The notes under the pieces: generated by a model
The model's input: only the letters and a program-made list of their open reading frames with translations
The model's database searches: none
What the model was told of the DNA's origin: nothing
Part shown: positions 1-64,000 of the stretch, piece after piece
Layout: each line of letters begins with the position of its first letter
Numbering within the stretch: position 1 is the stretch's first letter
Translations under genes and position numbers: made by a program
NCBI GenBank assembly: GCA_947165045.1
Contig: CAMUYW010000009.1
Coordinates: 1 to 64,000 of the forward strand
DNA length: 64,000 nucleotides
From: an uncultured Fibrobacter sp.
GTDB taxonomy: Bacteria; Fibrobacterota; Fibrobacteria; Fibrobacterales; Fibrobacteraceae
Direction: 5' to 3'

Positions 1-143
1 AGGACAAGGCAACCGATCTCAAGGTCGAATACGTTGCTGAAAACCTCTTCAAGATCACTGGCAACCTCCCGAAGGGCAAGCAGATTATTCAGCTTTCCCA
101 GGATGGTAAGACTCTCCAGACTTACTACTTCGAAGCTAAGTAA
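1..143 (+). CDS. C-terminal end of an unidentified protein (partial)
   Basis: An open frame enters from the left edge (first full codon at 3) and stops with TAA at 141-143. It encodes 46 residues, ending ...GNLPKGKQIIQLSQDGKTL then QTYYFEAK. The alternating hydrophobic pattern and short basic tail resemble the C-terminal beta domains (sorting-type) of secreted Fibrobacter proteins. Too little is present to name a family. A strong terminator follows directly. Confidence 0.7.
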   Translation, partial: DKATDLKVEYVAENLFKITGNLPKGKQIIQLSQDGKTLQTYYFEAK

Positions 144-170
144 TTCTTGAATTTCGATTGAAATTGAAAA

Positions 171-204
171 ACACATGGCCGCAAAGACCATGTGTTTTTT
201 TTTT
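171..204 (+). terminator. Rho-independent terminator
   Basis: Arms ACACATGG (171-178) and CCATGTGT (188-195) enclose a 9-nt loop and are followed by a run of T. It lies 27 nt after the stop of the partial gene. Confidence 0.85.
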
Positions 205-261
205 ATCGTCAAGCCGGCTAGAGTTTGTCTCTGATAGGGGTGCCGGAATTTGGTGTAAGAG

Positions 262-801
262 CTATTGTTTATCTTCTTTATTGGGGCATTCGATTGTTGG
301 CATGCAACCGCCGTACATGTGCCCTTCAGCATCCATTTTGTCAACGCAAAGACTTGGGCCATCAAAGTTGCAGTTTTGGCCTTCGCGACTCCCTCTTTCG
401 GGGGTGCTCCACAGGATATCGGCGGGGAGTTTTTCTTTGAGACTTTCGCTGTATACTTGATAGTCCTTAAGGAATCTCCTACCGTTGTCGCATTCGAAAA
501 TGTCGTAGGAGGAGCCTGTCGTGCTTTGGACAGAGGTTGTGTAGCAATTGATGGGTTCTACGGTTGCGTTGGAACTGCTGGACGTAACGCTGCTTGAACT
601 TTCCTCAGAACTACTGGATATGGGGTATGTGACGGAAATGCCGTATGTACATTCTAGGCAGTCGCCCATGCTGCTGGAGCTTTCGCTAGTTGGCTGGGTT
701 ATGCCGTATAAGGGCTGAGCGTCGCTTGTGCACCCAGCCCAAAAGAACGAAGCCAGCGAGAACGCAAACTTTCCCCAATGTTTCCTGACAAATGATATCA
801 T
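262..801 (-). CDS. Lipoprotein 1 of the radical SAM/lipoprotein operon
   Basis: This is a 179-residue predicted lipoprotein. Its signal peptide ends FFWAGC (Cys24), the same FFWxGC ending seen in the other four lipoproteins of this operon. The mature N-terminus carries AQPLYGITQP and later CTYGIS, two examples of the Tyr-Gly motif that recurs in the set. Serine-rich runs (about residues 38-80) form a flexible linker. The C-terminal half (DIFECDNG, then NC, LCVDK, GGC, IECP) matches that of the lipoprotein at 3219-3626, so the two are paralogues. It is the last gene of the operon, 27 nt after the radical SAM gene, with GAGGAAAC before its ATG. Function is unknown; I infer it is a substrate or partner of the radical SAM enzyme. 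Confidence 0.88.
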   Translation of the reverse strand: MISFVRKHWGKFAFSLASFFWAGCTSDAQPLYGITQPTSESSSSMGDCLECTYGISVTYPISSSSEESSSSVTSSSSNATVEPINCYTTSVQSTTGSSYDIFECDNGRRFLKDYQVYSESLKEKLPADILWSTPERGSREGQNCNFDGPSLCVDKMDAEGHMYGGCMPTIECPNKEDKQ

Positions 802-828
802 GTTTCCTCCTTTTTTTATTTAGGCGTA

Positions 829-1905
829 TTACGCGCCGGCAGCTTCCAATCTCGCTACATGGCAGTAAGCCAACTCTTTAGTTTTCTCGTCACGGAGGTG
901 CAGGCTTGAGCCTTCGCAGTAGCGCCAGTATTTGCAGGTCTTGCAGTCGCCAATCTTAGCCCAGCTGCGGTCACGCATCACCTGGTAGCGGTTCTGCCAC
1001 ACATCCCAGATGTCATCCTTGTAGATATTGCCTTGGATGTAGTCGCCGCGCAAGCTCGGGCAAGCCGAGATGCTTCCGTCGCAAAGCACGGAAGAGACGT
1101 TCACGCCGGCGCGGCAGAAGAACGGGTAATTGCGGGCATCTTTCTCGTAGCTGCCGAGGAATCCTTCGCAGCCGTAGTTGATGCTGATGACGTTCAGTTT
1201 TTTCACTTCGCGGATGAAGTCGAACACTTGGCGGAATTCCTGGTTTGTGAGCTGGAACAGCGGATTGTCCTTGGCGCGGCCCTTCGGGAATACTGTTGCA
1301 ACGCGCCAGCGCTTCACTCCGATTTTCAGCAACAAGTCGAGGATCTTCGGAAGTTCCTTCAAGTTCTCGCGGTTCACGCAGGTCATCACATCGAAGGTGA
1401 GGCCTTCGGTGTGGGCGGCCATGTCTATGGCGCGCAGCGCTCGCTCAAAGCTATGCGGATCGCCGCGGAAATGGTTATGGCTTGTTTCGAGGCCGTCAAG
1501 ACTGATGGTGAGCGAGCGGAGCCCTGCGTTCAAAAGCTTTGTATAGCGTTCCGGCGTCATGGCAAGTCCGTTCGTGACCATGCCCCAGGGGTAGCCGCGC
1601 TTTTTGATTTCCTGACCGCATTCTTCGAGGTCAGGGCGCATGAGTGGTTCGCCGCCGGTAATCACGACGATAAAGTGCTTCGGATCAATGTGCGGGGCGA
1701 GCTTGTCGAGCACCGCCATAAAGTCTTCGCGGGGCATGTCGGGGATGGCGTCCTTGACGCAGTCGCTACCGCAATGCAAACAGTGCAGGTTGCAGCGGAG
1801 CGTGCATTCCCAGAAAAAGTACGTGAGCGGGTGAGCCTTGATTTCGTTGTGACGATAGAGGCGATAAGCTTCGAGAGCGAGTTTCTTTTTAAGTGATAAT
1901 TTCAT
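829..1905 (-). CDS. Radical SAM/SPASM enzyme of an rSAM/lipoprotein system
   Basis: This 358-residue protein has the radical SAM signature CNLHCLHC (Cys38, Cys42, Cys45), which binds the [4Fe-4S] cluster that cleaves S-adenosylmethionine. Extra cysteines sit at 34 and 49. The GGEPLMRPDL motif follows at about residue 83. The C-terminal third is SPASM-like, with cysteines in FFCRAG, VLCDGSISACPS, DCKTCKYWRYC and AYCH, so it should bind auxiliary clusters. This layout is typical of enzymes that modify peptides or proteins. It is embedded among five small lipoproteins with a shared signal peptide and a recurring Tyr-Gly motif. From memory, TIGRFAMs describes such a pairing (TIGR04133 enzyme, TIGR04134 lipoprotein) of unknown chemistry. 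I infer that it modifies one or more of the neighbouring lipoproteins, probably before export. Confidence 0.93.
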   Translation of the reverse strand: MKLSLKKKLALEAYRLYRHNEIKAHPLTYFFWECTLRCNLHCLHCGSDCVKDAIPDMPREDFMAVLDKLAPHIDPKHFIVVITGGEPLMRPDLEECGQEIKKRGYPWGMVTNGLAMTPERYTKLLNAGLRSLTISLDGLETSHNHFRGDPHSFERALRAIDMAAHTEGLTFDVMTCVNRENLKELPKILDLLLKIGVKRWRVATVFPKGRAKDNPLFQLTNQEFRQVFDFIREVKKLNVISINYGCEGFLGSYEKDARNYPFFCRAGVNVSSVLCDGSISACPSLRGDYIQGNIYKDDIWDVWQNRYQVMRDRSWAKIGDCKTCKYWRYCEGSSLHLRDEKTKELAYCHVARLEAAGA

Positions 1906-1960
1906 AAAGGTCGTGAGGTTTGATGTCGCTGCAGTGCGGCTATAAGTTTAACAAAATCAT

Positions 1961-2863
1961 CTAATAATAGCGTTTCCCGTAATATTTAGATTTAAATTCT
2001 TCTACGGTGTAAGTGACGCTCTTGCCAGATTCATCGGTGCATTCAATAGTGTTTTCTGCATCGTCCCAACAATGAGCGCCATCTTCGCAATCATATCTAT
2101 AAGAGCATGTTGAACTTGTTCCGTATAAGGGGCACATGGCGTCAAGGTCGCATGCAATCTTTTTAGTGGTGTCCGAATTGCTCAGGCATTTGTTGATTTT
2201 CTCTTCAATATCTTTCAGTTTGTCATCGTAAATCTTTTGGCATTCCGCGTCTAGAGCTGACTTGTTGGCTTCCCATTCTTCTTTCATTTTCAGGTATTCT
2301 TGGTATTCCTTCGTCGGGCGAGTCGTGCCGTCGCTGCAAATTGAATCCTTAGGGAATTTGACGGGGGCTCCGTAAAGAGCAACGAAATCGTTAAGTTGCT
2401 GACGCAAATCCGCAAGACACTGAGGTGGTGTTAGCAATGTATTTTGGATACTGTCAACTTTATTAAAACCGGTGCGTTTTGCCCTTTCTTCGGCATTCAT
2501 TTTGGCAACATCAGCTGAAAATGAGGGCCCGTAATAGCTAATGGTTGAGTCGCCTGGAACGCAAGTGACTTCGGCGGAACTGGAGCTTGCTGTTTGTGAG
2601 CTGGAGCTCAGTGCTTCAACGCTAGAACTGGATTCCTGAATGCTACTGGAACTCAGCGCATTGGTTTTGGAAGAGCTACTTGCCGCTTCAGAACTGGATT
2701 CGGGAATTGCTTCGGATGAACTGCTTAATTCGGGGTCACCGCAGCCTTCCGGCGGGCAATATACGCCATACAGGGGTTGTGCCGTGTTTTCGCTAGTACA
2801 ACTTGCCCAGAAAAAGGCCGTGGTTGTGAGAAGAAGCTTTTTCCAATGCCTGCGAATGTTCAT
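1961..2863 (-). CDS. Lipoprotein 2 of the radical SAM/lipoprotein operon
   Basis: This is a 300-residue predicted lipoprotein, the largest of the set. Its signal peptide contains RHWKK and ends FFWASC (Cys22). The mature protein begins with AQPLYGVYCPP, followed by a long serine-rich linker (about residues 48-95) and a charged alpha-helical middle. A Cys-rich end includes CPLYGTSSTC, CEDGAHC and a Tyr-rich tail (FKSKYYGKRYY). The tail resembles those at 2860-3219 and 3653-4237. Its start codon overlaps the stop of the upstream lipoprotein gene by 4 nt (ATGA), so the two are translationally coupled; the radical SAM gene follows after 55 nt. Function unknown. Confidence 0.88.
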   Translation of the reverse strand: MNIRRHWKKLLLTTTAFFWASCTSENTAQPLYGVYCPPEGCGDPELSSSSEAIPESSSEAASSSSKTNALSSSSIQESSSSVEALSSSSQTASSSSAEVTCVPGDSTISYYGPSFSADVAKMNAEERAKRTGFNKVDSIQNTLLTPPQCLADLRQQLNDFVALYGAPVKFPKDSICSDGTTRPTKEYQEYLKMKEEWEANKSALDAECQKIYDDKLKDIEEKINKCLSNSDTTKKIACDLDAMCPLYGTSSTCSYRYDCEDGAHCWDDAENTIECTDESGKSVTYTVEEFKSKYYGKRYY

Positions 2864-3219
2864 TCTTCGTCCTCTGTATAATACCTAGTATTAAAATCTT
2901 TTTCGTTGATTGAAAAATCTTTATCTTGCTTGTCGGAGCAATTTAAAACGGTATCTCCTTCATGTCGACTACAAGAAATGCCGTCATCGCAGCGGTAAAA
3001 TTCGGTGCATTTAGGTGCTGGTACATACGTACAGTTTTGACCTCTATCGTCCGGGTAAATACCGTCTTCGCAGTAATAACCTGCGACGCCATATTCGGGG
3101 CAGCTTCCTGTAAGGTCGCACGCTGTTTTTTCTTCGGCGGTTGAGGAATTATTGTTGCAACCGCCCCAAAAGAAAGCGGTCAATGCAAGTGCGATTTTTT
3201 TCCAGTGCTTGTAGAACAT
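2860..3219 (-). CDS. Lipoprotein 3 of the radical SAM/lipoprotein operon
   Basis: A 119-residue predicted lipoprotein. I chose the ATG at 3217-3219 over an upstream in-frame start because it gives the family signal peptide KHWKK...FFWGGC (Cys21), almost identical to that of the protein at 3653-4237. The mature part has no serine linker. It contains SCPEYGVAGYYC, several Cys pairs (CEDG, CTEFYRC, CDDGISC) and the tail FNTRYYTEDEE. The ATG overlaps the preceding stop by one base (TAATG), which suggests coupled translation. Function unknown. Confidence 0.87.
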   Translation of the reverse strand: MFYKHWKKIALALTAFFWGGCNNNSSTAEEKTACDLTGSCPEYGVAGYYCEDGIYPDDRGQNCTYVPAPKCTEFYRCDDGISCSRHEGDTVLNCSDKQDKDFSINEKDFNTRYYTEDEE

Positions 3220-3626
3220 TATTTCTTCTCCGGGCATTCGATGATGGGGTAGCATCCACCGACGGGTTGTTCGTTTCCATGTTCGTCTAAAACTACTCCG
3301 TCTACGCAAAGATCTTGTTTGCTGTAAGTGCAGTTCGTGGCTCCGCACCCTCTTTCGTCTGTTTGTGGAGCGAAAACGTCAACACCTGGGGGCAAATCGT
3401 TTGGCGCTAAATGGCTTTCGTAAATTCCCGGATGCCTTAAGTATTTATCTCCGTTTTCGCATTCAATAATGTCGAATGTTTTGCCTGCGTCGTTTACCGC
3501 AGTTGTGTTATAGCATTGGGTCGAGATGCATCCATACCCAGCGACAGCATGGTCCTTGGAGTCGCAACCGCCCCACACAAACGTGAGCGCCGAAAGAAAC
3601 AGGAATTTTAAAAATTTATAAATCAT
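3219..3626 (-). CDS. Lipoprotein 4 of the radical SAM/lipoprotein operon
   Basis: A 135-residue predicted lipoprotein with a signal peptide ending FVWGGC (Cys21). The mature protein carries AVAGYGCISTQC, the most divergent form of the Tyr-Gly motif in the operon. From about residue 50 it matches the C-terminal half of the lipoprotein at 262-801 (DIIECENG, NC, LCVDG, GGC, IECP) but lacks that protein's serine-rich linker. So the operon contains two C-terminal types: this one and the FxxRYY-tailed type. Function unknown. Confidence 0.87.
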   Translation of the reverse strand: MIYKFLKFLFLSALTFVWGGCDSKDHAVAGYGCISTQCYNTTAVNDAGKTFDIIECENGDKYLRHPGIYESHLAPNDLPPGVDVFAPQTDERGCGATNCTYSKQDLCVDGVVLDEHGNEQPVGGCYPIIECPEKK

Positions 3627-3652
3627 TTCAAAACAGTCGTTTATGTTCTTGT

Positions 3653-4237
3653 CTAGTTTTCGGGCTTCGTGCCGTATTTCCTATCATAGCGGGTGCGGAA
3701 TTCGGCTTCGTTGAATTTGATTCCATCGCAGTCGTAAGTTTTTTCAGAGACATAAACTATGCCATAATCGGGGCAGACGACAACGCCGTTGAGATCGCCT
3801 TCGTCAGTGGTGCTGCAGGGTAAGGGTTCACCGCCCTTAAGTACTTCATGTTCCTTGCAAACCACGCCATCATCGCAAATGAGTTTTGTTACGTTGACTT
3901 CGTCGTTCGTTTTTACGCCTTTTCCGTCTTCGTAGCAGGCGAATTGGCCGTAAACGCCGTAGGCGGGCATGATCTGTTCAAAGCTACTGCTTGATTCGGC
4001 ATTTGAACTTGACGATTGAACGATGCTAGACATGCGGATTCCGTATAGTGGGACTGCTTGACTAAAATCGTTGCTGCTAGATGAAGGAGTTACTTCGGAA
4101 GAACTGGATCCATTGTCGCCAGATGAACTTGACGGATTGGCTCCATTGCTGTCAATCGATGTCGGTGCATTATCGCAGCCATTCCAAAAGAATGCGGTTA
4201 ATGCGAGTGCCATTTTCTTCCAATGTTTGTAAAACAT
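3653..4237 (-). CDS. Lipoprotein 5, first gene of the radical SAM/lipoprotein operon
   Basis: A 194-residue predicted lipoprotein. The ATG at 4235-4237 follows AAGGAGTTAAAA, a good ribosome-binding site, and gives the signal peptide KHWKK...FFWNGC (Cys21). Serine-rich stretches alternate with three Tyr-Gly motifs: AVPLYGIRMSS, MPAYGVYGQFAC and VCPDYGIVYVS. This is the highest motif count in the set. The tail (FRTRYDRKYG) resembles those of lipoproteins 2 and 3. As the promoter-proximal gene it probably defines the transcript, which then runs through lipoproteins 4, 3 and 2, the radical SAM gene and lipoprotein 1. Function unknown. Confidence 0.87.
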   Translation of the reverse strand: MFYKHWKKMALALTAFFWNGCDNAPTSIDSNGANPSSSSGDNGSSSSEVTPSSSSNDFSQAVPLYGIRMSSIVQSSSSNAESSSSFEQIMPAYGVYGQFACYEDGKGVKTNDEVNVTKLICDDGVVCKEHEVLKGGEPLPCSTTDEGDLNGVVVCPDYGIVYVSEKTYDCDGIKFNEAEFRTRYDRKYGTKPEN

Positions 4238-4463
4238 TTTTAACTCCTTCAAGGTCCAATTAACTCTCACTCTATAATATATACAAAATAGAAGTGATTT
4301 CCTCCTTGTGAGGAGTGATTCCGTTTGAAAAATGATTGAATTTTGCGGAAAAAATGAAGATTTTTTGGAGCGGTGTATTATATAGAAATAAAATGCAAAA
4401 AAGCTTGGTTCTTAATATTATCACTCGCCAAAATTCGGCAAAAACTTGTGCAAAAAATAATGT

Positions 4464-4469
4464 TATATT
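4464..4469 (+). promoter_or_regulatory. -10-like TATATT almost at the start codon
   Basis: TATATT lies only 9 nt before the ATG at 4479 and no Shine-Dalgarno sequence is visible, so the transcript would be leaderless or nearly so. No convincing -35 box was seen. The same arrangement occurs before folC and the gene at 50994. Confidence 0.4.
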
Positions 4470-4478
4470 TAATGCACT

Positions 4479-7019
4479 ATGAAAAAAGAAACGTTAGGAA
4501 GGGATGAGGTAAAGCAGAAATCTTTGCGTCAGTCCTTTATTGATTGGAAGAATTCTCTTCATTGGGACAAACCCCAGAATGTCATGTTGGCGGTTACAGC
4601 AGTTGTACTTGTTTCCGCATTCCTTATTTTCAACAATTTGTCTGTGGGTTACGCGCGGCATTGGGATATTGAATGGGGGTATTACTCTATTCTTCTCACT
4701 TTCCTTTTGCTTGTGGCGGGCGTTGTCGTCAATGCTCCGTTCGTCGCGAAACATGTGAAGGGCTTTTTGCCGAGTGGCAAAAGCTTTTGCGGGCTTGCGC
4801 TTTTGCTCATTGTGTTCTCGGTGTTTATCTTCGGGAATATTGGCAATACGCACCGCGTCTTGAGTGACGAGACGAGCTGGGAGTCCATGGGCCTCCAGAT
4901 GTATTTCCAACATTCGGGCGGCGTCTGTAACGAAGGCGTATGGACCGATGGCGTTTTGGACTGCAAGACCGAAGTGAACAACTTCAAGGGCAAGGCTCTT
5001 GGATTTGTCTATTCGCTTGTGTTCAATTTTATGGAACCGAATCGCGATTCGGCGCTGATGGTGAACTATCCGTTCTACATCCTGAGCTTGATTGCGTTTT
5101 TCCTTGCGCTGAGCAAGTGGTTCAAGAGCGATAAGCTCGCGCTTGCTGCGACCGCGTTCTTGGGTGGCATGCCGATTTATCTGTTGCAGTCGCGTTCCGC
5201 ATCGACCGAAGTGCTCTACATTCTCTTGCTTTCGGTTCTGATGGCGTGGTATGCTTTTGTGCCGACGAACAAGGTCACTTGGAAGCATTTTCTCTTGACG
5301 GTGCCGCTGCTTGGTTTCTTTGCACAGACTCGTCAAGAAACTGTGTTTGCGTTTATCCCGTTTGCGCTTTACTATTATCGTTATTTCCTCGAAAAGTCTT
5401 ACCGCTTGCCGGCGTTTGTCGCGTCTGTGATTTTTGTGAGCTGGCCTTCGATCAATACGATGGCGGCATATCGCGGTTATGATTTCCAAGGCGGTACCCA
5501 CGCGGCTCACTCGCTTGAAAACTTTTGGTTCAACTTGAAGACGAATATTGAAGTCATGATGAACCTTAAGAACGATACGGCTATGGGCGGTATCATGGAA
5601 AATCCGTTCTACACGACGTTTACCGTGATTTTGCTCTTGGCTACGGTTTGGCTCTTGTTCCGCATGATTTACTCCCGCCGTTATGTGCGCGGATTTATCT
5701 TGGGCATTACGTTCTGCTTGCAAATTTTCGTGATTCTCTTGAACGTGTCGGGGACGTTTACGATTGACATCAACCAGCGCTATGTGCTTGTGGCGCTACC
5801 GATGTTTGCGCTTTTGATGGCGCTTGGCCTTTACGATGCACTTGTATTCTCGACAAAGATGAAAGACGATGCGGCGGCAAAGATTGTGCTTGGTGCTGCT
5901 GTGCTTCTGTCGGTGGGGCTTATGATGATTCATGCTCCAAGTTACAAGGCTAACATGCTTTACTACAAGAATAAGCTTTTGGCCGAAGAAGACTTCTTGA
6001 ATACGGAACTGGCGAAGTATCCGAAAAATTCTGTGTTCATTTACGCAAGACCATGGCAGATGCTTGCTTCTGGTCATACATCGTTTAGCGAAAGTACGTT
6101 CAAGAGCTGGAGTACCGAGACTTTTGCGGAATGGCTCCAAAAATCAGGCGGGAATATTTATCTCGTTCGTGGTCAGGATGGCTATGGTAAAGTCAACCGC
6201 GCTAGCCGTGTTGTGGGCTTCAAGACAACCGACCAGATTGATGTTATCCTCAGCGACTATAAGAACGAACGTGTCTTGATGAACGCCAGAGATTTTGGCT
6301 ATGGGCTCGCTATTTATAAGATTATTTCGAAGAAAGGCGTGTCGCAGTATGCCCAGAATTTCATGGTGACGGATTTTGTGGATGGTAAGATTGTCGTGAA
6401 TAAACGCTTCCCGGAATCCATTGCTTGCGGTTACAAACTGAATGATATTGATTTGGGTGAAACTTTGGTTTCGACCAATGCCGATACGCTTCAGTTGGAT
6501 TCTGCAAAGATCAGAACAGGCATGAACCGTCTTGTTTTGAGTTGTTCCATGCCGGACGAAGATACGTTGGTTACATACCGAGACTTCTTTGTTGATGGTG
6601 ATAATGTTGCGTTACTTTCTAGCCTCAAAATGAGCAAGTTCTACCAAGAATGGGGCGAACCGCAAATGAATGAAACGGTCGAACACCATAAGTTGACTTT
6701 GGATGGCGAACCATTCCACTATGGTATTGGCAGCCACGCGAATTCATCGATTGAATTCCAGCTTCCGCGCGCCTTCGATTGGTTCCATGCGGTTGTTGGG
6801 CTCGACGATGAAAGCGCTTGCGGTGATGGTGCTTATTTTGCAGTTGAAGCGGATGGTCGTGAAATTTACCGTTCCAGGATGCTTTATACGACAGATAAGG
6901 ATCGCCTAAAACTCAATATCAAGGGCGCAAAGTCTATTAACTTGCGTGTATTGATGGGTAAAGATAAGGATTGCGACCACGGTGACTGGGCTCACGCCTG
7001 GCTAGAGGCTGAAAAGTGA
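4479..7019 (+). CDS. Membrane glycosyltransferase-like protein with C-terminal NPCBM domain
   Basis: This 846-residue protein has a cytoplasmic N-terminus and then about a dozen hydrophobic segments (roughly residues 37-500), the pattern of GT39/ArnT/PMT-like glycosyltransferases that use lipid-linked sugars. A soluble extracytoplasmic part follows. The last 130 residues (from about EHHKLTLDGEPFHYGIG) resemble an NPCBM/NEW2 sugar-binding module, with HANSSIEF and a closing DWAHAWLE. Fusing such a membrane domain to an NPCBM module suggests a step in glycosylation or surface polysaccharide assembly, but donor and acceptor cannot be read. Its stop overlaps the start of the next gene by 4 nt, and that gene is also a glycosyltransferase. 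No Shine-Dalgarno sequence is seen. Confidence 0.75.
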   Translation: MKKETLGRDEVKQKSLRQSFIDWKNSLHWDKPQNVMLAVTAVVLVSAFLIFNNLSVGYARHWDIEWGYYSILLTFLLLVAGVVVNAPFVAKHVKGFLPSGKSFCGLALLLIVFSVFIFGNIGNTHRVLSDETSWESMGLQMYFQHSGGVCNEGVWTDGVLDCKTEVNNFKGKALGFVYSLVFNFMEPNRDSALMVNYPFYILSLIAFFLALSKWFKSDKLALAATAFLGGMPIYLLQSRSASTEVLYILLLSVLMAWYAFVPTNKVTWKHFLLTVPLLGFFAQTRQETVFAFIPFALYYYRYFLEKSYRLPAFVASVIFVSWPSINTMAAYRGYDFQGGTHAAHSLENFWFNLKTNIEVMMNLKNDTAMGGIMENPFYTTFTVILLLATVWLLFRMIYSRRYVRGFILGITFCLQIFVILLNVSGTFTIDINQRYVLVALPMFALLMALGLYDALVFSTKMKDDAAAKIVLGAAVLLSVGLMMIHAPSYKANMLYYKNKLLAEEDFLNTELAKYPKNSVFIYARPWQMLASGHTSFSESTFKSWSTETFAEWLQKSGGNIYLVRGQDGYGKVNRASRVVGFKTTDQIDVILSDYKNERVLMNARDFGYGLAIYKIISKKGVSQYAQNFMVTDFVDGKIVVNKRFPESIACGYKLNDIDLGETLVSTNADTLQLDSAKIRTGMNRLVLSCSMPDEDTLVTYRDFFVDGDNVALLSSLKMSKFYQEWGEPQMNETVEHHKLTLDGEPFHYGIGSHANSSIEFQLPRAFDWFHAVVGLDDESACGDGAYFAVEADGREIYRSRMLYTTDKDRLKLNIKGAKSINLRVLMGKDKDCDHGDWAHAWLEAEK

Positions 7020-8215
7020 AAGTCCTTGTAGCTCCGTTAGATTGGGGACTTGGGCATGCTACACGATGCGTGCCTGTAGTTCATGAATTCTTGCGGGCTG
7101 GCGCGGATGTTGAACTTGCTGTAGTCAAGGCAAATGCCAAATTTTTCCGGGAAGTATTTCCAGATCTTCGTCAGCGACTTGCTCCGAGCTATAATATTGT
7201 TTATCCGAAGCATGGCTACAACATGGCATTTTGGTTGCTCAAGAACAGCATGCACTTGAATGCCGTGATGCGTTACGAACATCATTTTGCCGAAGAGATG
7301 GTTGAACGTCATGGCTATGATGTCTTGTTTTCGGATAATCGTTTTGCGTTTTATTCCAAGAATGCGTATAGCATTTACATGACGCATCAAAGGCGAATTG
7401 CTTTCCCGCAGACTTTTTCTGCGTTTGAAGGTGTCGGCGTGATGTGGCATGCAAATGTGATGCGCAAGTTTGATGAAGTCTGGGTGCCGGACTTGGAATT
7501 TTTCCCGGGTTATGCTGGTTCGCTTTCGCATTCTGGAGCGACACCGGGGGATAAGCCCATGCGCTATGTAGGGCCTCTGTCGAGATTTTCGGAGCGAGTC
7601 TTGGCAATGGTCGATGCGAAAAAAATTAATCTCGAAAGCGATGTTGACTTGATGAGTGTGTCAGAGTTTATGGCACGCTCGGCGAATGTGGAATGGAATG
7701 TTGCGGATCCTCCATCGCATTCCGAAAAATCTAAAAAGTACAAAGTGGCGGCTGTCATTTCGGGGGTGGAACCGGCGCGTACGCAGTTCGAATTGCAACT
7801 TCGCGAAGCTCTTCTGCAAATTCCTGGACATCATATCATGATTCTTGGGAAGCCTGCATTGGAGCATAAAGGCTGGACGGAAGGAAATATCGAATTTCAT
7901 ACGCATTTGGCAACTGCTGAATTTGCGGATGTTATAAAGCAGAGTGAATATGTGGTGAGCCGTGGCGGTTATAGTACCGTGATGGATATGGCGGAACTTG
8001 GTGCAAAATGTATCTTTGTACCGACGCCTGGGCAGTTTGAACAGATTGTCCTTGCTAAAGATTTGTCAAAAGCGGGCTATGCGGCTCATATTCCGGCAGA
8101 CAAGTTGTCTGCTGAGTCGCTTACGGATGCTTTTGAATCTTGCGTTAAAATGCCGAAACTCGGAAGCCCTAATTTGCTCCGTGACGCAGTAGAAAATATT
8201 GTTCGTAAATTTTAA
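7016..8215 (+). CDS. GT-B type glycosyltransferase (MurG/GT28-like)
   Basis: This 399-residue cytoplasmic protein begins MKVLVAPLDWGLGHATRCVP. The GxGHATR motif near the N-terminus is typical of GT-B glycosyltransferases related to MurG and UDP-glycosyltransferases. The C-terminal domain has the donor-site pattern VVSRGGYSTVMDMAELGAKC followed by PTPGQFEQ, which matches the GG-S-T...E...P...EQ pattern of the GT28 C-terminal domain. Its start overlaps the upstream membrane glycosyltransferase gene (ATGA-type), so the two probably act in one glycosylation pathway. The sugar and acceptor are not deducible. Confidence 0.82.
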   Translation: MKVLVAPLDWGLGHATRCVPVVHEFLRAGADVELAVVKANAKFFREVFPDLRQRLAPSYNIVYPKHGYNMAFWLLKNSMHLNAVMRYEHHFAEEMVERHGYDVLFSDNRFAFYSKNAYSIYMTHQRRIAFPQTFSAFEGVGVMWHANVMRKFDEVWVPDLEFFPGYAGSLSHSGATPGDKPMRYVGPLSRFSERVLAMVDAKKINLESDVDLMSVSEFMARSANVEWNVADPPSHSEKSKKYKVAAVISGVEPARTQFELQLREALLQIPGHHIMILGKPALEHKGWTEGNIEFHTHLATAEFADVIKQSEYVVSRGGYSTVMDMAELGAKCIFVPTPGQFEQIVLAKDLSKAGYAAHIPADKLSAESLTDAFESCVKMPKLGSPNLLRDAVENIVRKF

Positions 8216-8221
8216 AGAGAG

Positions 8222-8920
8222 ATGAATATGAATCAGTTTGTTCTTGCTTTCCCGATTCCGGTTGCTGCTGATGAAACATTTGCTATTACCGAAAACGTCA
8301 AGGTTGCTGCCGATGCAAAGAAGGTTATGATTCCCGGTTGCAGTGTGCAGTTTGATGTTGTTCGCCAGCCTGCGTCGGCTGATGTTCTGGAAATTTTCAA
8401 GGAACATTGCGAGTTGAACGCCGAAGAGGAAAAGACAATTGCTGCGCACAAGTCGCTTTTGTTCTTGCTCGGAAACGTGAAGAGCATGAATGATGTTGAA
8501 ATGGTGAATACCGCCATTCTCAAGATGTTTACTGCAGGCGCTACAGGTGTTTATATGCAACAGGCTGGAACTGCTTGGACTGTCGACGAGTTCCGCGACA
8601 CGCTGGGTACAGGCGAATACCCGATGGATCCGTGGATTAACATTATCGAAGGTGAAGGCGAAAAGACTCTTTATACGCTCGGACTTGCTACGTTTACACT
8701 TCCGGATTTGTGCACCGCTACGACGGCTCTGGATCCTGAAGAACTGTTGTTGATGGCCGCTCATTCTTTGTTTGATGGCGAAGCTCCGGCCAAGTCGGGC
8801 TCTGTTCTTGATTGGGGCGAGGATGAAAAGTATGTGCTCCGCCAGGAACTCAAGGGCCTATTTTCCAAAGATGCTCCCGAATACAATAAGCAAGGCCTGC
8901 TTAGAATCGTGAAAAAGTAA
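8222..8920 (+). CDS. DUF4261-like protein
   Basis: This 232-residue soluble protein starts 6 nt after the preceding gene, behind AAAGAGAG. It has no signal peptide or membrane segment. The central part (GATGVYMQQAGTAWTVDEF, then PWINI, TLGL) resembles the DUF4261 family from memory; that assignment is tentative. A second in-frame ATG lies two codons downstream. Its position suggests cotranscription with the two glycosyltransferases, but no functional link is evident. Confidence 0.72.
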   Translation: MNMNQFVLAFPIPVAADETFAITENVKVAADAKKVMIPGCSVQFDVVRQPASADVLEIFKEHCELNAEEEKTIAAHKSLLFLLGNVKSMNDVEMVNTAILKMFTAGATGVYMQQAGTAWTVDEFRDTLGTGEYPMDPWINIIEGEGEKTLYTLGLATFTLPDLCTATTALDPEELLLMAAHSLFDGEAPAKSGSVLDWGEDEKYVLRQELKGLFSKDAPEYNKQGLLRIVKK

Positions 8921-8956
8921 TTAGATTTCATTATATTGGTATGTAGTGGGGAGCTT

Positions 8957-9766
8957 ATGGCTAATGTTTTGAAATTTGAAAATATCGATAATGCGCGGCA
9001 ACTTGGAGGAATCCAAGCAGGGAACCGTCGTGTCAAGCAGAATAAGCTTTTTCGCAGCAGTAATTTGTCGAAAGCAACGGAACATGATTTGCTCCGCTTG
9101 CGCGATGATTATGGCATTCATTTGATTATTGATTTACGTTCTGACTTTGAATGTTTGCAAAAACCGGATCGATTGCTTGGTGAAATGCTGTCAGTGAATA
9201 TCCCCGTTATCGACGAAACCATGCATGGCGATGCCTTTAACAAGGATCAGGTGGTGCCTGCAACAGGTGTAGACTTTATGGAATTCCTTTTTGGAATTGC
9301 TCGCCATCCGGTCGGAGTTACGCTAAAAGACAAACTTTATAATTATTTTGTTAAAAGTGACTATGCACACCGACAGTACGGTGAGTTTTTCAAGATGATT
9401 CTTGCTCAAAATGGAGCTCCTGTATTGTGGCATTGTACCTCGGGCAAGGACCGCTGTGGCTTTGGAGCAGTGCTATTTCTTGCTGCGCTCGGAGCTAATG
9501 ATGATGATATTTTAGATGATTACGCCGAATCCGAAAATTCTTACCGCAAACAACTCGATGCAATGACAGCCAAAGGTCGTGAATCGGGACTGACGGATGT
9601 GCAATTGGATGTGCTGCATTTCTTGGTGAGCGTCAAGCGCGAGTACATGGAAACTCCGGTAAAGCGTATCAATGAAACGTATGGTTCGCTATTGAACTTT
9701 ATAAAGCAGAAAATCGGGGTCACGCAAGCAGAAATTGATACTCTTAGGGAATACTATTTGGAATAG
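8957..9766 (+). CDS. Tyrosine/dual-specificity protein phosphatase (Y_phosphatase3-like)
   Basis: This 269-residue protein has the cysteine-phosphatase loop HCTSGKDRCG (consensus HCxxGKDRTG), so the catalytic Cys and Arg are present. The N-terminal NARQLGGI resembles the NfRdlGGy motif of PF13350 phosphatases, and LIIDLRSDFE follows as in that family. I prefer the ATG at 8957 because GGGGAG lies 4 nt before it; an in-frame TTG at 8936 lacks this. It may act on phosphotyrosine or phospholipid; members of this family do both. It ends the plus-strand cluster. Confidence 0.85.
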   Translation: MANVLKFENIDNARQLGGIQAGNRRVKQNKLFRSSNLSKATEHDLLRLRDDYGIHLIIDLRSDFECLQKPDRLLGEMLSVNIPVIDETMHGDAFNKDQVVPATGVDFMEFLFGIARHPVGVTLKDKLYNYFVKSDYAHRQYGEFFKMILAQNGAPVLWHCTSGKDRCGFGAVLFLAALGANDDDILDDYAESENSYRKQLDAMTAKGRESGLTDVQLDVLHFLVSVKREYMETPVKRINETYGSLLNFIKQKIGVTQAEIDTLREYYLE

Positions 9767-9799
9767 CAAAAAAAATTCATGCCCGCGCCTGTTAAAAAC

Positions 9800-9825
9800 G
9801 TCATGGCGGCCACTGAGCCGCCATC
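9800..9825. repeat. REP-like palindrome (GTCAT type)
   Basis: GTCAT leads into GGCGGC (9805-9810), a 6-nt loop and GCCGCC (9817-9822), ending ATC. The same stem type recurs at 27737-27760. Confidence 0.65.
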
Positions 9826-9830
9826 TTAGA

Positions 9831-9905
9831 TTGATGCCTTTGGCATCCTTGGCTTTGGTTCGGAAATAAAATCATACAAGTATGATTTTGCTTCACTCAC
9901 CTTGC
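9831..9905. repeat. 75-nt structured repeat, copy A
   Basis: It starts TTGATGCC and ends CACTCACCTTGC. It has a 6-bp palindrome GATGCC-TTT-GGCATC (9833-9847), the conserved block GGTTCGG, and a perfect 10-bp palindrome with a 2-nt centre (9868-9889). Copy B at 17380-17454 has the same length and spacing. I see no open reading frame or known RNA family in it. Confidence 0.75.
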
Positions 9906-9911
9906 TCAAGT

Positions 9912-9935
9912 TTCCGGCTCGTAGGCCGGAATGAC
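9912..9935. repeat. REP-like palindrome (GTCAT type, reverse orientation)
   Basis: TTCCGGC (9912-9918), a 6-nt loop and GCCGGAA (9925-9931) are followed by TGAC. Read on the minus strand this is GTCATTCCGGC. Confidence 0.65.
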
Positions 9936-9960
9936 GTGATTGCTCGAAGTCGAAGAATCA

Positions 9961-9992
9961 AAAAAAACGCAGGCTTAAGGCCTGCGTTTTTC
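9961..9992. terminator. Bidirectional Rho-independent terminator
   Basis: ACGCAGGC (9967-9974) and GCCTGCGT (9980-9987) enclose a 5-nt loop, with an A run before and a T run after. It can end the phosphatase transcript on plus and the purC transcript on minus. Confidence 0.85.
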
Positions 9993-10008
9993 GCAAATTG
10001 TCATAGCG

Positions 10009-10044
10009 GACGCCTGTCCTCGCGTCTGTCCTCGCGCCTGTCCT
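10009..10044. repeat. Three 12-bp tandem repeats
   Basis: Three copies of CGCGYCTGTCCT-like units (10009-10020, 10021-10032, 10033-10044). The last copy continues into a 26-nt stretch (10036-10061) that is repeated exactly inside the GH53 gene at 35835-35860. Confidence 0.75.
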
Positions 10045-10080
10045 CGCTTGACGGGGATGACGGGGATAATCCGCCATCGA

Positions 10081-10965
10081 TTACAGTTCCGGCTGCTTAC
10101 CAGTGAGGCGTACGAAGATTTCTTCGTACTTGGCGAGCGTGTTCTTCACGACGTCAGCCGGAATTTCCGGACCCGGGTAGGTCTTGCCCCAGTCAAGAGT
10201 TTCGAGCCAGTCACGGACGTACTGCTTGTCGAAGCTTTCCTGGTTTTTGCCGACCTGGTACTTGTCTGCCGGCCAGTAACGGCTGGAGTCCGGAGTCAGC
10301 ACTTCGTCGATGAGGATGGTTTCGCCATCGATTTCACCGAATTCGAACTTAGTGTCGGCGAGGATGATGCCCTTGGAGGCTGCGTAGTCGCGGGCCTTCG
10401 TGTAGATGTCGAGGGACATGTCACGGAGAGTCGTTGCGACCTTTTCGCCAACGATATCAAAAGTCTGTTCGAAGCTGATGTTTTCGTCGTGGCCAACGTC
10501 GGGCTTGGTGCTCGGCGTGTAGAGCGGCTTTTCGAGCTTCTGGCAGAGCTGCAGGCCTTCTGGGAGGACGTGGCCGCAGATCTTACCGGTCTTCTGGTAG
10601 TCTTTCCAGCCAGAACCGACGATGTAACCGCGAACGATGCATTCGACGGAGTGGCGGTGAGCCTTCTTCACGATCATGGAACGGCCGCGGAGGTAGTCGG
10701 CGTGCTTCTTGAGCACGGCCGGGTATTCGTTCACGTCGGCGGTGATGAGGTGGTTCTTCATGCCGAGGTGCTGGAACCAGAACAGCGAAAGCTGGTTGAG
10801 GATTTTGCCCTTACCAGGAATCGGGGTGGGGAGCACCACGTCAAAAGCGGAAAGACGGTCGCTAGCGACCATCAGGAAGCTGTCGCCGAGGTCGTACATG
10901 TCACGTACTTTACCCTGGTGGAACAGCGGAACTTCGGTAATGGGAGTATCAAATTTTAAGCTCAT
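10081..10965 (-). CDS. purC: Phosphoribosylaminoimidazole-succinocarboxamide synthase
   Basis: This cytoplasmic enzyme joins CAIR and aspartate using ATP to form SAICAR in purine synthesis. The 294-residue sequence shows the N-terminal ATP-binding block GKVRDMYDLGD, the SDRLSAFDVVLP motif, VRGYIVGSGWKDYQ, and the IILADTKFEFG segment of this family. The length fits the long bacterial/yeast-like form. The ATG follows AAGG at a suitable distance on the minus strand. It stands alone, convergent with the phosphatase gene; the other purine gene in the window is guaB at 26270. Confidence 0.97.
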   Translation of the reverse strand: MSLKFDTPITEVPLFHQGKVRDMYDLGDSFLMVASDRLSAFDVVLPTPIPGKGKILNQLSLFWFQHLGMKNHLITADVNEYPAVLKKHADYLRGRSMIVKKAHRHSVECIVRGYIVGSGWKDYQKTGKICGHVLPEGLQLCQKLEKPLYTPSTKPDVGHDENISFEQTFDIVGEKVATTLRDMSLDIYTKARDYAASKGIILADTKFEFGEIDGETILIDEVLTPDSSRYWPADKYQVGKNQESFDKQYVRDWLETLDWGKTYPGPEIPADVVKNTLAKYEEIFVRLTGKQPEL

Positions 10966-10989
10966 AGTGACCTTAAATGTAGAAAAAAG

Positions 10990-11017
10990 AGCTCAAAGTT
11001 ACTAGTTGCTAGTTACT
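10990..11017. repeat. Degenerate heptamer repeat tract
   Basis: Four successive 7-bp units each beginning AG: AGCTCAA, AGTTACT, AGTTGCT, AGTTACT, then AGAAATA. The tract lies just upstream of purC and next to REP-like sequences. Similar tracts occur at 19108, 47160, 47257 and 55588. Confidence 0.6.
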
Positions 11018-11068
11018 AGAAATATGAAAAAGCTGTTAGTGAATGTCGTCATCCTCGCATTACGACTC

Positions 11069-11098
11069 GTCATCCTCGACCTGATCGAGGATCTATAC
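11069..11098. repeat. REP-like palindrome (GTCAT type)
   Basis: GTCATCCTCGA, a 5-nt loop and TCGAGGATCTATAC. A partial copy (GTCATCCTCG) precedes it at about 11047. Confidence 0.7.
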
Positions 11099-11394
11099 TA
11101 ATTACGTTCGATATTCCCGTAGTCCAGTTTATCGTTGATTTTAATGTCTTCTTTTTCTTCGTAATGGACTTTAGCTTCGGGCATATCTCCCATGTAGGTA
11201 CTTTCGGCATTGGAGGGCGTGGGCATTTTCGTGTTCATGTAAGTCTGTGTATCGCGACCTTCGCGGACTAGTTGCCTTTCGTTTGCCGTGTTCCCTAATC
11301 CTTCGATTTGAGAACCTCGCGGGTCGGAAGAGGCGCAGGCTTCAAGAGTTAAAGTGGCGGCGATAGTGGCGAAAAAAAATGCAATTTGTTTCAT
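11098..11394 (-). CDS. Small lipoprotein of unknown function
   Basis: A 98-residue predicted lipoprotein. The signal peptide ends LEAC, a lipobox with Cys19. The short mature part is polar and charged (SSDPRGSQIEGLGNTANERQ at its start) and contains no domain I recognise. It stands alone and is divergent from the gene at 11573. Its stop codon lies at the edge of a REP-like palindrome. Confidence 0.72.
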   Translation of the reverse strand: MKQIAFFFATIAATLTLEACASSDPRGSQIEGLGNTANERQLVREGRDTQTYMNTKMPTPSNAESTYMGDMPEAKVHYEEKEDIKINDKLDYGNIERN

Positions 11395-11572
11395 AATGCT
11401 CCGAAAAAAAAGTTAATGAGGACGTTGTACAAAATACAAAAAAATGCAGTATGCGGTGCGCAGAATACAGTAAATAGTAGTTGATTAAGATCCGTATGAT
11501 GTCATGCCGGACTTCGTTCTTGCATTTCCTTTTTTATATTACATTGTTATATGTAAATAAGGAATTAATTTA

Positions 11573-11899
11573 ATGACGAGTATTCTTTCAGTTGTTGCTA
11601 TTTATGTGTTTACTTTATTTGCTTCTTTTCTTTTGATTCGCATGATCGCATGGGGGTATAAATTAAAGGCTAAAAACGAAATTATCAGGTATTTCTTTAG
11701 GCTTGCTGTGTTTCTTTGTTTTTATATATCGATGATGTTGATGCTTCTCGCGAATAAATTCCTTGGGTTGGAAGAGGATTATGTGTTGCATTCTTTAATT
11801 TGCATGTTTGTTTATGTTGCTGCTCTTATATATGCTATCGCAAAGTATGACCCGCATGCCCATGATAAGGTTGAATTCAAGCTTAAGAGAAGAAAATGA
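11573..11899 (+). CDS. Small integral membrane protein
   Basis: A 108-residue protein with three hydrophobic segments at about residues 4-25, 41-62 and 74-91, and a highly charged C-terminus (HDKVEFKLKRRK). AAGGA precedes the ATG by about 8 nt. The stop overlaps the start of the next gene (ATGA, 11896-11899), so it is coupled to the secreted protein that follows. I do not recognise a family. Confidence 0.72.
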   Translation: MTSILSVVAIYVFTLFASFLLIRMIAWGYKLKAKNEIIRYFFRLAVFLCFYISMMLMLLANKFLGLEEDYVLHSLICMFVYVAALIYAIAKYDPHAHDKVEFKLKRRK

Positions 11900-12393
11900 A
11901 TAATTACAAGTTTAAAATAGTGTTGGCTTTTTTGGGGGCATTCTCTGCTGCAGGCGCCCTTGCGTGCGATACATGGGGATATGGTGCTTATTATGAAATG
12001 ATGGAAGCTCTTTCTTTGGGAAAACAGGGCGAAGCGTATTCCATGTTGAAAAATAGGCATTGTGAGGATACACTCGCTTGGCGCATGGCTAATAATTTAA
12101 TGACCGGAAAGGAAGACCCGGTTGATGTATTTAGATGGATTGTGCAAGATGGTTGTAGAACAAAATGGGTCTATGCCGATATTCCTATTTATTACGTTAG
12201 ATACAATAAATACAAATATGAAGGAAAGAAAATTATACATGAATCATTTTCTGATGTTTTTGATAAATCTGATTGCCCACACGATGAACGATTTGCTATA
12301 GAGATTGATTTTGATGCGGTGGGTACTTATTTCTATTGTCTAAATACTTATGAAATAGATTTTAGACAGGTTGTAGTCTGTCCAATAGATTAA
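11896..12393 (+). CDS. Secreted protein of unknown function
   Basis: A 165-residue protein with a Sec signal peptide ending at about AAGALA-CD. The mature part has several cysteines and an alpha-helical start (YYEMMEALSLGKQGEAYSML), somewhat like a single helical repeat. It contains no domain I can name. Translation is coupled to the small membrane protein upstream. No terminator is obvious after it. Confidence 0.7.
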   Translation: MNNYKFKIVLAFLGAFSAAGALACDTWGYGAYYEMMEALSLGKQGEAYSMLKNRHCEDTLAWRMANNLMTGKEDPVDVFRWIVQDGCRTKWVYADIPIYYVRYNKYKYEGKKIIHESFSDVFDKSDCPHDERFAIEIDFDAVGTYFYCLNTYEIDFRQVVVCPID

Positions 12394-12540
12394 AAAAATA
12401 ATTCTAGGGTTTACGCAAAGGACGGCTTATCGTTGTTCTTTTTTATGCAACATACTGTAGCATATAGAATATTTTAGTAGAAAAATTTATAAAATTTGTT
12501 AAAAATCGTTAGAAATCTTTAATTTTGTTGCATGAGTGTA

Positions 12541-12569
12541 TTGACTTTGCAAGCCGAAAAGGTTATATT
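12541..12569 (+). promoter_or_regulatory. Sigma-70-type promoter
   Basis: TTGACT (12541-12546) and TATATT (12564-12569) are separated by 17 nt. The predicted start point is about 30 nt before the ATG at 12609, leaving room for AAAAGGAG. It is the clearest -35/-10 pair in the window. Confidence 0.75.
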
Positions 12570-12608
12570 TTGAATGAGAAAAAGAAGTTTCCTAAAAAGG
12601 AGAAGATT

Positions 12609-13739
12609 ATGAAAAAGTTGTCATTTCTTTCTTGCTCGGCATTAGCTGCATTGATGTTTGCCGCTTGTAGTGATGATTTGGTGACGGGCGCAATTTCGCC
12701 TGCGGGTGGGAGCAGCCAGGGGGGTACCGAAGATTCATCATCTAGTATCGTTGAGTCTTCATCGGATGTCGCTTTGTCGAGTGCAACCGTAGCGTCTTCT
12801 TCGAGCGAAATTGCTTTGTCGAGCGCGGTGGTGTCGTCTTCGTCTGTGACTCCTGTTCTCTCGTTATCCTCGGTTCATGTTGAAAGCTCGTCTTCTGTTG
12901 CGCCTCCAGGCCCGACGCACCATATAATTACAGATGCTACTGCTCAGTGCAGTGCAAAAAATCGTGTTACTGATGATCCTTGGTTAGATGGCTCGACTCC
13001 GGTTCAAGCGATTAGACCGAAAGATGAAACTCTTCCGCCGATTGCCTATCGATATGCTGGTACGGAACGCACTGGATTTACCATAGAAAATGTTTCATTT
13101 GCTTGTGATGTTTCCATCGACACTTTGGATGTTTATGTGATTGGTGAAACGGTTTACGTAAATGCAAAAATGAATTATGATAACGCTAAGAGATGCCTCT
13201 GCGATTCGAAGGTGAGTTTCGCGGTAGATAACGATCAATCTTTTTGGCATGCTCGTTGGCTTGTTTTGGATGACGGCTCCAGTATAAATTTCCAGAACAA
13301 AATGGACATTTATGATTTGGATGTGATTACGATAGACGAAGCGATGACGAGCCAGGTCACAAAGAAAGTTAATGTTGTTTGCAAAAATGATAGGCTGACG
13401 ATGGACACACCGTCCTTGGCAAATTCAATTCAGGTTCCTGTTCTTGATCCTGCCCCGACAAAAGAGATTTATGCTGTGAGATATGATAACGGGGATGGTT
13501 CTGAGACTATTTCAATCAATGAACTTGATATGGGGTGTGGTGTAAAAGATGTGCAATTCGATGTGTATGCGAATAATGATACGTTGTATGTTAAAGTTCC
13601 GTTTGAATTATATGCGATGAATTGTTTATGTCCGTCACGCGTTGATTTTACGATACAGAAGGGATTGCAATTTACCAATACACATTACCTTGTGTTTGAC
13701 AATGGTATAGCAATGCCGTTGAAGGTTGCTAAACAATAA
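12609..13739 (+). CDS. Lipoprotein with serine-rich linker and duplicated Cys domain
   Basis: A 376-residue predicted lipoprotein. The ATG at 12609 follows AAAAGGAGAAGATT and gives the signal peptide MKKLSFLS...LMFAAC. A serine-rich linker covers about residues 35-100. Two similar C-terminal domains follow: one with CDVSIDTLDVYV...KRCLCDSKVSFAV...WLVLDDG, the other with CGVKDVQFDVYA...MNCLCPSRVDFTI...YLVFDNG. So the protein contains an internal duplication, each unit with a CLC motif. The function is not known; the surface location and linker fit a binding module or inhibitor-like role. Confidence 0.8.
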   Translation: MKKLSFLSCSALAALMFAACSDDLVTGAISPAGGSSQGGTEDSSSSIVESSSDVALSSATVASSSSEIALSSAVVSSSSVTPVLSLSSVHVESSSSVAPPGPTHHIITDATAQCSAKNRVTDDPWLDGSTPVQAIRPKDETLPPIAYRYAGTERTGFTIENVSFACDVSIDTLDVYVIGETVYVNAKMNYDNAKRCLCDSKVSFAVDNDQSFWHARWLVLDDGSSINFQNKMDIYDLDVITIDEAMTSQVTKKVNVVCKNDRLTMDTPSLANSIQVPVLDPAPTKEIYAVRYDNGDGSETISINELDMGCGVKDVQFDVYANNDTLYVKVPFELYAMNCLCPSRVDFTIQKGLQFTNTHYLVFDNGIAMPLKVAKQ

Positions 13740-13763
13740 AGTTTTATATTCACTCCTTGGTGA

Positions 13764-13800
13764 AAAAAGGCTCTGTCCATGTGGGACTGAGCCTTTTTAA
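13764..13800 (+). terminator. Rho-independent terminator
   Basis: AAAAAGGCTC (13764-13773) pairs with GAGCCTTTTT (13789-13798). It ends the lipoprotein gene at 12609 and, being A/T flanked, could also serve the minus strand. Confidence 0.85.
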
Positions 13801-13806
13801 ATCTTT

Positions 13807-13831
13807 GATCCTCGATTAGGTCGAGGATGAC
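13807..13831. repeat. REP-like palindrome (reverse orientation)
   Basis: GATCCTCGA, TTAGG, TCGAGGATGAC. On the minus strand it reads GTCATCCTCGA, as at 11069. Confidence 0.7.
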
Positions 13832-13886
13832 GAAGTGAAAAATTCGAGAATGACGATGTTGAAAAACGCGTGGATGCGTGTGTCAA

Positions 13887-14501
13887 TTACTTCTGGATGC
13901 AGCGGACGGAGAAAGCGTTGTTCTCTTCGATGGCGCGTTCCGCATAACGTTCGTTGTAACCGCCAATGGTCACAAAGTTTGCAATGTAAGTCGTTTCTTC
14001 GGTTGCGGTCCAGAAAAATGCGGATTTTTCCATGTCTTCGTAAGCGAAATGAGTGTCGCTTTGGCCAGACGCGTTGAATGAAGCTTTGGTTTCTTCGCAG
14101 TAGGGGCTCCACATTTCATTGTTGCCAAAGCAAACTCTTTGGCCTGCCTGCTTAACTCTAAAGCCGTTCTTTTTGCTAGAACCAAGATATTTGCTCAAGA
14201 AATTCCAGTCTTTGCGGTCGGGAAGTTGCCAACCGGTGGGGCAGGCCTTCATGGCCGCTTTCCATGTGTAAAGGCGACCGTACTTGTGACAATTTTCCTT
14301 GTCGTCGTTGTAGCAGAAGCTGCCTTTAGTTGTCTTGTACGTGAGGTTCTCGGCGAGCCAGTTGTGATTGCCGATTTTGACAATTCTATAGGTGTGACCG
14401 TCGCGCGGGTCCTTGAACTTGTTTTTCCCTGGCGCTTTTTTGGCTGGTGCTGCCATAGCAATGCTTGTTGCTAGAAGTACTAATAATAAACCAATTCTCA
14501 T
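13887..14501 (-). CDS. FISUMP-domain secreted protein
   Basis: This 204-residue protein has a signal peptide (MRIGLLLVLLATSIAMAA) and a complete Fibrobacter succinogenes major paralogous domain (TIGR02145/PF09603). The hallmarks are DPRDGHTYRIVKIGNHNWLA, then ENL, CYNDDKENCHKYGRLYTWKA, CPTGWQLP, FWTATE and a C-terminal RCIQK. The domain is very abundant in Fibrobacter surface and secreted proteins; its function is not established. It stands alone, convergent with the lipoprotein at 12609. A decayed relative lies at 55039-55559. Confidence 0.92.
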   Translation of the reverse strand: MRIGLLLVLLATSIAMAAPAKKAPGKNKFKDPRDGHTYRIVKIGNHNWLAENLTYKTTKGSFCYNDDKENCHKYGRLYTWKAAMKACPTGWQLPDRKDWNFLSKYLGSSKKNGFRVKQAGQRVCFGNNEMWSPYCEETKASFNASGQSDTHFAYEDMEKSAFFWTATEETTYIANFVTIGGYNERYAERAIEENNAFSVRCIQK

Positions 14502-14610
14502 AGAGAGAAATGTACAAAATTTTTATTATGTGTTTTTTTCTCTCATGTTTTTTTATTGTGGATATGCGATTTTTCATAGGAAATTACTTTAACGCCGAAT
14601 GCCATGAATC

Positions 14611-14632
14611 GTCATTCTCCGTAGGAGACTAC
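14611..14632. repeat. REP-like palindrome (GTCAT type)
   Basis: GTCAT, TCTCC, GTA, GGAGA, CTAC. Confidence 0.6.
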
Positions 14633-14697
14633 TCGAAAGCCGAATACCGCGGCCGGGCTTGCACGGCTATGATTGAGGCTAAGAGTAGGGCGCAGCC

Positions 14698-14750
14698 AAT
14701 CCATACATTGTATTTGTGTTCTGTATGGATCCTCGCTTGGCGAGGATGAC
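14698..14750. repeat. REP-like element with mirrored GTATGGAT ends
   Basis: AATCCATAC (14698-14706) and GTATGGATC (14723) form an inverted pair 16 nt apart. The right part continues as CCTCG, CTTGG, CGAGG and ATGAC. This matches the right half of the paired element at 47181-47248. Confidence 0.65.
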
Positions 14751-14829
14751 TGCTAAATGTGTTTTTAAAATAGGTTGAGGACGGAAGTCATCTTTTTTTA
14801 TATCTTGTGAAAAGACGAGGTTTTGAAAG

Positions 14830-16155
14830 TTGCTGATTGAAGACGTCAAAAAATCTATTGTTGATGCTGGTTTCCATGAAGGCGAAAAAATGCCTTCCGT
14901 GCGTAAAATGGCAGAGCAGCTAGGGCTCTCTGTGAATACGGTTCATAGGGCATATAAGTTGTTGGCCCTCGAAAAAGTGGTTCAGCTGGTTCATGGCAAG
15001 GGTTGCTTTTGGGGCTCGGCTCCAACGCTAGATGTGAAACCTGAAGAGAATGTCTATTCTATTATCGAACGTCGATTCCAGAACGATTTGGAGAGCGGGG
15101 CGCTTAATGCGTTTGAAGAACTTCCGTCGTGCAAGGAACTTTCTAACCGCTATGGAGCTTCGCCGTACATTGTTAAAAAGTTTTTGATGCAGAAAAGTGC
15201 GCAGGGTATTTTGCGCCATGTCGGGCATCGCTTTTTCTTTAGCGAAGAACGTACGGTTGGAAAATCGAATTACGTTTTATTTGTGCATCGCTCGGATGAA
15301 TTGGGCCGCTTGAAAATTGAATCGGAACGCGAGTCTGATGTGTTCCGTACATTTGCGCAGATTGCCGCAGAGCAGAAAATTGCAGTGAAGTTTATCGGGT
15401 ATCACGAAGACTCGAATCAATTCTTTGTGTCGGACGGTAGCACTTATACGATAAAGAACGATACACATTGCTTGGGCGTATTCCTCTCGACTTGGCTAGT
15501 CTATGACGCTTCAAAGCTGTTCGCGCATTTTGCCATGTTCAAAAATCCGATTTCTGTTTGGTGGGAATATGCTCCGGACATGGTGCCGGTGAGTGCGCGC
15601 AACAAGAAAAAGTGGGCTTTTTACAACGTGGCTTTTGGCAAGGAAGCGGGCGTGATTGTCGGGCGGTACCTCAAGAATAAAAATATGGGGCCAGTTCATT
15701 ATCTCTCGCCGTATCATGCGAGTTTTTGGTCGAAGGCGAGATTGCAAGGGCTATTGGAATCGGGGACGGAAGTTGTTCCGCTTGTCGATGACCGCTTCGC
15801 TTCGCCGTTCGATTTGGTGGATGCCGCAAAACGTGAAGGCGTTGATAGCCAAGTGCTTTTGAATACTGTTCTGGAGTCGCTTTTGAAAAGTGCAACTTTG
15901 GATAAATTTGTTTGTTCAAATGACTGGGTGGCTGCTTCGCTAATTGATTTCTTCAGGGCGAAGAAAATTCCAACGCCGTATGTGATTGGCTTTGACGATA
16001 CGATTGAAAGTTATCGCTATGTGTTTGATTCGTTTGCGTTCAACGTCGGGACGATGGTGAAAGAAGCAATTTACCACATTGTCGCGCCGACGATATATGC
16101 AGAACAGCGGCGCCAAATGCAGACGCCGCTAGGTAGAGTCGTAGAGAAGCAATAA
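14830..16155 (+). CDS. GntR-type regulator with two winged helices and a LacI-like sensor domain
   Basis: This 441-residue protein likely starts at TTG 14830, 9 nt after GAGG. Residues 1-63 form a GntR winged helix (EGEKMPSVRKMAEQLGLSVN, then TVHRAYKLL, GKGCF). Residues about 76-137 repeat the pattern (ELPSCKELSNRYGASPYIVK, KFL, GHRFFF), so a second winged helix seems present. The rest resembles a periplasmic-binding-protein/LacI sensor, ending with VIGFDDT and FNVGTMVKEA. It likely binds a sugar in the cytoplasm. It converges on a GH8 gene whose upstream region has a perfect 7-1-7 palindrome; I infer that gene is its target. Confidence 0.83.
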   Translation: MLIEDVKKSIVDAGFHEGEKMPSVRKMAEQLGLSVNTVHRAYKLLALEKVVQLVHGKGCFWGSAPTLDVKPEENVYSIIERRFQNDLESGALNAFEELPSCKELSNRYGASPYIVKKFLMQKSAQGILRHVGHRFFFSEERTVGKSNYVLFVHRSDELGRLKIESERESDVFRTFAQIAAEQKIAVKFIGYHEDSNQFFVSDGSTYTIKNDTHCLGVFLSTWLVYDASKLFAHFAMFKNPISVWWEYAPDMVPVSARNKKKWAFYNVAFGKEAGVIVGRYLKNKNMGPVHYLSPYHASFWSKARLQGLLESGTEVVPLVDDRFASPFDLVDAAKREGVDSQVLLNTVLESLLKSATLDKFVCSNDWVAASLIDFFRAKKIPTPYVIGFDDTIESYRYVFDSFAFNVGTMVKEAIYHIVAPTIYAEQRRQMQTPLGRVVEKQ

Positions 16156-17274
16156 TTACACATTAAACTTCCCGGAGCAGGCGAGGAGTCCGAGCATGTA
16201 TAGGAGCCCGTCGTAATAACGCCAGGTGCCGGTCGGGACTTCCATGTTCCACAGGTCTTCTGCAAATGGCTTGATGAGCGGATCGCCGACAGGGAGTGCA
16301 ATTGTAGCAGCTCCGTTCATGGCGATTAAGCCGCCCGTAGCAGGCCTTGCCTCGCGCGGGAACGCGCTCCCGTCGACACGCATGTCGGCGAGGTACGGGC
16401 GCCGTCCGTTGAGGTAGCCGAGAATCTTGCGGATTGCTGAAATTTCCCATTCGCTCACATCGGCGCGTACGCCTTTGTCTTGCAATGTAGCGGCATCAAG
16501 TCCGATATTCCAGACAACGCGCCAAGCGTCTCCACAGAAACAATCGCTTTCCGGGTGCCACGGCGTTTTCTTCGGTGTTCCGTCAAATTCGCTGTAGTCG
16601 GCGGCGAGCCCTGTGACCGGGTGGCAAGCCTTTTTCAAGTAAGCAATGCTGTTGTCTGCAATTTTGTCCCAAATGGTATCACCGCTTGCTTCGCCGTACA
16701 TTCTGTAGAATGCGACTGTATTGTAGCTCGGGTCGGTGTAGTCGTTCCCTTTCATGGGCGAAAATCGCACGAGCCCTGCGTTTGCATCCATCATCGTGTA
16801 CACATCGCCAGATTGTGGCTTGTGGGCCATGTCGTTGATGAGTTCTATTGCATCGCGCTTGTAATCATCGCTATTGAATTTCTTCGCTGCATAGAGGAGT
16901 GCTGCTGCAAAATATTCTTCGCCATCGGGTGCAGCACCCGGATCCATCATCGAAAAGTCTGCGGTCGAAACTTGCCAAGAATAGTAGCCAGCCAAGTCGC
17001 CTTCGGTGTTCTTCATGTGCGTCTTGGCGAATTTCCAAAGCTTGTCAAAAAGGCCGCGCTTGTCGAGGAGTGCGGCGACTGTCATGCCGTAACTCATGCC
17101 TTCGGAGCGGATGTCGTTGTGGCCGATATCCACGATGTAGGCCATGTCGTTACCTTTGTCAAAGCAAATGCGTTCGTTATCGCGGTCGCCTTCGAACAGT
17201 TGTGCGAAAGCCTTGTTGAGTTTTGCCTCGATTTCGGCGGGAGTCTTACCAATTTCTTTGAATATGTTTCTCAT
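16156..17274 (-). CDS. GH8 exo-oligoxylanase-like enzyme (cytoplasmic)
   Basis: This 372-residue protein has no signal peptide. It resembles glycoside hydrolase family 8, most like reducing-end xylose-releasing exo-oligoxylanase. The DIRSEGMSYGMTVA motif carries the general-acid Glu and CFCGDAWR probably the base Asp. SWQVSTADFSMMDPGAAPDG also fits the family. Such enzymes trim xylo-oligosaccharides inside the cell. I chose ATG 17274 (MRNIFKEIG), because a longer frame to 17316 adds sequence unlike the family and overlaps the promoter. Its stop is back to back with that of the regulator (TAATTA), with no terminator between. Confidence 0.88.
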   Translation of the reverse strand: MRNIFKEIGKTPAEIEAKLNKAFAQLFEGDRDNERICFDKGNDMAYIVDIGHNDIRSEGMSYGMTVAALLDKRGLFDKLWKFAKTHMKNTEGDLAGYYSWQVSTADFSMMDPGAAPDGEEYFAAALLYAAKKFNSDDYKRDAIELINDMAHKPQSGDVYTMMDANAGLVRFSPMKGNDYTDPSYNTVAFYRMYGEASGDTIWDKIADNSIAYLKKACHPVTGLAADYSEFDGTPKKTPWHPESDCFCGDAWRVVWNIGLDAATLQDKGVRADVSEWEISAIRKILGYLNGRRPYLADMRVDGSAFPREARPATGGLIAMNGAATIALPVGDPLIKPFAEDLWNMEVPTGTWRYYDGLLYMLGLLACSGKFNV

Positions 17275-17303
17275 GACATGTAAAATAGAAATGTATTTAA
17301 ATG

Positions 17304-17318
17304 AGGTGTAATACACCT
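17304..17318 (-). promoter_or_regulatory. Palindromic operator candidate before the GH8 gene
   Basis: AGGTGTA, one central base, TACACCT: a perfect 7-1-7 palindrome 30 nt before the chosen GH8 start. A TA-rich -10-like stretch (17319-17330) lies directly upstream on the minus strand, so a bound protein would block initiation. The GT...AC pattern fits GntR or LacI family sites. Confidence 0.6.
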
Positions 17319-17379
17319 TGTATATTTTTAAAATTCTGTAGTAAGTGTTCTTTTGGGCGGGAGGGGCCCTAGCTCGGAG

Positions 17380-17454
17380 TTGACGCCTACGGCGTCCGCC
17401 GCTACGGTTCGGTCATACAGGTCTGCGAGCAGCCCTGTGCGACACTCACCTTGC
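17380..17454. repeat. 75-nt structured repeat, copy B
   Basis: It starts TTGACGCC and ends CACTCACCTTGC, like copy A at 9831-9905. The first palindrome is GACGCC-TAC-GGCGTC, with a compensatory T-A to C-G change relative to copy A. GGTTCGG is conserved. The second palindrome (17417-17438) has 10-bp arms with one mismatch and a 2-nt centre at the same offset, but an entirely different sequence. Confidence 0.75.
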
Positions 17455-17492
17455 AGGCTTTTGCGAAGACTAATATCCTTGGCCGACGCTTT

Positions 17493-17528
17493 TAAAAAAA
17501 GAGAAAACGCCCGCATTACTGCGAGCGT
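17493..17528 (-). terminator. Rho-independent terminator of rpsD
   Basis: On the minus strand ACGCTCGCA pairs with TGCGGGCGT (one G-U), followed by a T-rich stretch. It starts about 40 nt after the rpsD stop. Confidence 0.8.
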
Positions 17529-17566
17529 CTTTAAAAGCTTGAGTCTTCTTGGCTCTAAGCGGTTTA

Positions 17567-18172
17567 CTACCTGGAGTAGTATTCCACGACGAGCTGTTCT
17601 TCGAGCTTGACCGGGATCTGGTCGCGGAGCGGAAGCTTCACGAGAGTACCCTGCATCTTGCCGAGATCGACAGACAAGTATTCTGGAGCGGCAGCTGCAG
17701 AAGCGATTGCTTCCTTGATCTGCACGTGTTCCTTAGACTGTTCACGAACGGCAACCACGTCGCCAGCCTTGATGAGGCGGCTCGGAGAGAAGCTACGAAC
17801 ACCGTTCACAGTGAAGTGACCGTGTGCAACGTACTGACGAGCTGCGAAGATCGTACGGGCAAAACCCATGCGGAAAACGACAGCGTCAAGACGTGTTTCG
17901 AGCAAGATCATCAGGTTATCACCTGCAGAACCTTCACGACGGTTAGCTTCCTTGTATGCCTTGGCAAGCTGAGCTTCGGAAATGTTGTAGGTGAAACGAA
18001 GACGCTGCTTTTCGACCAACTGCTGCTTGTAAACGGAAGCAGACTTCTTGCGGGTCTGACCATGCTGGCCAGGTGCGAAGTTGCGGCGGTCGAGAGCCTT
18101 TTGAGTCTTCTGAGAAACGGCAACGCCGAGAGAGCGTGCTACTTTACCTTTAGGTCCGCGGAAGGAGGACAT
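17567..18172 (-). CDS. rpsD: 30S ribosomal protein S4
   Basis: This 201-residue protein binds 16S rRNA early in assembly of the small subunit. It has the S4 family features: the basic N-terminal region (DRRNFAPGQHGQTRKK), the central ETRLDAVVFRMGFARTIFAA block and the S4 RNA-binding fold (RQYVAHGHFTVNG). It lacks the zinc-binding cysteines of some S4 proteins. It sits outside the usual alpha operon: upstream is a nuclease gene, and a terminator follows. Codon use is strongly biased, as for other highly expressed genes here. Confidence 0.97.
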   Translation of the reverse strand: MSSFRGPKGKVARSLGVAVSQKTQKALDRRNFAPGQHGQTRKKSASVYKQQLVEKQRLRFTYNISEAQLAKAYKEANRREGSAGDNLMILLETRLDAVVFRMGFARTIFAARQYVAHGHFTVNGVRSFSPSRLIKAGDVVAVREQSKEHVQIKEAIASAAAAPEYLSVDLGKMQGTLVKLPLRDQIPVKLEEQLVVEYYSR

Positions 18173-18269
18173 ATTTACCTCTTTGAGGAAGCTCTTTGGT
18201 TACGCTTGCAAGTTGGCAGAGCTTGGCACGACTTGCAAGATTTGGACTTCAAATTTAGTCAATTGTTCA

Positions 18270-19058
18270 CTACTTGTCAACATTTGCAGCGGATTCAGCA
18301 GGTGTCGCGGGCTCGGTTGTCGTGGCTGAATCTTGGCATTTCTCGAAAACGAACGGGTTGTGGTCGCCTTGAACCTTGAAAATGCGGCGATCGCGTTCGC
18401 ATTCGCGTTCTGTGACGGGGTATGCTCTGTCCCAGGCCTCAAAAAGTTTGCGGTCCTGCGACGAAAGATTGATGCCATAGGTCTTTTCCATGTAAAAATG
18501 TACGCGGGCAATCAAGCCTCGGACTTCTTTGCGGGGTTGGACCTTCTTTTCCTTGAAATCGACGATGGTTTCGCACTCTCCGTACATCGGTTCCGGGGTG
18601 TTGGTCCACTGGCTGAACATGAAGTTGCTGCGGTCCCCGTTGACTTCGCCGATGGCGGGGTAGAGGTTGTGCAAGTCGCCTTCCATGATTTTGAACGTGG
18701 TGTCGTTCGCGCTGCAGTTCTTGCGCCCACCGTCACGCCAGCAGGGGAGGTGTTGCCCCATGTTGTGGGCGGTCACGATGTGTTCCCATTCGATGCGTTC
18801 GGTGCGCTTGTAACTTTTGCGGTTCGGATTTTCGCGCGGCTTGTAGTTGCAAGTGCTAAAGTCAACTTTCTTTTTGTCGAGGTAGCGGCATCCGCAGTAG
18901 AGCGTTTCCTGGAGTTCGCCGTAGTAGATGCGTCGCATTTGTTTGCCCGCATCGCGGTAGTTGTAGTGCTGAGGTTTGGCCAAAGGATCGACTTTGGCGA
19001 AGGATGTTGCTGCAAAAATGCAAAAAAGTAAAGCGACAGCTTTTGCTGAAACTTTCAT
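18270..19058 (-). CDS. Secreted endonuclease I family nuclease
   Basis: This 262-residue protein has a signal peptide (MKVSAKAVALLFCIFAATSF-AK) and matches the endonuclease I family (EndA/Vvn/Dns). The core motifs are ERIEWEHIVTAHNMG (the Glu-His active site), CSANDTTFKIMEGDLHNLYP and GEVNGDRSNFMFSQW. Paired cysteines suggest disulfides, consistent with a periplasmic or extracellular location. It should cut double-stranded DNA non-specifically, for nutrient scavenging or defence against extracellular DNA. The C-terminal tail (about the last 20 residues) is Ala/Thr-rich. It precedes rpsD on the same strand by about 100 nt. Confidence 0.92.
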   Translation of the reverse strand: MKVSAKAVALLFCIFAATSFAKVDPLAKPQHYNYRDAGKQMRRIYYGELQETLYCGCRYLDKKKVDFSTCNYKPRENPNRKSYKRTERIEWEHIVTAHNMGQHLPCWRDGGRKNCSANDTTFKIMEGDLHNLYPAIGEVNGDRSNFMFSQWTNTPEPMYGECETIVDFKEKKVQPRKEVRGLIARVHFYMEKTYGINLSSQDRKLFEAWDRAYPVTERECERDRRIFKVQGDHNPFVFEKCQDSATTTEPATPAESAANVDK

Positions 19059-19107
19059 ATAATTAACCCTTGATTTTAAAAGTGAACGATTAAAATCTAA
19101 TAATATT

Positions 19108-19135
19108 GAGTTGCGAGTTCTGAGTTACTAGTTAC
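19108..19135. repeat. Degenerate heptamer repeat tract
   Basis: Units GAGTTGC, GAGTTCT, GAGTTAC, TAGTTAC, followed by TAGCACC. It lies between the divergent nuclease and folC genes and shares the AGTTACTAG core with the tract at 10990. Confidence 0.6.
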
Positions 19136-19164
19136 TAGCACCCACCGCAGGTGTTCCAACTTTC

Positions 19165-19170
19165 TATATT
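19165..19170 (+). promoter_or_regulatory. -10-like TATATT at the folC start codon
   Basis: TATATT ends 6 nt before the folC ATG (19177), and there is no Shine-Dalgarno sequence. Transcription starting about 7 nt downstream would begin at the ATG itself, giving a leaderless mRNA. Confidence 0.45.
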
Positions 19171-19176
19171 TACAAT

Positions 19177-20499
19177 ATGCTTCAAAACGGATTGGAATAT
19201 TTGAATTCCCGACTCATATTCGGGATGATGCCTGGACTTGCTTCGACACGTAAACTTTGTGAAGTCCTCGGAAATCCTCAAAAAAAGTTCAAGACCATCC
19301 ACGTGGTGGGCACTAACGGTAAGGGCTCCACAAGCTATTATCTTTCTGGAATTTTGCAGGCGCATGGTGTCAAGACTGGCCTTTATACGAGCCCGCATTT
19401 GGTGAACTTGCGTGAACGTATCCGCGTGAACGATTTGCCGATTGATGAAGAATCTCTTGGACGTTTACTTTTGAAAGTCAAGGCTGCCGCTGAAGAAGCA
19501 CAAGTCGAACCGACGTTCTTCGAAGTCTTGACGATTGTGGCGTTCCTGTATTACGCCGAACAGAATATCGATGTCGCAGTTCTTGAGGCTGGAATGGGCG
19601 GTCGCTTGGATAGCACTGCGGTTGCCGATGGCGAACTGATTGTGCTCACGAGTATCGGACTTGAACATACCGAAGTTCTTGGTAGCACGGAAAGCGCTAT
19701 TCTCAAGGAAAAAATGGGCGTTGCCGGTTCTGCACAAAATATTCTTTCTAATGGTCGTGGCAAGGTTTTTGTTCTTGGCGGTCTGAGTGATGCATTAATC
19801 GCTGAAGCCAAAATTTTTGCATCTTCGCACGGATGTACTTGTGTTGTTCCTGAAATCCGCAATGATATTGAACTTCCGAATTTAGGACAACATTATGTTG
19901 AAAACGCATGCCTCTCCTTGAAGGCTGCGGAATTGTTCTTGGCTACGTTCCGCGATTCTGCTGGTTCGTCCCGAACGTTTGATGACACGCTTGCGCTCAA
20001 GACTCTTGCAACACGTTCTTGGGCGGGCCGCATGCAAAAGCTGATTGATGCGAACGGCGTAACGAAGTTTGTTCTAGACGGTGCTCACAATTCCCATGCG
20101 GTACGCCGCTTGGTCGAGGCTTTGGACAAGTATTATCCGGATCAAAAGTTCCATTGCGTTTTCGGCGCTCTTCGCGATAAGGATGTGGGTGAGATGCTAA
20201 AGCTCATGGCTCCGCACGTAAGTCATTGGCATATCACGCGTACGCCGTATCCGCGATTCCGCGAACTTGAAGACTTGCAAAGTGAATTGGAAAAACTTGG
20301 ACTTCATGTTGCGAGCGCCGGTGAATTTTCCCGAGAGTATCTCAATCAGGTTTGCGCAAGCGCAGGTGAATGCTCGACTCCGATTCTCATTACGGGGAGC
20401 CTTTACATGATCGGGGCTACGGTGCAGGCGCTTAAAGATGATTTTGATGGACTTTCTTTCTTCCGTGGAATGGAACCGACCACCAACGAACATCGGTAA
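19177..20499 (+). CDS. folC: Bifunctional folylpolyglutamate/dihydrofolate synthase
   Basis: This 440-residue cytoplasmic enzyme adds glutamate to dihydropteroate and to folates using ATP. The family motifs are clear: VVGTNGKGSTSYYLSGIL (P-loop), YTSPHLVNLRERIRVN, AVLEAGMGGRLDSTA, ILTSIGLEHTEVLG-type segment, and the C-terminal FVLDGAHNSHA and FGALRDKD. The length is normal. No ribosome-binding site is present before the ATG and a TATATT box sits 6 nt upstream, so it may be translated from a leaderless message. It is a single gene, followed by a bidirectional terminator. Confidence 0.95.
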   Translation: MLQNGLEYLNSRLIFGMMPGLASTRKLCEVLGNPQKKFKTIHVVGTNGKGSTSYYLSGILQAHGVKTGLYTSPHLVNLRERIRVNDLPIDEESLGRLLLKVKAAAEEAQVEPTFFEVLTIVAFLYYAEQNIDVAVLEAGMGGRLDSTAVADGELIVLTSIGLEHTEVLGSTESAILKEKMGVAGSAQNILSNGRGKVFVLGGLSDALIAEAKIFASSHGCTCVVPEIRNDIELPNLGQHYVENACLSLKAAELFLATFRDSAGSSRTFDDTLALKTLATRSWAGRMQKLIDANGVTKFVLDGAHNSHAVRRLVEALDKYYPDQKFHCVFGALRDKDVGEMLKLMAPHVSHWHITRTPYPRFRELEDLQSELEKLGLHVASAGEFSREYLNQVCASAGECSTPILITGSLYMIGATVQALKDDFDGLSFFRGMEPTTNEHR

Positions 20500-20523
20500 A
20501 CTAAAAAAATAATGGACTATATC

Positions 20524-20551
20524 GGCTCCATTTGGGAGCCTCCAGAATGAC
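20524..20551. repeat. REP-like palindrome (reverse orientation)
   Basis: GGCTCC (20524-20529), 5 nt, GGAGCC (20535-20540), then TCCAGAATGAC. On the minus strand it begins GTCATTCTGGAGGCTCC. Confidence 0.55.
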
Positions 20552-20552
20552 T

Positions 20553-20578
20553 AAACCCCGGCACATTGGCCGGGGTTT
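20553..20578. terminator. Bidirectional Rho-independent terminator
   Basis: AAACCCCGGC (20553-20562) and GCCGGGGTTT (20569-20578) enclose a 6-nt loop, between convergent folC and the lipoprotein gene at 20608. Confidence 0.8.
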
Positions 20579-20607
20579 ATAAACATTGTTTGAAAACTTA
20601 GACTAGA

Positions 20608-21147
20608 TTAGAATTCCATTTCGTCAAGTTCGGCGTAAGCCTTTTCAGCAGCGGCGCGAATCTTTTCAACTTCTTCCTTCTTTTCCTGCTGTTCGAGCAT
20701 CTTGATGTATTCGGAGACGAGGTCGGAGTCAAGTGTCATGACACCATAAACTTTGTACTTTCCATCGACTGATTCGACTTTGACGTCGTTGAGTGTAGCG
20801 CCGTTGAGACGCTGATCTACGGCGGTCTTGGACGTGCTCTGGAAGTGCTCGGCAATTTCGTCGCTCACATCTTCCTTGAAGTTCTTGATAAGAGCTTTGG
20901 TCTGAGCATCAATGGATTTGGCAAGGTCTACGCGAGCGTTCTGATCGGCCTTTTCGTAGGCAATCTGTTGGTCTGCGGATTCACCGATACCGATACCGGC
21001 CGGAATGTGCTGCTTGAGGTAGCTCTTCTTCTGCATCTGCATTTCGATGAGAAGGCTAGCTTGCTTTTCTTGCGGAGTCTGCGGCGGATTGCTAGAGCAA
21101 CCTGCAAACATTGCTGCGAGAGCGAAACATGCGATGAGTTTTTTCAT
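20608..21147 (-). CDS. LPP20-like lipoprotein
   Basis: A 179-residue predicted lipoprotein. I use the ATG at 21147, which gives MKKLIACFALAAMFAGC; a longer frame adds a charged N-terminus that does not fit a signal peptide. The mature domain (IPAGIGIGESADQQIAYEKA, then DQNARVDLAKSI, and VYGVMTLD near the end) resembles the LPP20 family, a two-layer fold found in outer-membrane lipoproteins. The last 45 residues form a charged helix. It has its own ribosome-binding site (AAGGAG) and is divergent from the Tol operon. Exact role unknown. Confidence 0.8.
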   Translation of the reverse strand: MKKLIACFALAAMFAGCSSNPPQTPQEKQASLLIEMQMQKKSYLKQHIPAGIGIGESADQQIAYEKADQNARVDLAKSIDAQTKALIKNFKEDVSDEIAEHFQSTSKTAVDQRLNGATLNDVKVESVDGKYKVYGVMTLDSDLVSEYIKMLEQQEKKEEVEKIRAAAEKAYAELDEMEF

Positions 21148-21341
21148 TGTTTTCTCCTTGGAATTGAAATCCATCGTTATTGTTTTGTGATTTTAATATA
21201 CAAAAATTATCATGTAAAGATGTAGTTTGCTTGTGTTTGGCCAAAAAAGTGTTGATAATTGGTTTTAGTTTACTTTTTATAGTGCTTTTTTGTATTATAA
21301 TATAGCATGTATATTTTTGTAAATATTTTTTGGAGGTTGTC

Positions 21342-22043
21342 TTGAACAATACAGTACCTGTCTTGCAGATGATCACGCAGTCCGATATTGTGACGATGAT
21401 TATTCTTGGAATTCTCGCCTTTATGTCGCTGGGTTCTTGGGGCATTATCATCGTGAAGTTTTTTAAGCATAAATCGAACTTGCGTGCCAATGCAAAATTT
21501 TTTAAGGATTTCTGCAAGCTTAGACATTTTTCGGAACTGCAAAAACTTTGCACCGTTTCGAATGATAGTGCGCTTCGTTTGTTGAGTGTCGAAGTCTTGA
21601 ACGAAGTATCTAAGTTCAAAGGCAAGGTTAACTACGAATCCATTCAGCACCGTTCGTCCTTACTCGAAGATGCTATCCAGCGCTCGATTGAAGGAATCCG
21701 CATGGGCGAAGATCGCTATTTGACGTTCTTGGCTACAAGTTCTAACTTGGCACCGTTCTTTGGCTTGCTCGGTACAGTGTGGGGAATCATGATTGCGTTC
21801 TTCCAGATTGGCCATCATGGTTCTGCAGACTTGACTGTCGTCGCACCGGGCATTGCTATGGCCCTTATTACGACTGTTGCTGGCCTTCTTGTTGCAATCC
21901 CAGCATCTGCTGGGTATAACTACTTTACCTCTAAAAACGGAAGTAATGAAACTTCGTATTATAACTTCGGATCTCAGGTTTTGAGTTTGTTCAAGAGAGG
22001 CGACTTGCAGACTGTTGAAGGAGTTTCCGAGGAGGAAACGTGA
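21342..22043 (+). CDS. tolQ: TolQ/ExbB-type proton channel subunit
   Basis: TolQ forms with TolR the proton-driven motor of the Tol-Pal envelope system in the inner membrane. The 233-residue protein has three membrane segments (about residues 13-33, 133-155 and 162-185). SSNLAPFFGLLGTVWGIMIAF and VVAPGIAMALITTVAGLLVAIPA are the typical TM2/TM3 blocks. I choose TTG 21342 because TGGAGG (21331-21336) lies 5 nt before it; a TTG at 21330 would overlap that site. It starts a six-gene operon in the usual tol order, and its stop overlaps tolR by 4 nt. Confidence 0.93.
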   Translation: MNNTVPVLQMITQSDIVTMIILGILAFMSLGSWGIIIVKFFKHKSNLRANAKFFKDFCKLRHFSELQKLCTVSNDSALRLLSVEVLNEVSKFKGKVNYESIQHRSSLLEDAIQRSIEGIRMGEDRYLTFLATSSNLAPFFGLLGTVWGIMIAFFQIGHHGSADLTVVAPGIAMALITTVAGLLVAIPASAGYNYFTSKNGSNETSYYNFGSQVLSLFKRGDLQTVEGVSEEET

Positions 22044-22456
22044 AACGCAGCCGTCGTAAAGATTTAAAGCAAGAACTCAACCTTACGAACATGATCGATA
22101 TTGTGTTCGCTATCTTGATTGTGTTTATCTTGTGCGCTCCATTGATGAGCCAGGGAGTCAAGGTCAATCTCCCGCAAGTCAAGGCTCCGACGATGGAACA
22201 GCAGAAACTTTTGAAAGTTTCAATCACCAAGAATCTTGAAATATTCATTGCGGACATGCAAGTGGATATGGAAAGTTTCGAAAGCATTTTCAAGTCGCTG
22301 TGGAACGGCGAAATGGCTGTGGTTATTAATTCGGACGAAGCTGTTAGTTATGGCTTTGTGATGAAGGTCGTGACCCAGGTGCAAAAACTTGGTGTGACGA
22401 AACTCGGTTTTTTGACGATGACCCCCAAAGACGAATTGGTAAATGAAAAGAAATAG
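22040..22456 (+). CDS. tolR: TolR/ExbD-type proton channel subunit
   Basis: This 138-residue protein has one N-terminal membrane segment (NMIDIVFAILIVFILCAPLM) with the essential membrane Asp of the family, and a periplasmic domain ending in TKLGFLTM-P. It partners TolQ in converting proton flow into motion at the outer membrane. The start is GTG, overlapping tolQ by 4 nt (GTGA) behind GAGGAAAC. The next gene begins 14 nt before its stop, so translation of all three is coupled. Confidence 0.93.
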   Translation: MKRSRRKDLKQELNLTNMIDIVFAILIVFILCAPLMSQGVKVNLPQVKAPTMEQQKLLKVSITKNLEIFIADMQVDMESFESIFKSLWNGEMAVVINSDEAVSYGFVMKVVTQVQKLGVTKLGFLTMTPKDELVNEKK

Positions 22457-23384
22457 GGACAAAATCCAATATTTCGAAACGGAAAACGATGGAACTCTGT
22501 TTAAGATCATCGTGTGTGCTGTTGTATTTCATTTGGCGGTCGCAGGGACTATGATTGCTCTCCATAATATCGATTTGAGCAAACCGTCAGAAGAAATACC
22601 CGTGTTCGAAATGGTGCAAGTTGATGAACCGGTCAAGCAACCGTCTGCAAGTGCAGCTTTACCCGAACCGGAACCCCAGCAAGCGCTGAAGGTTGAACCT
22701 CCGCCTCCTGCACCTCCCGAGCCCGTTCCTGAAACGACTCCTGAACCAGAGCCTGTTCCGGAACCGACTCCCGCAAAGAATCTTGAGCCGGAGGCGCCGC
22801 AGGTTCCTGAGGAACCCGCGCCCGAAGTGAAACCGGATACACCGGAACCTGTGCCCGTGCCGAAGGAAACTCCTCAACCCGAGGAAAAGAAGCCTGAAGA
22901 AAAACCGGTCGAAACGCCGAAGCCGGTCGAGAAGCCTGTTGAAAAGCCGGTGGAAAAGGTTGCAAAGAAAACTGTCGAAAAGAAAAAAGTCGAGAAGAAG
23001 CCTGCTAAAAAGCCAAAGGATGATGACTTTGATATCGATGATTTGAAATTGCAAAAGTCCTTTGAAATGCCGAGCCTTAGGGCGGTGAACCCGATTGATA
23101 TGGACCCGCTGATGCAAGTGTTCTTGGAACGCGCAAAGGCGAAAATCATGAGTAATTTCAATCCGCCGAATGGCCTTACGATTGATCGTGATGCAAAGAC
23201 TACGGTGCAGTTTACGGTAGAACGTTCTGGACAAATTTCTAGTGTGTTCCTTAAACGTTCTTCGTCGAACAGCGCTTGGGACCATTTGTCGGTGCGTGCG
23301 GTGAAAATTTCGAAGTTGCCGGAACTTCCGCCGACGTACAAGGGTTCCAGTCTTGTGTTGCAGTTTAACTTTACGCCGAATTAG
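22443..23384 (+). CDS. TolA/TonB-like periplasm-spanning protein
   Basis: A 313-residue protein with a short cytoplasmic N-terminus, one membrane segment (about residues 23-43) and a long Pro/Glu-rich then Lys-rich stretch (about 60-195) that can span the periplasm. Its C-terminal domain resembles TonB/TolA domain III (FLERAKAKIMSNFNPPNGLT, VQFTVERSGQIS, VLQFNFTP). By position between tolR and tolB it should act as TolA, linking the TolQR motor to TolB and Pal. The Pro-Glu repeat region looks more TonB-like than the Ala/Lys-rich helix of E. coli TolA. Confidence 0.88.
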   Translation: MKRNRDKIQYFETENDGTLFKIIVCAVVFHLAVAGTMIALHNIDLSKPSEEIPVFEMVQVDEPVKQPSASAALPEPEPQQALKVEPPPPAPPEPVPETTPEPEPVPEPTPAKNLEPEAPQVPEEPAPEVKPDTPEPVPVPKETPQPEEKKPEEKPVETPKPVEKPVEKPVEKVAKKTVEKKKVEKKPAKKPKDDDFDIDDLKLQKSFEMPSLRAVNPIDMDPLMQVFLERAKAKIMSNFNPPNGLTIDRDAKTTVQFTVERSGQISSVFLKRSSSNSAWDHLSVRAVKISKLPELPPTYKGSSLVLQFNFTPN

Positions 23385-23396
23385 GAGTAGAGGTTT

Positions 23397-24671
23397 ATGA
23401 TGAAAAAGATGAAGTTGTTTTTTTGTGCGATGACTTTGATGCTTGCAGCGCCTACGTTTGCAGCGATTGATACGATTGCCGTAGATGTGGGTATTTCGGT
23501 ATTCCAGACGATGCCGATTGGAATTGTTCCTTTTGAAGAACCTGAAACAATCAAGTGGGCTAATGAAGCTCCCCATCAGATTTTGGCTCGTGATGCCAAT
23601 CTTTCTGGGCGTTTTGAGGCTGTCCCGTCGGAAAAATTTGACTTGGTGCTATTCAGTAAAAAGCGAGCTCGCCAGTATGTGACGGGGCAAGCGACAAAAC
23701 TAAGCAATGGGAAAATCAAGCTTGATTGCTATTTGTATGCAGCTGAAACAAAAGATTTATTGTTTGGCGAAAGTTATACGGTGAAGTCGCAAGAAGTTCG
23801 TCAGGCTATTCATATGTTCTTTGATAATGTGGTTTATCGCTTATTCGGGGAACGCGGTGTCGCTTCGACAAAGCTTGCTTATGTCTCGGTTATCAATGGC
23901 GTGAAGCAGGTGATGATTGCTGATTACGATGGCTTTTCGCGTCGACAGATTACTCGTGATTCTACGACCAGCACGATGCCTGTTTGGCAGAAAGGTAATA
24001 AGGGACTTGTGTATGTCGGTTATCGTAAGCATCGGCCGAATCTTTATGCTATCTCATTTGGCGGTAAAGAAACTTCGCTTTTCTCGCAGTTTAAGCAGGC
24101 TTACGGTCCGGCGGTGAATCCGAAAACGGGTGAGCTCATTTTCTCTGTAATTGACAATGCTGGTCATTCTGAACTTTATCGTGGCGATATGAAAACTGGT
24201 TCTGCGCAGAAATTCTTGCATTTGCCATCGAATCAGTTGAGTCCGTCTTGGAGCCCGTTTGCAAGTGAAGTGCTGTTTACGAGTGATCGTGGCGGTTCTC
24301 CACAAGTGTACGCTGTGGGCCGTGATGGTACGGATGTGAGACGCATTACGTTTATGGGGCATTATAACGAACGTGCCAGTTGGTCCCCTGAAGGTGACCG
24401 CATTGTCTATACATCAATGGATGATGGCAAAATGAATATTTATACCTGTGCCCTTGATGGTACTGATATTATTCAGCTTACGTCGAATGCCGGGAATAAC
24501 GAACACCCGACATGGTCTCCTGATGGTAAATTGATTGCCTTTAGCAGTGATCGTGGCGGTAGTTATCAAATTTATATAATGCGTAAAGATGGTAGCGGTG
24601 TAACGCGCATTACGAATGGTAACGAAAATAAATCGCCAACGTGGTCTTGGTTCTTTGACGGGAAAAAATAA
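23397..24671 (+). CDS. tolB: TolB, periplasmic beta-propeller protein
   Basis: This 424-residue protein has a signal peptide (ending PTFA-AID), an N-terminal alpha/beta domain and a C-terminal six-bladed propeller. The blades show the recurring WSPDG/SDRGG patterns (for example WSPEGDRIVYTS, WSPDGKLIAFSSDRGG). TolB binds Pal and TolA in the periplasm. GGAGTAGAGG precedes the start; two ATGs in a row are possible starts. It ends close to its last propeller blade. Confidence 0.95.
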   Translation: MMKKMKLFFCAMTLMLAAPTFAAIDTIAVDVGISVFQTMPIGIVPFEEPETIKWANEAPHQILARDANLSGRFEAVPSEKFDLVLFSKKRARQYVTGQATKLSNGKIKLDCYLYAAETKDLLFGESYTVKSQEVRQAIHMFFDNVVYRLFGERGVASTKLAYVSVINGVKQVMIADYDGFSRRQITRDSTTSTMPVWQKGNKGLVYVGYRKHRPNLYAISFGGKETSLFSQFKQAYGPAVNPKTGELIFSVIDNAGHSELYRGDMKTGSAQKFLHLPSNQLSPSWSPFASEVLFTSDRGGSPQVYAVGRDGTDVRRITFMGHYNERASWSPEGDRIVYTSMDDGKMNIYTCALDGTDIIQLTSNAGNNEHPTWSPDGKLIAFSSDRGGSYQIYIMRKDGSGVTRITNGNENKSPTWSWFFDGKK

Positions 24672-24689
24672 AATAGAGGAGAGGTCAAT

Positions 24690-25274
24690 ATGGCTAAAAT
24701 AATTAAACTAGCTTTGTTAGGTACGGCTGTCGCTCTTTTTGCTTGGGGCTGCTCAAAAGAAAAGCCGGAAACGGATCCCGCTCCTAAAACGGCTCCGGAA
24801 ACTCCTGCGGATACAACGCTTAATCTTGATGCTCTCGTTGCGGATACGTTGAGTGCGGATTCTTTGGCTCGCTTGGAAGCGGAACGTCTCGAGGCTGATC
24901 GTGCGCGCCTAGAAGAAATGATAAACCGCATTATGTTGGAAGACGTGTACTTTGATTATGATCGTTCTGACTTGACGGAAAATGCCAAGCGTTTGCTTGC
25001 GCAGGTTGCAGAAATTTTGGTCAATGAGACTCGCTTTATTGTGACTGTTGAAGGACATACTGATGAACGCGGCACAGAAGATTACAATATTTCGTTGGGT
25101 GCCCGCCGTTCGACGGCTGTAAGAGATTTCTTGATTGCTTACGGTGTGGATGGAAACAGGCTTATGTCGGTCAGCTATGGTGAGGAACGTCCAAAAGTCC
25201 AGGGCTCTGACGAAAATGCTTTTGCCAAGAACCGTAGAGCTCATTTCCGTGTGTCTATTGCAAATAATGAGTAG
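24690..25274 (+). CDS. pal: Pal, peptidoglycan-associated lipoprotein
   Basis: A 194-residue outer-membrane lipoprotein with signal peptide ending FAWGC (Cys21), a Pro/Thr-rich stretch and a charged helix. Its OmpA-like domain has YFDYDRSDLTENAKRLL, VEGHTDERGTEDYN and SLGARRSTAVRDFL, the residues that grip diaminopimelate in peptidoglycan. It ties the outer membrane to the wall and to TolB. It follows tolB by 18 nt with GAGGAGAGG as ribosome-binding site. Confidence 0.95.
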   Translation: MAKIIKLALLGTAVALFAWGCSKEKPETDPAPKTAPETPADTTLNLDALVADTLSADSLARLEAERLEADRARLEEMINRIMLEDVYFDYDRSDLTENAKRLLAQVAEILVNETRFIVTVEGHTDERGTEDYNISLGARRSTAVRDFLIAYGVDGNRLMSVSYGEERPKVQGSDENAFAKNRRAHFRVSIANNE

Positions 25275-25283
25275 GGGTGAATC

Positions 25284-26144
25284 ATGAATTTGAAAGTCGT
25301 TTCTTTGGGTTTTGTTTTAGCTTCTTTTGTGCTTTCGGGATGCAGTAGCATTACAGTATTGCGTACAAAGGAAATGAAGGCTGTTGGCGATGAAATTATG
25401 GTGAAAAATGATTCCGCCTATAAGGCCCTTGCTGCAGAAAATGATTCGCTTCGAGTGCAATTGGATAGCGTTAAGTCCCAGCTGGAAGCCGCTGCTGTGG
25501 CGCAGAAGCGTTTGCAGACTGAAGTCACGCTCCTTTCGAACCGCATGAGCAAAGAAACTGAGCGCCGTGATGCTCGCCAAGAAGAAATTATTTATCGTTT
25601 AGATTTGCTCCTAGGCAAGTCCGATAAGATTTTGGCGAAGAAGGTGGTGGTCAGTGGCGGTTCCTCAAGCGCTGTCATGGAGCCAGACGCCAATGCCGAG
25701 AAGATGATTGAAGCCGAAACGATGTTCAATACAGCTCATTCAGATTATCATCGTGGTGAATACAATCTGGCGTATAAAGGCTTTAAACAAGTCTATGAAT
25801 TGATGCAAACTGGCGAAATGGCTGAAGGTGCTTTGTACTGGATGTCACTTTGTTTGATTGAAGCGAACCAGCCGGCCAAGGCGAAAACGCTTTTGACAAA
25901 CCTTGTAGATTCGAATCCGAAGGGACCGAAGGTTTGCTCGGGCATGTTCAAGCTCGCCTCGATTTATGGTAAGGAATGCAATTTGGATCGTCAAAAACAG
26001 TACTTGCAAACGATTATTTCGAATAACGCATGTGCTTCGACTCCAGAATTGGAACAGGCCGCTGCAGTATTGCAAGGTCTGCTGGACTTTAGGTCAACAG
26101 ATGGACGCTCTGCCGAACAAATCTGCCGTGAAAAGATGAGATAG
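25284..26144 (+). CDS. CpoB/YbgF-like tetratricopeptide lipoprotein
   Basis: A 286-residue protein with signal peptide ending VLSGC, so it is predicted to be lipidated, unlike E. coli CpoB. A coiled coil (about residues 40-110) is followed by tetratricopeptide repeats (AETMFNTAHSDYHRGEYNLA, then YKGFKQV, ALYWMSLCLIEANQPAKA). By position after pal and by architecture it corresponds to CpoB/YbgF, which coordinates peptidoglycan synthesis with outer-membrane constriction. It is the last gene of the tol operon. Confidence 0.88.
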   Translation: MNLKVVSLGFVLASFVLSGCSSITVLRTKEMKAVGDEIMVKNDSAYKALAAENDSLRVQLDSVKSQLEAAAVAQKRLQTEVTLLSNRMSKETERRDARQEEIIYRLDLLLGKSDKILAKKVVVSGGSSSAVMEPDANAEKMIEAETMFNTAHSDYHRGEYNLAYKGFKQVYELMQTGEMAEGALYWMSLCLIEANQPAKAKTLLTNLVDSNPKGPKVCSGMFKLASIYGKECNLDRQKQYLQTIISNNACASTPELEQAAAVLQGLLDFRSTDGRSAEQICREKMR

Positions 26145-26204
26145 GCGCAAAACTTATTGCTGAACCTTTAAAATCGGCCAACTAAGTTCTTTTTTACATA
26201 TTTC

Positions 26205-27727
<1,523 letters not shown>

Positions 27728-27736
27728 GCAGTTAGC

Positions 27737-27760
27737 GTCATGGCGGACTTAATCCGCCAC
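27737..27760. repeat. REP-like palindrome (GTCAT type)
   Basis: GTCA, TGGCGGA (27741-27747), 5 nt, TCCGCCA (27753-27759). The stem resembles that at 9800-9825. Confidence 0.6.
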
Positions 27761-27784
27761 CTAGCCGGAATCTCCTTTGAAAAC

Positions 27785-27815
27785 CCGGTGCGCAAAACGC
27801 GTGCCGGATTTTTTT
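27785..27815 (+). terminator. Rho-independent terminator of guaB
   Basis: CCGGTGCGC (27785-27793) and GCGTGCCGG (27799-27807) pair with two G-U pairs, followed by seven T. Confidence 0.75.
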
Positions 27816-27850
27816 ATATTTATTGCAAATAATTTTAAGAAGGAGTTGAA

Positions 27851-28600
27851 ATGAAATTTACGAAGGCTTTTATGATTTTGGCCGCTTTTGGCATGGCTTT
27901 TGTCGGTTGCTCAAATTCAAGGCAACATAAGGATCCGTCTTGGACGGCGAAGCCCGCGAATATGCAGGTGGTGTTCACGGCACCTATCATTATGGATACA
28001 GAGAAAGATGCGAATGGATCGAATGATTGGCCGATTTTCCCGTGGTATTATACAAGTGAAAATAGACTTTCTTCAATGGGGCCGTCTTCATTGCCTATTG
28101 CTACGAAAGATTCGCTTATGCTGCCTGATGAAATGAAAAAAATGTCGGAGTGGTTTTCGAGTGCTGTAGATAACACGCTCAAGTTCAATTCGAATGTCCA
28201 TTACAAGGTGAGCGAAATTTCAAAGGATGAAGTTTCTTATTCTGAACAGGTGGCTGATGGCGAAAATCTACGAGTCCCGATGCCGAAATCTATGGATAGT
28301 GCCGAAGTCTATATGGTCATGGATAGTATTTCTTTGAAATCTTATGTTAGCCTGAGGGAAGGCACTGGCACAAATATGATGTCTGTGGGGCTTACAGTTG
28401 GTTCTACAATAAATAACAATTGCGTTCAAATTTCGGCACTTTATGCTTTTTACGATGCCAAAACATCGAAACGACTTGATTATGGTTTCTTGGAAGAAAA
28501 ACAGTGTGCTGACCAGAAAGTTATAGAACATGACTGGCAGAATGTTTTACGAGAATTGATTCTGCATACGATAGACAAAACTCCAATCGCACAGTTTTAA
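27851..28600 (+). CDS. Lipoprotein, paralogue of the one at 29850
   Basis: A 249-residue predicted lipoprotein with signal peptide ending AFVGC. It shares with the lipoprotein at 29850-30596 an early block (MQVVFTAPIIMD versus IAVIFTNPVVMN), a central VYMVMDSISL versus AYLFVDAITI, and an end block (YAFYDAKTSKRLDYG versus YGFYDGKTHERLGFG, then DKTPI versus DETPV). I cannot name the family. The pair flanks a lipoprotein expansin. GAAGGAG precedes the ATG. Confidence 0.8.
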   Translation: MKFTKAFMILAAFGMAFVGCSNSRQHKDPSWTAKPANMQVVFTAPIIMDTEKDANGSNDWPIFPWYYTSENRLSSMGPSSLPIATKDSLMLPDEMKKMSEWFSSAVDNTLKFNSNVHYKVSEISKDEVSYSEQVADGENLRVPMPKSMDSAEVYMVMDSISLKSYVSLREGTGTNMMSVGLTVGSTINNNCVQISALYAFYDAKTSKRLDYGFLEEKQCADQKVIEHDWQNVLRELILHTIDKTPIAQF

Positions 28601-28723
28601 ATAAGCAAACGCGGCTGCACCGGCTGCGTTTTTTGATGTATATTAAAAGTGTGTCGCGGGCACTTCGGCGAGCTCAGTGACCTATGTTCTGTGTATGAAG
28701 AATTGCGGCGAGGTTGAAATTTT

Positions 28724-29773
28724 ATGAATTCGCGTAAGTTTGTTTTTTGCCTGGCTTCGGCGGCTGTTTTTGCAAGTACGCTTATGCTTTGGGCATGCGG
28801 CGATTCGGATTCTCCTGTGGTTGTGGGTGAGGAATCATCGTCATCTATGGAATCGAGTTCTTCAAGTGTTGCGTTGTCGAGTTCGCCCGTGGCGCAGTCG
28901 AGTTCATCGGTTGCTTCGTCGAGTTCTGCAAAAACTGCGCCGAGTTCGTCTTCGGAAAAGGTTGCGGAATCTTCGAGCAGTTCTGAAAAGTCCGTGCAGT
29001 CTTCGTCCTCGGCGCCATCTTCTGCGGGCTCATCGGATAGTGGCGTTTGCACGAATTGCGATAGCTATACTGCGGCAGACCCAACGCTTGTCGAAAATGG
29101 TGGCAAAGGTTCCGTGACGACATACGGTAGCATCACTGCAAAAGAAACGAGTCTCGGTGGCGCCTGCAATTATGGACAGACGAATATTCAATATTACGCG
29201 GCAATCCATGTGAATGTTTCGCCTGGGGATGATAAGGGCCCATGGAATGGCGGCGCTGCTTGCGGTGGCTGCGTTCATGTTAAGGCGAAAACGCCTGACG
29301 GCTGGAAGGAAGTGACGGTGCGCATTACCGACCGTTGCCCCGATGCAAACTGCGGTGTCGATTTGGGTGGTGCGCCAGCAAGCGATATTATGGGAATTAA
29401 AGTTGGGCGTTATTATGGCGAATGGGAATTCGTGAGTTGCGAAGGTGTCGAAGGCGTGTGGGGGGACTCCACTTCGATTTGGGTCAAGGAAGGCGCAAGC
29501 GAATTCTGGAGCATTATCCAAGTGCGTAACCCGAAGGACATGGTCAAGAAAATCGTAATTCAGGGCATCGATTCCGATGATATTTACACGCTTGAAATGG
29601 TCGTCGGAACGGAAAACTTCTGGACTGTTCCCGTGGCTGTGCTCAAAACGGACAACCGCTATCGTGTCATTGTGACATACCGTACCGGCACCGATGACGA
29701 GTGGATTATCAAGGGCTTGGAACTTGCAGTACCCGAGGCGAACCTTTATCTTTACGAACATAGGAAAGAATAA
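28724..29773 (+). CDS. Lipoprotein expansin with poly-serine linker
   Basis: A 349-residue predicted lipoprotein: signal peptide ending LMLWAC, then a poly-serine linker (about residues 36-105) and two domains like bacterial expansins. The first is a double-psi beta barrel with GSVTTYGSI, GACNYG, CGGCVHVKAKTPDG and VRITDRCPDANCG; the Asp of TDRCP matches the essential Asp of expansins. The second resembles the CBM63 domain (SIWVKEGASEFWSIIQVRN, VPVAVLK). Expansins loosen cellulose-hemicellulose contacts without hydrolysis. The linker would hold the domains away from the outer membrane. Confidence 0.9.
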   Translation: MNSRKFVFCLASAAVFASTLMLWACGDSDSPVVVGEESSSSMESSSSSVALSSSPVAQSSSSVASSSSAKTAPSSSSEKVAESSSSSEKSVQSSSSAPSSAGSSDSGVCTNCDSYTAADPTLVENGGKGSVTTYGSITAKETSLGGACNYGQTNIQYYAAIHVNVSPGDDKGPWNGGAACGGCVHVKAKTPDGWKEVTVRITDRCPDANCGVDLGGAPASDIMGIKVGRYYGEWEFVSCEGVEGVWGDSTSIWVKEGASEFWSIIQVRNPKDMVKKIVIQGIDSDDIYTLEMVVGTENFWTVPVAVLKTDNRYRVIVTYRTGTDDEWIIKGLELAVPEANLYLYEHRKE

Positions 29774-29849
29774 ATTTTTATATTTGTCTTAAATATATCA
29801 CCTAAACTAGTTCAAATTGTTTGGGAAACTTATTTCAGAAGGAGTTGGT

Positions 29850-30596
29850 ATGAAGTCTTTGAGACTTGTTTTTGTTGCCTTATTTTTATTAATGTTGGCT
29901 GGTTGCGGTGGAACTAACGCTACTATTTCGGAAACCTGGAATTGGCGCCCAGCGACTATTGCTGTTATTTTTACGAATCCGGTTGTAATGAATTCTGATG
30001 ACGTCGCTGATGACTTGCCTGAATATGTTGACTCTTTTCATGAGTGGATGGCTGAGGAATTAAAAAAGAATATTTTGTCTAAGGCCGAACGATTGAGAGA
30101 TAATTCTCAATTGCGTGCTTCTGTGGAACGTTATCCGTTGGGTGTCTCTGGTGCTGTTAACTTTTATATGGCCAATCCAGGAGTCATTTTTAACGAGAAG
30201 GATATTTTTACGATGGATGATGAAAACCTTGCGTTGCCCGAAGCAGATGCGTATTTGTTTGTTGATGCGATTACTATCAATTCTGTGTTGACTGGTGGTG
30301 GTTTAGGCTTGATTGGGCTTTTACTCCACGAAGGCTTGTTGACGATGAAAGGCTCCTATGGCTTTTACGATGGCAAAACTCATGAACGTTTAGGCTTTGG
30401 AACTTTGGAAGCCACTGAAGATTATGTTTTTGGTGTTTCCAAATCCAACTGGGAAAACTTGATGGAAATTGCCGTTAAAAAGCTATTCGATGAAACGCCT
30501 GTTTTGGAATGTGACCATTGCTCTGTTCGTGCAGAAGCCAATTGGGGAGCCCGTGAAACTCGTAAAGCAGCTCCCAAGAAAAGCGTTTGGGATTAA
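29850..30596 (+). CDS. Lipoprotein, paralogue of the one at 27851
   Basis: A 248-residue predicted lipoprotein. The ATG at 29850 follows AAGGAG and gives MKSLRLVFVALFLLMLAGC. It shares several blocks with the lipoprotein at 27851 (see there), including FYDGKTHERLGFGTL and the C-terminal FDETPV. A Gly-rich hydrophobic stretch (LTGGGLGLIGLLLHEGLLTM) in the middle might touch a membrane. The two paralogues flank the expansin gene. Function unknown. Confidence 0.8.
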   Translation: MKSLRLVFVALFLLMLAGCGGTNATISETWNWRPATIAVIFTNPVVMNSDDVADDLPEYVDSFHEWMAEELKKNILSKAERLRDNSQLRASVERYPLGVSGAVNFYMANPGVIFNEKDIFTMDDENLALPEADAYLFVDAITINSVLTGGGLGLIGLLLHEGLLTMKGSYGFYDGKTHERLGFGTLEATEDYVFGVSKSNWENLMEIAVKKLFDETPVLECDHCSVRAEANWGARETRKAAPKKSVWD

Positions 30597-30611
30597 TCTG
30601 AGTTAAGATTG

Positions 30612-30648
30612 AAAAAAAAACGGCACCCGTGTTGGGGTGCCGTTTTTT
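30612..30648. terminator. Bidirectional Rho-independent terminator
   Basis: CGGCACCC (30621-30628) and GGGTGCCG (30635-30642), flanked by a run of A and a run of T, between convergent genes. Confidence 0.88.
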
Positions 30649-30661
30649 ATAATGTTTTCTT

Positions 30662-32080
30662 TTACTTGTTGAGCATCTCAGTTGCTTCGGCGACGGCGAG
30701 CAAGTCTGCTTCTTGGAACGGCTTGCCAATCCACTGCAAACCAACCGGGAGACCACCTGCCATACCGCACGGAACGCTCACGCCCGGGAGACCGGCGAGG
30801 TTCAAGCTAACGGTGTAGATGTCGGAGAGGTAAACGGCCATCGGGTCGGATTCGTTCATGCCGCACTTGAGCGGGAGACCCGGCATTGTCGGGCTTGCAA
30901 TCACGTCGCAAGTCTTGAATGCTTCGGTGAAGTCGTCCGTGATGAGGCGGCGAACCTTCTGTGCTTGCACGTAGTATGCATCGTAGAAGCCTGCGGAAAG
31001 AACGTAGCTACCGAGAAGAATTCGGCGCTGGACTTCCTTGCCGAATGCTTCGCTGCGGGACTTTGCATAAAGGTCGAAGAGCTTGCGGGCTTCGGTGCTG
31101 CGGTAACCATAACGCACGCCGTCGTAGCGGCTGAGGTTAGAGCTTGCTTCTGCCGTTGCGATAATGTAGTAGCTGGACACAGCGTAGCTGATGTGCGGGA
31201 GGCTCACTTCCTTAATCGTGGCGCCTTCGGCTTCCATCTTCTTGAGCATGTTTTCAATGGCTGCCTTGCACTGCGCATCGAGACCTTCGCCAAAGTATTC
31301 CTTCGGAACGCCAATGACCTTGCCCTTGACGCCCGTGCCGAGTTTGGCGGTAAAGTCTTCAGTCGGGCGAGTGCTTGTGGTGTTGTCGTGCGGGTCAATG
31401 CCGCAAATAGCACCGAGAAGCGTAGCGCAGTCGCGAACGGTCGAGCCGAACGGACCAATCTGGTCGAGCGAGCTTGCGTAGGCGAGGAGGCCGTAGCGGG
31501 AAACGCGACCGTAGGTCGGCTTCAGACCGACAACGCCCGTGCAGGCTGCCGGCTGGCGGATAGATCCACCCGTGTCAGAACCGAGAGCGCAGGGAACCGT
31601 GCCAGAGGCGACGGCGACTGCGGAACCACCCGAGGAACCACCCGGAACGCGGGATTCGTCGAGCGGATTCTTGACCGGGCCGTAGTAAGAGGTTTCGTTG
31701 CTGGAACCCATGGCGAATTCGTCCATGTTCGTCTTGCCGACGATGATGGCGCCAGTAGCTTCGAGCTTTTCGAGCGCTGTAGCGGTATAGGGAGCGACAA
31801 AGTTATCGAGAATCTTGGAGGCTGCCGTGGTGCGAGTGCCTGTCAAGCACATGTTGTCCTTTACGGCGACCGGAATGCCGTCGAGCGCTCCGAGGGACTT
31901 GCCTTCGGCACGACGCTTGTCGCTTTCCTTGGCGCGTTCGAGTGCGCGTTCGTTAAGCACCGAAATATAGGCATTTAAATTTTTAGTCGATTCAATTTTT
32001 TCAAGGGAAGCCTGTGCGAGCTTTTCGGCAGTAGTGCTGCCGTTAGCAAGTTGAGCCTGAAGTTCCTGAATAGTCTGCAT
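30662..32080 (-). CDS. gatA: Glutamyl-tRNA(Gln)/Asp-tRNA(Asn) amidotransferase subunit A
   Basis: GatA releases ammonia from glutamine, for transfer to mischarged Glu-tRNA(Gln) or Asp-tRNA(Asn). The 472-residue protein carries the amidase signature GGSSGGSAVAVASG with SDTGGSIRQPA, and the catalytic Lys in PVAVKDNM. The ATG at 32078-32080 follows GGAGAAAG and overlaps the stop of the upstream gene by one base. gatB and gatC are not in this window. Confidence 0.96.
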   Translation of the reverse strand: MQTIQELQAQLANGSTTAEKLAQASLEKIESTKNLNAYISVLNERALERAKESDKRRAEGKSLGALDGIPVAVKDNMCLTGTRTTAASKILDNFVAPYTATALEKLEATGAIIVGKTNMDEFAMGSSNETSYYGPVKNPLDESRVPGGSSGGSAVAVASGTVPCALGSDTGGSIRQPAACTGVVGLKPTYGRVSRYGLLAYASSLDQIGPFGSTVRDCATLLGAICGIDPHDNTTSTRPTEDFTAKLGTGVKGKVIGVPKEYFGEGLDAQCKAAIENMLKKMEAEGATIKEVSLPHISYAVSSYYIIATAEASSNLSRYDGVRYGYRSTEARKLFDLYAKSRSEAFGKEVQRRILLGSYVLSAGFYDAYYVQAQKVRRLITDDFTEAFKTCDVIASPTMPGLPLKCGMNESDPMAVYLSDIYTVSLNLAGLPGVSVPCGMAGGLPVGLQWIGKPFQEADLLAVAEATEMLNK

Positions 32081-32406
32081 TATCTTTCTCCGGACCATTT
32101 CATGATGTAAAGTGCGATGAACATGCCAAGTGCGCTTAGGGCATTCACCTTGAAGCCAAAACCGAGCGCAAATTTGACAAGGTACAAATCAATGACGACG
32201 GGCTGCGGTGTATCGCCAGAAAAACCGATACTGAAATCGGCAGCTTGTGTAAAAATATGATGAACACTGTTATCGTATCCGCCAGCGTTCAAGAGGACTC
32301 CGAGTTCGCCAAACAAAGCTCCGAGAGCTTCGCTCATGATGCCGCCCAAAATCAGGCCGACAAAAATAAAAAGGATAACTCGTGCCAATGAGTTCTTGCG
32401 TGTCAT
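32080..32406 (-). CDS. DUF4321-like small membrane protein
   Basis: A 108-residue protein with hydrophobic segments at about residues 9-30 and 80-102. The first (VILFIFVGLILGGIMSEALG) resembles the GlilGsllGe pattern of DUF4321 proteins, from memory. Its stop overlaps the gatA start (TAATG), so it is coupled to gatA. No function is known. Confidence 0.72.
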   Translation of the reverse strand: MTRKNSLARVILFIFVGLILGGIMSEALGALFGELGVLLNAGGYDNSVHHIFTQAADFSIGFSGDTPQPVVIDLYLVKFALGFGFKVNALSALGMFIALYIMKWSGER

Positions 32407-32442
32407 GCGGTGAAATATAGAAAAATAAGTGGTAGTTCTAAG

Positions 32443-33585
32443 CTACCCCAAGTCGATATCCGGTGATATTTGAATGCGGTAGTCGGGGAACATTTCCTGG
32501 ACTTCGCCTTGGATGGTTTGCAATGCTTCTTGGGCGTTTATGCCGAATCGCATCACTACGTCAAAGCGAATTTCCTTGGCGGTTGTATCGACGTAAAATC
32601 CGTGCATCTGGATAACGAATTCATGCGAAGTGACTTTGTTTAGAATTTCATTGCGGATCTTGGCGGCTTCGTTGTTTTGCGTGTTGTAAGAGTAAACGCC
32701 GATACCTGCAAGGAGGACCCCTGTTTCGCAATAGACTTTGGTTTCGAGCTTGCGCGTGAGCCTGTCGAATTCGGCGACTGTCATAGTATCGGGGAGTTCG
32801 AGGTGGACGGAACCGAGTTTTCGTTCGGGACCGTAGTCGTTGATGATGAGGTCGTATGCGCCACGCACGCCTTCTTCGGAGCGGAGAATTTCCTTGATGC
32901 GTTTGGACAAATCTTTGTCGGCGCGCTTGCCGAGTAAATCGCTCACGGTATCCATCAGCATGCCGAATCCGGCTTTGATGATGAAAATGGAAATGAGAAC
33001 GCCGATGTAGGCTTCAAGCGAAAGTCCTGTGAATATGAAAATGAGAGCTGCGGCAAGCACGGAAAGCGAAATGATGGCATCGAAGAGTGCGTCTGCGCCG
33101 GAGGCGATGAGCGAACCGGATTGAACGCGTTCGCCTTGTGCTTTCACGTAACGTCCGAGTACGAACTTGACGATGACAGCAATCGCGATAATGATGAGCG
33201 ATGTGGTCGTGTAGTCTGCGGTTTCGGGGTTGATGATTTTCTTGATGGATTCCACGCCGGAGGTGATGCCTGCGTAAAGCACGATGGAAGCGACTGTCAT
33301 CGCGGTAAGGTATTCGATACGTCCGTAACCGAGCGGGTGCTTTTCGTTCGGTAATTTTTGCGAAAGCTTATTCCCAACAATCGTAATGATGGACGAGAGC
33401 GCGTCGGACATGTTGTTCACGGCGTCCAGAACGACAGCGATGGAATTTGCCATGAGGCCTATAATCGCCTTGACTGTGGCTAGCAAAATGTTTGTGACGA
33501 TGCCGATGACGCTGGTCTTGACGATGACCTTGTTACGGTTTTCTTCAACGTCGATGATGTTGTTGTGGGTTTTCTTATTGGACAT
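32443..33585 (-). CDS. Cation diffusion facilitator transporter
   Basis: This 380-residue inner-membrane protein has six membrane segments within the first 215 residues and a cytoplasmic C-terminal domain with two ferredoxin-like parts. The metal site is DAVNNMSD in TM2 and GADALFD in TM5. Having Asn/Asp rather than His at these places is more typical of Mn or Fe exporters than Zn exporters, so I would not assume zinc. The C-terminal extension (about residues 300-380) is longer than in YiiP-like members. It probably exports a divalent metal in exchange for protons. Confidence 0.9.
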   Translation of the reverse strand: MSNKKTHNNIIDVEENRNKVIVKTSVIGIVTNILLATVKAIIGLMANSIAVVLDAVNNMSDALSSIITIVGNKLSQKLPNEKHPLGYGRIEYLTAMTVASIVLYAGITSGVESIKKIINPETADYTTTSLIIIAIAVIVKFVLGRYVKAQGERVQSGSLIASGADALFDAIISLSVLAAALIFIFTGLSLEAYIGVLISIFIIKAGFGMLMDTVSDLLGKRADKDLSKRIKEILRSEEGVRGAYDLIINDYGPERKLGSVHLELPDTMTVAEFDRLTRKLETKVYCETGVLLAGIGVYSYNTQNNEAAKIRNEILNKVTSHEFVIQMHGFYVDTTAKEIRFDVVMRFGINAQEALQTIQGEVQEMFPDYRIQISPDIDLG

Positions 33586-33602
33586 ATTTTCTCCTCTCTA
33601 CT

Positions 33603-34280
33603 CTATTTTATGCTCCAATCAATAGGTTCGAGTCCTTTGCTGATAAGGTAAGCGTTTGCTTTGCTAAAATGCTTGCAACCAAAGAATCCGCGATAAGCTG
33701 AGAGGGGGCTTGGGTGCGGGGCGGTAAGGATAAGGTGCCCGCGATTCGGGGCAATGAGAACTTGCTTTTTGATGGCGAAACTGCCCCAAAGCAAAAAGAC
33801 AAGGTTCTCGCGAACTTGCGAAAGTCGCTGAATAATCGTGTCGGTGAACTGTTGCCAACCGATGCCTGCGTGGCTGGCGGCCATGTGGGCGCGCACTGTG
33901 AGCGAAGCGTTCAAAAGCAAAATTCCCTGATGCGCCCAGCCTTCCAAATTTCCGTGTGGCGGTGGCGTGATGCCCAAATCGTCGTGGAGTTCCTGGAAAA
34001 TGTTAATCAGCGATGGTGGTGGCTCGATTCCGTATGGCACGGAGAAGCAAAGTCCGTGAGCTTGTCCTGGATTGTGGTACGGGTCTTGCCCGATGATGAC
34101 GGCCTTGACTTTATCGACGGGGCAAAAATCGAGTGCCGCAAAAATCTGCGGACCGGGCGGATAAACGACATGGTGCTCCGCATGTTCCTGCAAAAGCTTT
34201 GCCTTGATCTGCTTAAAGTAAGGTTGTTCGAACTGGTCGGCGAGCAGTTTCAGCCAAGATGGTTCAAGTTTAACGGACAT
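33603..34280 (-). CDS. ung: Uracil-DNA glycosylase
   Basis: Ung removes uracil from DNA. The 225-residue protein carries the family-1 motifs: GQDPYHNPGQAHGLCFSVP (catalytic Asp and water-activating region), LLLNASLTV, and the DNA-intercalation loop HPSPLSAYRGF. Length is normal. Its start lies 11 nt inside the end of the upstream methyltransferase gene, so the two are likely cotranscribed. Confidence 0.97.
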   Translation of the reverse strand: MSVKLEPSWLKLLADQFEQPYFKQIKAKLLQEHAEHHVVYPPGPQIFAALDFCPVDKVKAVIIGQDPYHNPGQAHGLCFSVPYGIEPPPSLINIFQELHDDLGITPPPHGNLEGWAHQGILLLNASLTVRAHMAASHAGIGWQQFTDTIIQRLSQVRENLVFLLWGSFAIKKQVLIAPNRGHLILTAPHPSPLSAYRGFFGCKHFSKANAYLISKGLEPIDWSIK

Positions 34281-35586
34281 GATTAGGTTTTGGGTTGTAA
34301 GGGGTTGCTAGAATTGCGATTTTCTCGCCGTCAAGGCGCGTGTAAAAAAGCGTTGCGCTGTTTTTGCCTTTGGACTTGAGGCGTTTGATTTCTTGGTCGG
34401 GGTCAACCTTGACGCCGCGGAGTTTGAGCGTGAGCTTTCCGATGTCATGCGCTTTGAGCATGGCGCGGACGGCTCCTGTCGAAATTTCAGCGGAATCGAG
34501 AACTTCGAAGTTGGCAAATCCGGGCGAGGGGAGCGGAGCTTCGCTCGTCACGTATGCAATACCCGGCGAAATCAGGTGCGCTGTTTTGTCGCATGCGAGT
34601 GCGACTGCGCCGAAAAGGTGACTGCGGAGTAGTACGGGGGCGGGTTCCGCGATGAATTTGGAAACGCTGCCGAGCGGCAAGTCGGACTCGCTGCTGGACG
34701 TGCGATAAACGCGGTCGCGGCCTTCCAATTCGTAATTGTGGTCGTATTGCGACTGTTCGCTTTCGTTGCGGGCTTCGCGTTTTTCGTCGCGGGTAAAGTC
34801 CCATTCGGCGATGGCGTTGCCGGTTTTATCGACCATCACGGCGCGGACATGGTCTGGATTTTTGGCGAGTTCCCCGAATAGCACTAGGCATTCGCGACAG
34901 TCCGTGCGTGAACCGATGTACAAGATTTCTGTTCCGCGCGGAATTTCGCAGATGGGGTATCCGGGCGGAATTTTGGCCATGCCACCTTTGTAGTGTTTCG
35001 AAATTTCGATGACTTCTTCGAATGTTGGCGTTAAATTGCGCAAGTCGCGCTGGTTTTCACCTTCGATTGCACGGCGCGCCGGGTCAATCGTGAAAAAGTC
35101 GGCGTTTGTGTTGGTGCGCGCAACTTCGCGGACATCGGCGAGGATGGTTTGGTCTTCAGATCCTCGCGTCACGCGGTTGTTGTAACGGTACATCGCAAGG
35201 CGGTTTTCGTCGAGGTCAACGCCTGTAATTTTCAATGTGGCGGGCAAAAAGAAACTGTCGCCACCCATGCCGCAGCACAAATCGTGAACGGAACCTTCGT
35301 TTGGCCAAAGGTTTGCTTTCCATCGCCCGATGTCTTGCGCGGTACTCTGCTCTAGCGCCAATTTATCGCAAAGGAGAAATATGTCGGATTTTCCGTTTTT
35401 TTCGCCGAAAAATTTTTCGCGGAATTTTGGCACAAGAGCCATGTAATCCATGATAGCGGCGCGTTCTTCATTGCTGAATTCCTTGGCTAATTGTGTCGAA
35501 ACTTGCAATGCGTCCCACTTTTTCTTGGTCGCAAGAGTAATGAATTCTTGAACTTTTGCCGATGTAAGAAGTTCCGCGTTGAACAT
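34270..35586 (-). CDS. Class I methyltransferase with THUMP-like domain
   Basis: A 438-residue cytoplasmic protein. The SAM-binding motif is VHDLCCGMGGDSFFLP, followed by GVDLDENRLAMY and DFFTIDPARR. The C-terminal part (RGVKVDPDQEIKRLKSKGKN) fits the THUMP-like/PG_1098 family seen mainly in Bacteroidetes. The target is not known; I infer RNA. It overlaps ung by 11 nt. Confidence 0.85.
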   Translation of the reverse strand: MFNAELLTSAKVQEFITLATKKKWDALQVSTQLAKEFSNEERAAIMDYMALVPKFREKFFGEKNGKSDIFLLCDKLALEQSTAQDIGRWKANLWPNEGSVHDLCCGMGGDSFFLPATLKITGVDLDENRLAMYRYNNRVTRGSEDQTILADVREVARTNTNADFFTIDPARRAIEGENQRDLRNLTPTFEEVIEISKHYKGGMAKIPPGYPICEIPRGTEILYIGSRTDCRECLVLFGELAKNPDHVRAVMVDKTGNAIAEWDFTRDEKREARNESEQSQYDHNYELEGRDRVYRTSSSESDLPLGSVSKFIAEPAPVLLRSHLFGAVALACDKTAHLISPGIAYVTSEAPLPSPGFANFEVLDSAEISTGAVRAMLKAHDIGKLTLKLRGVKVDPDQEIKRLKSKGKNSATLFYTRLDGEKIAILATPYNPKPNHVR

Positions 35587-35686
35587 GTGTGAAATTTAAT
35601 TTTTTTAATGCTTATTTTACAATTTAAAATTTTGAGGAATGGGGATTAAGATGTATTTTTACGGATATAAGGGTTGAGTGTATAAT

Positions 35687-37186
35687 ATGAATTTTGGAAA
35701 AAGCCTTATTTTAGGTTTAACTTGTGTTTCGTTCGCTGCTTTTGTCTTGGGCTGTGGTGACGATCCGGCTTCGATATCAATTGAAAATTCTCAAATTGAT
35801 ACTCATTTCTCATCATCGTCACGTCATTCCGGGGGCCTGTCCTCGCTTGACGGGGATGACCCGGAATCTTCTTCAAGCGGTATCCCCCTGAGCTCCGCCG
35901 ATGATTCGGAATATTCATCGTCATCCTGGAGTGCAGCGATAGGATCCAGTAGCAGTAATGACGTTGAACCTGTTGAGTCTTCTTCTTCCAAAACATTGCG
36001 CTCCTCCTCTTCGCATCATTCAGGTTCTAATCCTAAATTGTCTTCAAGTAGTGTCATCCTGAGCTCCGCCGAAGGGTCTAGCAGCAGTATTGTTTCGGAA
36101 TCTTCGTCATCGCGGGATCCGAGTTCATCTTCTGCTCAACCCTTAAAAATTGATTTCTTCAACGGTGCTGACATTTCCGAAGTCCAAGAATACGAACGAA
36201 ATAACATAAAGTTTTACGATGTCGATGGCAAAGAAAGCGACATCTTTACGATTCTGAAAAATCACGGATTCAACTCCATTCGCTTGCGTACATTTGTCTC
36301 GCCAAAGGCGAAGTACGGCTATGCGGCAAGCGGTTGCGGTCATGACGCCGAAGCGTATGGCGATAAGGACCACGTTGTTGCTTATGCGAAAAAAGTCAAA
36401 GCTGCTGGCATGGGGCTCCTCGTGGACATCCATTACAGCGATGTTTGGGCTGATCCGGGCAAACAAATTATTCCCGAACGTTGGCGCGGCGTGAATAGTG
36501 CCGATGCAATGGCGGATTCCGTTTATGCGTACACGAAGGACTTGATGAATGCGCTCAAGGCTGCAGGCGCAACGCCAGACATGGTGCAAATCGGCAACGA
36601 AACGACTCCAGGCATCTTGATCCATAAGCCGAATAACAATACGGATTGCTGGGGAAATGGTGTCGACAAGGCGGCAACTTCAGTTAATGGCGACATGGGA
36701 ACCGCAGCGGGCAAGGCAAATGCTGCCAAGTATTTCAAAGCCGGAATCAAGGCGGTCAAGGAAGTTTCTCCATCAACAAAGACTGTGCTTCACATCGAAC
36801 GTATTCGCAAGGCCGAAACTGTCAATTGGTGGATGGGTGTAATTTTCGACGACTACAAAATTCCCGCAGATGTCATGGGCTTTTCTGCCTACACGGCTTA
36901 TGGCGATGGCACTCCGGACAATTGGAAAAATTTGTTCAACTCAGTAACTTCAAAGTATTCAAAACTTGAATTTATCGTGGCGGAATATAACGGCGGCGAT
37001 TCTGACAACCATTACAATTTCGATGGCTCGCGCAAAAAGACTCGCGAAATGGTTAAGGGCATGAATCGTTGGATTGGTGCGTTTTTCTGGGAACCGACAA
37101 TTGGCGGCGCTTGGGGTCCGTCGTTATTTGACAAAAAAGGCAATGGCATTTACGCTAACGCCAAAGCCTTCGAAGAATTTTATTAA
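35687..37186 (+). CDS. GH53 endo-beta-1,4-galactanase lipoprotein
   Basis: A 499-residue predicted lipoprotein with signal peptide ending FVLGC. A serine-rich linker follows (about residues 35-150), then a family GH53 catalytic domain. It starts FFNGADISEVQEYE and carries the acid/base Glu in VQIGNETTPG and the nucleophile Glu in FIVAEYNGG, with HYSDVWADPGKQ also typical. It should cut the beta-1,4-galactan side chains of rhamnogalacturonan I at the cell surface. Parts of the linker are encoded by REP-like DNA (35823-35868, 36053-36081). ATG 35687 is preferred; an in-frame GTG lies at 35678. Confidence 0.92.
   Translation: MNFGKSLILGLTCVSFAAFVLGCGDDPASISIENSQIDTHFSSSSRHSGGLSSLDGDDPESSSSGIPLSSADDSEYSSSSWSAAIGSSSSNDVEPVESSSSKTLRSSSSHHSGSNPKLSSSSVILSSAEGSSSSIVSESSSSRDPSSSSAQPLKIDFFNGADISEVQEYERNNIKFYDVDGKESDIFTILKNHGFNSIRLRTFVSPKAKYGYAASGCGHDAEAYGDKDHVVAYAKKVKAAGMGLLVDIHYSDVWADPGKQIIPERWRGVNSADAMADSVYAYTKDLMNALKAAGATPDMVQIGNETTPGILIHKPNNNTDCWGNGVDKAATSVNGDMGTAAGKANAAKYFKAGIKAVKEVSPSTKTVLHIERIRKAETVNWWMGVIFDDYKIPADVMGFSAYTAYGDGTPDNWKNLFNSVTSKYSKLEFIVAEYNGGDSDNHYNFDGSRKKTREMVKGMNRWIGAFFWEPTIGGAWGPSLFDKKGNGIYANAKAFEEFY
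35823..35868. repeat. REP-like element inside the GH53 coding sequence
   Basis: GTCATTCCGGG at the left and CCCGGAATC at the right form the outer stem. Inside lies a 26-nt block (35835-35860) identical to 10036-10061 in the purC intergenic region. In frame it encodes HSGGLSSLDGDDPESS, part of the serine-rich linker. Confidence 0.8.
36053..36081. repeat. Second REP-like segment inside the GH53 coding sequence
   Basis: GTCATCCTGAGCTCCGCC followed by GAAGGGTCTAG has the GTCATCCTGAG head common to many bacterial REP elements. A related copy of the CTGAGCTCCGCCGA block occurs at about 35888-35901. In frame it reads VILSSAEGSS. Confidence 0.6.
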
Positions 37187-37199
37187 AAATGGGGCTGTG

Positions 37200-38357
37200 T
37201 TAAGCAAACGCTCGTTCGTCAAGGCATTTTTCAAGTTCGAGCATAATGTCGTCCTTGTTGTAGCCTTTTCCGATAAAAACAACTTGATTTTCTCGGTCGC
37301 CAAAACGAGAATCCCAGTTTTCTTGAACTTCTGGATTGTCGGCAAGGTAGGCTTGCTTTTGGTCTTCACGTAAAGCGTCAATCCAATAAGAAACGGGCAT
37401 CACCGATGAATTTCTGCCGGCCTGTTCGAAAAGTTGCACGTCTTTGCTTGCATCCGAAAACCAAATATAACCCTTAGAACGAATGAGTTGCGAAGGGTAA
37501 TGGTTGTTGACAAATTCCATAAAGCGTTCTCTGTTGAACGGCTTTCTCGCTTCGAAAATGAAGGATGAAATTCCGTACTCGTCAACGCAACCTTCAGTTT
37601 TGCGGTTTGACTGAGTCAGGGTTGCCGTTGCCTTTTGAATTGCAGAAGACGAATCGATTTGGTCGTAGTTGAACGGCTTTGTCGTCATGATTTTTTCAAT
37701 GTCGATATCGCCGTTGACCGAGTGGATAATCGGAGCACGTGGCTGGAAATCGCGCACGATGGATTCGACTTCTTTGAGCTGGTCTGCGTTAAGTAAATCG
37801 CATTTGTTCAAAATGATAAAGTTGCAGAATTCAATCTGGTCAACAATGAGCGTCGAAATTTCTTCTTGCGAGAGGTCGTACTTTTCGGCAAGGCTATCTT
37901 TTGCTTCTTTTCTCTGCTTCAAGTCACTCAAAAATTCACGATAAATTCTATCTGCGTCGACGACCGTAACGATGGAAGTTAAGTAAACATTCGTGTTCGG
38001 ATTGTCTTCTTCGTAGGCGAGGAAACTTGCGCTGACGGCACCAGGATCGCTGATGCCGGATGCTTCGACGAATACGACTTCAACTGAACTGAGGTTAGAA
38101 ATTTTTTCAATTTGCTGGATGAATCTGTCACGCAAAGTGCAGCAAATGCACCCGTTTTGCAATTCGAACATTGGGCATTCGGTAACGTTCGAACCGTTCT
38201 TTTTCAAGATTTCGGCATCAACGTTGATGCTGCCCATATCGTTTACAATGAGGGCAACTTTTCTTTTCTCTTGCTTGAGAAGGTTGTTCAAAAGGGTTGT
38301 TTTACCCGAGCCCAAATACCCAGTGATGAGAATCACCGGTTTCTTATTCTTTTTCAT
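37200..38357 (-). CDS. COG0523 (CobW/ZNG1-like) GTPase metallochaperone
   Basis: A 385-residue cytoplasmic GTPase of the G3E class. It has Walker A GYLGSGKTT, the metal-binding CxCC motif (NGCICCTLRD), VEASGISDPG and the guanine-binding NKCDLL, then a CobW C-terminal domain. Members load zinc, cobalt or other metals into client enzymes. Next to it is a Fur-family regulator gene, and both are on the minus strand 88 nt apart, which favours a zinc- or iron-starvation role. It is convergent with the GH53 gene, only 13 nt away. Confidence 0.92.
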   Translation of the reverse strand: MKKNKKPVILITGYLGSGKTTLLNNLLKQEKRKVALIVNDMGSINVDAEILKKNGSNVTECPMFELQNGCICCTLRDRFIQQIEKISNLSSVEVVFVEASGISDPGAVSASFLAYEEDNPNTNVYLTSIVTVVDADRIYREFLSDLKQRKEAKDSLAEKYDLSQEEISTLIVDQIEFCNFIILNKCDLLNADQLKEVESIVRDFQPRAPIIHSVNGDIDIEKIMTTKPFNYDQIDSSSAIQKATATLTQSNRKTEGCVDEYGISSFIFEARKPFNRERFMEFVNNHYPSQLIRSKGYIWFSDASKDVQLFEQAGRNSSVMPVSYWIDALREDQKQAYLADNPEVQENWDSRFGDRENQVVFIGKGYNKDDIMLELEKCLDERAFA

Positions 38358-38384
38358 AAGAATCCTTTGTTTGTAGAAATTATT

Positions 38385-38411
38385 TATGGATCCTCGTTTT
38401 ACGAGGATGAC
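38385..38411. repeat. REP-like palindrome (reverse orientation)
   Basis: TATGGATCCTCG, TTTTA, CGAGGATGAC, between the Fur-family gene and the COG0523 gene. It could act as a hairpin in their shared transcript. Confidence 0.7.
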
Positions 38412-38445
38412 GCGTTTGTATAACGATTAAAGTTTTGCTGTTAAT

Positions 38446-38850
38446 TTAGGTTTGGCTACAGCTTTGGCAAACGCCGTAAAATACAGTGCGGAAAGCGTCT
38501 AGCGCAAAGCCGTGTTCTGCCATCAAATGCGAACTGAGCTGCTCAAGGTCTTGGCATTCGAGATGAATTAGTTTGCCGCATTTCTCGCACTTCAAATGAA
38601 AATGCGAAACATCTTTGTGGCATTTTTCGCCCATGTACTCAAAGCAAGCCGCATTTTGTTCGCCCAAGAAATACTTCTGAACAACTCCCTGCGCCACAAA
38701 CTTATCTATTTGCCTATAGATTGTTGCGATGCCGATAGAAATGTTTTTTTTTAGAAAGTATGCTCGAACGTCTTCCGCTGTAAAATGGCGGTTCTGCATA
38801 GCTTTGAAGCAAGAAAGAAGTAAATCTTGTTGCTTGGTTTTGTAAATCAT
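38446..38850 (-). CDS. Fur-family metalloregulator (Fur or Zur)
   Basis: A 134-residue regulator. I use the ATG at 38848-38850 (MIYKTKQQDLLL); the longer frame runs back into the chitinase gene. It has the winged helix (FTAEDVRAYF, ISIGIATIYRQIDKF) and the C-terminal metal part (DVSHFHLKCEKC, CQSCSQT), with two CxxC pairs for structural zinc. A perfect TTGATAAC-T-GTTATCAA palindrome lies 23-39 nt upstream, so it probably represses itself. With the COG0523 gene downstream, Zur is a reasonable guess, though the site looks like a Fur box. Confidence 0.9.
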   Translation of the reverse strand: MIYKTKQQDLLLSCFKAMQNRHFTAEDVRAYFLKKNISIGIATIYRQIDKFVAQGVVQKYFLGEQNAACFEYMGEKCHKDVSHFHLKCEKCGKLIHLECQDLEQLSSHLMAEHGFALDAFRTVFYGVCQSCSQT

Positions 38851-38872
38851 TTTGTCCGCGTTTTTCTTGAAA

Positions 38873-38889
38873 TTGATAACTGTTATCAA
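38873..38889. promoter_or_regulatory. Fur-family 7-1-7 box
   Basis: TTGATAAC-T-GTTATCAA is a perfect 8-1-8 palindrome. Its core TGATAAC-N-GTTATCA matches the Fur 7-1-7 consensus TGATAAT-N-ATTATCA at 12 of 14 positions. It lies just upstream of the Fur-family gene. Confidence 0.78.
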
Positions 38890-38891
38890 AT

Positions 38892-40100
38892 TTAATAAGT
38901 AAAATGATATTTGGCAAGGGGCGCGTTTTTCAAGCTTTTTTCGTCGTTTACAATTTTCCCAAGAACGTCTACTTGCTTGTTTTGCAGCTTTTGCAACGGC
39001 ACGGATCGTGCGCGACTTTTGCGCGGCGCAATTCCCGTTGTTCCTTTGCGGAGTGCTATAGCGATACTGTCGAGAATCGGATTTCCGACGCCTTCGATGT
39101 AGTCGTGTGAAACTTCCCAGACCATGATTCCGGCATAGCCGTTTTCTTTGACCCAACGCGATTTGACTGCGGAAGAATGCGGGTCTTCAAAGGTGACGTA
39201 GCCTGTTGACGATACGCCGTAGGGTTCTACGGAAACGCTGTCATAATAGAATTTCCAGTCGGAGTTTTTGACAATATCTTTGTACGCAACTTGTTTTGCG
39301 GAACCTTTAGTGAAATCGCTGCCCGGCCCGGTGGCACCCTGAAATTCAAAGCCAAAAGAGGGGATCCCAAAGACCATTTTTTCGGCAGGAACTCCGCGCT
39401 TGCTCCAATATTCAAACGTTTCTTGCCATGACCAAGTGGTATAACCTTCGTGTGGATAAAGAGGCGAATCGAACATGGCTTTTTCATCCCAGTCGCCGGT
39501 CATGTCGTATGTCATGAAACCGAACCAGTCGAGATTTTTGACGAGAACTTCAGGCGTAAACCATTTGCCATAATATTGCGAGCAGGGGAGAGCTGCCGAG
39601 AGGCTTTTGTCTTTAGGGAGCGCTTCGCGAAGTTCTGTTAATAGTTTGTTGTAAATGATTGTGTCAGCGGCTGGCACGGGATTATATTCCCATTCCCAGT
39701 CCATGTCGAGACCGTCTAAATTGTGGTCTGCAACGAATTGCACAAGGTTCGCGATGAACTTGCCACGCAATGCATCGCTCGATGCTACGGGAACAAAGTT
39801 GTTGCTTTGTCCGCCACCGCCGAGCGAGACGATGACTTTAGTGCCTGCGGCGTGTGCGAAAGTTACCATGGAATCGAGTGCGCTTGGATCGTCTGCGGCA
39901 TCTCCGTGCAAGGATCCATCTGTGTTTGGCGTGATGAAACTCCAAAGTACGTGCGTCAATTTTTCGTATGGAACTTTGTCTACAGTGTAAGCGGGCTTGT
40001 GCCATTTTCCCCAATCGGGATAATAGCCGATGAAGAGCGGTGTTGCGTATGCCGTACAAAATGCTGCGAATGTTAAAAACGAGAGTGCAATCTTTTTCAT
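38892..40100 (-). CDS. GH18 chitinase-like secreted enzyme
   Basis: A 402-residue protein with signal peptide MKKIALSFLTFAAFCTAYA. The catalytic motif DGLDMDWEWE matches DxxDxDxE of family 18, with the acid Glu present. GYYPDWGKW, VIVSLGGGG and the C-terminal GYAGIMVWEVSHD also fit. It should cut chitin or related N-acetylglucosamine polymers, for example fungal wall in the gut. After the barrel comes a basic tail of about 50 residues (RKSRARSVPLQKLQNKQ) with no known domain. It is upstream of the Fur-family gene by only 41 nt. Confidence 0.93.
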   Translation of the reverse strand: MKKIALSFLTFAAFCTAYATPLFIGYYPDWGKWHKPAYTVDKVPYEKLTHVLWSFITPNTDGSLHGDAADDPSALDSMVTFAHAAGTKVIVSLGGGGQSNNFVPVASSDALRGKFIANLVQFVADHNLDGLDMDWEWEYNPVPAADTIIYNKLLTELREALPKDKSLSAALPCSQYYGKWFTPEVLVKNLDWFGFMTYDMTGDWDEKAMFDSPLYPHEGYTTWSWQETFEYWSKRGVPAEKMVFGIPSFGFEFQGATGPGSDFTKGSAKQVAYKDIVKNSDWKFYYDSVSVEPYGVSSTGYVTFEDPHSSAVKSRWVKENGYAGIMVWEVSHDYIEGVGNPILDSIAIALRKGTTGIAPRKSRARSVPLQKLQNKQVDVLGKIVNDEKSLKNAPLAKYHFTY

Positions 40101-40111
40101 GATAGAACCTT

Positions 40112-42538
40112 TTATTTGCGCTTCAATTCCACCACGTAATTGGCTGCGTTTACAAAATCTTGCGCGTGTTCGATGGCTATGACGGTGTGGCCTGCGTTGC
40201 AGAGACCGCGAATCAAGCCGAGCAATTGTTGAATATCTTTTTGATGGAGACCACGGGCTGGTTCGTCAAAAAGGAATAGCGTGTTGGGCGCTTTTGCGCG
40301 GGCGAGCGTAATCGAAAGGCGGAGTCTAGCGCGTTCGCCGCCGGAGAGGTGTGCTGTCGTTTGCCCGAGTCGCAAGTAATCAAGCCCTGTATCGACAAGC
40401 GGTTTTAACTTTTCGGCAAACGGCTTCATGTTTGTGAATAATTTGTATGCTTTACCGATTTCCATGTCAAGAATGTCTGCAATGGAAAGCGATTTGAACC
40501 GCACTTCGAGAACTTCGTCGCGGAAGCGTTTGCCAAGGCACACGGGACATTCGGATTCTTCGTAGCCTAGCGGATCGTAAATGACGCCTTCGCCTTTGCA
40601 GTTCTCGCAGCGACCGCCGGGAGCGTGCGTGGTGAATTTTGATGCAGTGTAGCCGCGTACTTTGCTTTCGGGGAGTTTGGCGAATAAGTCGCGGAGCAGC
40701 GTGGTGAGGCCGATGGCGCTCATGACCGTGCTGCGTTTGCTGCCGTGAAAATCTCCGGTTGTGAGAATCGAAAGTGCGTCGATGCCGAGCGATTTGAATT
40801 CGTCTGCTTTGGCGCGTTTGGCGATGTTTTCGAAAAGGAGTGTTGATTTGCCGCTACCGCTTTGTCCTGTAATGACGCTGAACTTGTTCAGCGGAAACTC
40901 CGCGCTCACTGGCGCCATATCGAACTTCGTGAAGTTGTCGACTTTAATGGATTCTATCGGTCGGCTATCGTCTCCCTCCAGAATGGCAGTACTTTTGTTG
41001 CCACCCTCGCGTTCTTTATAGTCACCCTGGAGCCGAAGGCGATAGGGCCCATTAAGTTCTAGTTCCCTAATCCACTTTCCCGTAGGCGATCCCGGATTCT
41101 CCAGCACTTCGTCACGCGGGCCTTGGAATAGCACTTCGCCGCCTTTTTCACCTGCGCCCGGCCCCATTTCAATAATGTAATCGGCACGGCTGATGATTTG
41201 CGGATTGTGTTCGATAAGTACAAGAGTGTTACCGCGTTTGCGTACCTTTTCAAGAACAGTCCAAAGTGACTTAACGTCAGAAGCGTGCAGGCCGCTGGCG
41301 GGTTCGTCGAGAGCAATCAGAAGTCCGTTCAAGTGTCCTGTACTAAGGCTTGCCAATTTCAGTCGTTGGATTTCACCGCCCGAAAGCGTTTTTCCGGCGC
41401 GTCCGGGCGTGAGGTAGCCAATACCCAAATCGTTGATGGCTTCAAGGCGGTCGAGCAACGAATTGAATGTCGGTTTTAAATTTTGCCCGATTTTGTTGTC
41501 GAAAATCTGGTGCAATTTTTTTGGCAGTTCCGCAAATTCTGTAGTTAAAATTTGTTTGTAGCTAACGCCGTCAATCGTTGCGTTCAGATACGTCTTTTTC
41601 AGACGAAGTCCATGGCAGTTCGGGCACTCGTCGCTATCTTCATTGCAGTCATCTTGGCTGGCATCGATCCCCGTTCCGTCGCAGTATTCGCAAACGCTCG
41701 TGCGGTTGTATGGCGAAAATGAACGTGCGTCTAAATTCGTGACGGCTTCGGCGCTGCTCGTTTTATGCGATGACTCTTCTGCGTTCGGGCAACACGGCTT
41801 AGTACTGTAAAATTCGCGTTCGCCGCCGATGTCAAGTGTAATCGTGGAATGCGTGAGTTTGAGCGTTGCATCAACCGCTTCGGCAATTCGTGTGCGTGTG
41901 TTTTCGCGAACGATAATTCTATCAACGATGATAAAGAATTCTTTTGGCTTCAGGACTTTTTCGCCGGGAAGCAAATCGGCGAGTGAATACATCGTTCCAT
42001 CCGCTAAAGCTCTCGTAAATCCCTGCGCCAAAAATACTGCGGATAATTTGTCGAGCGTGTGACCGCATGGATCAATCTTTGCCAAAAACTGTAGCTTTGT
42101 CCCAACCGGTTTCCCGGCGATAATGCGGATAATCTCTTCGCGGCTATGGCTCACCATCGGAGCACCGCAAATAGGGCAGGCGGGCTTCGCAAACGCAGCA
42201 AATAATGTGCGCAAGGCGTTGTCACATTCGGCAATCGAAAGGGCGTACGCTTTGGCGGGTGCTTCTCCGCGTGTAGCCGAAATTGCTAAACTGGCGGGCA
42301 ACCCTTCGGCGCTGTCGAGCGGAATGCTACGCTTGCCTCCGAGCATGTCTGCTGCAAACGGCGAAAGCGTTTCAAGATAGCGACGCTTCGATTCTCCGTG
42401 GAGCGTGTCCATCACGAGCGTCGATTTGCCGCAACCCGACGGACCGCATACAACCGTAATTTTACCCAGCGGAAACTGGGCATCCACATTTTTCAAGTTG
42501 TGCAGTCTGCACCCACGAAGAGAAATAAAATTGAGCAT
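40112..42538 (-). CDS. UvrA-like ABC ATPase (short UvrA paralogue)
   Basis: An 808-residue protein with both UvrA ATPase halves: Walker A GPSGCGKST and GQSGSGKST, signatures LSGGEIQRLKLA and LSGGERARLRLS, and Walker B LLIALDEP and FLFDEPARG. Zinc-finger pairs remain (CEYC...CPNC; CENC...CPVC). It is about 130 residues shorter than a standard UvrA (about 940), mostly in the first half where the UvrB-binding domain lies. That resembles UvrA2-type proteins, linked in other bacteria to DNA-damaging drugs. Whether a normal uvrA exists elsewhere cannot be told here. Confidence 0.88.
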   Translation of the reverse strand: MLNFISLRGCRLHNLKNVDAQFPLGKITVVCGPSGCGKSTLVMDTLHGESKRRYLETLSPFAADMLGGKRSIPLDSAEGLPASLAISATRGEAPAKAYALSIAECDNALRTLFAAFAKPACPICGAPMVSHSREEIIRIIAGKPVGTKLQFLAKIDPCGHTLDKLSAVFLAQGFTRALADGTMYSLADLLPGEKVLKPKEFFIIVDRIIVRENTRTRIAEAVDATLKLTHSTITLDIGGEREFYSTKPCCPNAEESSHKTSSAEAVTNLDARSFSPYNRTSVCEYCDGTGIDASQDDCNEDSDECPNCHGLRLKKTYLNATIDGVSYKQILTTEFAELPKKLHQIFDNKIGQNLKPTFNSLLDRLEAINDLGIGYLTPGRAGKTLSGGEIQRLKLASLSTGHLNGLLIALDEPASGLHASDVKSLWTVLEKVRKRGNTLVLIEHNPQIISRADYIIEMGPGAGEKGGEVLFQGPRDEVLENPGSPTGKWIRELELNGPYRLRLQGDYKEREGGNKSTAILEGDDSRPIESIKVDNFTKFDMAPVSAEFPLNKFSVITGQSGSGKSTLLFENIAKRAKADEFKSLGIDALSILTTGDFHGSKRSTVMSAIGLTTLLRDLFAKLPESKVRGYTASKFTTHAPGGRCENCKGEGVIYDPLGYEESECPVCLGKRFRDEVLEVRFKSLSIADILDMEIGKAYKLFTNMKPFAEKLKPLVDTGLDYLRLGQTTAHLSGGERARLRLSITLARAKAPNTLFLFDEPARGLHQKDIQQLLGLIRGLCNAGHTVIAIEHAQDFVNAANYVVELKRK

Positions 42539-42596
42539 CAGTTAAAAGATAATTTTATAAAAAGAATTTTGGGCTTTGAAAAAGTTGGCGAACGAA

Positions 42597-42620
42597 AAAA
42601 GCACCCTGCCGGGTGCTTTT
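42597..42620 (-). terminator. Rho-independent terminator
   Basis: AAAAGCACCC and GGGTGCTTTT enclose a 4-nt loop; on the minus strand a T run follows. It ends the outer-membrane protein gene. Confidence 0.85.
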
Positions 42621-42654
42621 CTACAGCTTTGCCGCGATTCTAAAAACCTTACAT

Positions 42655-43254
42655 CTATTCCTTGAACGTGAATCTCAGTTCACCAAACGGAGAGCGGAAA
42701 TCTTTGTTCTTCAAGTTGTTTTCTTCGATGCCTGCGAACAGCCTGTAACCGCCACCAATGGAAACTTCGAGCAACTTGGTCGCGCGGAAGTTGAACTGTG
42801 CCGAAAAGTCAGACGTAAAGAAAGCATCTTCAGACTTGAAACCATCTTCGTCACCCTTGTTCATAAAGTTCACGCTGCCGCCACCGATACTGACCGGGAG
42901 CGAAATAGAGAACATGCCATTGCGGTAAACAACCGGTTCGGCAAAAACGCCGTATGCATGGTAGTCAATCATTTGTGGGAGGCGGACTTTCGGGTTCTTT
43001 ACGTCGCTTAGAATGGAAGAAAAGTAAGCGCCCACGCTGATATACGGATTCAGCACAATACCGATGCGGAGATTCGCGAAAATTGTCCCGTCGCGAGCGA
43101 TTAGGGAATTGCCACCGCTAATACCAAGGAGTGCGCCCCAATTAGAGGTATCGGCTTTTCCCGGTTCGTAATCTTTGGAACCCTGGAGTTCTGCGTGCGA
43201 ACTTACGGTGAGTGTGAGTGCCGTAAGAATGGCGGTCCAAATTTTTGCCTTCAT
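42655..43254 (-). CDS. Outer-membrane beta-barrel-like protein
   Basis: A 199-residue protein. The ATG at 43252-43254 (MKAKIWTAILTALTLTVSSHA) gives a signal peptide and overlaps the stop of the YihY gene by one base. The mature part shows alternating beta-strand patterns (IGIVLNPYISVGAYFSSIL, FNFRATKLLEVSIGGGYRLF) and ends in FGELRFTFKE, a strand with a Phe near the end, as in small outer-membrane barrels. No specific function is evident. Confidence 0.75.
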   Translation of the reverse strand: MKAKIWTAILTALTLTVSSHAELQGSKDYEPGKADTSNWGALLGISGGNSLIARDGTIFANLRIGIVLNPYISVGAYFSSILSDVKNPKVRLPQMIDYHAYGVFAEPVVYRNGMFSISLPVSIGGGSVNFMNKGDEDGFKSEDAFFTSDFSAQFNFRATKLLEVSIGGGYRLFAGIEENNLKNKDFRSPFGELRFTFKE

Positions 43255-44225
43255 TATAAATCCTCCGATTTGCCTTCCCATCTCCAGTTCTTTGTGCTAA
43301 CGGCCGGCCAGTGGCAAATTGTCCACACGAGACTGTTGCCGCATAGAATGATTGACCAAACGCCAAAGAGCAAGAAAAGGAATAGTGGAATAAAAGCTAG
43401 CGATCCGTAGAAAATGGACATTCGTGTGACCATTGCTGTTTGGATGAGCATCAAAATCTTCACGTAAATGTTGATGGCAAGCCAAGATATCAAGGTCGAA
43501 AGCATCGATGCCAGGAACAGTTTTTTGCGGGTGTAGGGCTTGTGACCGGCCGGGCGAGCGGGCAGCAAGTAAAGCATGATGAAAATCACGAGAAGAATCG
43601 CAATGTGGAATGCCGAATACCAGAATGCCGTGATGAGTGCTTTGATGACTTCTGGTGAAAAGTGGAATCCGTCCACGATAATGACAGAAAGGACGTTTTG
43701 CACGTGGTTCACGAATCCGGCGAACATGCCAACGACGGCGGCGCCAATCAGGAGAAATGGGGTGTAAACCTTGATTTGGCGTACTAAAGTTCTGGAAGTT
43801 TTGTTTTCCCAGACTACGTTAAAGTTCGTTTCGAGGCTTCCGAATGCGAGGATAAACGTGACGAAAAGGCCTGCAGCGCCGATAATCCCGAGTTTTCTAA
43901 TGGGAATGTGCTCGGCGTTTTCTACAATGTCCATGATTTGCTCGGTCGGCCAATCCAAATTGAGCATTTCGATGACGATGGGGAGGTAATCCGAAATAAA
44001 GTTACCGAATCCGACCGCAAGCGTGATGGATGTGAGCATGATGAGCAAGGGGACTACGGCCACGAGCGTCGTGTAAGTCAAAGACGCCGCACGGGTCATT
44101 CCATGATAATACAGGAACGACTTTCCAGTGACAACCATGACTTTTACAAAAGTCGGAGAACGTGCTGCGATATTATCGAACAACCATTCCCACGAAAAAT
44201 TTTCCCACCAATGCGGCATACTCAT
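43254..44225 (-). CDS. YihY/BrkB-family membrane protein
   Basis: A 323-residue inner-membrane protein with six hydrophobic segments. AASLTYTTLVAVVPLLIM is the YihY/BrkB (formerly RNase BN) signature. SMLSTLISWLAINIYVKI and FYGSLAFIPLFLFLLFGVWS are its last segments. The family's function is not settled; it is not RNase BN. It is coupled to the outer-membrane protein gene that follows. Confidence 0.88.
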   Translation of the reverse strand: MSMPHWWENFSWEWLFDNIAARSPTFVKVMVVTGKSFLYYHGMTRAASLTYTTLVAVVPLLIMLTSITLAVGFGNFISDYLPIVIEMLNLDWPTEQIMDIVENAEHIPIRKLGIIGAAGLFVTFILAFGSLETNFNVVWENKTSRTLVRQIKVYTPFLLIGAAVVGMFAGFVNHVQNVLSVIIVDGFHFSPEVIKALITAFWYSAFHIAILLVIFIMLYLLPARPAGHKPYTRKKLFLASMLSTLISWLAINIYVKILMLIQTAMVTRMSIFYGSLAFIPLFLFLLFGVWSIILCGNSLVWTICHWPAVSTKNWRWEGKSEDL

Positions 44226-44533
44226 TGTTAAATATAGTTAATGGTTTGAATTACGTGATTGAAATCACCTAAAAAACGTCTTTGTAAGATTATTTTGCCG
44301 ATTTTTCTTCTTTTTTGGTCGGAAAATCGCGCCTTTGCGAGGACTTTTGGTAAAATGTAAACTGTAGACTTTTTTATCGTAATGAATGTGGACTTACTGA
44401 TTGGAACAAAAGTGGCCGTTTAAGTGAAAATCTTTTAGTAAAGAACAAAAATGTAAGATACAATGTGGACTTTTTTATAAAAATTAGATTATATTAAGAT
44501 AATAAAATACGCCAAAAAATAGGAGCGTTGTTT
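44226..44533. other. AT-rich promoter region of the pectin locus
   Basis: This 308-nt gap between divergent genes has no gene. It holds three (A/T)TGT(G/A)GAC motifs (44365-44370, 44389-44394, 44466-44471), an AT-rich stretch with TATATT, and AGGAG before the PL11 start. Confidence 0.6.
44363..44477 (+). promoter_or_regulatory. Repeated GTGGAC motif upstream of PL11
   Basis: CTGTAGACTTTTTT (44363), AATGTGGACTTA (44387) and AATGTGGACTTTTTT (44464). The same AATGTGGACTTT/CTGTGGAC pair occurs before the TIGR02147 regulator gene (50940-50970). The motif could be a -35 element or an operator. Confidence 0.4.
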
Positions 44534-47161
44534 ATGGGATATAATTGGAAGTTGAACGGGAACATACGAACCGTTTTTGCCAGTTCTTTGCTTGCTGCAG
44601 GACTGGCTGTTCCTGCTTTTGCCGCGCCTCGTCAAATGGAAAACTTAACACGCGGTCTTGTTGCTTCAAATGTGGGCAGCGGAATGTTGGTGAGCTGGCG
44701 CTTGCTCGGTACTGATGATCCGGCGACGGAATTTAATCTTTATCGCGATGGCGAAAAAATTGCTTCGATTGCAAAGGATGCTGGCACGAACTATCTCGAT
44801 AAGAGTGGTAAGGCGACTTCCAAGTACGAAGTGGCTGCAATTGTCGAAGGCAAGGAACAGGCGAAGTCCTCACTTTCGGTCGTTCTCGATAAGACCGTTT
44901 CGAATAGCGGAAATTCTTTCCCGTACAAGACTTTAAAACTTGAAGTTCCTGCCGCGCAGACGATGCCGGATGGTGAAAAATGCACGTACACTCCGAACGA
45001 TATGAGTGCTGCCGACCTTGATGGTGACGGCGAATATGAACTCATTTTGAAGTGGGATCCGTCTAACGCTCACGACAACTCGCAAACGGGTTATACGGGC
45101 ACGGTGTTCATTGACGCTTACAAGCTGGATGGCACGCGCCTTTGGCGCATTGACATGGGCAAGAACATTCGCGCGGGTGCGCATTACACGCAATTCCAAG
45201 TCTTTGACTACGATGGTGACGGCAAGGCCGAAATGATTGTGAAAACCGCCGACGGAACGATTGACGGAACGGGCAAGGCGATTGGCGACAAGTCCAAGGA
45301 TTACCGCGATGGCAATGGGCTTGTGCTCAAGGGACCCGAATACTTGACGGTGTTCCGTGGTGTTGATGGTGCTGCCATTACGACGATTGATTACATTCCT
45401 TCTCGTGATATCAACCAGCATGTGAAGGGCAAAAACGGCAAGGGATACTGGGGCGACAACTACGGCAACCGCTGCGAACGCTATATTGCGGCGACTGCCT
45501 ACCTCGATGGTGTCCATCCGAGCGCGATTTTCATTCGCGGCTATTATAGCTCTTCTTACGTGGTGGCGTACGATTTTGACGGAAAGACGCTCAAACAGCG
45601 TTGGTACCACAAGTCCGAAGATCCGGGCAAGGGTCTTTACGAACAGGGCAACCACAACATTGCTGTGGGTGATATTGACGGTGATGGCTATGATGAAATC
45701 GTGTTCGGTGGTGCAACGTTGAATCATGACGGAACGCTCCGTTTCAGCACGCAGCTCGGTCATGGTGACGCTGGCCATTTGGGCGATTTGGATCCAGACC
45801 ATCCGGGTATGGAATTCTGGGATGTGCACGAACATACGAATGCTCAATACACCGAAGAAATGCGCGGTGCCGATGGTAAGGTTTACTGGGGCACTCCGCA
45901 GCCGAATCCTGGCGTGGATAACGGTCGTGGCATGGCTGCTGACATTGATTCGGAATATCGCGGTTATGAAGTTTGGTCGTCAAAGGGCGGTGGCATGAAA
46001 ACTGCAACGGGCAAGTTCATTGGAACGCCTGCGGTCTCTACGAACTTCCGCATTTACTTTGATGGAGACGTTTACGACGAACTCTTGGATGGCGCTTATG
46101 TGACCAAGTTCGATTCGAAGGCCAAAAAGTCGAATGTCTACTTTGATGGTCCGAGTGCACTTGGCGCAACAGGTTGCAACGGCACGAAGAATACGCCGAG
46201 CCTTGTTGCCGACCTCTTTGGTGACTGGCGTGAAGAACTCGTGGTGCGTTCTGAAAAGGACCCGACGACGATGTACATCATCTCGACTCCGGTTACGAGC
46301 GAACATCGCGTTTATACGCTGATGCACGATGCTACTTATCGTGTGGCTGTTGCTTGGCAGAATACGGCTTACAACCAGCCGCCGCATGTCGGCTATTATT
46401 TGCCGGACTATGTAAAGAATCTCACCGCTCCGGATATTTATCTTGCTGGTGAACCTGCTGTTGTCGATACGACTCCGGTTGTGAACAACGGAAAGTCTGA
46501 ACTTGATGCTTCTAAGCCGAAGGAAGGCGCAGGCTGGACTGAATCGACGAATGAAGGATTCCTCAAGAACGGTTATTATAACTTTGAAAATACGATTGCA
46601 AGCTATGGCGTGTGGGAAATCTATTCGCAGACCGAAGCTAAGACGACTCTTACGGTTCGCTTTGCAAATGGCGGAACTGCAAACCGTAACATGGCTGTTA
46701 CCGTGAATGGCAAGTCTGCAGGAACGATTGTTTTCCCTGCAACTGGCTGGACTACGTATGCGGATGCTAAGATCGATGTGAAGTTGAAAGCTGGCGTGAA
46801 TACGCTTAAGCTCTCTTCTACAACAAGTGATGGAGGCCCGAATGTAGACATGTTTACGTTTGGCATTGATGGTGTTGAACTTTATGACGGCACGCAGAAG
46901 CCGGTGGTAAATGCTGTAGTTCCGTTCAAGAGCGGCGTGACATTCAATCCCTCGACAGGGGTTCTGTTCACTCCGCGTGCAGGCTTTGCTGAAGTTTATT
47001 TCTACGATATGTCAGGTGCAATGCGCATGGGCATTTCGAAGAATGTTGCTGCTGGTGTGAATACACTTTCTCTTGATCGTGAAATGCTCCCGAAGGGCTT
47101 CTATACTGTGAAGGTGAAACTCGACGGAAAGTTTGTACAACAAGGAATGTTTAAGAGATAG
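44534..47161 (+). CDS. PL11 rhamnogalacturonan lyase with CBM35-like module
   Basis: An 875-residue secreted enzyme. ATG 44534 lies 8 nt after AGGAG and gives a signal peptide ending VPAFA-AP. A fibronectin-like start (LTRGLVASNVGSGMLVSWRL) leads into the PL11 propeller, with Ca-binding motifs DLDGDGEYE, DYDGDGKAE and DIDGDGYDE. A CBM35-like domain (about residues 660-780; TTSDGGPNVDMF) and a sorting-type C-terminal domain (YDMSGAMRMGI...LPKGFYTVKVKLDG) follow. It should cleave the rhamnogalacturonan I backbone by beta-elimination. It is the first gene of the pectin locus. Confidence 0.93.
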   Translation: MGYNWKLNGNIRTVFASSLLAAGLAVPAFAAPRQMENLTRGLVASNVGSGMLVSWRLLGTDDPATEFNLYRDGEKIASIAKDAGTNYLDKSGKATSKYEVAAIVEGKEQAKSSLSVVLDKTVSNSGNSFPYKTLKLEVPAAQTMPDGEKCTYTPNDMSAADLDGDGEYELILKWDPSNAHDNSQTGYTGTVFIDAYKLDGTRLWRIDMGKNIRAGAHYTQFQVFDYDGDGKAEMIVKTADGTIDGTGKAIGDKSKDYRDGNGLVLKGPEYLTVFRGVDGAAITTIDYIPSRDINQHVKGKNGKGYWGDNYGNRCERYIAATAYLDGVHPSAIFIRGYYSSSYVVAYDFDGKTLKQRWYHKSEDPGKGLYEQGNHNIAVGDIDGDGYDEIVFGGATLNHDGTLRFSTQLGHGDAGHLGDLDPDHPGMEFWDVHEHTNAQYTEEMRGADGKVYWGTPQPNPGVDNGRGMAADIDSEYRGYEVWSSKGGGMKTATGKFIGTPAVSTNFRIYFDGDVYDELLDGAYVTKFDSKAKKSNVYFDGPSALGATGCNGTKNTPSLVADLFGDWREELVVRSEKDPTTMYIISTPVTSEHRVYTLMHDATYRVAVAWQNTAYNQPPHVGYYLPDYVKNLTAPDIYLAGEPAVVDTTPVVNNGKSELDASKPKEGAGWTESTNEGFLKNGYYNFENTIASYGVWEIYSQTEAKTTLTVRFANGGTANRNMAVTVNGKSAGTIVFPATGWTTYADAKIDVKLKAGVNTLKLSSTTSDGGPNVDMFTFGIDGVELYDGTQKPVVNAVVPFKSGVTFNPSTGVLFTPRAGFAEVYFYDMSGAMRMGISKNVAAGVNTLSLDREMLPKGFYTVKVKLDGKFVQQGMFKR

Positions 47162-47180
47162 GTATTAGGTATTAGGAATC
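47160..47180. repeat. Heptamer repeat tract
   Basis: AGGTATT, AGGTATT, AGGAATC, running directly into a GTCAT palindrome. It starts inside the PL11 stop codon. Confidence 0.55.
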
Positions 47181-47248
47181 GTCATTATCCGAAGGATAAT
47201 CCATACAGTAATCGAGTGATGTATGGATCCTCCCTAAGGGAGGATGAC
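47181..47248. repeat. Paired REP-like element (BIME-like)
   Basis: GTCATTATCC-GAA-GGATAATCCATAC (47181-47206), 14 nt, then GTATGGATCCTCCC-TAA-GGGAGGATGAC (47221-47248). The two are head to head, so the whole 68 nt is a large imperfect palindrome. Confidence 0.75.
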
Positions 47249-47256
47249 TGTGACGT

Positions 47257-47277
47257 AACCTATGACCTATAACCTGA
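47257..47277. repeat. Heptamer repeat tract
   Basis: AACCTAT, GACCTAT, AACCTGA. On the minus strand the units are ATAGGTY, similar to the AGGTATT units 80 nt upstream. Confidence 0.55.
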
Positions 47278-47287
47278 AGAGGTCTTT

Positions 47288-49129
47288 ATGGGCATGTTTA
47301 GCAAAGTTTGGCAGAGTGCGGTAGTGGCTTCGATGATAGCCGCTCCGCTTTCGTTGGCTCAGGTCACCATTTACTTGTGCGGTGATTCTACCATGCAAGA
47401 TTGGGCCGAAGGTTATTACCCGAAGCAGGGGCAGGGCCAAGATTTCCATTACTGGTTTGATGTAAGCAAGGCTACTGTTGTAAATCGCGGACAAGGCGGC
47501 ATGTCGCTTGGTGGTGGCGGTAAAGACAAAAAAGGCAATACCGCTGTCGGCTATTATGACATGTTCTTTAAGAGCGGTTGCTCCAATGGAAATTGCATCG
47601 CCGATAAATTGAAAGCGGGCGATTATGTAGTCGTGCAGTTCGGTATCAACGACGTGAATTACAGTACCGAAGATTTCTTTGCTGCCAACATGAAAAAGTT
47701 GGTGAGTGATGTGAGGGCGAAAGGCGCTTACCCGATTATCATGAGCCCAATCCGTCGCTTGTATTACGATTCTCCGACGCAGATTCATAACAGCTATCGC
47801 GGTTACCCGGCGCTTAACCAAAAACTTTCCGAAGAACTCAACGTTCCGTTTATCGACATGAGTGAAATGGTGGCGAACTACATGATTTCTGTTGGCGAAC
47901 AGTATGCGGCACAGTTTATCTTCAACTATGCTACAAAGTCGGAATACAGTAATCTTGGCAGTGACCAAACCGACGCCGTGCATTTGCAGATGAATGGTGC
48001 AAATGCTTTTGGCCGTATTATCACCGAACAGATGCGCGCCCATTCTGACCCGATTGTGAAAAAACTTGGCGACTATATGGCGCCTATGTATCAGGTGGGT
48101 GTGAAGGTGAGCCCAGAAGGTGCTGCTGAAGCAACGTCTCTTACCGCTTATTATCCGAAGGGCATGACTGTGATGCTCAAGACTATTCCGAAGTCGGGAA
48201 AAAAGTTCCTCGGTTGGTATGATGGCAATGGAAATAAGGTTGGCTCTCCAAGCCGTTCCAACGTGAAGTCTCCGTATATTCATACGTTTGTTATGGGTGA
48301 TGCCGCAACGCAGTTTACTGCTGTTTACGAAGGCGGTACGGCCCAGAAGTACGAAGGCGATGGCAAGGCTTTGACCGCTTTCCCGACAACCACTCCGAAG
48401 AGTCTTGATGATGTCACTTTCGAACCGTTTACTCCAATTGATGGCCCGAAGGATACGACTCTTAAGGTCGATAAGGATATCAAGAAATTTTTTGATGCCG
48501 CAAAACCTGATGATTCGGGGATCGGTTGGACACAAAACGAATGGACCGGATTTACTGGCGATGGCTACTACAACTTGGATAACACGAACGCCTCGTTTGC
48601 CGCTTACAATATGAAGTTTCCGGGAGCAGGTTACGTAACGCTTGCTGTGAGGTATGCAAATGGAGGTTCCTCGGACCGTATGTTCAATGCTTATCTTGAC
48701 CATGACTACTATTTGAGCGCTCCTCCGACAGGTGGCTGGGATAAGTGGGATACGGCTTATGTTGTTCTGGATGTTCCACAGGGCGAAGCTGAACTAAAGT
48801 TCATGTCAATTACGTCTGATGGAGCTCCGAACCTTGATGCTTTTGGCTTTAGCCTTGATGGTGTTTGCCGCGTGGGCGTAGATTGCGCTACAACGAAGTT
48901 GCAAACTGCTAAAACTGAAACTGGCTTGAAACTTCGTGGTGATTTGCTTTCGCTTTCGGACCGTGCCGAAGTGAGCGTTTACGATATGAGCGGTCGCTTG
49001 GTGGTGCGTAAATCTGTGCCGGCGGGCGAGGTGGATTTGTCTGCGCTCGTGCGTGCTAATGGACTCTATCGTGTGATGGTTCGCCAAGGTAAAGTCAATT
49101 ACGCCACAACATGGGTAAAGGTAAAATAA
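47288..49129 (+). CDS. CE12 rhamnogalacturonan acetylesterase with CBM35-like module
   Basis: A 613-residue secreted SGNH esterase. A signal peptide is followed by TIYLCGDSTMQDW (catalytic Ser), VVQFGINDVN (oxyanion Asn) and DAVHLQMNGA (catalytic Asp/His), as in family CE12. Then come an InlB B-repeat-like segment (FLGWYDGNGNKV), a CBM35-like domain (SITSDGAPNLDAF) and a sorting-type C-terminal domain (VYDMSGRLVVRK). It should remove acetyl groups from rhamnogalacturonan so that the PL11 lyase can act. It is followed by a second CE12 gene after 2 nt. Confidence 0.92.
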   Translation: MGMFSKVWQSAVVASMIAAPLSLAQVTIYLCGDSTMQDWAEGYYPKQGQGQDFHYWFDVSKATVVNRGQGGMSLGGGGKDKKGNTAVGYYDMFFKSGCSNGNCIADKLKAGDYVVVQFGINDVNYSTEDFFAANMKKLVSDVRAKGAYPIIMSPIRRLYYDSPTQIHNSYRGYPALNQKLSEELNVPFIDMSEMVANYMISVGEQYAAQFIFNYATKSEYSNLGSDQTDAVHLQMNGANAFGRIITEQMRAHSDPIVKKLGDYMAPMYQVGVKVSPEGAAEATSLTAYYPKGMTVMLKTIPKSGKKFLGWYDGNGNKVGSPSRSNVKSPYIHTFVMGDAATQFTAVYEGGTAQKYEGDGKALTAFPTTTPKSLDDVTFEPFTPIDGPKDTTLKVDKDIKKFFDAAKPDDSGIGWTQNEWTGFTGDGYYNLDNTNASFAAYNMKFPGAGYVTLAVRYANGGSSDRMFNAYLDHDYYLSAPPTGGWDKWDTAYVVLDVPQGEAELKFMSITSDGAPNLDAFGFSLDGVCRVGVDCATTKLQTAKTETGLKLRGDLLSLSDRAEVSVYDMSGRLVVRKSVPAGEVDLSALVRANGLYRVMVRQGKVNYATTWVKVK

Positions 49130-49131
49130 TT

Positions 49132-50874
49132 ATGCGTTCCTTTGCAAAATTCTTCCTTGTTGCTGCTGTGTTCGCGGGCATTGCCGTGAGCGATACGACC
49201 TCGTTTTCGATTTATGTCGTTGGCGATTCGACCGTTCAAACGTACAAGGATAACGTTTATCCGCAAACAGGTTGGGGACAGGTTCTTGGTTACTTCTTTG
49301 ACGCCTCGCGCGTGAACGTGCTCAATTATGCTATTGGCGGCCGCAGTTCCAGAACGTTTATCGAAGAAGGCCGCCTCGACGAAGTCAAAGGCAAACTACA
49401 AAAGGGCGATTTCTTGTTTGTGCAGTTTGGTCACAATGACCGTGATTACAGCAAGGCTGCTCGCTATGTGGAACCTTCGCAGTTCTCCGGTTACATCCAG
49501 AAGTATGTGGATGCTGGACAAGCGAAAGGAGCAAATGTCGTTCTCGTATCGCCGATGAATTTGAACGGTTCTCGCAATGTGTTCTCGACGGGTAGCAATA
49601 ACTACGATGCTCGCGGCATGATGCAGACGGTTGCAAAGAACAATAAAATTCCGTTTGTCGATTTGAACATGAAATCGTACAATACGTACAATACAACGTA
49701 TAAAGCGATTCCTGATTACGTGACTCGTTACCTTTACAAAAAACTGGAAAAAGGTGAGTATCCGAATTTCCCAGATGGTGTGAATGATGGAACGACGCAT
49801 TTTCAGGAAATGGGATCGATGGGCCACGCGCAAATGATTTGCGAAGAACTCGAAGACAATCTCAAGAGCAACACAAATCTCTCTGCTGATGCGAAGGCTG
49901 CGCTCACAACACTTGTGTCTGCAATCAAGAAACGTTACACAATCAAGGTCAAGACGAACCTCTCGAATTACAATGGTCTCATTACGCAAACGCAGTATTT
50001 CCCAGCGGGCTCGCCGATGACACTTCGCGTAACGCCGAATGGCCAAACGTTTGAAAAGTGGGTCGATGACGATTGCAACGAAATCTCGAAGAACATGATT
50101 TATTACGGCTTCAAGACGAAGGCTCGTGATATCACGTATACAGCGATGTTCAAGGGCGGTGCTGCTTGCACGCCGACGGCTCATGGCGATGAAGATTCTT
50201 ACGAAGAAGGCCCCGGCAGTTCTAGTAGCTCTAGCGGTGAAGTCGAAGCGAAGGAACTTGCGGAAGACCTTTGCTCGTTAGATTCAGGGACTGAAGCTTG
50301 GCCTTCTGTAATTGAAACGTTCGAACCTGAAATTGCTGATGGTTTCTCGGAAGCAAATCACGAAGGTTACACCGGCAAGGGATTCTTCAATCTCGACAAT
50401 TCCGCGTACAGCAAGGCAACGTACTTGGTTACATCGGACCAGTCAGCAGAACATGCTCGCGTGATGATTCGTTATGCATTTGCAGGCACCACGAATCGCG
50501 ATATGAAAATCACGGTGGACAATGGCGTTTACGATGTGGCTTTCCCGCCGACGGGTAGTTGGGACAAGTGGGATACAGTTTATATCGATGACGTGTGGGT
50601 CGATGCGCTCGACTTCAAGGTGATTTTGCAATCGACCACTGCAGATGGCGGCCCGAACGTGGATATGATAGCCTTTGATATGAAGGATGTTTATCGCACC
50701 GGTTGTAAGGCGGCTCGTCAAAAGCAGGGCCCTGTTTCGATTGCGTCGAAAAAGGTTGTGACTGCTCCGCACAAGACTAACTTTACCGTCAACGCGCTTG
50801 GCAAAAAAGTGCAAAACGTGAATGACCAAGCCGATTTGCGCAAATTGCCTAAAGGTTTCTATTTCCGCTATTAA
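49132..50874 (+). CDS. Second CE12 rhamnogalacturonan acetylesterase
   Basis: A 580-residue secreted SGNH esterase. I start at ATG 49132, right after the previous stop, giving MRSFAKFFLVAAVFAGIAVS. Catalytic blocks are YVVGDSTVQTY, FVQFGHNDRDYS and NDGTTHFQEMGSMGH; the Asp-His spacing is one residue longer than the usual DxTH. An InlB-like repeat (FEKWVDDDCNEI), a short serine linker and a CBM35-like domain (TTADGGPNVDMI) follow. The last domain (VNALGKKVQNV...LPKGFYFRY) is shorter than in its neighbours. It is a paralogue of 47288-49129, probably with a different acetyl position. Confidence 0.9.
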   Translation: MRSFAKFFLVAAVFAGIAVSDTTSFSIYVVGDSTVQTYKDNVYPQTGWGQVLGYFFDASRVNVLNYAIGGRSSRTFIEEGRLDEVKGKLQKGDFLFVQFGHNDRDYSKAARYVEPSQFSGYIQKYVDAGQAKGANVVLVSPMNLNGSRNVFSTGSNNYDARGMMQTVAKNNKIPFVDLNMKSYNTYNTTYKAIPDYVTRYLYKKLEKGEYPNFPDGVNDGTTHFQEMGSMGHAQMICEELEDNLKSNTNLSADAKAALTTLVSAIKKRYTIKVKTNLSNYNGLITQTQYFPAGSPMTLRVTPNGQTFEKWVDDDCNEISKNMIYYGFKTKARDITYTAMFKGGAACTPTAHGDEDSYEEGPGSSSSSSGEVEAKELAEDLCSLDSGTEAWPSVIETFEPEIADGFSEANHEGYTGKGFFNLDNSAYSKATYLVTSDQSAEHARVMIRYAFAGTTNRDMKITVDNGVYDVAFPPTGSWDKWDTVYIDDVWVDALDFKVILQSTTADGGPNVDMIAFDMKDVYRTGCKAARQKQGPVSIASKKVVTAPHKTNFTVNALGKKVQNVNDQADLRKLPKGFYFRY

Positions 50875-50940
50875 AACAGAAGCAAAATTTCATTAAACAC
50901 GTTTCGTTGGAGGGGCGGAACTTTTGTTTTTACAAAATAA

Positions 50941-50983
50941 TGTGGACTTTAAATGTCCTGAACTGTGGACAATAATGTATATT
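50941..50983 (+). promoter_or_regulatory. Paired TGTGGAC motif and TATATT box before the regulator gene
   Basis: TGTGGAC at 50941-50947 and 50964-50970, 23 nt apart; between them GTCC forms a partial inverted repeat with the first. TATATT (50978-50983) follows, ending 10 nt before the ATG at 50994, with no Shine-Dalgarno sequence. Confidence 0.45.
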
Positions 50984-50993
50984 AGATAAGCTC

Positions 50994-51944
50994 ATGATCA
51001 ATATCTTTGAATATTTGAATTACCGCGAATTTTTGAAGGACGCATACGAAGAACGCCATGCGAGCGATTGGCGTTTTAGCCATCGTTATATCGCCGATAA
51101 AGCGGGTTTTGATTCATCGATGTTCAATAAGATATTGCAGGGTAAGCGCAATTTGACCGAAAGGATGGTCGAAGTTTTTGCAAACATCTTTTGTGGTGAT
51201 GAACGTGAGAAAACGTATTTTGCCAACATGGTGTCGTTCAACCAGGCGAAAACGCATTCGGAAAGCCGCCAATTCTTGGAAAAGCTTGTGGCATCAAAGG
51301 AATGCAAAGTTGAAAATTTAGCGCGTGACCAGTTTGAATATTTTGACCATTGGTACCATGCTGTTGTTCGTGAGTTGGTGACTTTTTACCCGTATGTGGG
51401 CGATGATGCCGCGCTTGGGCTCATGGTGCGTCCGCCAATTTCTGCAAGCCAGGTGAAGTCTTCGATTGCGCTTTTGGAACGCCTTTCGATGATCAAGAAA
51501 AACGAAACAACTGGCTTTTACGAACAAACGCAAGGGCTTGTTTCGAGTGGATTTGAATCGTACAATACGGCGGTGAATGCGTATATCCAGCAGAATCTAG
51601 ATGTTGCGCAAACGGCGATGGACCGATTTGATCGCGATGAACGCAATCTTTCGACGCTCGCGTTTGGCTGTGATGAGCAGACATATAAAGAGCTTGTCGA
51701 AATGGTGCGCCGTTTCCGCCGTGAAGTTTTGGCAAAAGTGGGTGCATGCCAAAAGCCGAATCGCGTGTTTCAGTTAGGAATGCAACTGTTCCCGCTTTCG
51801 GACCCGTATCCGCCGCCGCAGAGGCGCGGACGCAAGCGCCGCATTCGCGGTGCTGAGATACAGAATGCGTCTGTGACCGAAAGCGTGGATGCGTCTCGTG
51901 AAAATGCCGATGCTGTCGAAGGAAAGGAGTGTGAACATGATTAA
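50994..51944 (+). CDS. TIGR02147-family putative transcription regulator
   Basis: A 316-residue protein with the start typical of this Fibrobacter-rich family (INIFEYLNYREFLKDAYEER). An HTH-like region follows (FSHRYIADKAGFDSSMFNKI, LQGKRNLTERM), then an all-helical part ending LFPLS. The last 40 residues are basic and low complexity (PPPQRRGRKRRIRG), which might bind DNA. Its 3' end overlaps the pectate lyase gene by 8 nt, so the two are linked, and the lyase or the wider pectin locus is a likely target. It lacks a ribosome-binding site. Confidence 0.85.
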   Translation: MINIFEYLNYREFLKDAYEERHASDWRFSHRYIADKAGFDSSMFNKILQGKRNLTERMVEVFANIFCGDEREKTYFANMVSFNQAKTHSESRQFLEKLVASKECKVENLARDQFEYFDHWYHAVVRELVTFYPYVGDDAALGLMVRPPISASQVKSSIALLERLSMIKKNETTGFYEQTQGLVSSGFESYNTAVNAYIQQNLDVAQTAMDRFDRDERNLSTLAFGCDEQTYKELVEMVRRFRREVLAKVGACQKPNRVFQLGMQLFPLSDPYPPPQRRGRKRRIRGAEIQNASVTESVDASRENADAVEGKECEHD

Positions 51945-53589
51945 TTATTTGTTGTCTGTTGCACATTCCCGACTTTTGCTTTTGGCGAGCGTGTGCGTAT
52001 TGTTCCTTGCGTGCGGCAATGATAAAGTTGCTGGCGGCACGGAAGCCGAATCTACAATTGCTTTGTATATCCAGACGGCAGATGGAACGCCTGCATCGAC
52101 AGCTCGCGTTCGTATTTTGCCGAATGATTACCTTTCTAGCGGCCCTGCGGAGCAAACTTGGAACGAAACCAATGAGGATGGGCACGTTTCGTTCGAAGTC
52201 CGCAAAGGTCGCTACACCATTGAAGCGCGTAATGTGAATAACTCCAAGGCTTCGGGCGCGGTGTATTCCGTTGCTCTTGAAAAGTCTGATTCTAAAATCG
52301 ATACTATAAAGCTTGGCGAACTTTCGTCTATTGAAGGCTTTGTGGTGCTCGGTGAATCGGCGCCTGTAGTTCGCGTTGCCGGTCTTGACCGTTATGTTGT
52401 TCCTGATAGTGCTGGCCATTTTGTCATAGATTCGCTCCCGTCTGGGAATTATGATGTTCAATTTGGCGAACCGTCCGAAGCGTATTCTGCAAAAGTGAAT
52501 ACTTCTGTGGGTGCAACGTTGTTTGTAGATGCTTCTGATACGAATGCTGATATTAAAATTATTGATTCGAAAAGTGCCGCAGCGACTGAATATCCCGAAG
52601 GCGATTGGGCCGCTCACGAAGCTTTGCTCAAGAATCTTCAAGGCTATGCCGTGGGAACTTTAGGTGCTGCAGGTGCTACGGATCGCTCTGGAAAAATACG
52701 GGAAGCTGAAGGCGAAATTTGTGTAGTCACGACTACGGATGATTTTATTGAAGTTAATGATTCTATGAAAGTTGCTCCGGGGTCGTTCCGTGAATGCGCC
52801 GAAAAGGATGTCCCGGTTTGGATTCTCTTTAAGAATGATGGAGCCTATAATTTGCAGTCTCCGCTTCGCATCAAGTCTAACAAGACGATTGATGGGCGAG
52901 GCCGCAATGTCCGCATTACGGGCATGGGAATCTTGACGCAGGAATCGAGTAACTTGATTTTTGAAAATTTGACCTTTACTGCTCCTGCGATTACGGCACG
53001 GGATACAACGAGCCGTCGTGCGCTCTCGATCCACAATTTGACGCACCATGTCTGGGTGGACCATTGCACGTTTGAGGAATATCCGCTAATCGAGTTGGAT
53101 ATCAAACGCAGTTCGTATGCGGTAACGCTTTCGTGGAATCGCTTTGAAAACGCGCAGTCTGGAATTCTTTTCGGGCTGGAACCGGATATCTATGTGGATT
53201 CGGCACAGACGCTTACGCTGCACCATAATTACTTTGCAAATTTGGAAACAATCGGAGTGCTTGCTCGTCATGGAAAAATGCATGCATACAACAATTTCTT
53301 CTTTGACGTGAAAAAAACTGGAATTGAATGCTCGGAATCAGCTTTGTGCGCTATAGAATTTAATGTATTCAATGTTGAAACGCCTGTAGTGGATTACCGC
53401 CTGGAAAACGAAGACGGCACGCCAGATAAGTCTACTTTGGGCTATGTCTATATGAAAGACAATTTATTTGGTCGTGGTGGCGAAAATGTTGCGCCAAAGA
53501 GCGATTTCGACTACGATTATACGGTGTTGACGAATATCGCCGATGCAGAGTTGGCCGTTGAAGTCAAAAATGCAGCTGGCCCGCGGTAG
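51937..53589 (+). CDS. PL1 pectate lyase lipoprotein
   Basis: A 550-residue predicted lipoprotein. ATG 51937 follows AAAGGAG and gives a signal peptide ending VLFLAC. Two carboxypeptidase-regulatory-like beta domains (about residues 25-190) precede a right-handed parallel beta-helix: SNKTIDGRGRNVRITG, ENLTFTAPAI, VWVDHCTFEEYP and VLARHGKMHAYNNFF. These correspond to the PL1 motifs WIDHC and R-x-G-x-xH-x-YNN, with the likely catalytic Arg in ARHGK. It should cut polygalacturonate at the cell surface. It overlaps the regulator gene by 8 nt. Confidence 0.9.
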   Translation: MINYLLSVAHSRLLLLASVCVLFLACGNDKVAGGTEAESTIALYIQTADGTPASTARVRILPNDYLSSGPAEQTWNETNEDGHVSFEVRKGRYTIEARNVNNSKASGAVYSVALEKSDSKIDTIKLGELSSIEGFVVLGESAPVVRVAGLDRYVVPDSAGHFVIDSLPSGNYDVQFGEPSEAYSAKVNTSVGATLFVDASDTNADIKIIDSKSAAATEYPEGDWAAHEALLKNLQGYAVGTLGAAGATDRSGKIREAEGEICVVTTTDDFIEVNDSMKVAPGSFRECAEKDVPVWILFKNDGAYNLQSPLRIKSNKTIDGRGRNVRITGMGILTQESSNLIFENLTFTAPAITARDTTSRRALSIHNLTHHVWVDHCTFEEYPLIELDIKRSSYAVTLSWNRFENAQSGILFGLEPDIYVDSAQTLTLHHNYFANLETIGVLARHGKMHAYNNFFFDVKKTGIECSESALCAIEFNVFNVETPVVDYRLENEDGTPDKSTLGYVYMKDNLFGRGGENVAPKSDFDYDYTVLTNIADAELAVEVKNAAGPR

Positions 53590-53596
53590 TTTTTAC

Positions 53597-53604
53597 TATA
53601 TTTG
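53597..53604 (+). promoter_or_regulatory. TATATTTG -10 element of glyA
   Basis: TATATTTG lies 27 nt before the glyA start and resembles both a -10 box and the Bacteroidetes TAnnTTTG element. AAAGGAG follows it as ribosome-binding site. Confidence 0.5.
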
Positions 53605-53631
53605 TGGCGCGAACTTTAAAGGAGCAGATTA

Positions 53632-54915
53632 ATGCTTAAATCTACATTGCAACAGACCGATCCGGAAATCTATAACATCATCCAGAAGGAAGCCGAACGC
53701 CAGGAATACGGCATCGAACTTATCGCTTCTGAAAACTACACTTCTAAGGCTGTGATGGAAGCTATGGGTTCCGTCCTCACCAACAAGTACAGCGAAGGTT
53801 ACGTTGGCAAGCGTTACTACGGTGGTAACGAAGTTATCGACGAAATGGAAGCTCTCGCTATCGATCGTTGCAAGAAGCTCTTTGGTTGCGACCACGTGAA
53901 CATCCAGCCGCTTTCCGGTTCTCCGGCAAACGCTGCTGTTTACTTCGCCGTTCTCAAGCCGGGTGACAAGGTCCTCGGCCTCAAGCTCGACCACGGTGGA
54001 CACCTTTCTCACGGCCATCCGGTGAACTTCTCCGGTATGCTCTACAACTTCGTGCAGTACGAAGTCGATAAGGAAACTGGCCGCATCGACATGGACAAGG
54101 TCCGCGAAATCGCTCTCCGCGAAAAGCCGAAGATGATCCTCGCTGGTTTCTCTGCTTACAGCCGTAACCTCGACTGGAAGCGCTTCAAGGAAATCGCCGA
54201 CGAAGTTGGCGCTCTCACGATGGCTGACATTTCTCACATTGCAGGCCTCATCGCCGGTAAGGCAATCGATTCTCCGGTGCCGTACTTCGACATCGTGACG
54301 ACCACGACCCACAAGACTCTCCGTGGCCCGCGTTCTGCTATCATCATGTGCAAGGATCGCACCATCCAGAAGCTCGTGAAGGGCGAACTCAAGGAAGTTT
54401 CTTTGCCGAAGGAAATCGACAAGGGCGTGTTCCCGGGTATGCAGGGTGGTCCGCACGACCACGTGAACGCTGGTAAGGCCGTTGCATTCCTCGAAGCTTT
54501 GCAGCCGGAATTCCAGACCTACGCCAAGAACGTTATCAAGAACGCTCAGGCTATGTGCGCCGAAATGCAGAAGCTCGGTTACAAGGTCATTAGCGATGGC
54601 ACCGACAACCACCTCATCGTTGTCGATATGACTTCTAAGGGCGTTTCCGGTAAGGAAGCCGAAGTCGCTATGGAAAAGGTCGGCATCTCCTGCAGCCGTT
54701 CTACGATTCCGTTCGATCCGCGCAAGCCGATGGACCCGTCCGGTGTCCGTCTCGGTACTGCTGCAATCACGACTCGTGGCTTCGACGAAGAAGATACCCG
54801 CGAAGTGGCTCGCATCATCGACCGCGCTATCCAGGCTAAGGACGACGAAGCTGCTCTCGCCAAAATCCGCGAAGACATCGTCGCTCTCTGCAAGAAGCAC
54901 CCGCTTTACAAGTAA
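53632..54915 (+). CDS. glyA: Serine hydroxymethyltransferase
   Basis: This PLP enzyme interconverts serine and glycine, feeding one-carbon units to folate. The 427-residue sequence has ELIASENYTSKAVMEAMGS, GYVGKRYYGG, LDHGGHLSHGH, the PLP-lysine motif VVTTTTHKTLRGPR-type (IVTTTTHKTLRGPRSAI), and GTAAITTRG. Codon use is strongly biased toward the set used in guaB and rpsD, suggesting high expression. A REP-like palindrome and a terminator follow. Confidence 0.98.
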   Translation: MLKSTLQQTDPEIYNIIQKEAERQEYGIELIASENYTSKAVMEAMGSVLTNKYSEGYVGKRYYGGNEVIDEMEALAIDRCKKLFGCDHVNIQPLSGSPANAAVYFAVLKPGDKVLGLKLDHGGHLSHGHPVNFSGMLYNFVQYEVDKETGRIDMDKVREIALREKPKMILAGFSAYSRNLDWKRFKEIADEVGALTMADISHIAGLIAGKAIDSPVPYFDIVTTTTHKTLRGPRSAIIMCKDRTIQKLVKGELKEVSLPKEIDKGVFPGMQGGPHDHVNAGKAVAFLEALQPEFQTYAKNVIKNAQAMCAEMQKLGYKVISDGTDNHLIVVDMTSKGVSGKEAEVAMEKVGISCSRSTIPFDPRKPMDPSGVRLGTAAITTRGFDEEDTREVARIIDRAIQAKDDEAALAKIREDIVALCKKHPLYK

Positions 54916-54925
54916 TTGACGGAAT

Positions 54926-54949
54926 GTCATTCCCGCGAAGGCGGGAATC
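54926..54949. repeat. REP-like palindrome (GTCAT type)
   Basis: GTCATTCCCGC, GAAG, GCGGGAATC, 11 nt after the glyA stop. Confidence 0.7.
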
Positions 54950-54967
54950 TCCCGTTAAGCATTTTTT

Positions 54968-54993
54968 GCCTCGGCACTCCGCCGGGGCTTTTT
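54968..54993 (+). terminator. Rho-independent terminator of glyA
   Basis: GCCTCGGC (54968-54975) pairs with GCCGGGGC (54981-54988), one G-U, then five T. Confidence 0.85.
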
Positions 54994-55038
54994 GTATATT
55001 CTCAGAATCTTCAAGGATTTTTTAAGAAGTTTTTTTTC

Positions 55039-55559
55039 ATGGATCGTTCTTTTGCCATTTTATTTCGTTTGCGTTGTTGTTTGTTATAAACGCTTGTGAC
55101 TCAAACTCTGCAATTGGAACATTGACTGATTCCCGCGATGGTCAAACCTACAAGACTGTTAAAATAGGCAATCAAGTGTGGATGGCGGAAAAACTGAGAT
55201 ATAAAAATGAGTAGTTTTATTCTTGGCCTATGGCAGTAGGGAAGTCTAAAGGTGAATGTTGCCAAAAAGAATGCAATTTGGGGAAAGGCAATGTGAAAGG
55301 CTTATGTCCAGATGGTTGGCATTTGCCCAGTGAGGTTGAATTTCAAACATTGATTGACTCTGTCGGCGGCGAAACAATTGCAGGTCGGATGCTTAAATCT
55401 AAGAGCGTTTGGAATGGCGACGATGCATACTATTGGAGCTCTACTGAGCGCGATTACATCTACGGAACTGCAGTACAGTTGAGCAAAGGTTCTGATAGCG
55501 TGAGCGTGGTTCCTAGAGATAAATTCTATGAATCCGCAATTCGCTGCATAAAGGATTAG
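55039..55559 (+). pseudogene. Decayed FISUMP lipoprotein gene (frameshift plus in-frame stop)
   Basis: One frame (codons from 55041) reads FALLFVINAC, a lipobox, then SNSAIGTLTDSRDGQTYKTV, KIGNQVWMAEKLRYKNE, a TAG stop at 55212-55214, and then FYSWPMAVGKSKGECC, CPDGWHLPSEVEF, YYWSSTERDY and SAIRCIKD. These are the ordered hallmarks of a FISUMP domain (compare 13887-14501). The only ATG at the right place (55039) is in a different frame and gives 16 codons, so a frameshift within the signal peptide seems likely as well. An ATG at 55230 could yield a 109-residue fragment. I call it a pseudogene; a sequencing error could explain one lesion but hardly both. Confidence 0.8.
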
Positions 55560-55587
55560 ACGAGTGCAATATTGCTCGATATTTGCG

Positions 55588-55629
55588 TCTTTTCTCTTGT
55601 CTCTTGTCTCGGATCTCCAATCTAAAATC
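55588..55629. repeat. Heptamer repeat tract
   Basis: Six 7-bp units, each T.....C with T at position 6: TCTTTTC, TCTTGTC, TCTTGTC, TCGGATC, TCCAATC, TAAAATC. It lies just upstream of the gene at 55658. Confidence 0.6.
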
Positions 55630-55657
55630 TATCTTTGTTTCGATAACACGAGGTTTT

Positions 55658-56356
55658 ATGCTGTCTTGGACCGAAATAAAGAACATTGAGAACCCCACAG
55701 AAGAACAACAATTAGAAGCTATCGGACTTAACTGGTATGCGATTAGCTTGATTCAAAATCCGACTGAAACGGTACAAAAAGCTGCTTTTGAAAAAAATGA
55801 GCAGGCTATTCTTTATGTGAAGTGCGGTCCGTGCGAAGCTCTGAAACAAGCGCTCAACGCCATGGACGAAGCTAAGTTCCTTGCTGCTTTCAAGGCGGAG
55901 CCGAACTTGCTCAAGTTCATTACGAATCCGGTGCTTCTCAAGGCTGCTGTGTCGCAGGATTGGAGAATTGTACGCAAGATTGATGGCGCTTCCGATGAAC
56001 TTTGGGCCGAGGCCGTTCGTCAATGCGAAGATGCTTTAAAGTTTATTCGCAATCCTGGCGAAAAAGTGCTTGTTGCCGCTGTGGAACGCGATTGGAAGTA
56101 TCTTCAGGAAATCGAAAATCCGACGGCTGCAGTTGTTGTGGCTGCGGTTAAGCAGGACTTCCATGCGTTTGAATACGTGAGCATTCGCCGCCGTACCGAA
56201 CAAGTGCAACTTGCTGCTGTGCGTACCAATTGGCATTGCATCCAGTATCTGCAGCGTGCAAGCGAAAACGTGCAGATGGAAGCTGTGCGCCAGTCGAAGG
56301 ATGCGCTTAGGCTTATCAAGAATCCGACTCAAGCCGTCAAGGATTTCTGCGCGTGA
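55658..56356 (+). CDS. Helical repeat protein (DUF4116-like units)
   Basis: A 232-residue soluble protein. ATG 55658 follows GAGG. It consists of roughly nine repeats of about 22 residues with the pattern NPTExVQxAAVxxxxxALxxIx (for example NPTETVQKAAFEKN, NPGEKVLVAAVERDW, NPTAAVVVAAVKQDF, RTEQVQLAAVRTNW). This resembles DUF4116 units, which are predicted alpha-helical solenoids. It should be a protein-binding scaffold. Its stop overlaps the ABC ATPase start (GTGA), so the two may work together. Confidence 0.78.
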   Translation: MLSWTEIKNIENPTEEQQLEAIGLNWYAISLIQNPTETVQKAAFEKNEQAILYVKCGPCEALKQALNAMDEAKFLAAFKAEPNLLKFITNPVLLKAAVSQDWRIVRKIDGASDELWAEAVRQCEDALKFIRNPGEKVLVAAVERDWKYLQEIENPTAAVVVAAVKQDFHAFEYVSIRRRTEQVQLAAVRTNWHCIQYLQRASENVQMEAVRQSKDALRLIKNPTQAVKDFCA

Positions 56357-57204
56357 TTGAACTCTCTTCGGTAACATTCCGTTATCCGAAATCTACAGCG
56401 GATGCACTGTCGAATGTTTCGCTCTGTATTCCGCAGGGGAGTTTTTTTGCTTTGATTGGTCCGAACGGCGCTGGCAAAACGACGTTGTTGCGTTTGCTTT
56501 GCGGTCGTTTGGGCGCGTTTAAAGGCTCTATCAAAATTGATGATTCTTTGCGCAATTCGGCGGGCTTTTTGAATGCCGAAAAATATGGCGTATTGCTTGA
56601 AAACCCGGGCGTTTATCCGAAGCTTTCAATCAAGGAATACCTTCAGTATTTTGCTGGTTTTTACGGCTATGACGAAGATGCTTGGCGTGAAGATGGCGTG
56701 ATTTATAAGCGCTGTAAGGCTTTTGCTGAACGTTTGAATTTGCCGCTGCTTGAAAAGCGCTTGGAAACGCTTTCGCTCGGTAATCGCCAAAAAGTGCAGA
56801 TTGTCCGCGCGCTACTCCACAATCCAAAGCTGTTGATTCTTGATGAGCCTGTGGCAAATCTCGATCCGATTTCGAGAGACTCTGTATGGCATTTACTCGA
56901 TGAATGGCGCCGTGAAACTCATGGAACGGCGATTGTTTGCTCGCATGTGCTTGCTGAAATGGATGAATGGGCGACAGATTACGCCATTATTGATTGCGGA
57001 CAAGTGCTGAAAGCGGGGAAAAACCTTGGGGCCGGCGCAGCTCCGATCGCGTCAGCAACGCATTTTGAAATGGAATTTGCTTCGCTTGTTGCCCGTGAGC
57101 AAATAGAAAACGCGTTGTTGGCGGCTGGGCTCGCACCAACCCAAATTTCTGCCAAAGGTGAAACTCTCGGCGAAATTTATAAGCAGGTCGTTGATAAAGT
57201 CTAA
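56353..57204 (+). CDS. ABC transporter ATP-binding protein
   Basis: A 283-residue ATPase: Walker A GPNGAGKTT, a Q-loop position that is Glu (LLENPG), signature LSLGNRQKV, Walker B LLILDEPVANLDP and H-loop CSHV. It belongs to the CcmA/multidrug-export type group (COG1131). No permease gene is next to it, and the partner gene is the repeat protein upstream. The start is GTG, overlapping that gene by 4 nt. It is convergent with tamA, with one base between their stop codons. Confidence 0.9.
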   Translation: MIELSSVTFRYPKSTADALSNVSLCIPQGSFFALIGPNGAGKTTLLRLLCGRLGAFKGSIKIDDSLRNSAGFLNAEKYGVLLENPGVYPKLSIKEYLQYFAGFYGYDEDAWREDGVIYKRCKAFAERLNLPLLEKRLETLSLGNRQKVQIVRALLHNPKLLILDEPVANLDPISRDSVWHLLDEWRRETHGTAIVCSHVLAEMDEWATDYAIIDCGQVLKAGKNLGAGAAPIASATHFEMEFASLVAREQIENALLAAGLAPTQISAKGETLGEIYKQVVDKV

Positions 57205-57205
57205 A

Positions 57206-59182
57206 TTAGAACGCTTGCGAAAGATCGAATGCGATTCGGTTCCAATCGAAGCCTTTTTTCTTCTTGTGGTTTCTGCAATTGGTGCTTTCACTGTCGCTAC
57301 AATTTTCGTTGGTGATAAGCCCCTTCACGATGGCGTAATCGAGGCGGAACGTCAGGAATTGCCACTGGTAGCGTATGCCCATGCCAAGACTAGCTTCTTG
57401 TGCATCTTTGTAAAGTTTGTCTTGAACATCCATGACTTTTGTCCAGTCGAAAAATTGCACGATTTGCCAACTTCTTAAAGATTTCCAAGGGAGCGTCCAT
57501 CGGAGTTCTTCGTTGACGCGAAAGTACATCGGTGTTAAAGCGGTATGGATGTTTTCCTTGACTTCCAAAGAATCTTGGCCGCTTTGGGTTTTAATTATGG
57601 AGGTGTCTTGTGTGGTGTAGCTTGCAAAAATACTGCGGAATCGGTAGCCGCGAACAGAACGTGATCCGCCTTGATAGAACATGCGAGCATCGTCTTCGAT
57701 TGCTTTGTTGAAGAAACTACCGACACTTCCGCTAAGTGCTCCGTATAGAGTCCAGAACAAAGGAACGTATATGTTTACCGTGGCTTCGCTGTATGTGTAA
57801 AGGTGTCCGTCTTGATCGTCGGAGTAATTTCTATAGCCTGATTTGACGCTAAAGTTTGTGCCAAGGCCGACCGTCGGCATAAAGCGGAATCCTTTAGTCG
57901 GGTTGAAGTAATCGTTGGTATAGTCGAATGTTAAACCGATTTCGCCTTTGAACTTAAAAAGTTCATCATCGTTTTTATTCACATATCGCGTATCGATAGA
58001 ACTACGGAATTTGATGTTGTTTGTGATGCCGAATGTCAGGTCACCACGGTTAATGACTTCGTAACGTTCTTCGATGCTGTCGGGGTAGGCGGGCGGTGTG
58101 ATTTTTTCATGGTTGAATGAGAGTCGGTCTACAAAGCGGATTGCGGTCGGAATGAACGTGAACGCGGTTCCGAAAAAGAGCGGGTTTGCGTAGCCGAGTG
58201 TGATTTCTTGTTTGTGCTGTGCGATTTGGATGTTTGCCGAAAATTCATTAAATTTCCCAAGAACGTTTTTGTGGTCTGCGTAAGCCAAGGCTCCGAACCC
58301 GTAAACTTCTTCAAAGAAAAATCCGTATCTAGCTTCTCCAGGAACGCGTTCAATAACGTCAAGATGTACGTCCGAGAGACCGTCTTCGCGGAGTTCATCG
58401 TTTAACTTGACCTGCGTAAAAAGCTGTGTTGAATAAAGTTTGCTCTTGAAGTTGAAATATTGGTTACCGTCAATGATGTTGCCCTTCTTGATGCGCCAAA
58501 GAGAAGATAACCAAGCCGTATCTGTTAATCCTTGCTCGGGTGTTTGATTTCGTTCTTTCTTGTTGATGATGCGTTGGGTTGTGGTTATAATGTTTCCCAT
58601 CAAAACTTTTGGGCCTGGATTCACATTGATGATCACATTGACGCATTTGGCTGTTGTATCGACGTGTTCTTCTGATGAAATATAAACGTGTAAGTTGCCT
58701 TGTTTGCGGTATGCCTTTTGAATGTCTTGTAAGTCTTCGGAAAGATCTTCCTGATTGTAGTAATGCTTCTTTGTGATTTTTAGCGTGTTGATATCAATAG
58801 GAATAGAATCGTCTTCGCTTGCGGAAATAATTTTTGCATCGTTGAATCGGTAGCATACGCCTTCATCGACTGTGATAAAATAGTTGCGCTGCAAGTTGCC
58901 ATTCGATAATTGCTCACGTACAATTTCCAGTTTCAAATCAAGACTGTAATAGCCGCGCGAATAATAAAGAGCGCGTACGTTTTCTGAAGAAAGTCGCATC
59001 AAAAAGTCTTGCTTGATAGTATCCAATTGGCCGAATTCATCGGGAATGTCGAGCTGTTCGTTGAGCTGGAACTTCGAAAATACCTTATTCCCGCTGATAT
59101 TGACGGACCAAGGGCTTTTTTCTCCGCTGTCAGCAAATGCAAGTGACGAAAAAAACAATAATGCGCAAATCAGTAAAATCAT
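57206..59182 (-). CDS. tamA: TamA-like Omp85 outer-membrane assembly protein
   Basis: A 658-residue protein. ATG 59182 follows GGAGAAAGC and gives a signal peptide ending LAFA-DS; a longer frame reaches back into tamB. POTRA-like domains occupy about residues 20-270 (YSRGYYSLDLKLEI, AYRKQGNLHVYIS). The C-terminal part is an Omp85 barrel: GLTFDYTNDYFNPTKGFRF, then GGSRSVRGYRFRSI (the conserved VRGY/F-type loop of the family) and a final DWNRIAFDLSQAF ending in Phe. With tamB upstream it should help insert or export outer-membrane proteins or transport lipids. Confidence 0.9.
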   Translation of the reverse strand: MILLICALLFFSSLAFADSGEKSPWSVNISGNKVFSKFQLNEQLDIPDEFGQLDTIKQDFLMRLSSENVRALYYSRGYYSLDLKLEIVREQLSNGNLQRNYFITVDEGVCYRFNDAKIISASEDDSIPIDINTLKITKKHYYNQEDLSEDLQDIQKAYRKQGNLHVYISSEEHVDTTAKCVNVIINVNPGPKVLMGNIITTTQRIINKKERNQTPEQGLTDTAWLSSLWRIKKGNIIDGNQYFNFKSKLYSTQLFTQVKLNDELREDGLSDVHLDVIERVPGEARYGFFFEEVYGFGALAYADHKNVLGKFNEFSANIQIAQHKQEITLGYANPLFFGTAFTFIPTAIRFVDRLSFNHEKITPPAYPDSIEERYEVINRGDLTFGITNNIKFRSSIDTRYVNKNDDELFKFKGEIGLTFDYTNDYFNPTKGFRFMPTVGLGTNFSVKSGYRNYSDDQDGHLYTYSEATVNIYVPLFWTLYGALSGSVGSFFNKAIEDDARMFYQGGSRSVRGYRFRSIFASYTTQDTSIIKTQSGQDSLEVKENIHTALTPMYFRVNEELRWTLPWKSLRSWQIVQFFDWTKVMDVQDKLYKDAQEASLGMGIRYQWQFLTFRLDYAIVKGLITNENCSDSESTNCRNHKKKKGFDWNRIAFDLSQAF

Positions 59183-62100
59183 TTTGCTTTCTCCGAGGAC
59201 CTGATTCTTGAAGTGGGCGTACTTGTGGAATCTGTTGCACTTGGATCGTTTGGCTGGAGCATTGCTTTGGGCGGGCGGACCGTTTCGCATTTGCCGATGC
59301 CTAAAATACAGGGGTTCCAGAATTTGTACGTATAGTTTACACCGATATTCTTTTCGATTCGGCTTTCGCTGCTTTCTGAACCGGAGCTGAACTGATATTG
59401 CTTTCTCACGATTTGACCGTTCAAGGAGAGCGAAGGCGAGAAGTGGTTCTTGTGCGAGTATTCTTTAGCTTGGAATACGGGGAGCGTGTAGCTTGCGCCA
59501 AATTGCAAAGCTTGGTCGTAAGTCGGGCTCTGGCTTTGGTCTTGAGTATAACCGAAAATAAGGCTCAAGTTTTTAACCCAGCGCTCCAGCGAAATTGGAA
59601 TCTTGACATATGAAGAATCCTTGTCGTTGCCGGAGTTGTCAAACAACATCACCTTCATATCGATATCGCCAATGTAGTCGCCGCCTAAAGTCTTGTTGGC
59701 TGTTGAAGAAATGAATTTACCGATAGCTTTACCGGCAAGCTTGTTCCAGTCGGCGGATACGCCAGATTCTGTCGCGACGCATCCCAAGAATATGTTACGG
59801 TAGGTGTCGGCTGCTGTAGATTCCGTTCCGCAATTTGAACTAGGAATGGGTTGCGGGTTTGTAATGGTTCCTTGAATGTCCAGGTTGACGGGGCATGTCT
59901 CTTTTTCTTTCTCTTCAGTTTCTGTACAGTAGGGGAGTTCCTGCGAACTAGATACATCGATGACTCCATGTTGCCAGGGAACATCGTTCCAAGAAATGTT
60001 GAAGGAATTCAAGTCAAATTCGTAGATGTCTTTTACGCCAATGAATCCGTTATCCGCATTGGTGACGTCTCCTCGCAAGAGCGGTCTGTTTGTCGTGCCG
60101 AGAACCATAATGTCGAGTGTCAGCGGGAACGATGCAAACGGGGAAATGATTTCGACAGAATCTTTTTGGGAATCACTGATGTGGAACGCTAAATCAATGG
60201 GGCTTGAAACAGAAATCTTGGCTTCGGTCTTTTCTTTGTTGCGGAGATTTGCAATCGCGTTATTGAGCATCGATAGCAGTTTATCGAGAGAACTCGGCGT
60301 GATTTCAATATCCAGATCTTTTCTATAAACGAGCTTGTCAATGACGAATTTACCGCTGACGCTCTTATTCTTGATTTGCCTTTCTTGTGTGTGCGGAATA
60401 TTGAACGTGATATCGCTCTTGCCAATTAAGTTTGCCGTGCCAAATGTTTCGTCGTTAAATTTGTACTGAACTAATGGAATCTTTGTGACAATGGACATCT
60501 GGTCTTCGGAATCTTCTAGGTGACTTGTGACATTGCGCAAGGTCACGATGTGATTGTCCATTTCAAGTGTGTATTTTTCTGTGCTGATGTCGATGGCTTC
60601 CAATTGCATTTTTTGCAAATCGTAAAGCATCGTAGCGATAAGCAGGTCGCCAATTTCGTTCTGTGTCGAAATCTCGTTCATCTCAAGCGTGCCATCCTTG
60701 AGTTCGCCTCTCAAGCGAATTGGGAAATCGTTCGGGAGTGTGGAGTACTTGAGGATAGTAGAGTCCGACCAAATTTGAGCCTTGATTCCATTTAAGCCTT
60801 CACGCAACTTTGCCTGAACATCGATCTTCAGGTCTGTCTTTGCAATTTCAGCGCGAGTTTCTGGGATGAGCCACATACCTCCGATATTGATGGTTCCCAA
60901 GAAATCCATATCGTTTGTTAGTGTGCCGTTGCTGTTGATGTAACCGCTATTGGGGCTAATGTAGGTGAGGTGGACTTGCCTTGTGGTATCGAAAATATCG
61001 TCTACGACAATGTTTGTATTGCCGGTCCATGTGCCGTTTAGAATTTCAAAGTCGGTGAGCAATTCTATTTTATTCTTCTTTGCCGAAACGTTCATTTGTT
61101 GAATCTTCAGCAGCTCAGGCGGAATGCTTGAAAACTTCAGATTTTTGAAATCGATGTTTCCGAGTAAACCGGTTTCTTCTTCGAAAGAAATATCGCCGTT
61201 GAAGCTACCCGAAGCTAGAGTCGTATCGCCAAGCGGTTCCAAAAGAATCGGTAAGTCAAAATCTTTAGCCGAGGCGCTTGCATGCAGAATTTGGATAGGG
61301 AGCATGGCGGTTGGCTTGAAATTCAGATTCGAATCGTTCGGTAATACAAATGAGCCTGTCATGGCGACTTTGTTGCTGTTTTGCGTAAATACAGCGGTGT
61401 CGATTATAACCGTATCGCCAAGTTCCCTAATTTTGGTATGACCGTGAAGGATAAAGGGCTCAACGTTTCCGTCGATATCGAGGTCCGCTTCACCGACTCT
61501 TGAGTCGAGATTGTAGGCGATGGAGCCTGTAACAGATCCTTTGAGTTTATCGCTTATTGTGATATCGGAGAATGGAATCGTAGAAATCTCGGCGTGATCC
61601 GCTTTTGCCCAGATGATGAGTGAATCGCCTACGTGTACAGTCGTTTCTGCATATCCGCCGTTCTTTTGCGTAAGTCTCCAGTTTGTGCGGAGCGTGGGTT
61701 CGTGGTAATCGACATCACCCGTGATGGAGAATACGTCGTTAGGTGTATAGATGGTTGCTTTCGGGAAATCGATGAAGCCACGACCGAGGTCGAGTACGAG
61801 CTGCATTCGCAGCGAGTCCGCCTTTAGGTGGTAAGCGTTGGTAATGGAATCGATTTTCACATAGGCACGTAACTTGTTGTTTTGGAACGAGCCGATGATT
61901 TTGGGATTTTTGCCGATTTCAACATTTCCCTTGACCCAGTCCAGCGCCCAAGGTTCCATGGCGGAGAGGTTTGCTGCGAAGAAAACTTTTAGGCTATCCT
62001 TTGTTTTGACGTGCGCTTTGATGACGGAACCTTCGCGAGTTTCGATGGATGCATCGATGTCGTCGCCAGTTTTGGTAATGGACTGGATATCCATGTCCAT

Positions 62101-63138
62101 GGGCATCATTTGTGGCCCGTACATGGCGCTCATGTTGGCGATTTCACCAGAAAAGTCAAAGTCCAGCTTGTCGTTAATTACGCCATCGAGATGGATGGTG
62201 CCGCCTTCGTTGTTCTTGATCGCTGTTTCGATGTTGGTCTGTTTTGGACTCCCGTTAACCTTGATTACAGCATCAAGAGGCAAGAATGGCCAGTATTCGC
62301 CAATGTGCGTTTTGATCGTGAAGTTGTATTGTAAGGATTTCTTGGTGAGTGAGGTTGAAACGTTTCCGTTGATATTCAGGTTGTTTACTGCCGGTATGGC
62401 TTTTGAAAGTTTCATCGGAACCCACTTGAGCGGTTCCTTGACGTTTATGTTTGTCGAAGCCTTTAATTGCGTGAGGTCGTTTTTTGGAGCCGTCGCGCTT
62501 AGTATCACGTAGTCGCCGCGGGTATTGATTTTTGTATTGACGACCAAGTTCTTGTCCGTGAAGTCGGCATTCAGTTCTAGCGAGGCGGGTTCCTTGATGA
62601 ATGAGCCCTGGATGCTGTCGGCGCTTAGGGTGACCTTTTTTTCATCGGTGTTTTGAACATTGATGTTCTGGGCGTCCCATGCCATATCGCCCATGTTGAA
62701 GTTGAGCCTTCCAAGGCTGCATTTTACAGGGAAGGGAATTCTAATATTGTCGGGAAATTCGATGGGTTCCTGTTTTTTGGGGGGGGCTGGGTTCGGGTCT
62801 TTGTCCTTGCTTGTTGTATCCACGACAAAATTTGCCGAAACTTCGCTTGCTTCGAGAAGAATTCCTCTGTTGTCCCCGAATGGCGTAATATCCAGATGCG
62901 GACCACGAATCATGTAGGTCGAGGGGCCTTTTTGAATGTGGAGCGAATCGTAAAAGTGTTCTAGGAGACCGTTAGAACGGTGACCGTATGGAGTGAGAGT
63001 CAGGTCGCCGAACGTGTGTTGCGATGAAAGCGTTTCTTCGATAGCAAAATGAACATACCAGACGCCCGATGCTATAGCGCCCACAATAGCCGTTGTTATA
63101 GCGGCTTTTACAAAAAAGATTGATAGCGAACTTTTCAA
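59179..63138 (-). CDS. tamB: TamB-like translocation and assembly module protein
   Basis: A 1319-residue protein with one N-terminal membrane segment (about residues 7-30) and a very long beta-rich periplasmic part, as expected of TamB/DUF490 proteins, which form a hydrophobic groove across the periplasm. The C-terminal DUF490 region includes LMVLGTTNRPLLRGDVTNAD and the ending FGASYTLPVFQ. Length is close to E. coli TamB (1259). Its stop overlaps the tamA start by 4 nt (ATGA), the order seen in many non-proteobacterial genomes being variable. TamB may carry phospholipids to the outer membrane. Confidence 0.9.
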   Translation of the reverse strand: MKSSLSIFFVKAAITTAIVGAIASGVWYVHFAIEETLSSQHTFGDLTLTPYGHRSNGLLEHFYDSLHIQKGPSTYMIRGPHLDITPFGDNRGILLEASEVSANFVVDTTSKDKDPNPAPPKKQEPIEFPDNIRIPFPVKCSLGRLNFNMGDMAWDAQNINVQNTDEKKVTLSADSIQGSFIKEPASLELNADFTDKNLVVNTKINTRGDYVILSATAPKNDLTQLKASTNINVKEPLKWVPMKLSKAIPAVNNLNINGNVSTSLTKKSLQYNFTIKTHIGEYWPFLPLDAVIKVNGSPKQTNIETAIKNNEGGTIHLDGVINDKLDFDFSGEIANMSAMYGPQMMPMDMDIQSITKTGDDIDASIETREGSVIKAHVKTKDSLKVFFAANLSAMEPWALDWVKGNVEIGKNPKIIGSFQNNKLRAYVKIDSITNAYHLKADSLRMQLVLDLGRGFIDFPKATIYTPNDVFSITGDVDYHEPTLRTNWRLTQKNGGYAETTVHVGDSLIIWAKADHAEISTIPFSDITISDKLKGSVTGSIAYNLDSRVGEADLDIDGNVEPFILHGHTKIRELGDTVIIDTAVFTQNSNKVAMTGSFVLPNDSNLNFKPTAMLPIQILHASASAKDFDLPILLEPLGDTTLASGSFNGDISFEEETGLLGNIDFKNLKFSSIPPELLKIQQMNVSAKKNKIELLTDFEILNGTWTGNTNIVVDDIFDTTRQVHLTYISPNSGYINSNGTLTNDMDFLGTINIGGMWLIPETRAEIAKTDLKIDVQAKLREGLNGIKAQIWSDSTILKYSTLPNDFPIRLRGELKDGTLEMNEISTQNEIGDLLIATMLYDLQKMQLEAIDISTEKYTLEMDNHIVTLRNVTSHLEDSEDQMSIVTKIPLVQYKFNDETFGTANLIGKSDITFNIPHTQERQIKNKSVSGKFVIDKLVYRKDLDIEITPSSLDKLLSMLNNAIANLRNKEKTEAKISVSSPIDLAFHISDSQKDSVEIISPFASFPLTLDIMVLGTTNRPLLRGDVTNADNGFIGVKDIYEFDLNSFNISWNDVPWQHGVIDVSSSQELPYCTETEEKEKETCPVNLDIQGTITNPQPIPSSNCGTESTAADTYRNIFLGCVATESGVSADWNKLAGKAIGKFISSTANKTLGGDYIGDIDMKVMLFDNSGNDKDSSYVKIPISLERWVKNLSLIFGYTQDQSQSPTYDQALQFGASYTLPVFQAKEYSHKNHFSPSLSLNGQIVRKQYQFSSGSESSESRIEKNIGVNYTYKFWNPCILGIGKCETVRPPKAMLQPNDPSATDSTSTPTSRIRSSEKAK

Positions 63139-63242
63139 CAGCCCATAATATAGATAATGTCAAGTATCATAAAAGCCCTCCTTAATGGAACTTTCGCTTG
63201 GATATTGCTGGCTGTAAATTGTTGTTTACTTTTAATATTCTT

Positions 63243-63270
63243 TATGGATCCACACCTTCGTAAGGATGAC
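63243..63270. repeat. REP-like element (reverse orientation, divergent)
   Basis: TATGGATCCACACCTTCGTAAGGATGAC keeps both ends (TATGGATCC, GGATGAC), with an imperfect stem. Confidence 0.55.
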
Positions 63271-63298
63271 TTTTCATTCTTTTTTTCGCAAAATTTTT

Positions 63299-63304
63299 TA
63301 TATT
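63299..63304 (+). promoter_or_regulatory. -10 box of the last gene
   Basis: TATATT after a T-rich tract, 24 nt before the ATG at 63329; AGGA serves as ribosome-binding site. Confidence 0.5.
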
Positions 63305-63328
63305 CACGCTCACATATATGAGGACTTT

Positions 63329-64000
63329 ATGAAAAAGGCTTTGCTTGCGATTATTTCCCTCTGTACACTTGTTTTTACAGGTTGCAATTCCATTGGCGAC
63401 AAGGATACACTTGTCGCTCGGGTTAATGGTGAACCCATTTTTAAGGAAGACTACGCCTTTATGATGCGAGTGGGGAATATCGTTCCCAATACAGAACAGA
63501 TGAGAAAAGCTTCTGGATCATTGTTCAGTCGTAAGGCCCTCTACACGGTTGCCCTTCAGAAAAATCCTGAGCTGAAAGAACAACTTGATGCACATAATGT
63601 TGCCATAGATGATTACTTGCTCACGTTCGTGTACCAACGTCTGTATGCAATGGATCGTTTGATGTACAGCGATGACGAACTTGCTTTCTATTTCGACAAG
63701 CACCGCGACCAGTTTCCTGATTCTCTTTCCTATATGAATCTTCGCGATAGGGTGGCCGATGCAAAGTATATCGAATCCAACTACGATTCCTTGAAATCGT
63801 ACGCATTCCAACACAGAAATTTGGCCGATTCTAATGCCAAAGTCGAAATTACGAATCATATCAAGGATCGTTTCATCTCGGACCATCGCCAAAGGATTGT
63901 TCGTGAAACTGGCCCCGCTCTCTTGAAAAAGTACAACATCCAGGAATGCGAAATCAAGATGCCTTCGGCGGAAGAGTATTATGAAAAGCATAAGGATATG
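63329..64000 (+). CDS. SurA/PpiC-like periplasmic foldase lipoprotein (partial)
   Basis: The frame is open to the right edge (224 codons, no stop). It starts MKKALLAIISLCTLVFTGC, a lipoprotein signal. LVARVNGEPIFKEDYAFMMR is the SurA-type N-terminal motif. Long helices follow (LLTFVYQRLYAMDRLMYSDD), then a part with EYYEKH at the edge that typically precedes a PpiC rotamase domain. The catalytic domain, if present, lies beyond 64000. It may fold outer-membrane proteins, which would suit its position divergent from tamB. Confidence 0.82.
   Translation, partial: MKKALLAIISLCTLVFTGCNSIGDKDTLVARVNGEPIFKEDYAFMMRVGNIVPNTEQMRKASGSLFSRKALYTVALQKNPELKEQLDAHNVAIDDYLLTFVYQRLYAMDRLMYSDDELAFYFDKHRDQFPDSLSYMNLRDRVADAKYIESNYDSLKSYAFQHRNLADSNAKVEITNHIKDRFISDHRQRIVRETGPALLKKYNIQECEIKMPSAEEYYEKHKDM

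Follow-up and report, generated by a model that had tools for sequence, protein, structure and literature searches.

Organization of the operon

The window analyzed here, i.e. the whole stretch of 64,000 nucleotides from an uncultured Fibrobacter sp., carries six contiguous minus-strand genes at positions 262-4237, which according to the open reading frames encode five lipoproteins together with a single radical SAM/SPASM enzyme. None of the six ORFs is interrupted, and each begins with ATG:

3653..4237, minus strand: lip5, lipoprotein 5, 194 aa, predicted substrate, first gene of the operon; lipobox; YG sites
3219..3626, minus strand: lip4, lipoprotein 4, 135 aa, predicted substrate; lipobox; YG site
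2860..3219, minus strand: lip3, lipoprotein 3, 119 aa, predicted substrate; lipobox; YG site
1961..2863, minus strand: lip2, lipoprotein 2, 300 aa, predicted substrate; three good YG sites
829..1905, minus strand: rSAM, radical SAM/SPASM enzyme, 358 aa, TIGR04133; putative splicease-like modifying enzyme
262..801, minus strand: lip1, lipoprotein 1, 179 aa, predicted substrate; lipobox Cys at residue 24; YG sites

The genes are separated by 26 bp (lip5-lip4), 55 bp (lip2-rSAM) and 27 bp (rSAM-lip1) or overlap by 1 bp (lip4-lip3) and 4 bp (lip3-lip2). Coordinates and spacing agree with the first-pass annotation, which had described six packed minus-strand genes in the order lip5, lip4, lip3, lip2, rSAM and lip1. 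Its description of the enzyme with a CxxxCxxC motif and a SPASM end also held, the motif being C38xxxC42xxC45 and both the Pfam Radical_SAM and SPASM domains being matched.

Each of the five lipoproteins, as read from its sequence, has an N-terminal signal peptide with the lipobox Cys at residue 21-24, and the mature proteins are rich in cysteine (7-14 Cys each). Regarding the C-terminal domains, lip1 and lip4 form one group (BLAST 5e-16) and lip2 and lip3 another (4e-7), with which lip5 shares short stretches only. Long Ser linkers, pointed out in the annotation for several of the lipoproteins, are present in lip1, lip2 and lip5; as they are missing from lip3 and lip4, they were ruled out as the key feature, the telling one being the Tyr-Gly (YG) motif described below.

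Enzyme family and linkage to lipoproteins

Against the TIGR04133 HMM, the enzyme scored 622.3 bits (residues 5-354 over model positions 1-350) at a curated cut-off of 425 bits. TIGR04134 proteins are the partners of TIGR04133 enzymes in other lineages. The search against both families that had been proposed gave a divided result: none of the five lipoproteins matched the TIGR04134 HMM at E values up to 10 (cut-off 39.8; the positive controls L039 and L052 scored 86 and 95), so that they were ruled out as TIGR04134 members.

The five lipoprotein genes are chained to the TIGR04133 gene, no gap being longer than 55 bp. TIGR04133 proteins above the cut-off were detected in 89/168 Fibrobacterota genomes, and the survey for co-occurrence, likewise proposed beforehand, revealed linkage of the enzyme to lipoproteins in the 48 Fibrobacterota loci examined. 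Given this linkage and the score of 622 bits, the association in the operon is not due to chance. Five candidate substrates for one enzyme had been regarded as unusual; in Fibrobacter this is ordinary, with 1-5 lipoproteins in loci with a single enzyme and up to 14 in loci with two enzymes.

Signature signal peptide

All five lipoproteins share the signal-peptide motif KHWKK...AFFWxxC, proposed as leader or recognition element:

4175..4237, minus strand: signature signal peptide of lip5, MFYKHWKKMALALTAFFWNGC, proposed leader/recognition element; profile match E 1e-12
3564..3626, minus strand: signature signal peptide of lip4; profile match E 1.6e-7
3157..3219, minus strand: signature signal peptide of lip3; profile match E 3.7e-13
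2798..2863, minus strand: signature signal peptide of lip2; profile match E 6e-12
730..801, minus strand: signature signal peptide of lip1; profile match E 1e-9

Among Fibrobacter-type partners, 99% have Trp at position -3 of the lipobox. Neither this common motif nor the Tyr-Gly motifs of the five proteins had been noticed in the first-pass annotation, which suggested neither a modification site nor a reaction. In a blind test, lipoproteins were retrieved by the profile of the 21-residue signal peptide alone; those located far from the enzyme gene, or in genomes in which no enzyme was found, all contained YG. The genome from which the window derives yielded six strong matches, every one beside a TIGR04133 gene.

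Tyr-Gly motif and predicted sites

YG is present in 122 of 124 non-redundant partner lipoproteins and absent from two, with 331 occurrences observed vs 66 expected and the site consensus (V/A/C)(P/A)LYGVP. A high-scoring YG site was found in 118/124 partners vs 2/34 control lipoprotein-like ORFs, and both of these controls are themselves TIGR04133 partners. In the operon, each of the five lipoproteins contains at least one high-scoring site:

4040..4048, minus strand: lip5 L-Tyr65-Gly, AVPLYGIRMS, predicted site; score 9.2, no background YG as high
3956..3964, minus strand: lip5 A-Tyr93-Gly, IMPAYGVYGQ, predicted site; score 6.0
3761..3769, minus strand: lip5 D-Tyr158-Gly, VCPDYGIVYV, predicted site; score 11.4
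3531..3539, minus strand: lip4 G-Tyr31-Gly, AVAGYGCIST, predicted site; score 7.8
3088..3096, minus strand: lip3 E-Tyr43-Gly, SCPEYGVAGY, predicted site; score 7.9
2765..2773, minus strand: lip2 L-Tyr32-Gly, AQPLYGVYCP, predicted site; score 13.8
2369..2377, minus strand: lip2 L-Tyr164-Gly, FVALYGAPVK, predicted site; score 10.4
2120..2128, minus strand: lip2 L-Tyr247-Gly, MCPLYGTSST, predicted site; score 12.0
703..711, minus strand: lip1 L-Tyr32-Gly, AQPLYGITQP, predicted site; score 9.5
640..648, minus strand: lip1 T-Tyr53-Gly, LECTYGISVT, weak candidate; score -1.8, 8% of background YG as high

These data argue strongly for YG as the modified site. The cysteine content of the mature proteins would also suit sactipeptide- or ranthipeptide-like products with the cysteines as the conserved element. 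Such products are scarcely plausible here, because Cys positions vary across the partner families while YG is nearly universal, and many sites (e.g., AVPLYGIRMS and AQPLYGITQP) have no adjacent Cys. Cys-based links were therefore rejected as the common feature, the YG being conserved and the Cys spacing not.

That the lipoproteins are substrates, as initially proposed, is backed by the genetic linkage, the common leader-like signal peptide and the common target motif, and modification of the operon lipoproteins by the radical SAM/SPASM enzyme is, by comparative evidence, a well-supported prediction.

YG beside the enzyme in other lineages

Different proteins take the partner position in Bacteroidales, Paludibacter and Marinimicrobia, yet YG was found in 18/18 loci. 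The partner scaffolds in other phyla (TIGR04134 proteins, tiny lipopeptides, a zinc-ribbon protein) differ completely while YG stays; for example, a zinc-ribbon protein with [IL]YGPPI is encoded 4 bp downstream of a paralogue of the enzyme (276 bits). The motif matrix was built on Fibrobacter sites and gave weak scores for the YG sites of Agathobacter, DUF1843, zinc-ribbon and Treponema proteins, so that for these the evidence reduces to the presence of YG itself and its location next to the enzyme.

These loci bear on a highly improbable explanation, namely that the enzyme leaves the lipoproteins unmodified and makes another product, with YG and signal peptide acting as sorting or binding signals of a neighboring family. 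Orphan signature lipoproteins far from the enzyme would be in line with it, as would genome G091 (99% complete), which has kept two YG lipoproteins with the signature while the TIGR04133 enzyme was undetected. It does not account for the reappearance of YG alongside the enzyme in proteins of unrelated scaffold, in further phyla and in the zinc-ribbon partner, which is no lipoprotein, nor for the Bacteroidales TIGR04133 loci, which consist of hardly more than partner and enzyme.

Relationship to spliceases

Spliceases, the sister enzyme family, excise part of a tyrosine at Tyr-Gly sites. In the NCBIfam scores of the enzyme, TIGR04053 and heme-type models tie with TIGR04103, and trees were used because this ranking alone leaves the nearest family unsettled. 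TIGR04133 grouped with TIGR04103/TIGR03913 at 93/87 with all rows. Because of long branches in the first tree (Subdoligranulum, Rhizobium, MftC), a second was built that left these out, and the grouping reached 100/99 without the two longest. Also, HCGS is common to TIGR04133 and TIGR04103/TIGR03913 (Gly 23/23 vs 0/10). By these sequence comparisons, TIGR04133 is sister to the TIGR04103/TIGR03913 clade and not a formal member of TIGR04103, on whose HMM the enzyme scored 138.7 bits vs a cut-off of 725; only about 28% of residues are identical between it and the Nostoc TIGR04103 protein.

The splicease PlpX, a member of IPR026482 (equated here with NCBIfam TIGR04103), targets X-Tyr-Gly (PMC11002830), and its natural sites include LYG and MYG (PMC10533398). 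With the motif matrix, the tag sequences of the latter study scored like the lipoprotein YG sites. The C-terminal end of the Nostoc TIGR04103 precursor reads ALYGLPPELF.

Another radical reaction at the same YG sites of the same lipoproteins, i.e. epimerization of X or Tyr, a Tyr cross-link or a thioether formed by a neighboring Cys, is possible, although we regard it as rather unlikely. SPASM enzymes are known to perform all of these reactions, and the closest solved folds were SuiB (Lys-Trp link), SkfB (thioether), BlsE and PqqE (Glu-Tyr link), the structure search having found no solved splicease structure for comparison. Also, a Cys lies no more than seven residues away from many YG sites, with enrichment at -3 and +7. 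Against this, the closest characterized relative by tree is the splicease, and only Y and G are invariant around the site, a pattern expected if the X-Tyr-Gly backbone is altered and not if a cross-link is formed. Splice chemistry at YG is thus suggested with moderate confidence, by analogy.

Proposed function and implications

On balance we consider it rather probable that the operon encodes a splicease-like enzyme together with its own five substrates; the signal peptide would serve as leader, and conversion at X-Tyr-Gly would precede export. In the cytosol, the enzyme would recognize the lipoprotein precursor via the unusual signal peptide, which would double as a RiPP-like leader, a role proposed with moderate confidence, and would act in a splicease-like manner at X-Tyr-Gly sites of the precursor chain. 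After export and lipidation of the Cys, the modified precursor would be displayed as a lipoprotein bearing one or more electrophilic ketoamide sites. These might inhibit proteases or mediate covalent capture at the cell envelope, a role that we put forward as speculation.

Since the five lipoproteins of the operon share the odd signal peptide and Tyr-Gly sites like those of spliceases, this rumen-type Fibrobacter probably makes lipoproteins with reactive beta-amino acids. For the phylum, the chances are about even that it displays families of lipoproteins in which, with the signal peptide read as leader, Tyr-Gly sites were spliced to alpha-keto-beta-amino acids prior to export; this would be a general protein modification and not a natural-product pathway, and in other lineages it would also act on small lipopeptides and a cytosolic zinc-ribbon protein.

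A concrete, testable function is thereby offered for TIGR04133/TIGR04134; the literature search found no paper naming these families by number, and the libraries still give the pairing as hypothetical. If the proposal is true, backbone splicing to beta-amino acids extends beyond RiPPs to lipoproteins, spanning Fibrobacterota, Bacteroidota, Marinimicrobia and Spirochaetota with gut and rumen bacteria among them, and a signal peptide can also act as a modification leader. Ketoamides in the envelope could then be the reason for resistance to proteases or for covalent capture, and they would provide new bioorthogonal handles on native cells.

Comparison with known systems

Compared with the TIGR04133/TIGR04134 pairing (hypothetical equivalogs in NCBIfam), the enzyme is a clear, lipoprotein-linked TIGR04133 member, and in most of the loci seen the TIGR04134 partners also carry YG shortly after the lipobox (EYGVPxA). 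In contrast, several different lipoproteins accompany one enzyme here, none matching TIGR04134, and they share a signal peptide with an invariant Trp at -3. The TIGR03913 GDL-motif (DUF1843) system belongs to the same enzyme clade, and some DUF1843 peptides contain MLYGGAM or KPYGVAI; they are, however, short peptides without signal peptide, not lipoproteins, and YG is not found in all copies.

The PlpXY system differs in its substrates, which are peptides with Nif11/NHLP leaders, whereas here full-length exported lipoproteins carry a signal peptide in place of the leader. A PlpY-like partner gene was rejected for the operon, as no PlpY-type RRE gene and no extra gene lies between 262 and 4237, and the enzyme has too little sequence ahead of its radical SAM core for an RRE domain; for comparison, the Nostoc TIGR04103 gene is followed by a 71-aa ORF. 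X is also more varied (K, D and E besides L) than in natural PlpX sites. Common to both systems are the radical SAM/SPASM fold, the sister clades, several sites per substrate and the X-Tyr-Gly target, preceded by Pro/Ala and followed by Val/Leu-Pro.

Operon structure and family assignment

The minus strand carries a run of six intact genes (262–4237) in the order lip5, lip4, lip3, lip2, radical SAM enzyme and lip1, spaced by +26, −1, −4, +55 and +27 bp, respectively. The following features were considered:

262–801 (−), lipoprotein gene lip1
829–1905 (−), radical SAM/SPASM enzyme, 358 aa
1961–2863 (−), lipoprotein gene lip2
2860–3219 (−), lipoprotein gene lip3
3219–3626 (−), lipoprotein gene lip4
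3653–4237 (−), lipoprotein gene lip5
4479–7019 (+), divergent unrelated gene beginning 242 bp before the lip5 start

Because the window begins at the contig start, only 261 bp are visible past lip1. There, the contig opens within a reading frame convergent with lip1 (1 to ~143, +) and terminating in DGKTLQTYYFEAK, the C-terminal end of another protein and possibly a sorting domain. The five lipoproteins have a common N-terminus despite two groups of C-terminal domains, lip1/lip4 and lip2/lip3, with lip5 loosely joined to the latter.

With 622.3 bits against the TIGR04133 model (cut-off 425) and the Pfam domains Radical_SAM and SPASM, the enzyme is assigned to TIGR04133 by sequence. Neither TIGR04134, the named partner-lipoprotein family, nor any other library family matched lip1–lip5 above cut-off, while TIGR04134 was readily detected in control loci; on these scores, the five proteins are not TIGR04134 members. 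The TIGR04133/TIGR04134 pairing named in the first-pass annotation thus stands for the enzyme but not for the lipoproteins. Assignment of the enzyme to the splicease-type family TIGR04103, which we take to be IPR026482, was rejected because its score was far under the cut-off and a gene like plpY, encoding the PlpX partner, is absent from the operon. Although not classified as a splicease, the enzyme may act like one. Its AlphaFold model (pLDDT 88.7) matches SuiB, SkfB, BlsE and PqqE, a predicted fold that fits a SPASM enzyme acting on peptides, without revealing which reaction it catalyses.

Distribution and linkage in Fibrobacterota

Of the 168 genomes in the phylum, 89 encode a TIGR04133 enzyme scoring above cut-off; the genome containing the window holds a second copy on a different contig. 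In the 48 Fibrobacterota loci examined, 167 lipoproteins with a Trp-containing lipobox were chained to the enzyme, mostly upstream of it; 163 of these contained a Tyr-Gly (YG) dipeptide. Loci with one enzyme carried one to five lipoproteins and those with two enzymes up to 14. Five lipoproteins for one enzyme, initially regarded as unusual, are therefore ordinary in this group.

Signal peptide and YG motif of the partner lipoproteins

For 124 non-redundant partners, selected by a Trp at most 4 residues before the lipobox Cys or an H-W/F/L-x-K/R/N motif, the signal peptide was stereotyped. Numbered from the lipobox Cys, it showed Lys at −17 (82%), His at −16 (81%), Trp at −15 (78%), Leu at −10 (91%), Phe at −4 (85%) and Trp at −3 (99%, partly by construction, since Trp formed part of the filter). 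Independent support for this signature comes from the profile search described below and from linkage. The filter made no use of YG. After the lipobox Cys, 331 YG dipeptides were observed versus 66 predicted from composition, with at least one in 122/124 partners and the context (V/A/C)(P/A)LYGVP. Using a motif matrix, a high-scoring YG site was detected in 118/124 partners versus 2/34 lipoprotein-like ORFs taken from these loci as controls, a rough comparison because some of these ORFs are spurious; both high-scoring controls themselves serve as partners to TIGR04133 enzymes of other lineages.

Blind search with the signal peptide

Eighty Fibrobacter genomes were searched with a profile built solely from the 21 residues of the signal peptide. 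In the window's genome, six strong matches each adjoin a TIGR04133 gene; three weaker ones lie together on contig C5, with none of these enzymes close by. This tandem trio (34643–37031; locus L219) has AAVLWAGC-type signal peptides and YG sites in all three lipoproteins (first, SYYGVV; second, TPLYGC; third, RALYGVV and VALYGVRPP); remote from any detected TIGR04133 enzyme, its members are probably unlinked substrates. YG was also present in 10/10 orphan signature lipoproteins of other genomes and in all profile matches from genomes lacking an enzyme above cut-off. Co-occurrence held for G088, a 99% complete genome with no enzyme above cut-off and zero matches, but not strictly, as G091, likewise 99% complete and with no enzyme above cut-off, had two matches.

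Partners in other lineages

Outside Fibrobacter, 18 loci were sampled from Bacteroidales, Paludibacter, Marinimicrobia and one MAG labelled Bacillota. They pair the enzyme with TIGR04134-like proteins (EYGVPxA) or with lipopeptides 61–85 residues long that carry tandem motifs, e.g. PVPAYGVKPLYGV, and YG was present in 18/18 loci. Partners in a distant family within Fibrobacterota often lack an evident lipobox Cys yet retain YG. TIGR04134 also occurs together with TIGR04133 in Treponema and Parabacteroides plasmid records, with CYGMP at the lipobox and CEYGSPHA, respectively. No clear partner was evident at loci L040 and L056. As scaffolds change across lineages while YG stays, these comparisons argue strongly for YG as the likely site of enzyme action.

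The tiny tandem-YG lipoproteins (63–75 aa) adjoining TIGR04133 in Paludibacter and Marinimicrobia (L159:4327–4515, L160:2956–3180) look like lipidated RiPPs. At L183:2912–4784 (also L184–L188), a Fibrobacter TIGR04133 paralogue (276 bits, under the cut-off) is followed 4 bp downstream by a zinc-ribbon, non-lipoprotein gene, whose product has a conserved [IL]YGPPI and is a possible cytosolic substrate.

Relation to spliceases and proposed mechanism

In trees with a small outgroup sample (NirJ, MftC, TIGR04053, TIGR04347 and other SPASM enzymes), TIGR04133 neighbours a clade of TIGR04103 and related enzymes (support 93/87 with all rows, 100/99 with the two longest branches removed) and is thus its sister within the sampled set. 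Common to both are HCGS within the cluster motif (Gly in 23/23 rows versus 0/10) and a Glu just ahead of it. The title of Scott et al. 2022 speaks of peptides and proteins, so part of the YG/splicease proposal may already be in print. PlpX (IPR026482) cuts tyramine out of Xaa-Tyr-Gly, leaving an alpha-ketoamide (PMC11002830). It naturally acts at LYG and MYG, and PIRPLYGLPI and AVAAxYGVVFP are examples of tag sequences (PMC10533398). We consider splicease chemistry at YG reasonably likely.

The enzyme would recognise the signal peptide of the lipoprotein precursor in the cytosol and splice the YG sites first, with Sec export and lipidation afterwards; modification must precede export because the substrates leave the cytosol, where the enzyme resides. 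Recognition is probably via the signal peptide, a fair candidate for the leader, since PlpY is missing and only ~33 residues precede the radical SAM core. Spliceotides are protease inhibitors (PMC11117315), which makes it plausible, by analogy, that the lipoproteins might serve in resisting or trapping proteases.

Further loci with related enzymes were observed. An Agathobacter rectalis plasmid has an unannotated 68-aa ORF ending in PVMYGTGVRM just upstream of a related radical SAM gene (L181:2710–2916), probably a missed precursor peptide. Beside TIGR03913-type enzymes, some copies of DUF1843 (GDL) peptides (L180:2028–2743, L182:2156–2869) contain YG (MLYGGAM, KPYGVAI, QPYGAGI) and others MYM, LYA or MYA. 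On a Tropicibacter plasmid (L193:1174–3982), a TIGR04103-like enzyme adjoins a trypsin-like and an M23 peptidase. A TIGR04103 locus of Nostoc encodes a Nif11-type precursor with a C-terminal ALYGLPPELF and, downstream of the enzyme, a 71-aa ORF occupying the PlpY position.

Follow-up and report, generated by a model that had tools for sequence, protein, structure and literature searches.

Short palindromic repeats (REPs) of Fibrobacter have probably been inserted into, or recombined with, the DNA that codes for poly-serine linkers, been kept there only in a hydrophilic, serine-bearing reading frame, and then been multiplied. Fibrobacter is a cellulose-degrading bacterium studied for cellulose breakdown. 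The window, that is the whole stretch of 64,000 nucleotides analysed here, belongs to a genome of 146 contigs that is 87% complete and whose named relatives are F. succinogenes MAGs. It contains a GH53 gene with a Ser-rich linker of about 110 residues, in which copies from at least three genomic REP families are found (Table 1). In the genus at large, linker copies of a family are restricted in frame, and orthologous linkers exist with and without the repeat. REPs inside genes as such are already known, from the Rickettsia palindromic elements (RPEs) and from CGTC and GTAG REPs. What appears to be new is that several REP families have been captured repeatedly, each locked to one frame, in a single class of linker across a genus, and that empty sites exist.

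Repeat copies in the linker of a GH53 lipoprotein

Table 1. Repeat-derived features of the window, their host gene, and loci elsewhere with REPs in ORFs of conserved proteins
Feature	Position or locus	Strand	Evidence
GH53 (endo-beta-1,4-galactanase family) lipoprotein gene, linker host	35687..37186	+	Pfam PF07745, E 9e-64, residues 159-452
Ser-rich linker, lipoprotein signal to catalytic domain	35810..36143	+	translation
Family-1 CGTC REP, outer arms	35822..35869	+	arms ATTCCGGG/CCCGGAAT; intact consensus in orthologues L008, L011, L037
Family-4 segment nested inside the family-1 palindrome	35834..35860	+	5 further genomic copies; codon null p = 0.0007; absent in G019 orthologue (alignment)
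Diverged local duplicate of 36036-36072, degenerate family-3 element (PLSSADD)	35865..35901	+	81% identity over 37 nt
Family-2 REP GTCATCCTGGAGTGCAGCGATAGGATCCA	35920..35948	+	0 mismatches to degenerate family-2 pattern; codon null p = 0.0007
Probable decayed family-1 copy (HHSGSNPK)	36014..36037	+	inferred from protein alignment with HHSELDPE/RHSGLDPE of orthologues
Family-3 REP GTCATCCTGAGCTCCGCCGAAGGGTCTAG, translating as VILSSAEGSS	36053..36081	+	1 mismatch to family pattern; codon null p = 0.0007
Copy of the nested segment outside conserved genes	10036..10061	+	within larger REP with tandem CTGTCCTCGC repeats
REPs in conserved-protein ORFs	L217 (G000:C11), L227 and L231 (G014), L063 and L102 (G012), L145 (G023), L154 (G061)

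The GH53 gene product starts with a signal peptide with an LGC lipobox, as read from the sequence, and its linker lies N-terminal to the GH53 domain. A preliminary description of this gene had reported several REP-like segments in the linker, and all the features and coordinates that it gave in the gene were present on re-checking. The complete GTCAT-type palindrome that it placed at 35823 (the sequence from there is GTCATTCCGGGGGCCTGTCCTCGCTTGACGGGGATGACCCGGAATC) is a double one, in which an outer stem, pairing 35826-35833 with 35860-35867, encloses a second stem of 7 bp. In frame, the family-1 element is read as CGT CAT TCC GGG ... GAC CCG GAA TCT, which gives RHSG...DPES. The inner 26 nt (35835-35860) are, as had been noticed, identical to 10036-10061; the further copies of the nested 27-mer in the same genome carry 1-3 mismatches, and a reversed control gave none. 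The copy at 10036 had been called intergenic, and it does lie between an ORF at 8936-9766 (+) and a convergent ORF at 10081-10965 (-), although short or antisense ORFs overlap it. The REP-like segment at 36053-36078 differs by one mismatch from its family, of which the genome has 22 other copies. The related segment near 35888 is a diverged local duplicate, with a degenerate element of the same family. Two copies are missing from the preliminary description, namely the probable decayed family-1 copy and the best copy in the linker, that of family 2, which is read in frame as TCG TCA TCC TGG AGT GCA GCG ATA GGA TCC (SSSWSAAIGS). Directly upstream of the GH53 start codon, three orthologues (L009, L011 and L012) have a GTCATTCC...GGAATC palindrome that is absent from the window gene.

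A problem with repeats of this kind is that poly-Ser codons such as TCG TCA TC contain CGTCATC, the head of the REP, so that Ser-rich peptides might resemble REPs at the codon level by chance. When the linker peptide was kept fixed and its codons were redrawn 1500 times according to the codon usage of the other long ORFs in the window, families 2, 3 and 4 scored higher in the real GH53 linker than in all 1500 synonymous recodings (p = 0.0007 each, the floor of the test). The same recoding gave no clear REP in five other Ser-rich linkers of the window (best p = 0.012). For family 1, the values in orthologues L008, L011 and L037 are p = 0.001-0.006, from what is a weak codon test, as the peptide already dictates much of the REP. 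A DNA pattern for HSGLDPES was also searched in 41 genomes, allowing nearly all codon choices and letting Arg, Thr and a few other codons pass at the Ser positions. It returned about 100 sites, each spelled like the REP or differing from it by a few changes; a reversed control returned none. The preliminary description had held that the same peptide in unrelated codons would speak against a REP origin, and there is no such case among these sites. Synonymous recoding and the nearly any-codon search together rule out chance resemblance, to which we give practically no credence. At family-1 linker sites CGTCAT is often directly preceded by TCA, a codon that the genes of the window rarely use for Ser; this might reflect insertion next to TCGTCA.

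Reading frames and host proteins across the genus

DNA patterns blind to the reading frame were used to survey three REP families in 41 Fibrobacter genomes, all of them drafts and many fragmented, with genes called by simple ORF rules, and the surroundings of the sites were examined. With this simple caller, the 99 sites of family 1 fall into 56 intergenic, 17 linker, 20 coding and 6 edge sites. All 17 linker sites have one orientation and one frame, which reads RHSGLDPES or a close form, and that frame is used at only one of the six interior sites of other ORFs. Family 2 has 128 sites, and here 16 of 16 linker sites share an orientation and a frame reading (S)SSWSxAIGSS, against 9 of 21 other interior sites. 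The comparison of linkers with other interior sites gives Fisher p = 0.0002 in each of these two families, with the independence of the sites overstated by those that are related as paralogues or orthologues. For family 3, every one of the 15 linker sites reads VILSxxEGSS in one orientation, in an examined set that was partly chosen for Ser-like loops. One exception to the frame is L079, with a family-1-like variant that reads VIPASSVNLPASS.

The number of open frames is four in families 1 and 3 and five in family 2, and in each of the three the frame kept in linkers is the most Ser-rich of them. The common head GTCAT is read in three different phases (CGT CAT, TCG TCA TC and GTC ATC), which rules out that the phase of the shared head sets the frame. 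Since three families with the same head are kept in three phases, and always in the most Ser-rich frame, the frame is explained by selection on the peptide.

While 17 of the 99 family-1 sites are in linkers, Ser-rich segments make up about 1% of a 464-kb sample of the window genome. A higher density of REPs in linkers than between genes is unsupported for this genome, where 400 kb outside the window contained no REPs in Ser-rich segments. Two or three further linkers of the genome carry REPs (L057, L207 and L079, the last in a different frame). A strict pattern for family 1 within Ser codons was found in 14 of 80 Fibrobacter genomes, and this one consensus in none of 87 genomes of other Fibrobacterota.

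The linkers that carry REPs belong to unrelated secreted proteins, including GH53, three GH16, Pel9A-like, pectate lyase, CBM77, Fib_succ_major and DUF4832 proteins as well as several without a Pfam match. REPs are also found inside ORFs of ordinary genes, for MnmE, a tetrapyrrole methylase/HemD fusion, an M18 aminopeptidase, an oligopeptide ABC transporter ATPase, an HrpA-like helicase and a methyltransferase, and in conserved-protein ORFs they mostly read LDPIAALQDD-, IPGQARND- or VIPGLTRNL-type peptides. In-gene REPs are broadly tolerated in Fibrobacter, as in Rickettsia, and their frame varies with context. Ser-rich linkers contain other units as well. In L443 (G116) and L447 (G133) there is another REP-like unit, VIASEAKQSSSS, which suggests another captured family. 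The linkers of L057, L104, L058, L384, L385 and L388 have DGGSxxAMT, NGDSGxGAGMT, SRNDE and similar units. These resemble REP arms in reverse orientation in which Ser or other codons have taken the place of the loop, and a forward REP often lies next to them, in the manner of a head-to-head dimer.

Empty and filled sites and the origin of the copies

The preliminary description had named, as support for its proposal, linkers of related strains that lack exactly these segments. The cleanest case comes from Pel9A, where G135 has GGAATGAGCTCGTCA, then the 30 nt CGTCATTCCGGGCTTGACCCGGAATCTAGC, then AGTTCCGCGGAAAGC, while G146 has GGGATGAGTTCCTCCAGCACCGCGGAAAGC and G117 is nearly identical to G146; the empty and filled forms differ by exactly one REP. 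In a second pair, G114 and G016, there is a 42-nt difference around the same element, and G012 has two copies of it. The GH53 orthologues are consistent with this. In that of G019, which is seven codons shorter, the outer palindrome (LHSGLDPES) is present and the inner element absent, and that of G014 reads CHSGLDPES at a place where the Ser linkers of G001 and G004, its close relatives, are shorter. The consensus that the linker copies share with intergenic ones points to gain and not loss as the likely source of these differences. In orthologues of the DUF4832 protein, linkers vary between a few residues (L391, L392 and L394) and long stretches packed with REP-like units (L381 has a long, Ser-rich linker), a series that makes a good system for dating linker growth. 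The proposal that REPs were inserted into a tolerant linker is supported by the orthologues, but the process is wider than one gene, several linker copies appear to have spread by local duplication as well, and in-gene REPs had been known before (PMC3733652, PMC2229807).

The process that we propose would start from several families of short GTCAT-headed palindromic repeats in Fibrobacter genomes, with family 1 belonging to the CGTC type. A REP would enter Ser-coding linker DNA by insertion or recombination; most frames would be purged, and the Ser-rich, hydrophilic frame that reads through would survive. The unit of REP and flanking Ser codons may then undergo local duplication, other linkers would perhaps receive copies of it, the loop would drift to Ser or Asp codons, and the linker would lengthen or turn over as a result. 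In the protein, the REP would be a tolerated spacer of which no further function is required.

Tandem units are present in linkers of G006 and G060 and as the 37-nt duplicate in the window, and the loop Ser codons of family 3 are TCC, TCT, TCA and AGT; duplication, copying and drift are the processes that we infer behind them. Some linker copies also share flanks, such as the family-2 tail GGATCCAGTARCAGT and the family-3 loop in VILSSSEGSS, and these tails and loops resemble each other more than they do those of intergenic copies. The shared flanks and tandem units point to copying between or within linkers for part of the set, so that there would be fewer independent insertions than there are sites; some copies may have passed from one linker to another. 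If this were nearly all that happened, a few captures long ago would have been followed by the shuffling of linker modules among secreted-protein genes through poly-Ser recombination. Such shuffling alone would give a single frame per family, and the frame is identical everywhere; the tail and loop variants are shared mostly in linkers, and the tandem units fit as well. We nevertheless consider it unlikely, in view of the Ser codons flanking family-1 copies, which differ widely between hosts, the intergenic consensus that these copies retain, the entry of the Pel9A REP as 30 nt and not as a longer shared cassette, and the four different Ser codons in the family-3 loop.

It has been hypothesised for REPs elsewhere that they have roles in DNA or RNA (PMC3733652), and the palindromes in linkers might likewise be kept for protein binding, as an mRNA hairpin or for translation attenuation, with the peptide as a by-product. 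The nested element at 35823 folds as RNA at -21.7 kcal/mol (z -1.9), as such a role would have it, but the folds of the two other copies in the window are no more stable than those of shuffled sequences (z 0.1 and 0.5), loops change towards Ser codons, and a single reading frame is not what it predicts. This makes it a very improbable explanation. Insertion or recombination followed by selection on the frame is the explanation that we prefer. REP capture might even be a main and ongoing source of linker growth in Fibrobacter, with several families repeatedly seeding the poly-Ser linkers of secreted carbohydrate-degrading proteins, the Ser-rich frame being selected and the units multiplying; a good part of the linker sequence of the genus would then be domesticated selfish DNA. 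This is a wider claim that we put forward tentatively.

Known repeats and the growth of linkers

CGTC-tagged REPs (PMC3733652) have a CGTC tag (TGTC and CCTC are also seen in the class), a stem of 8-9 bp starting from AT and a loop of 4-5 nt, and are many between genes and some within them. Family 1 resembles them in all of this, as its consensus, from 71 non-linker copies, begins CGTCATT, its stem is 8 bp with AT at the base and its loop 5 nt, and its sites are mostly intergenic. Families 2 and 3 mostly begin TGTCAT and have weaker, interrupted stems, so that only family 1 is classed as a CGTC-tagged REP. Compared with the short unpaired CCA tail of the class, the 3' ends are GGATCCA in family 2, GGATCcA in family 3 and AATCT with variable bases in family 1. 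CGTC REPs are reported in PMC3733652 to be without a dedicated transposase. No RAYT (Y1_Tnp, PF01797) was found in the window's 87%-complete genome, and among the 12 of 41 genomes that have PF01797 a clear GTCAT palindrome lies near the gene at one of 12 loci; a resident RAYT was rejected as the mover on these grounds.

Di Nocera et al. (2013) describe intragenic CGTC and GTAG repeats in several species and remark that such inserts could be neutral where they fall in a flexible linker or loop (PMC3733652). Fibrobacter is absent from the main text of that account, and its available sections describe neither a concentration in one linker class nor a restriction of frame. RPEs (Ogata et al. 2000, 2002, reviewed in PMC2229807) are likewise palindromic repeats that have joined protein genes in frame, where they are apparently tolerated rather than functional, and Pel9A behaves like them in having an in-frame palindromic repeat and orthologues without it. 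However, RPEs are 105-146 bp long and occur in many conserved proteins (PMC2229807), whereas the Fibrobacter elements have 25-30 nt, belong to several families and lie in a fixed frame in poly-Ser linkers of secreted proteins. PMC3733652 counts RPE-4 and RPE-6 among the CGTC repeats. As another example, the intragenic small mobile repeats of enterobacteria (Delihas 2007) are also repeats from between genes, with open frames that have become part of protein genes (PMC2759123, PMC2229807), but they are longer (103-168 bp) and not directed to linkers. The literature searched, with subscription journals mostly outside its coverage, contained no prior description of Fibrobacter polyserine linkers or Fibrobacter REPs.

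The origin and lengthening of low-complexity linkers in multidomain secreted enzymes are little understood. In the present case one can name the donor sequence, see the insertion against empty orthologues and measure the selection of frame, because three donor families with a common head are each kept in a different phase. What was a curiosity of repeats in genes becomes a process that can be counted. For the Ser-rich linkers of secreted Fibrobacter enzymes, selfish DNA appears to serve as raw material.
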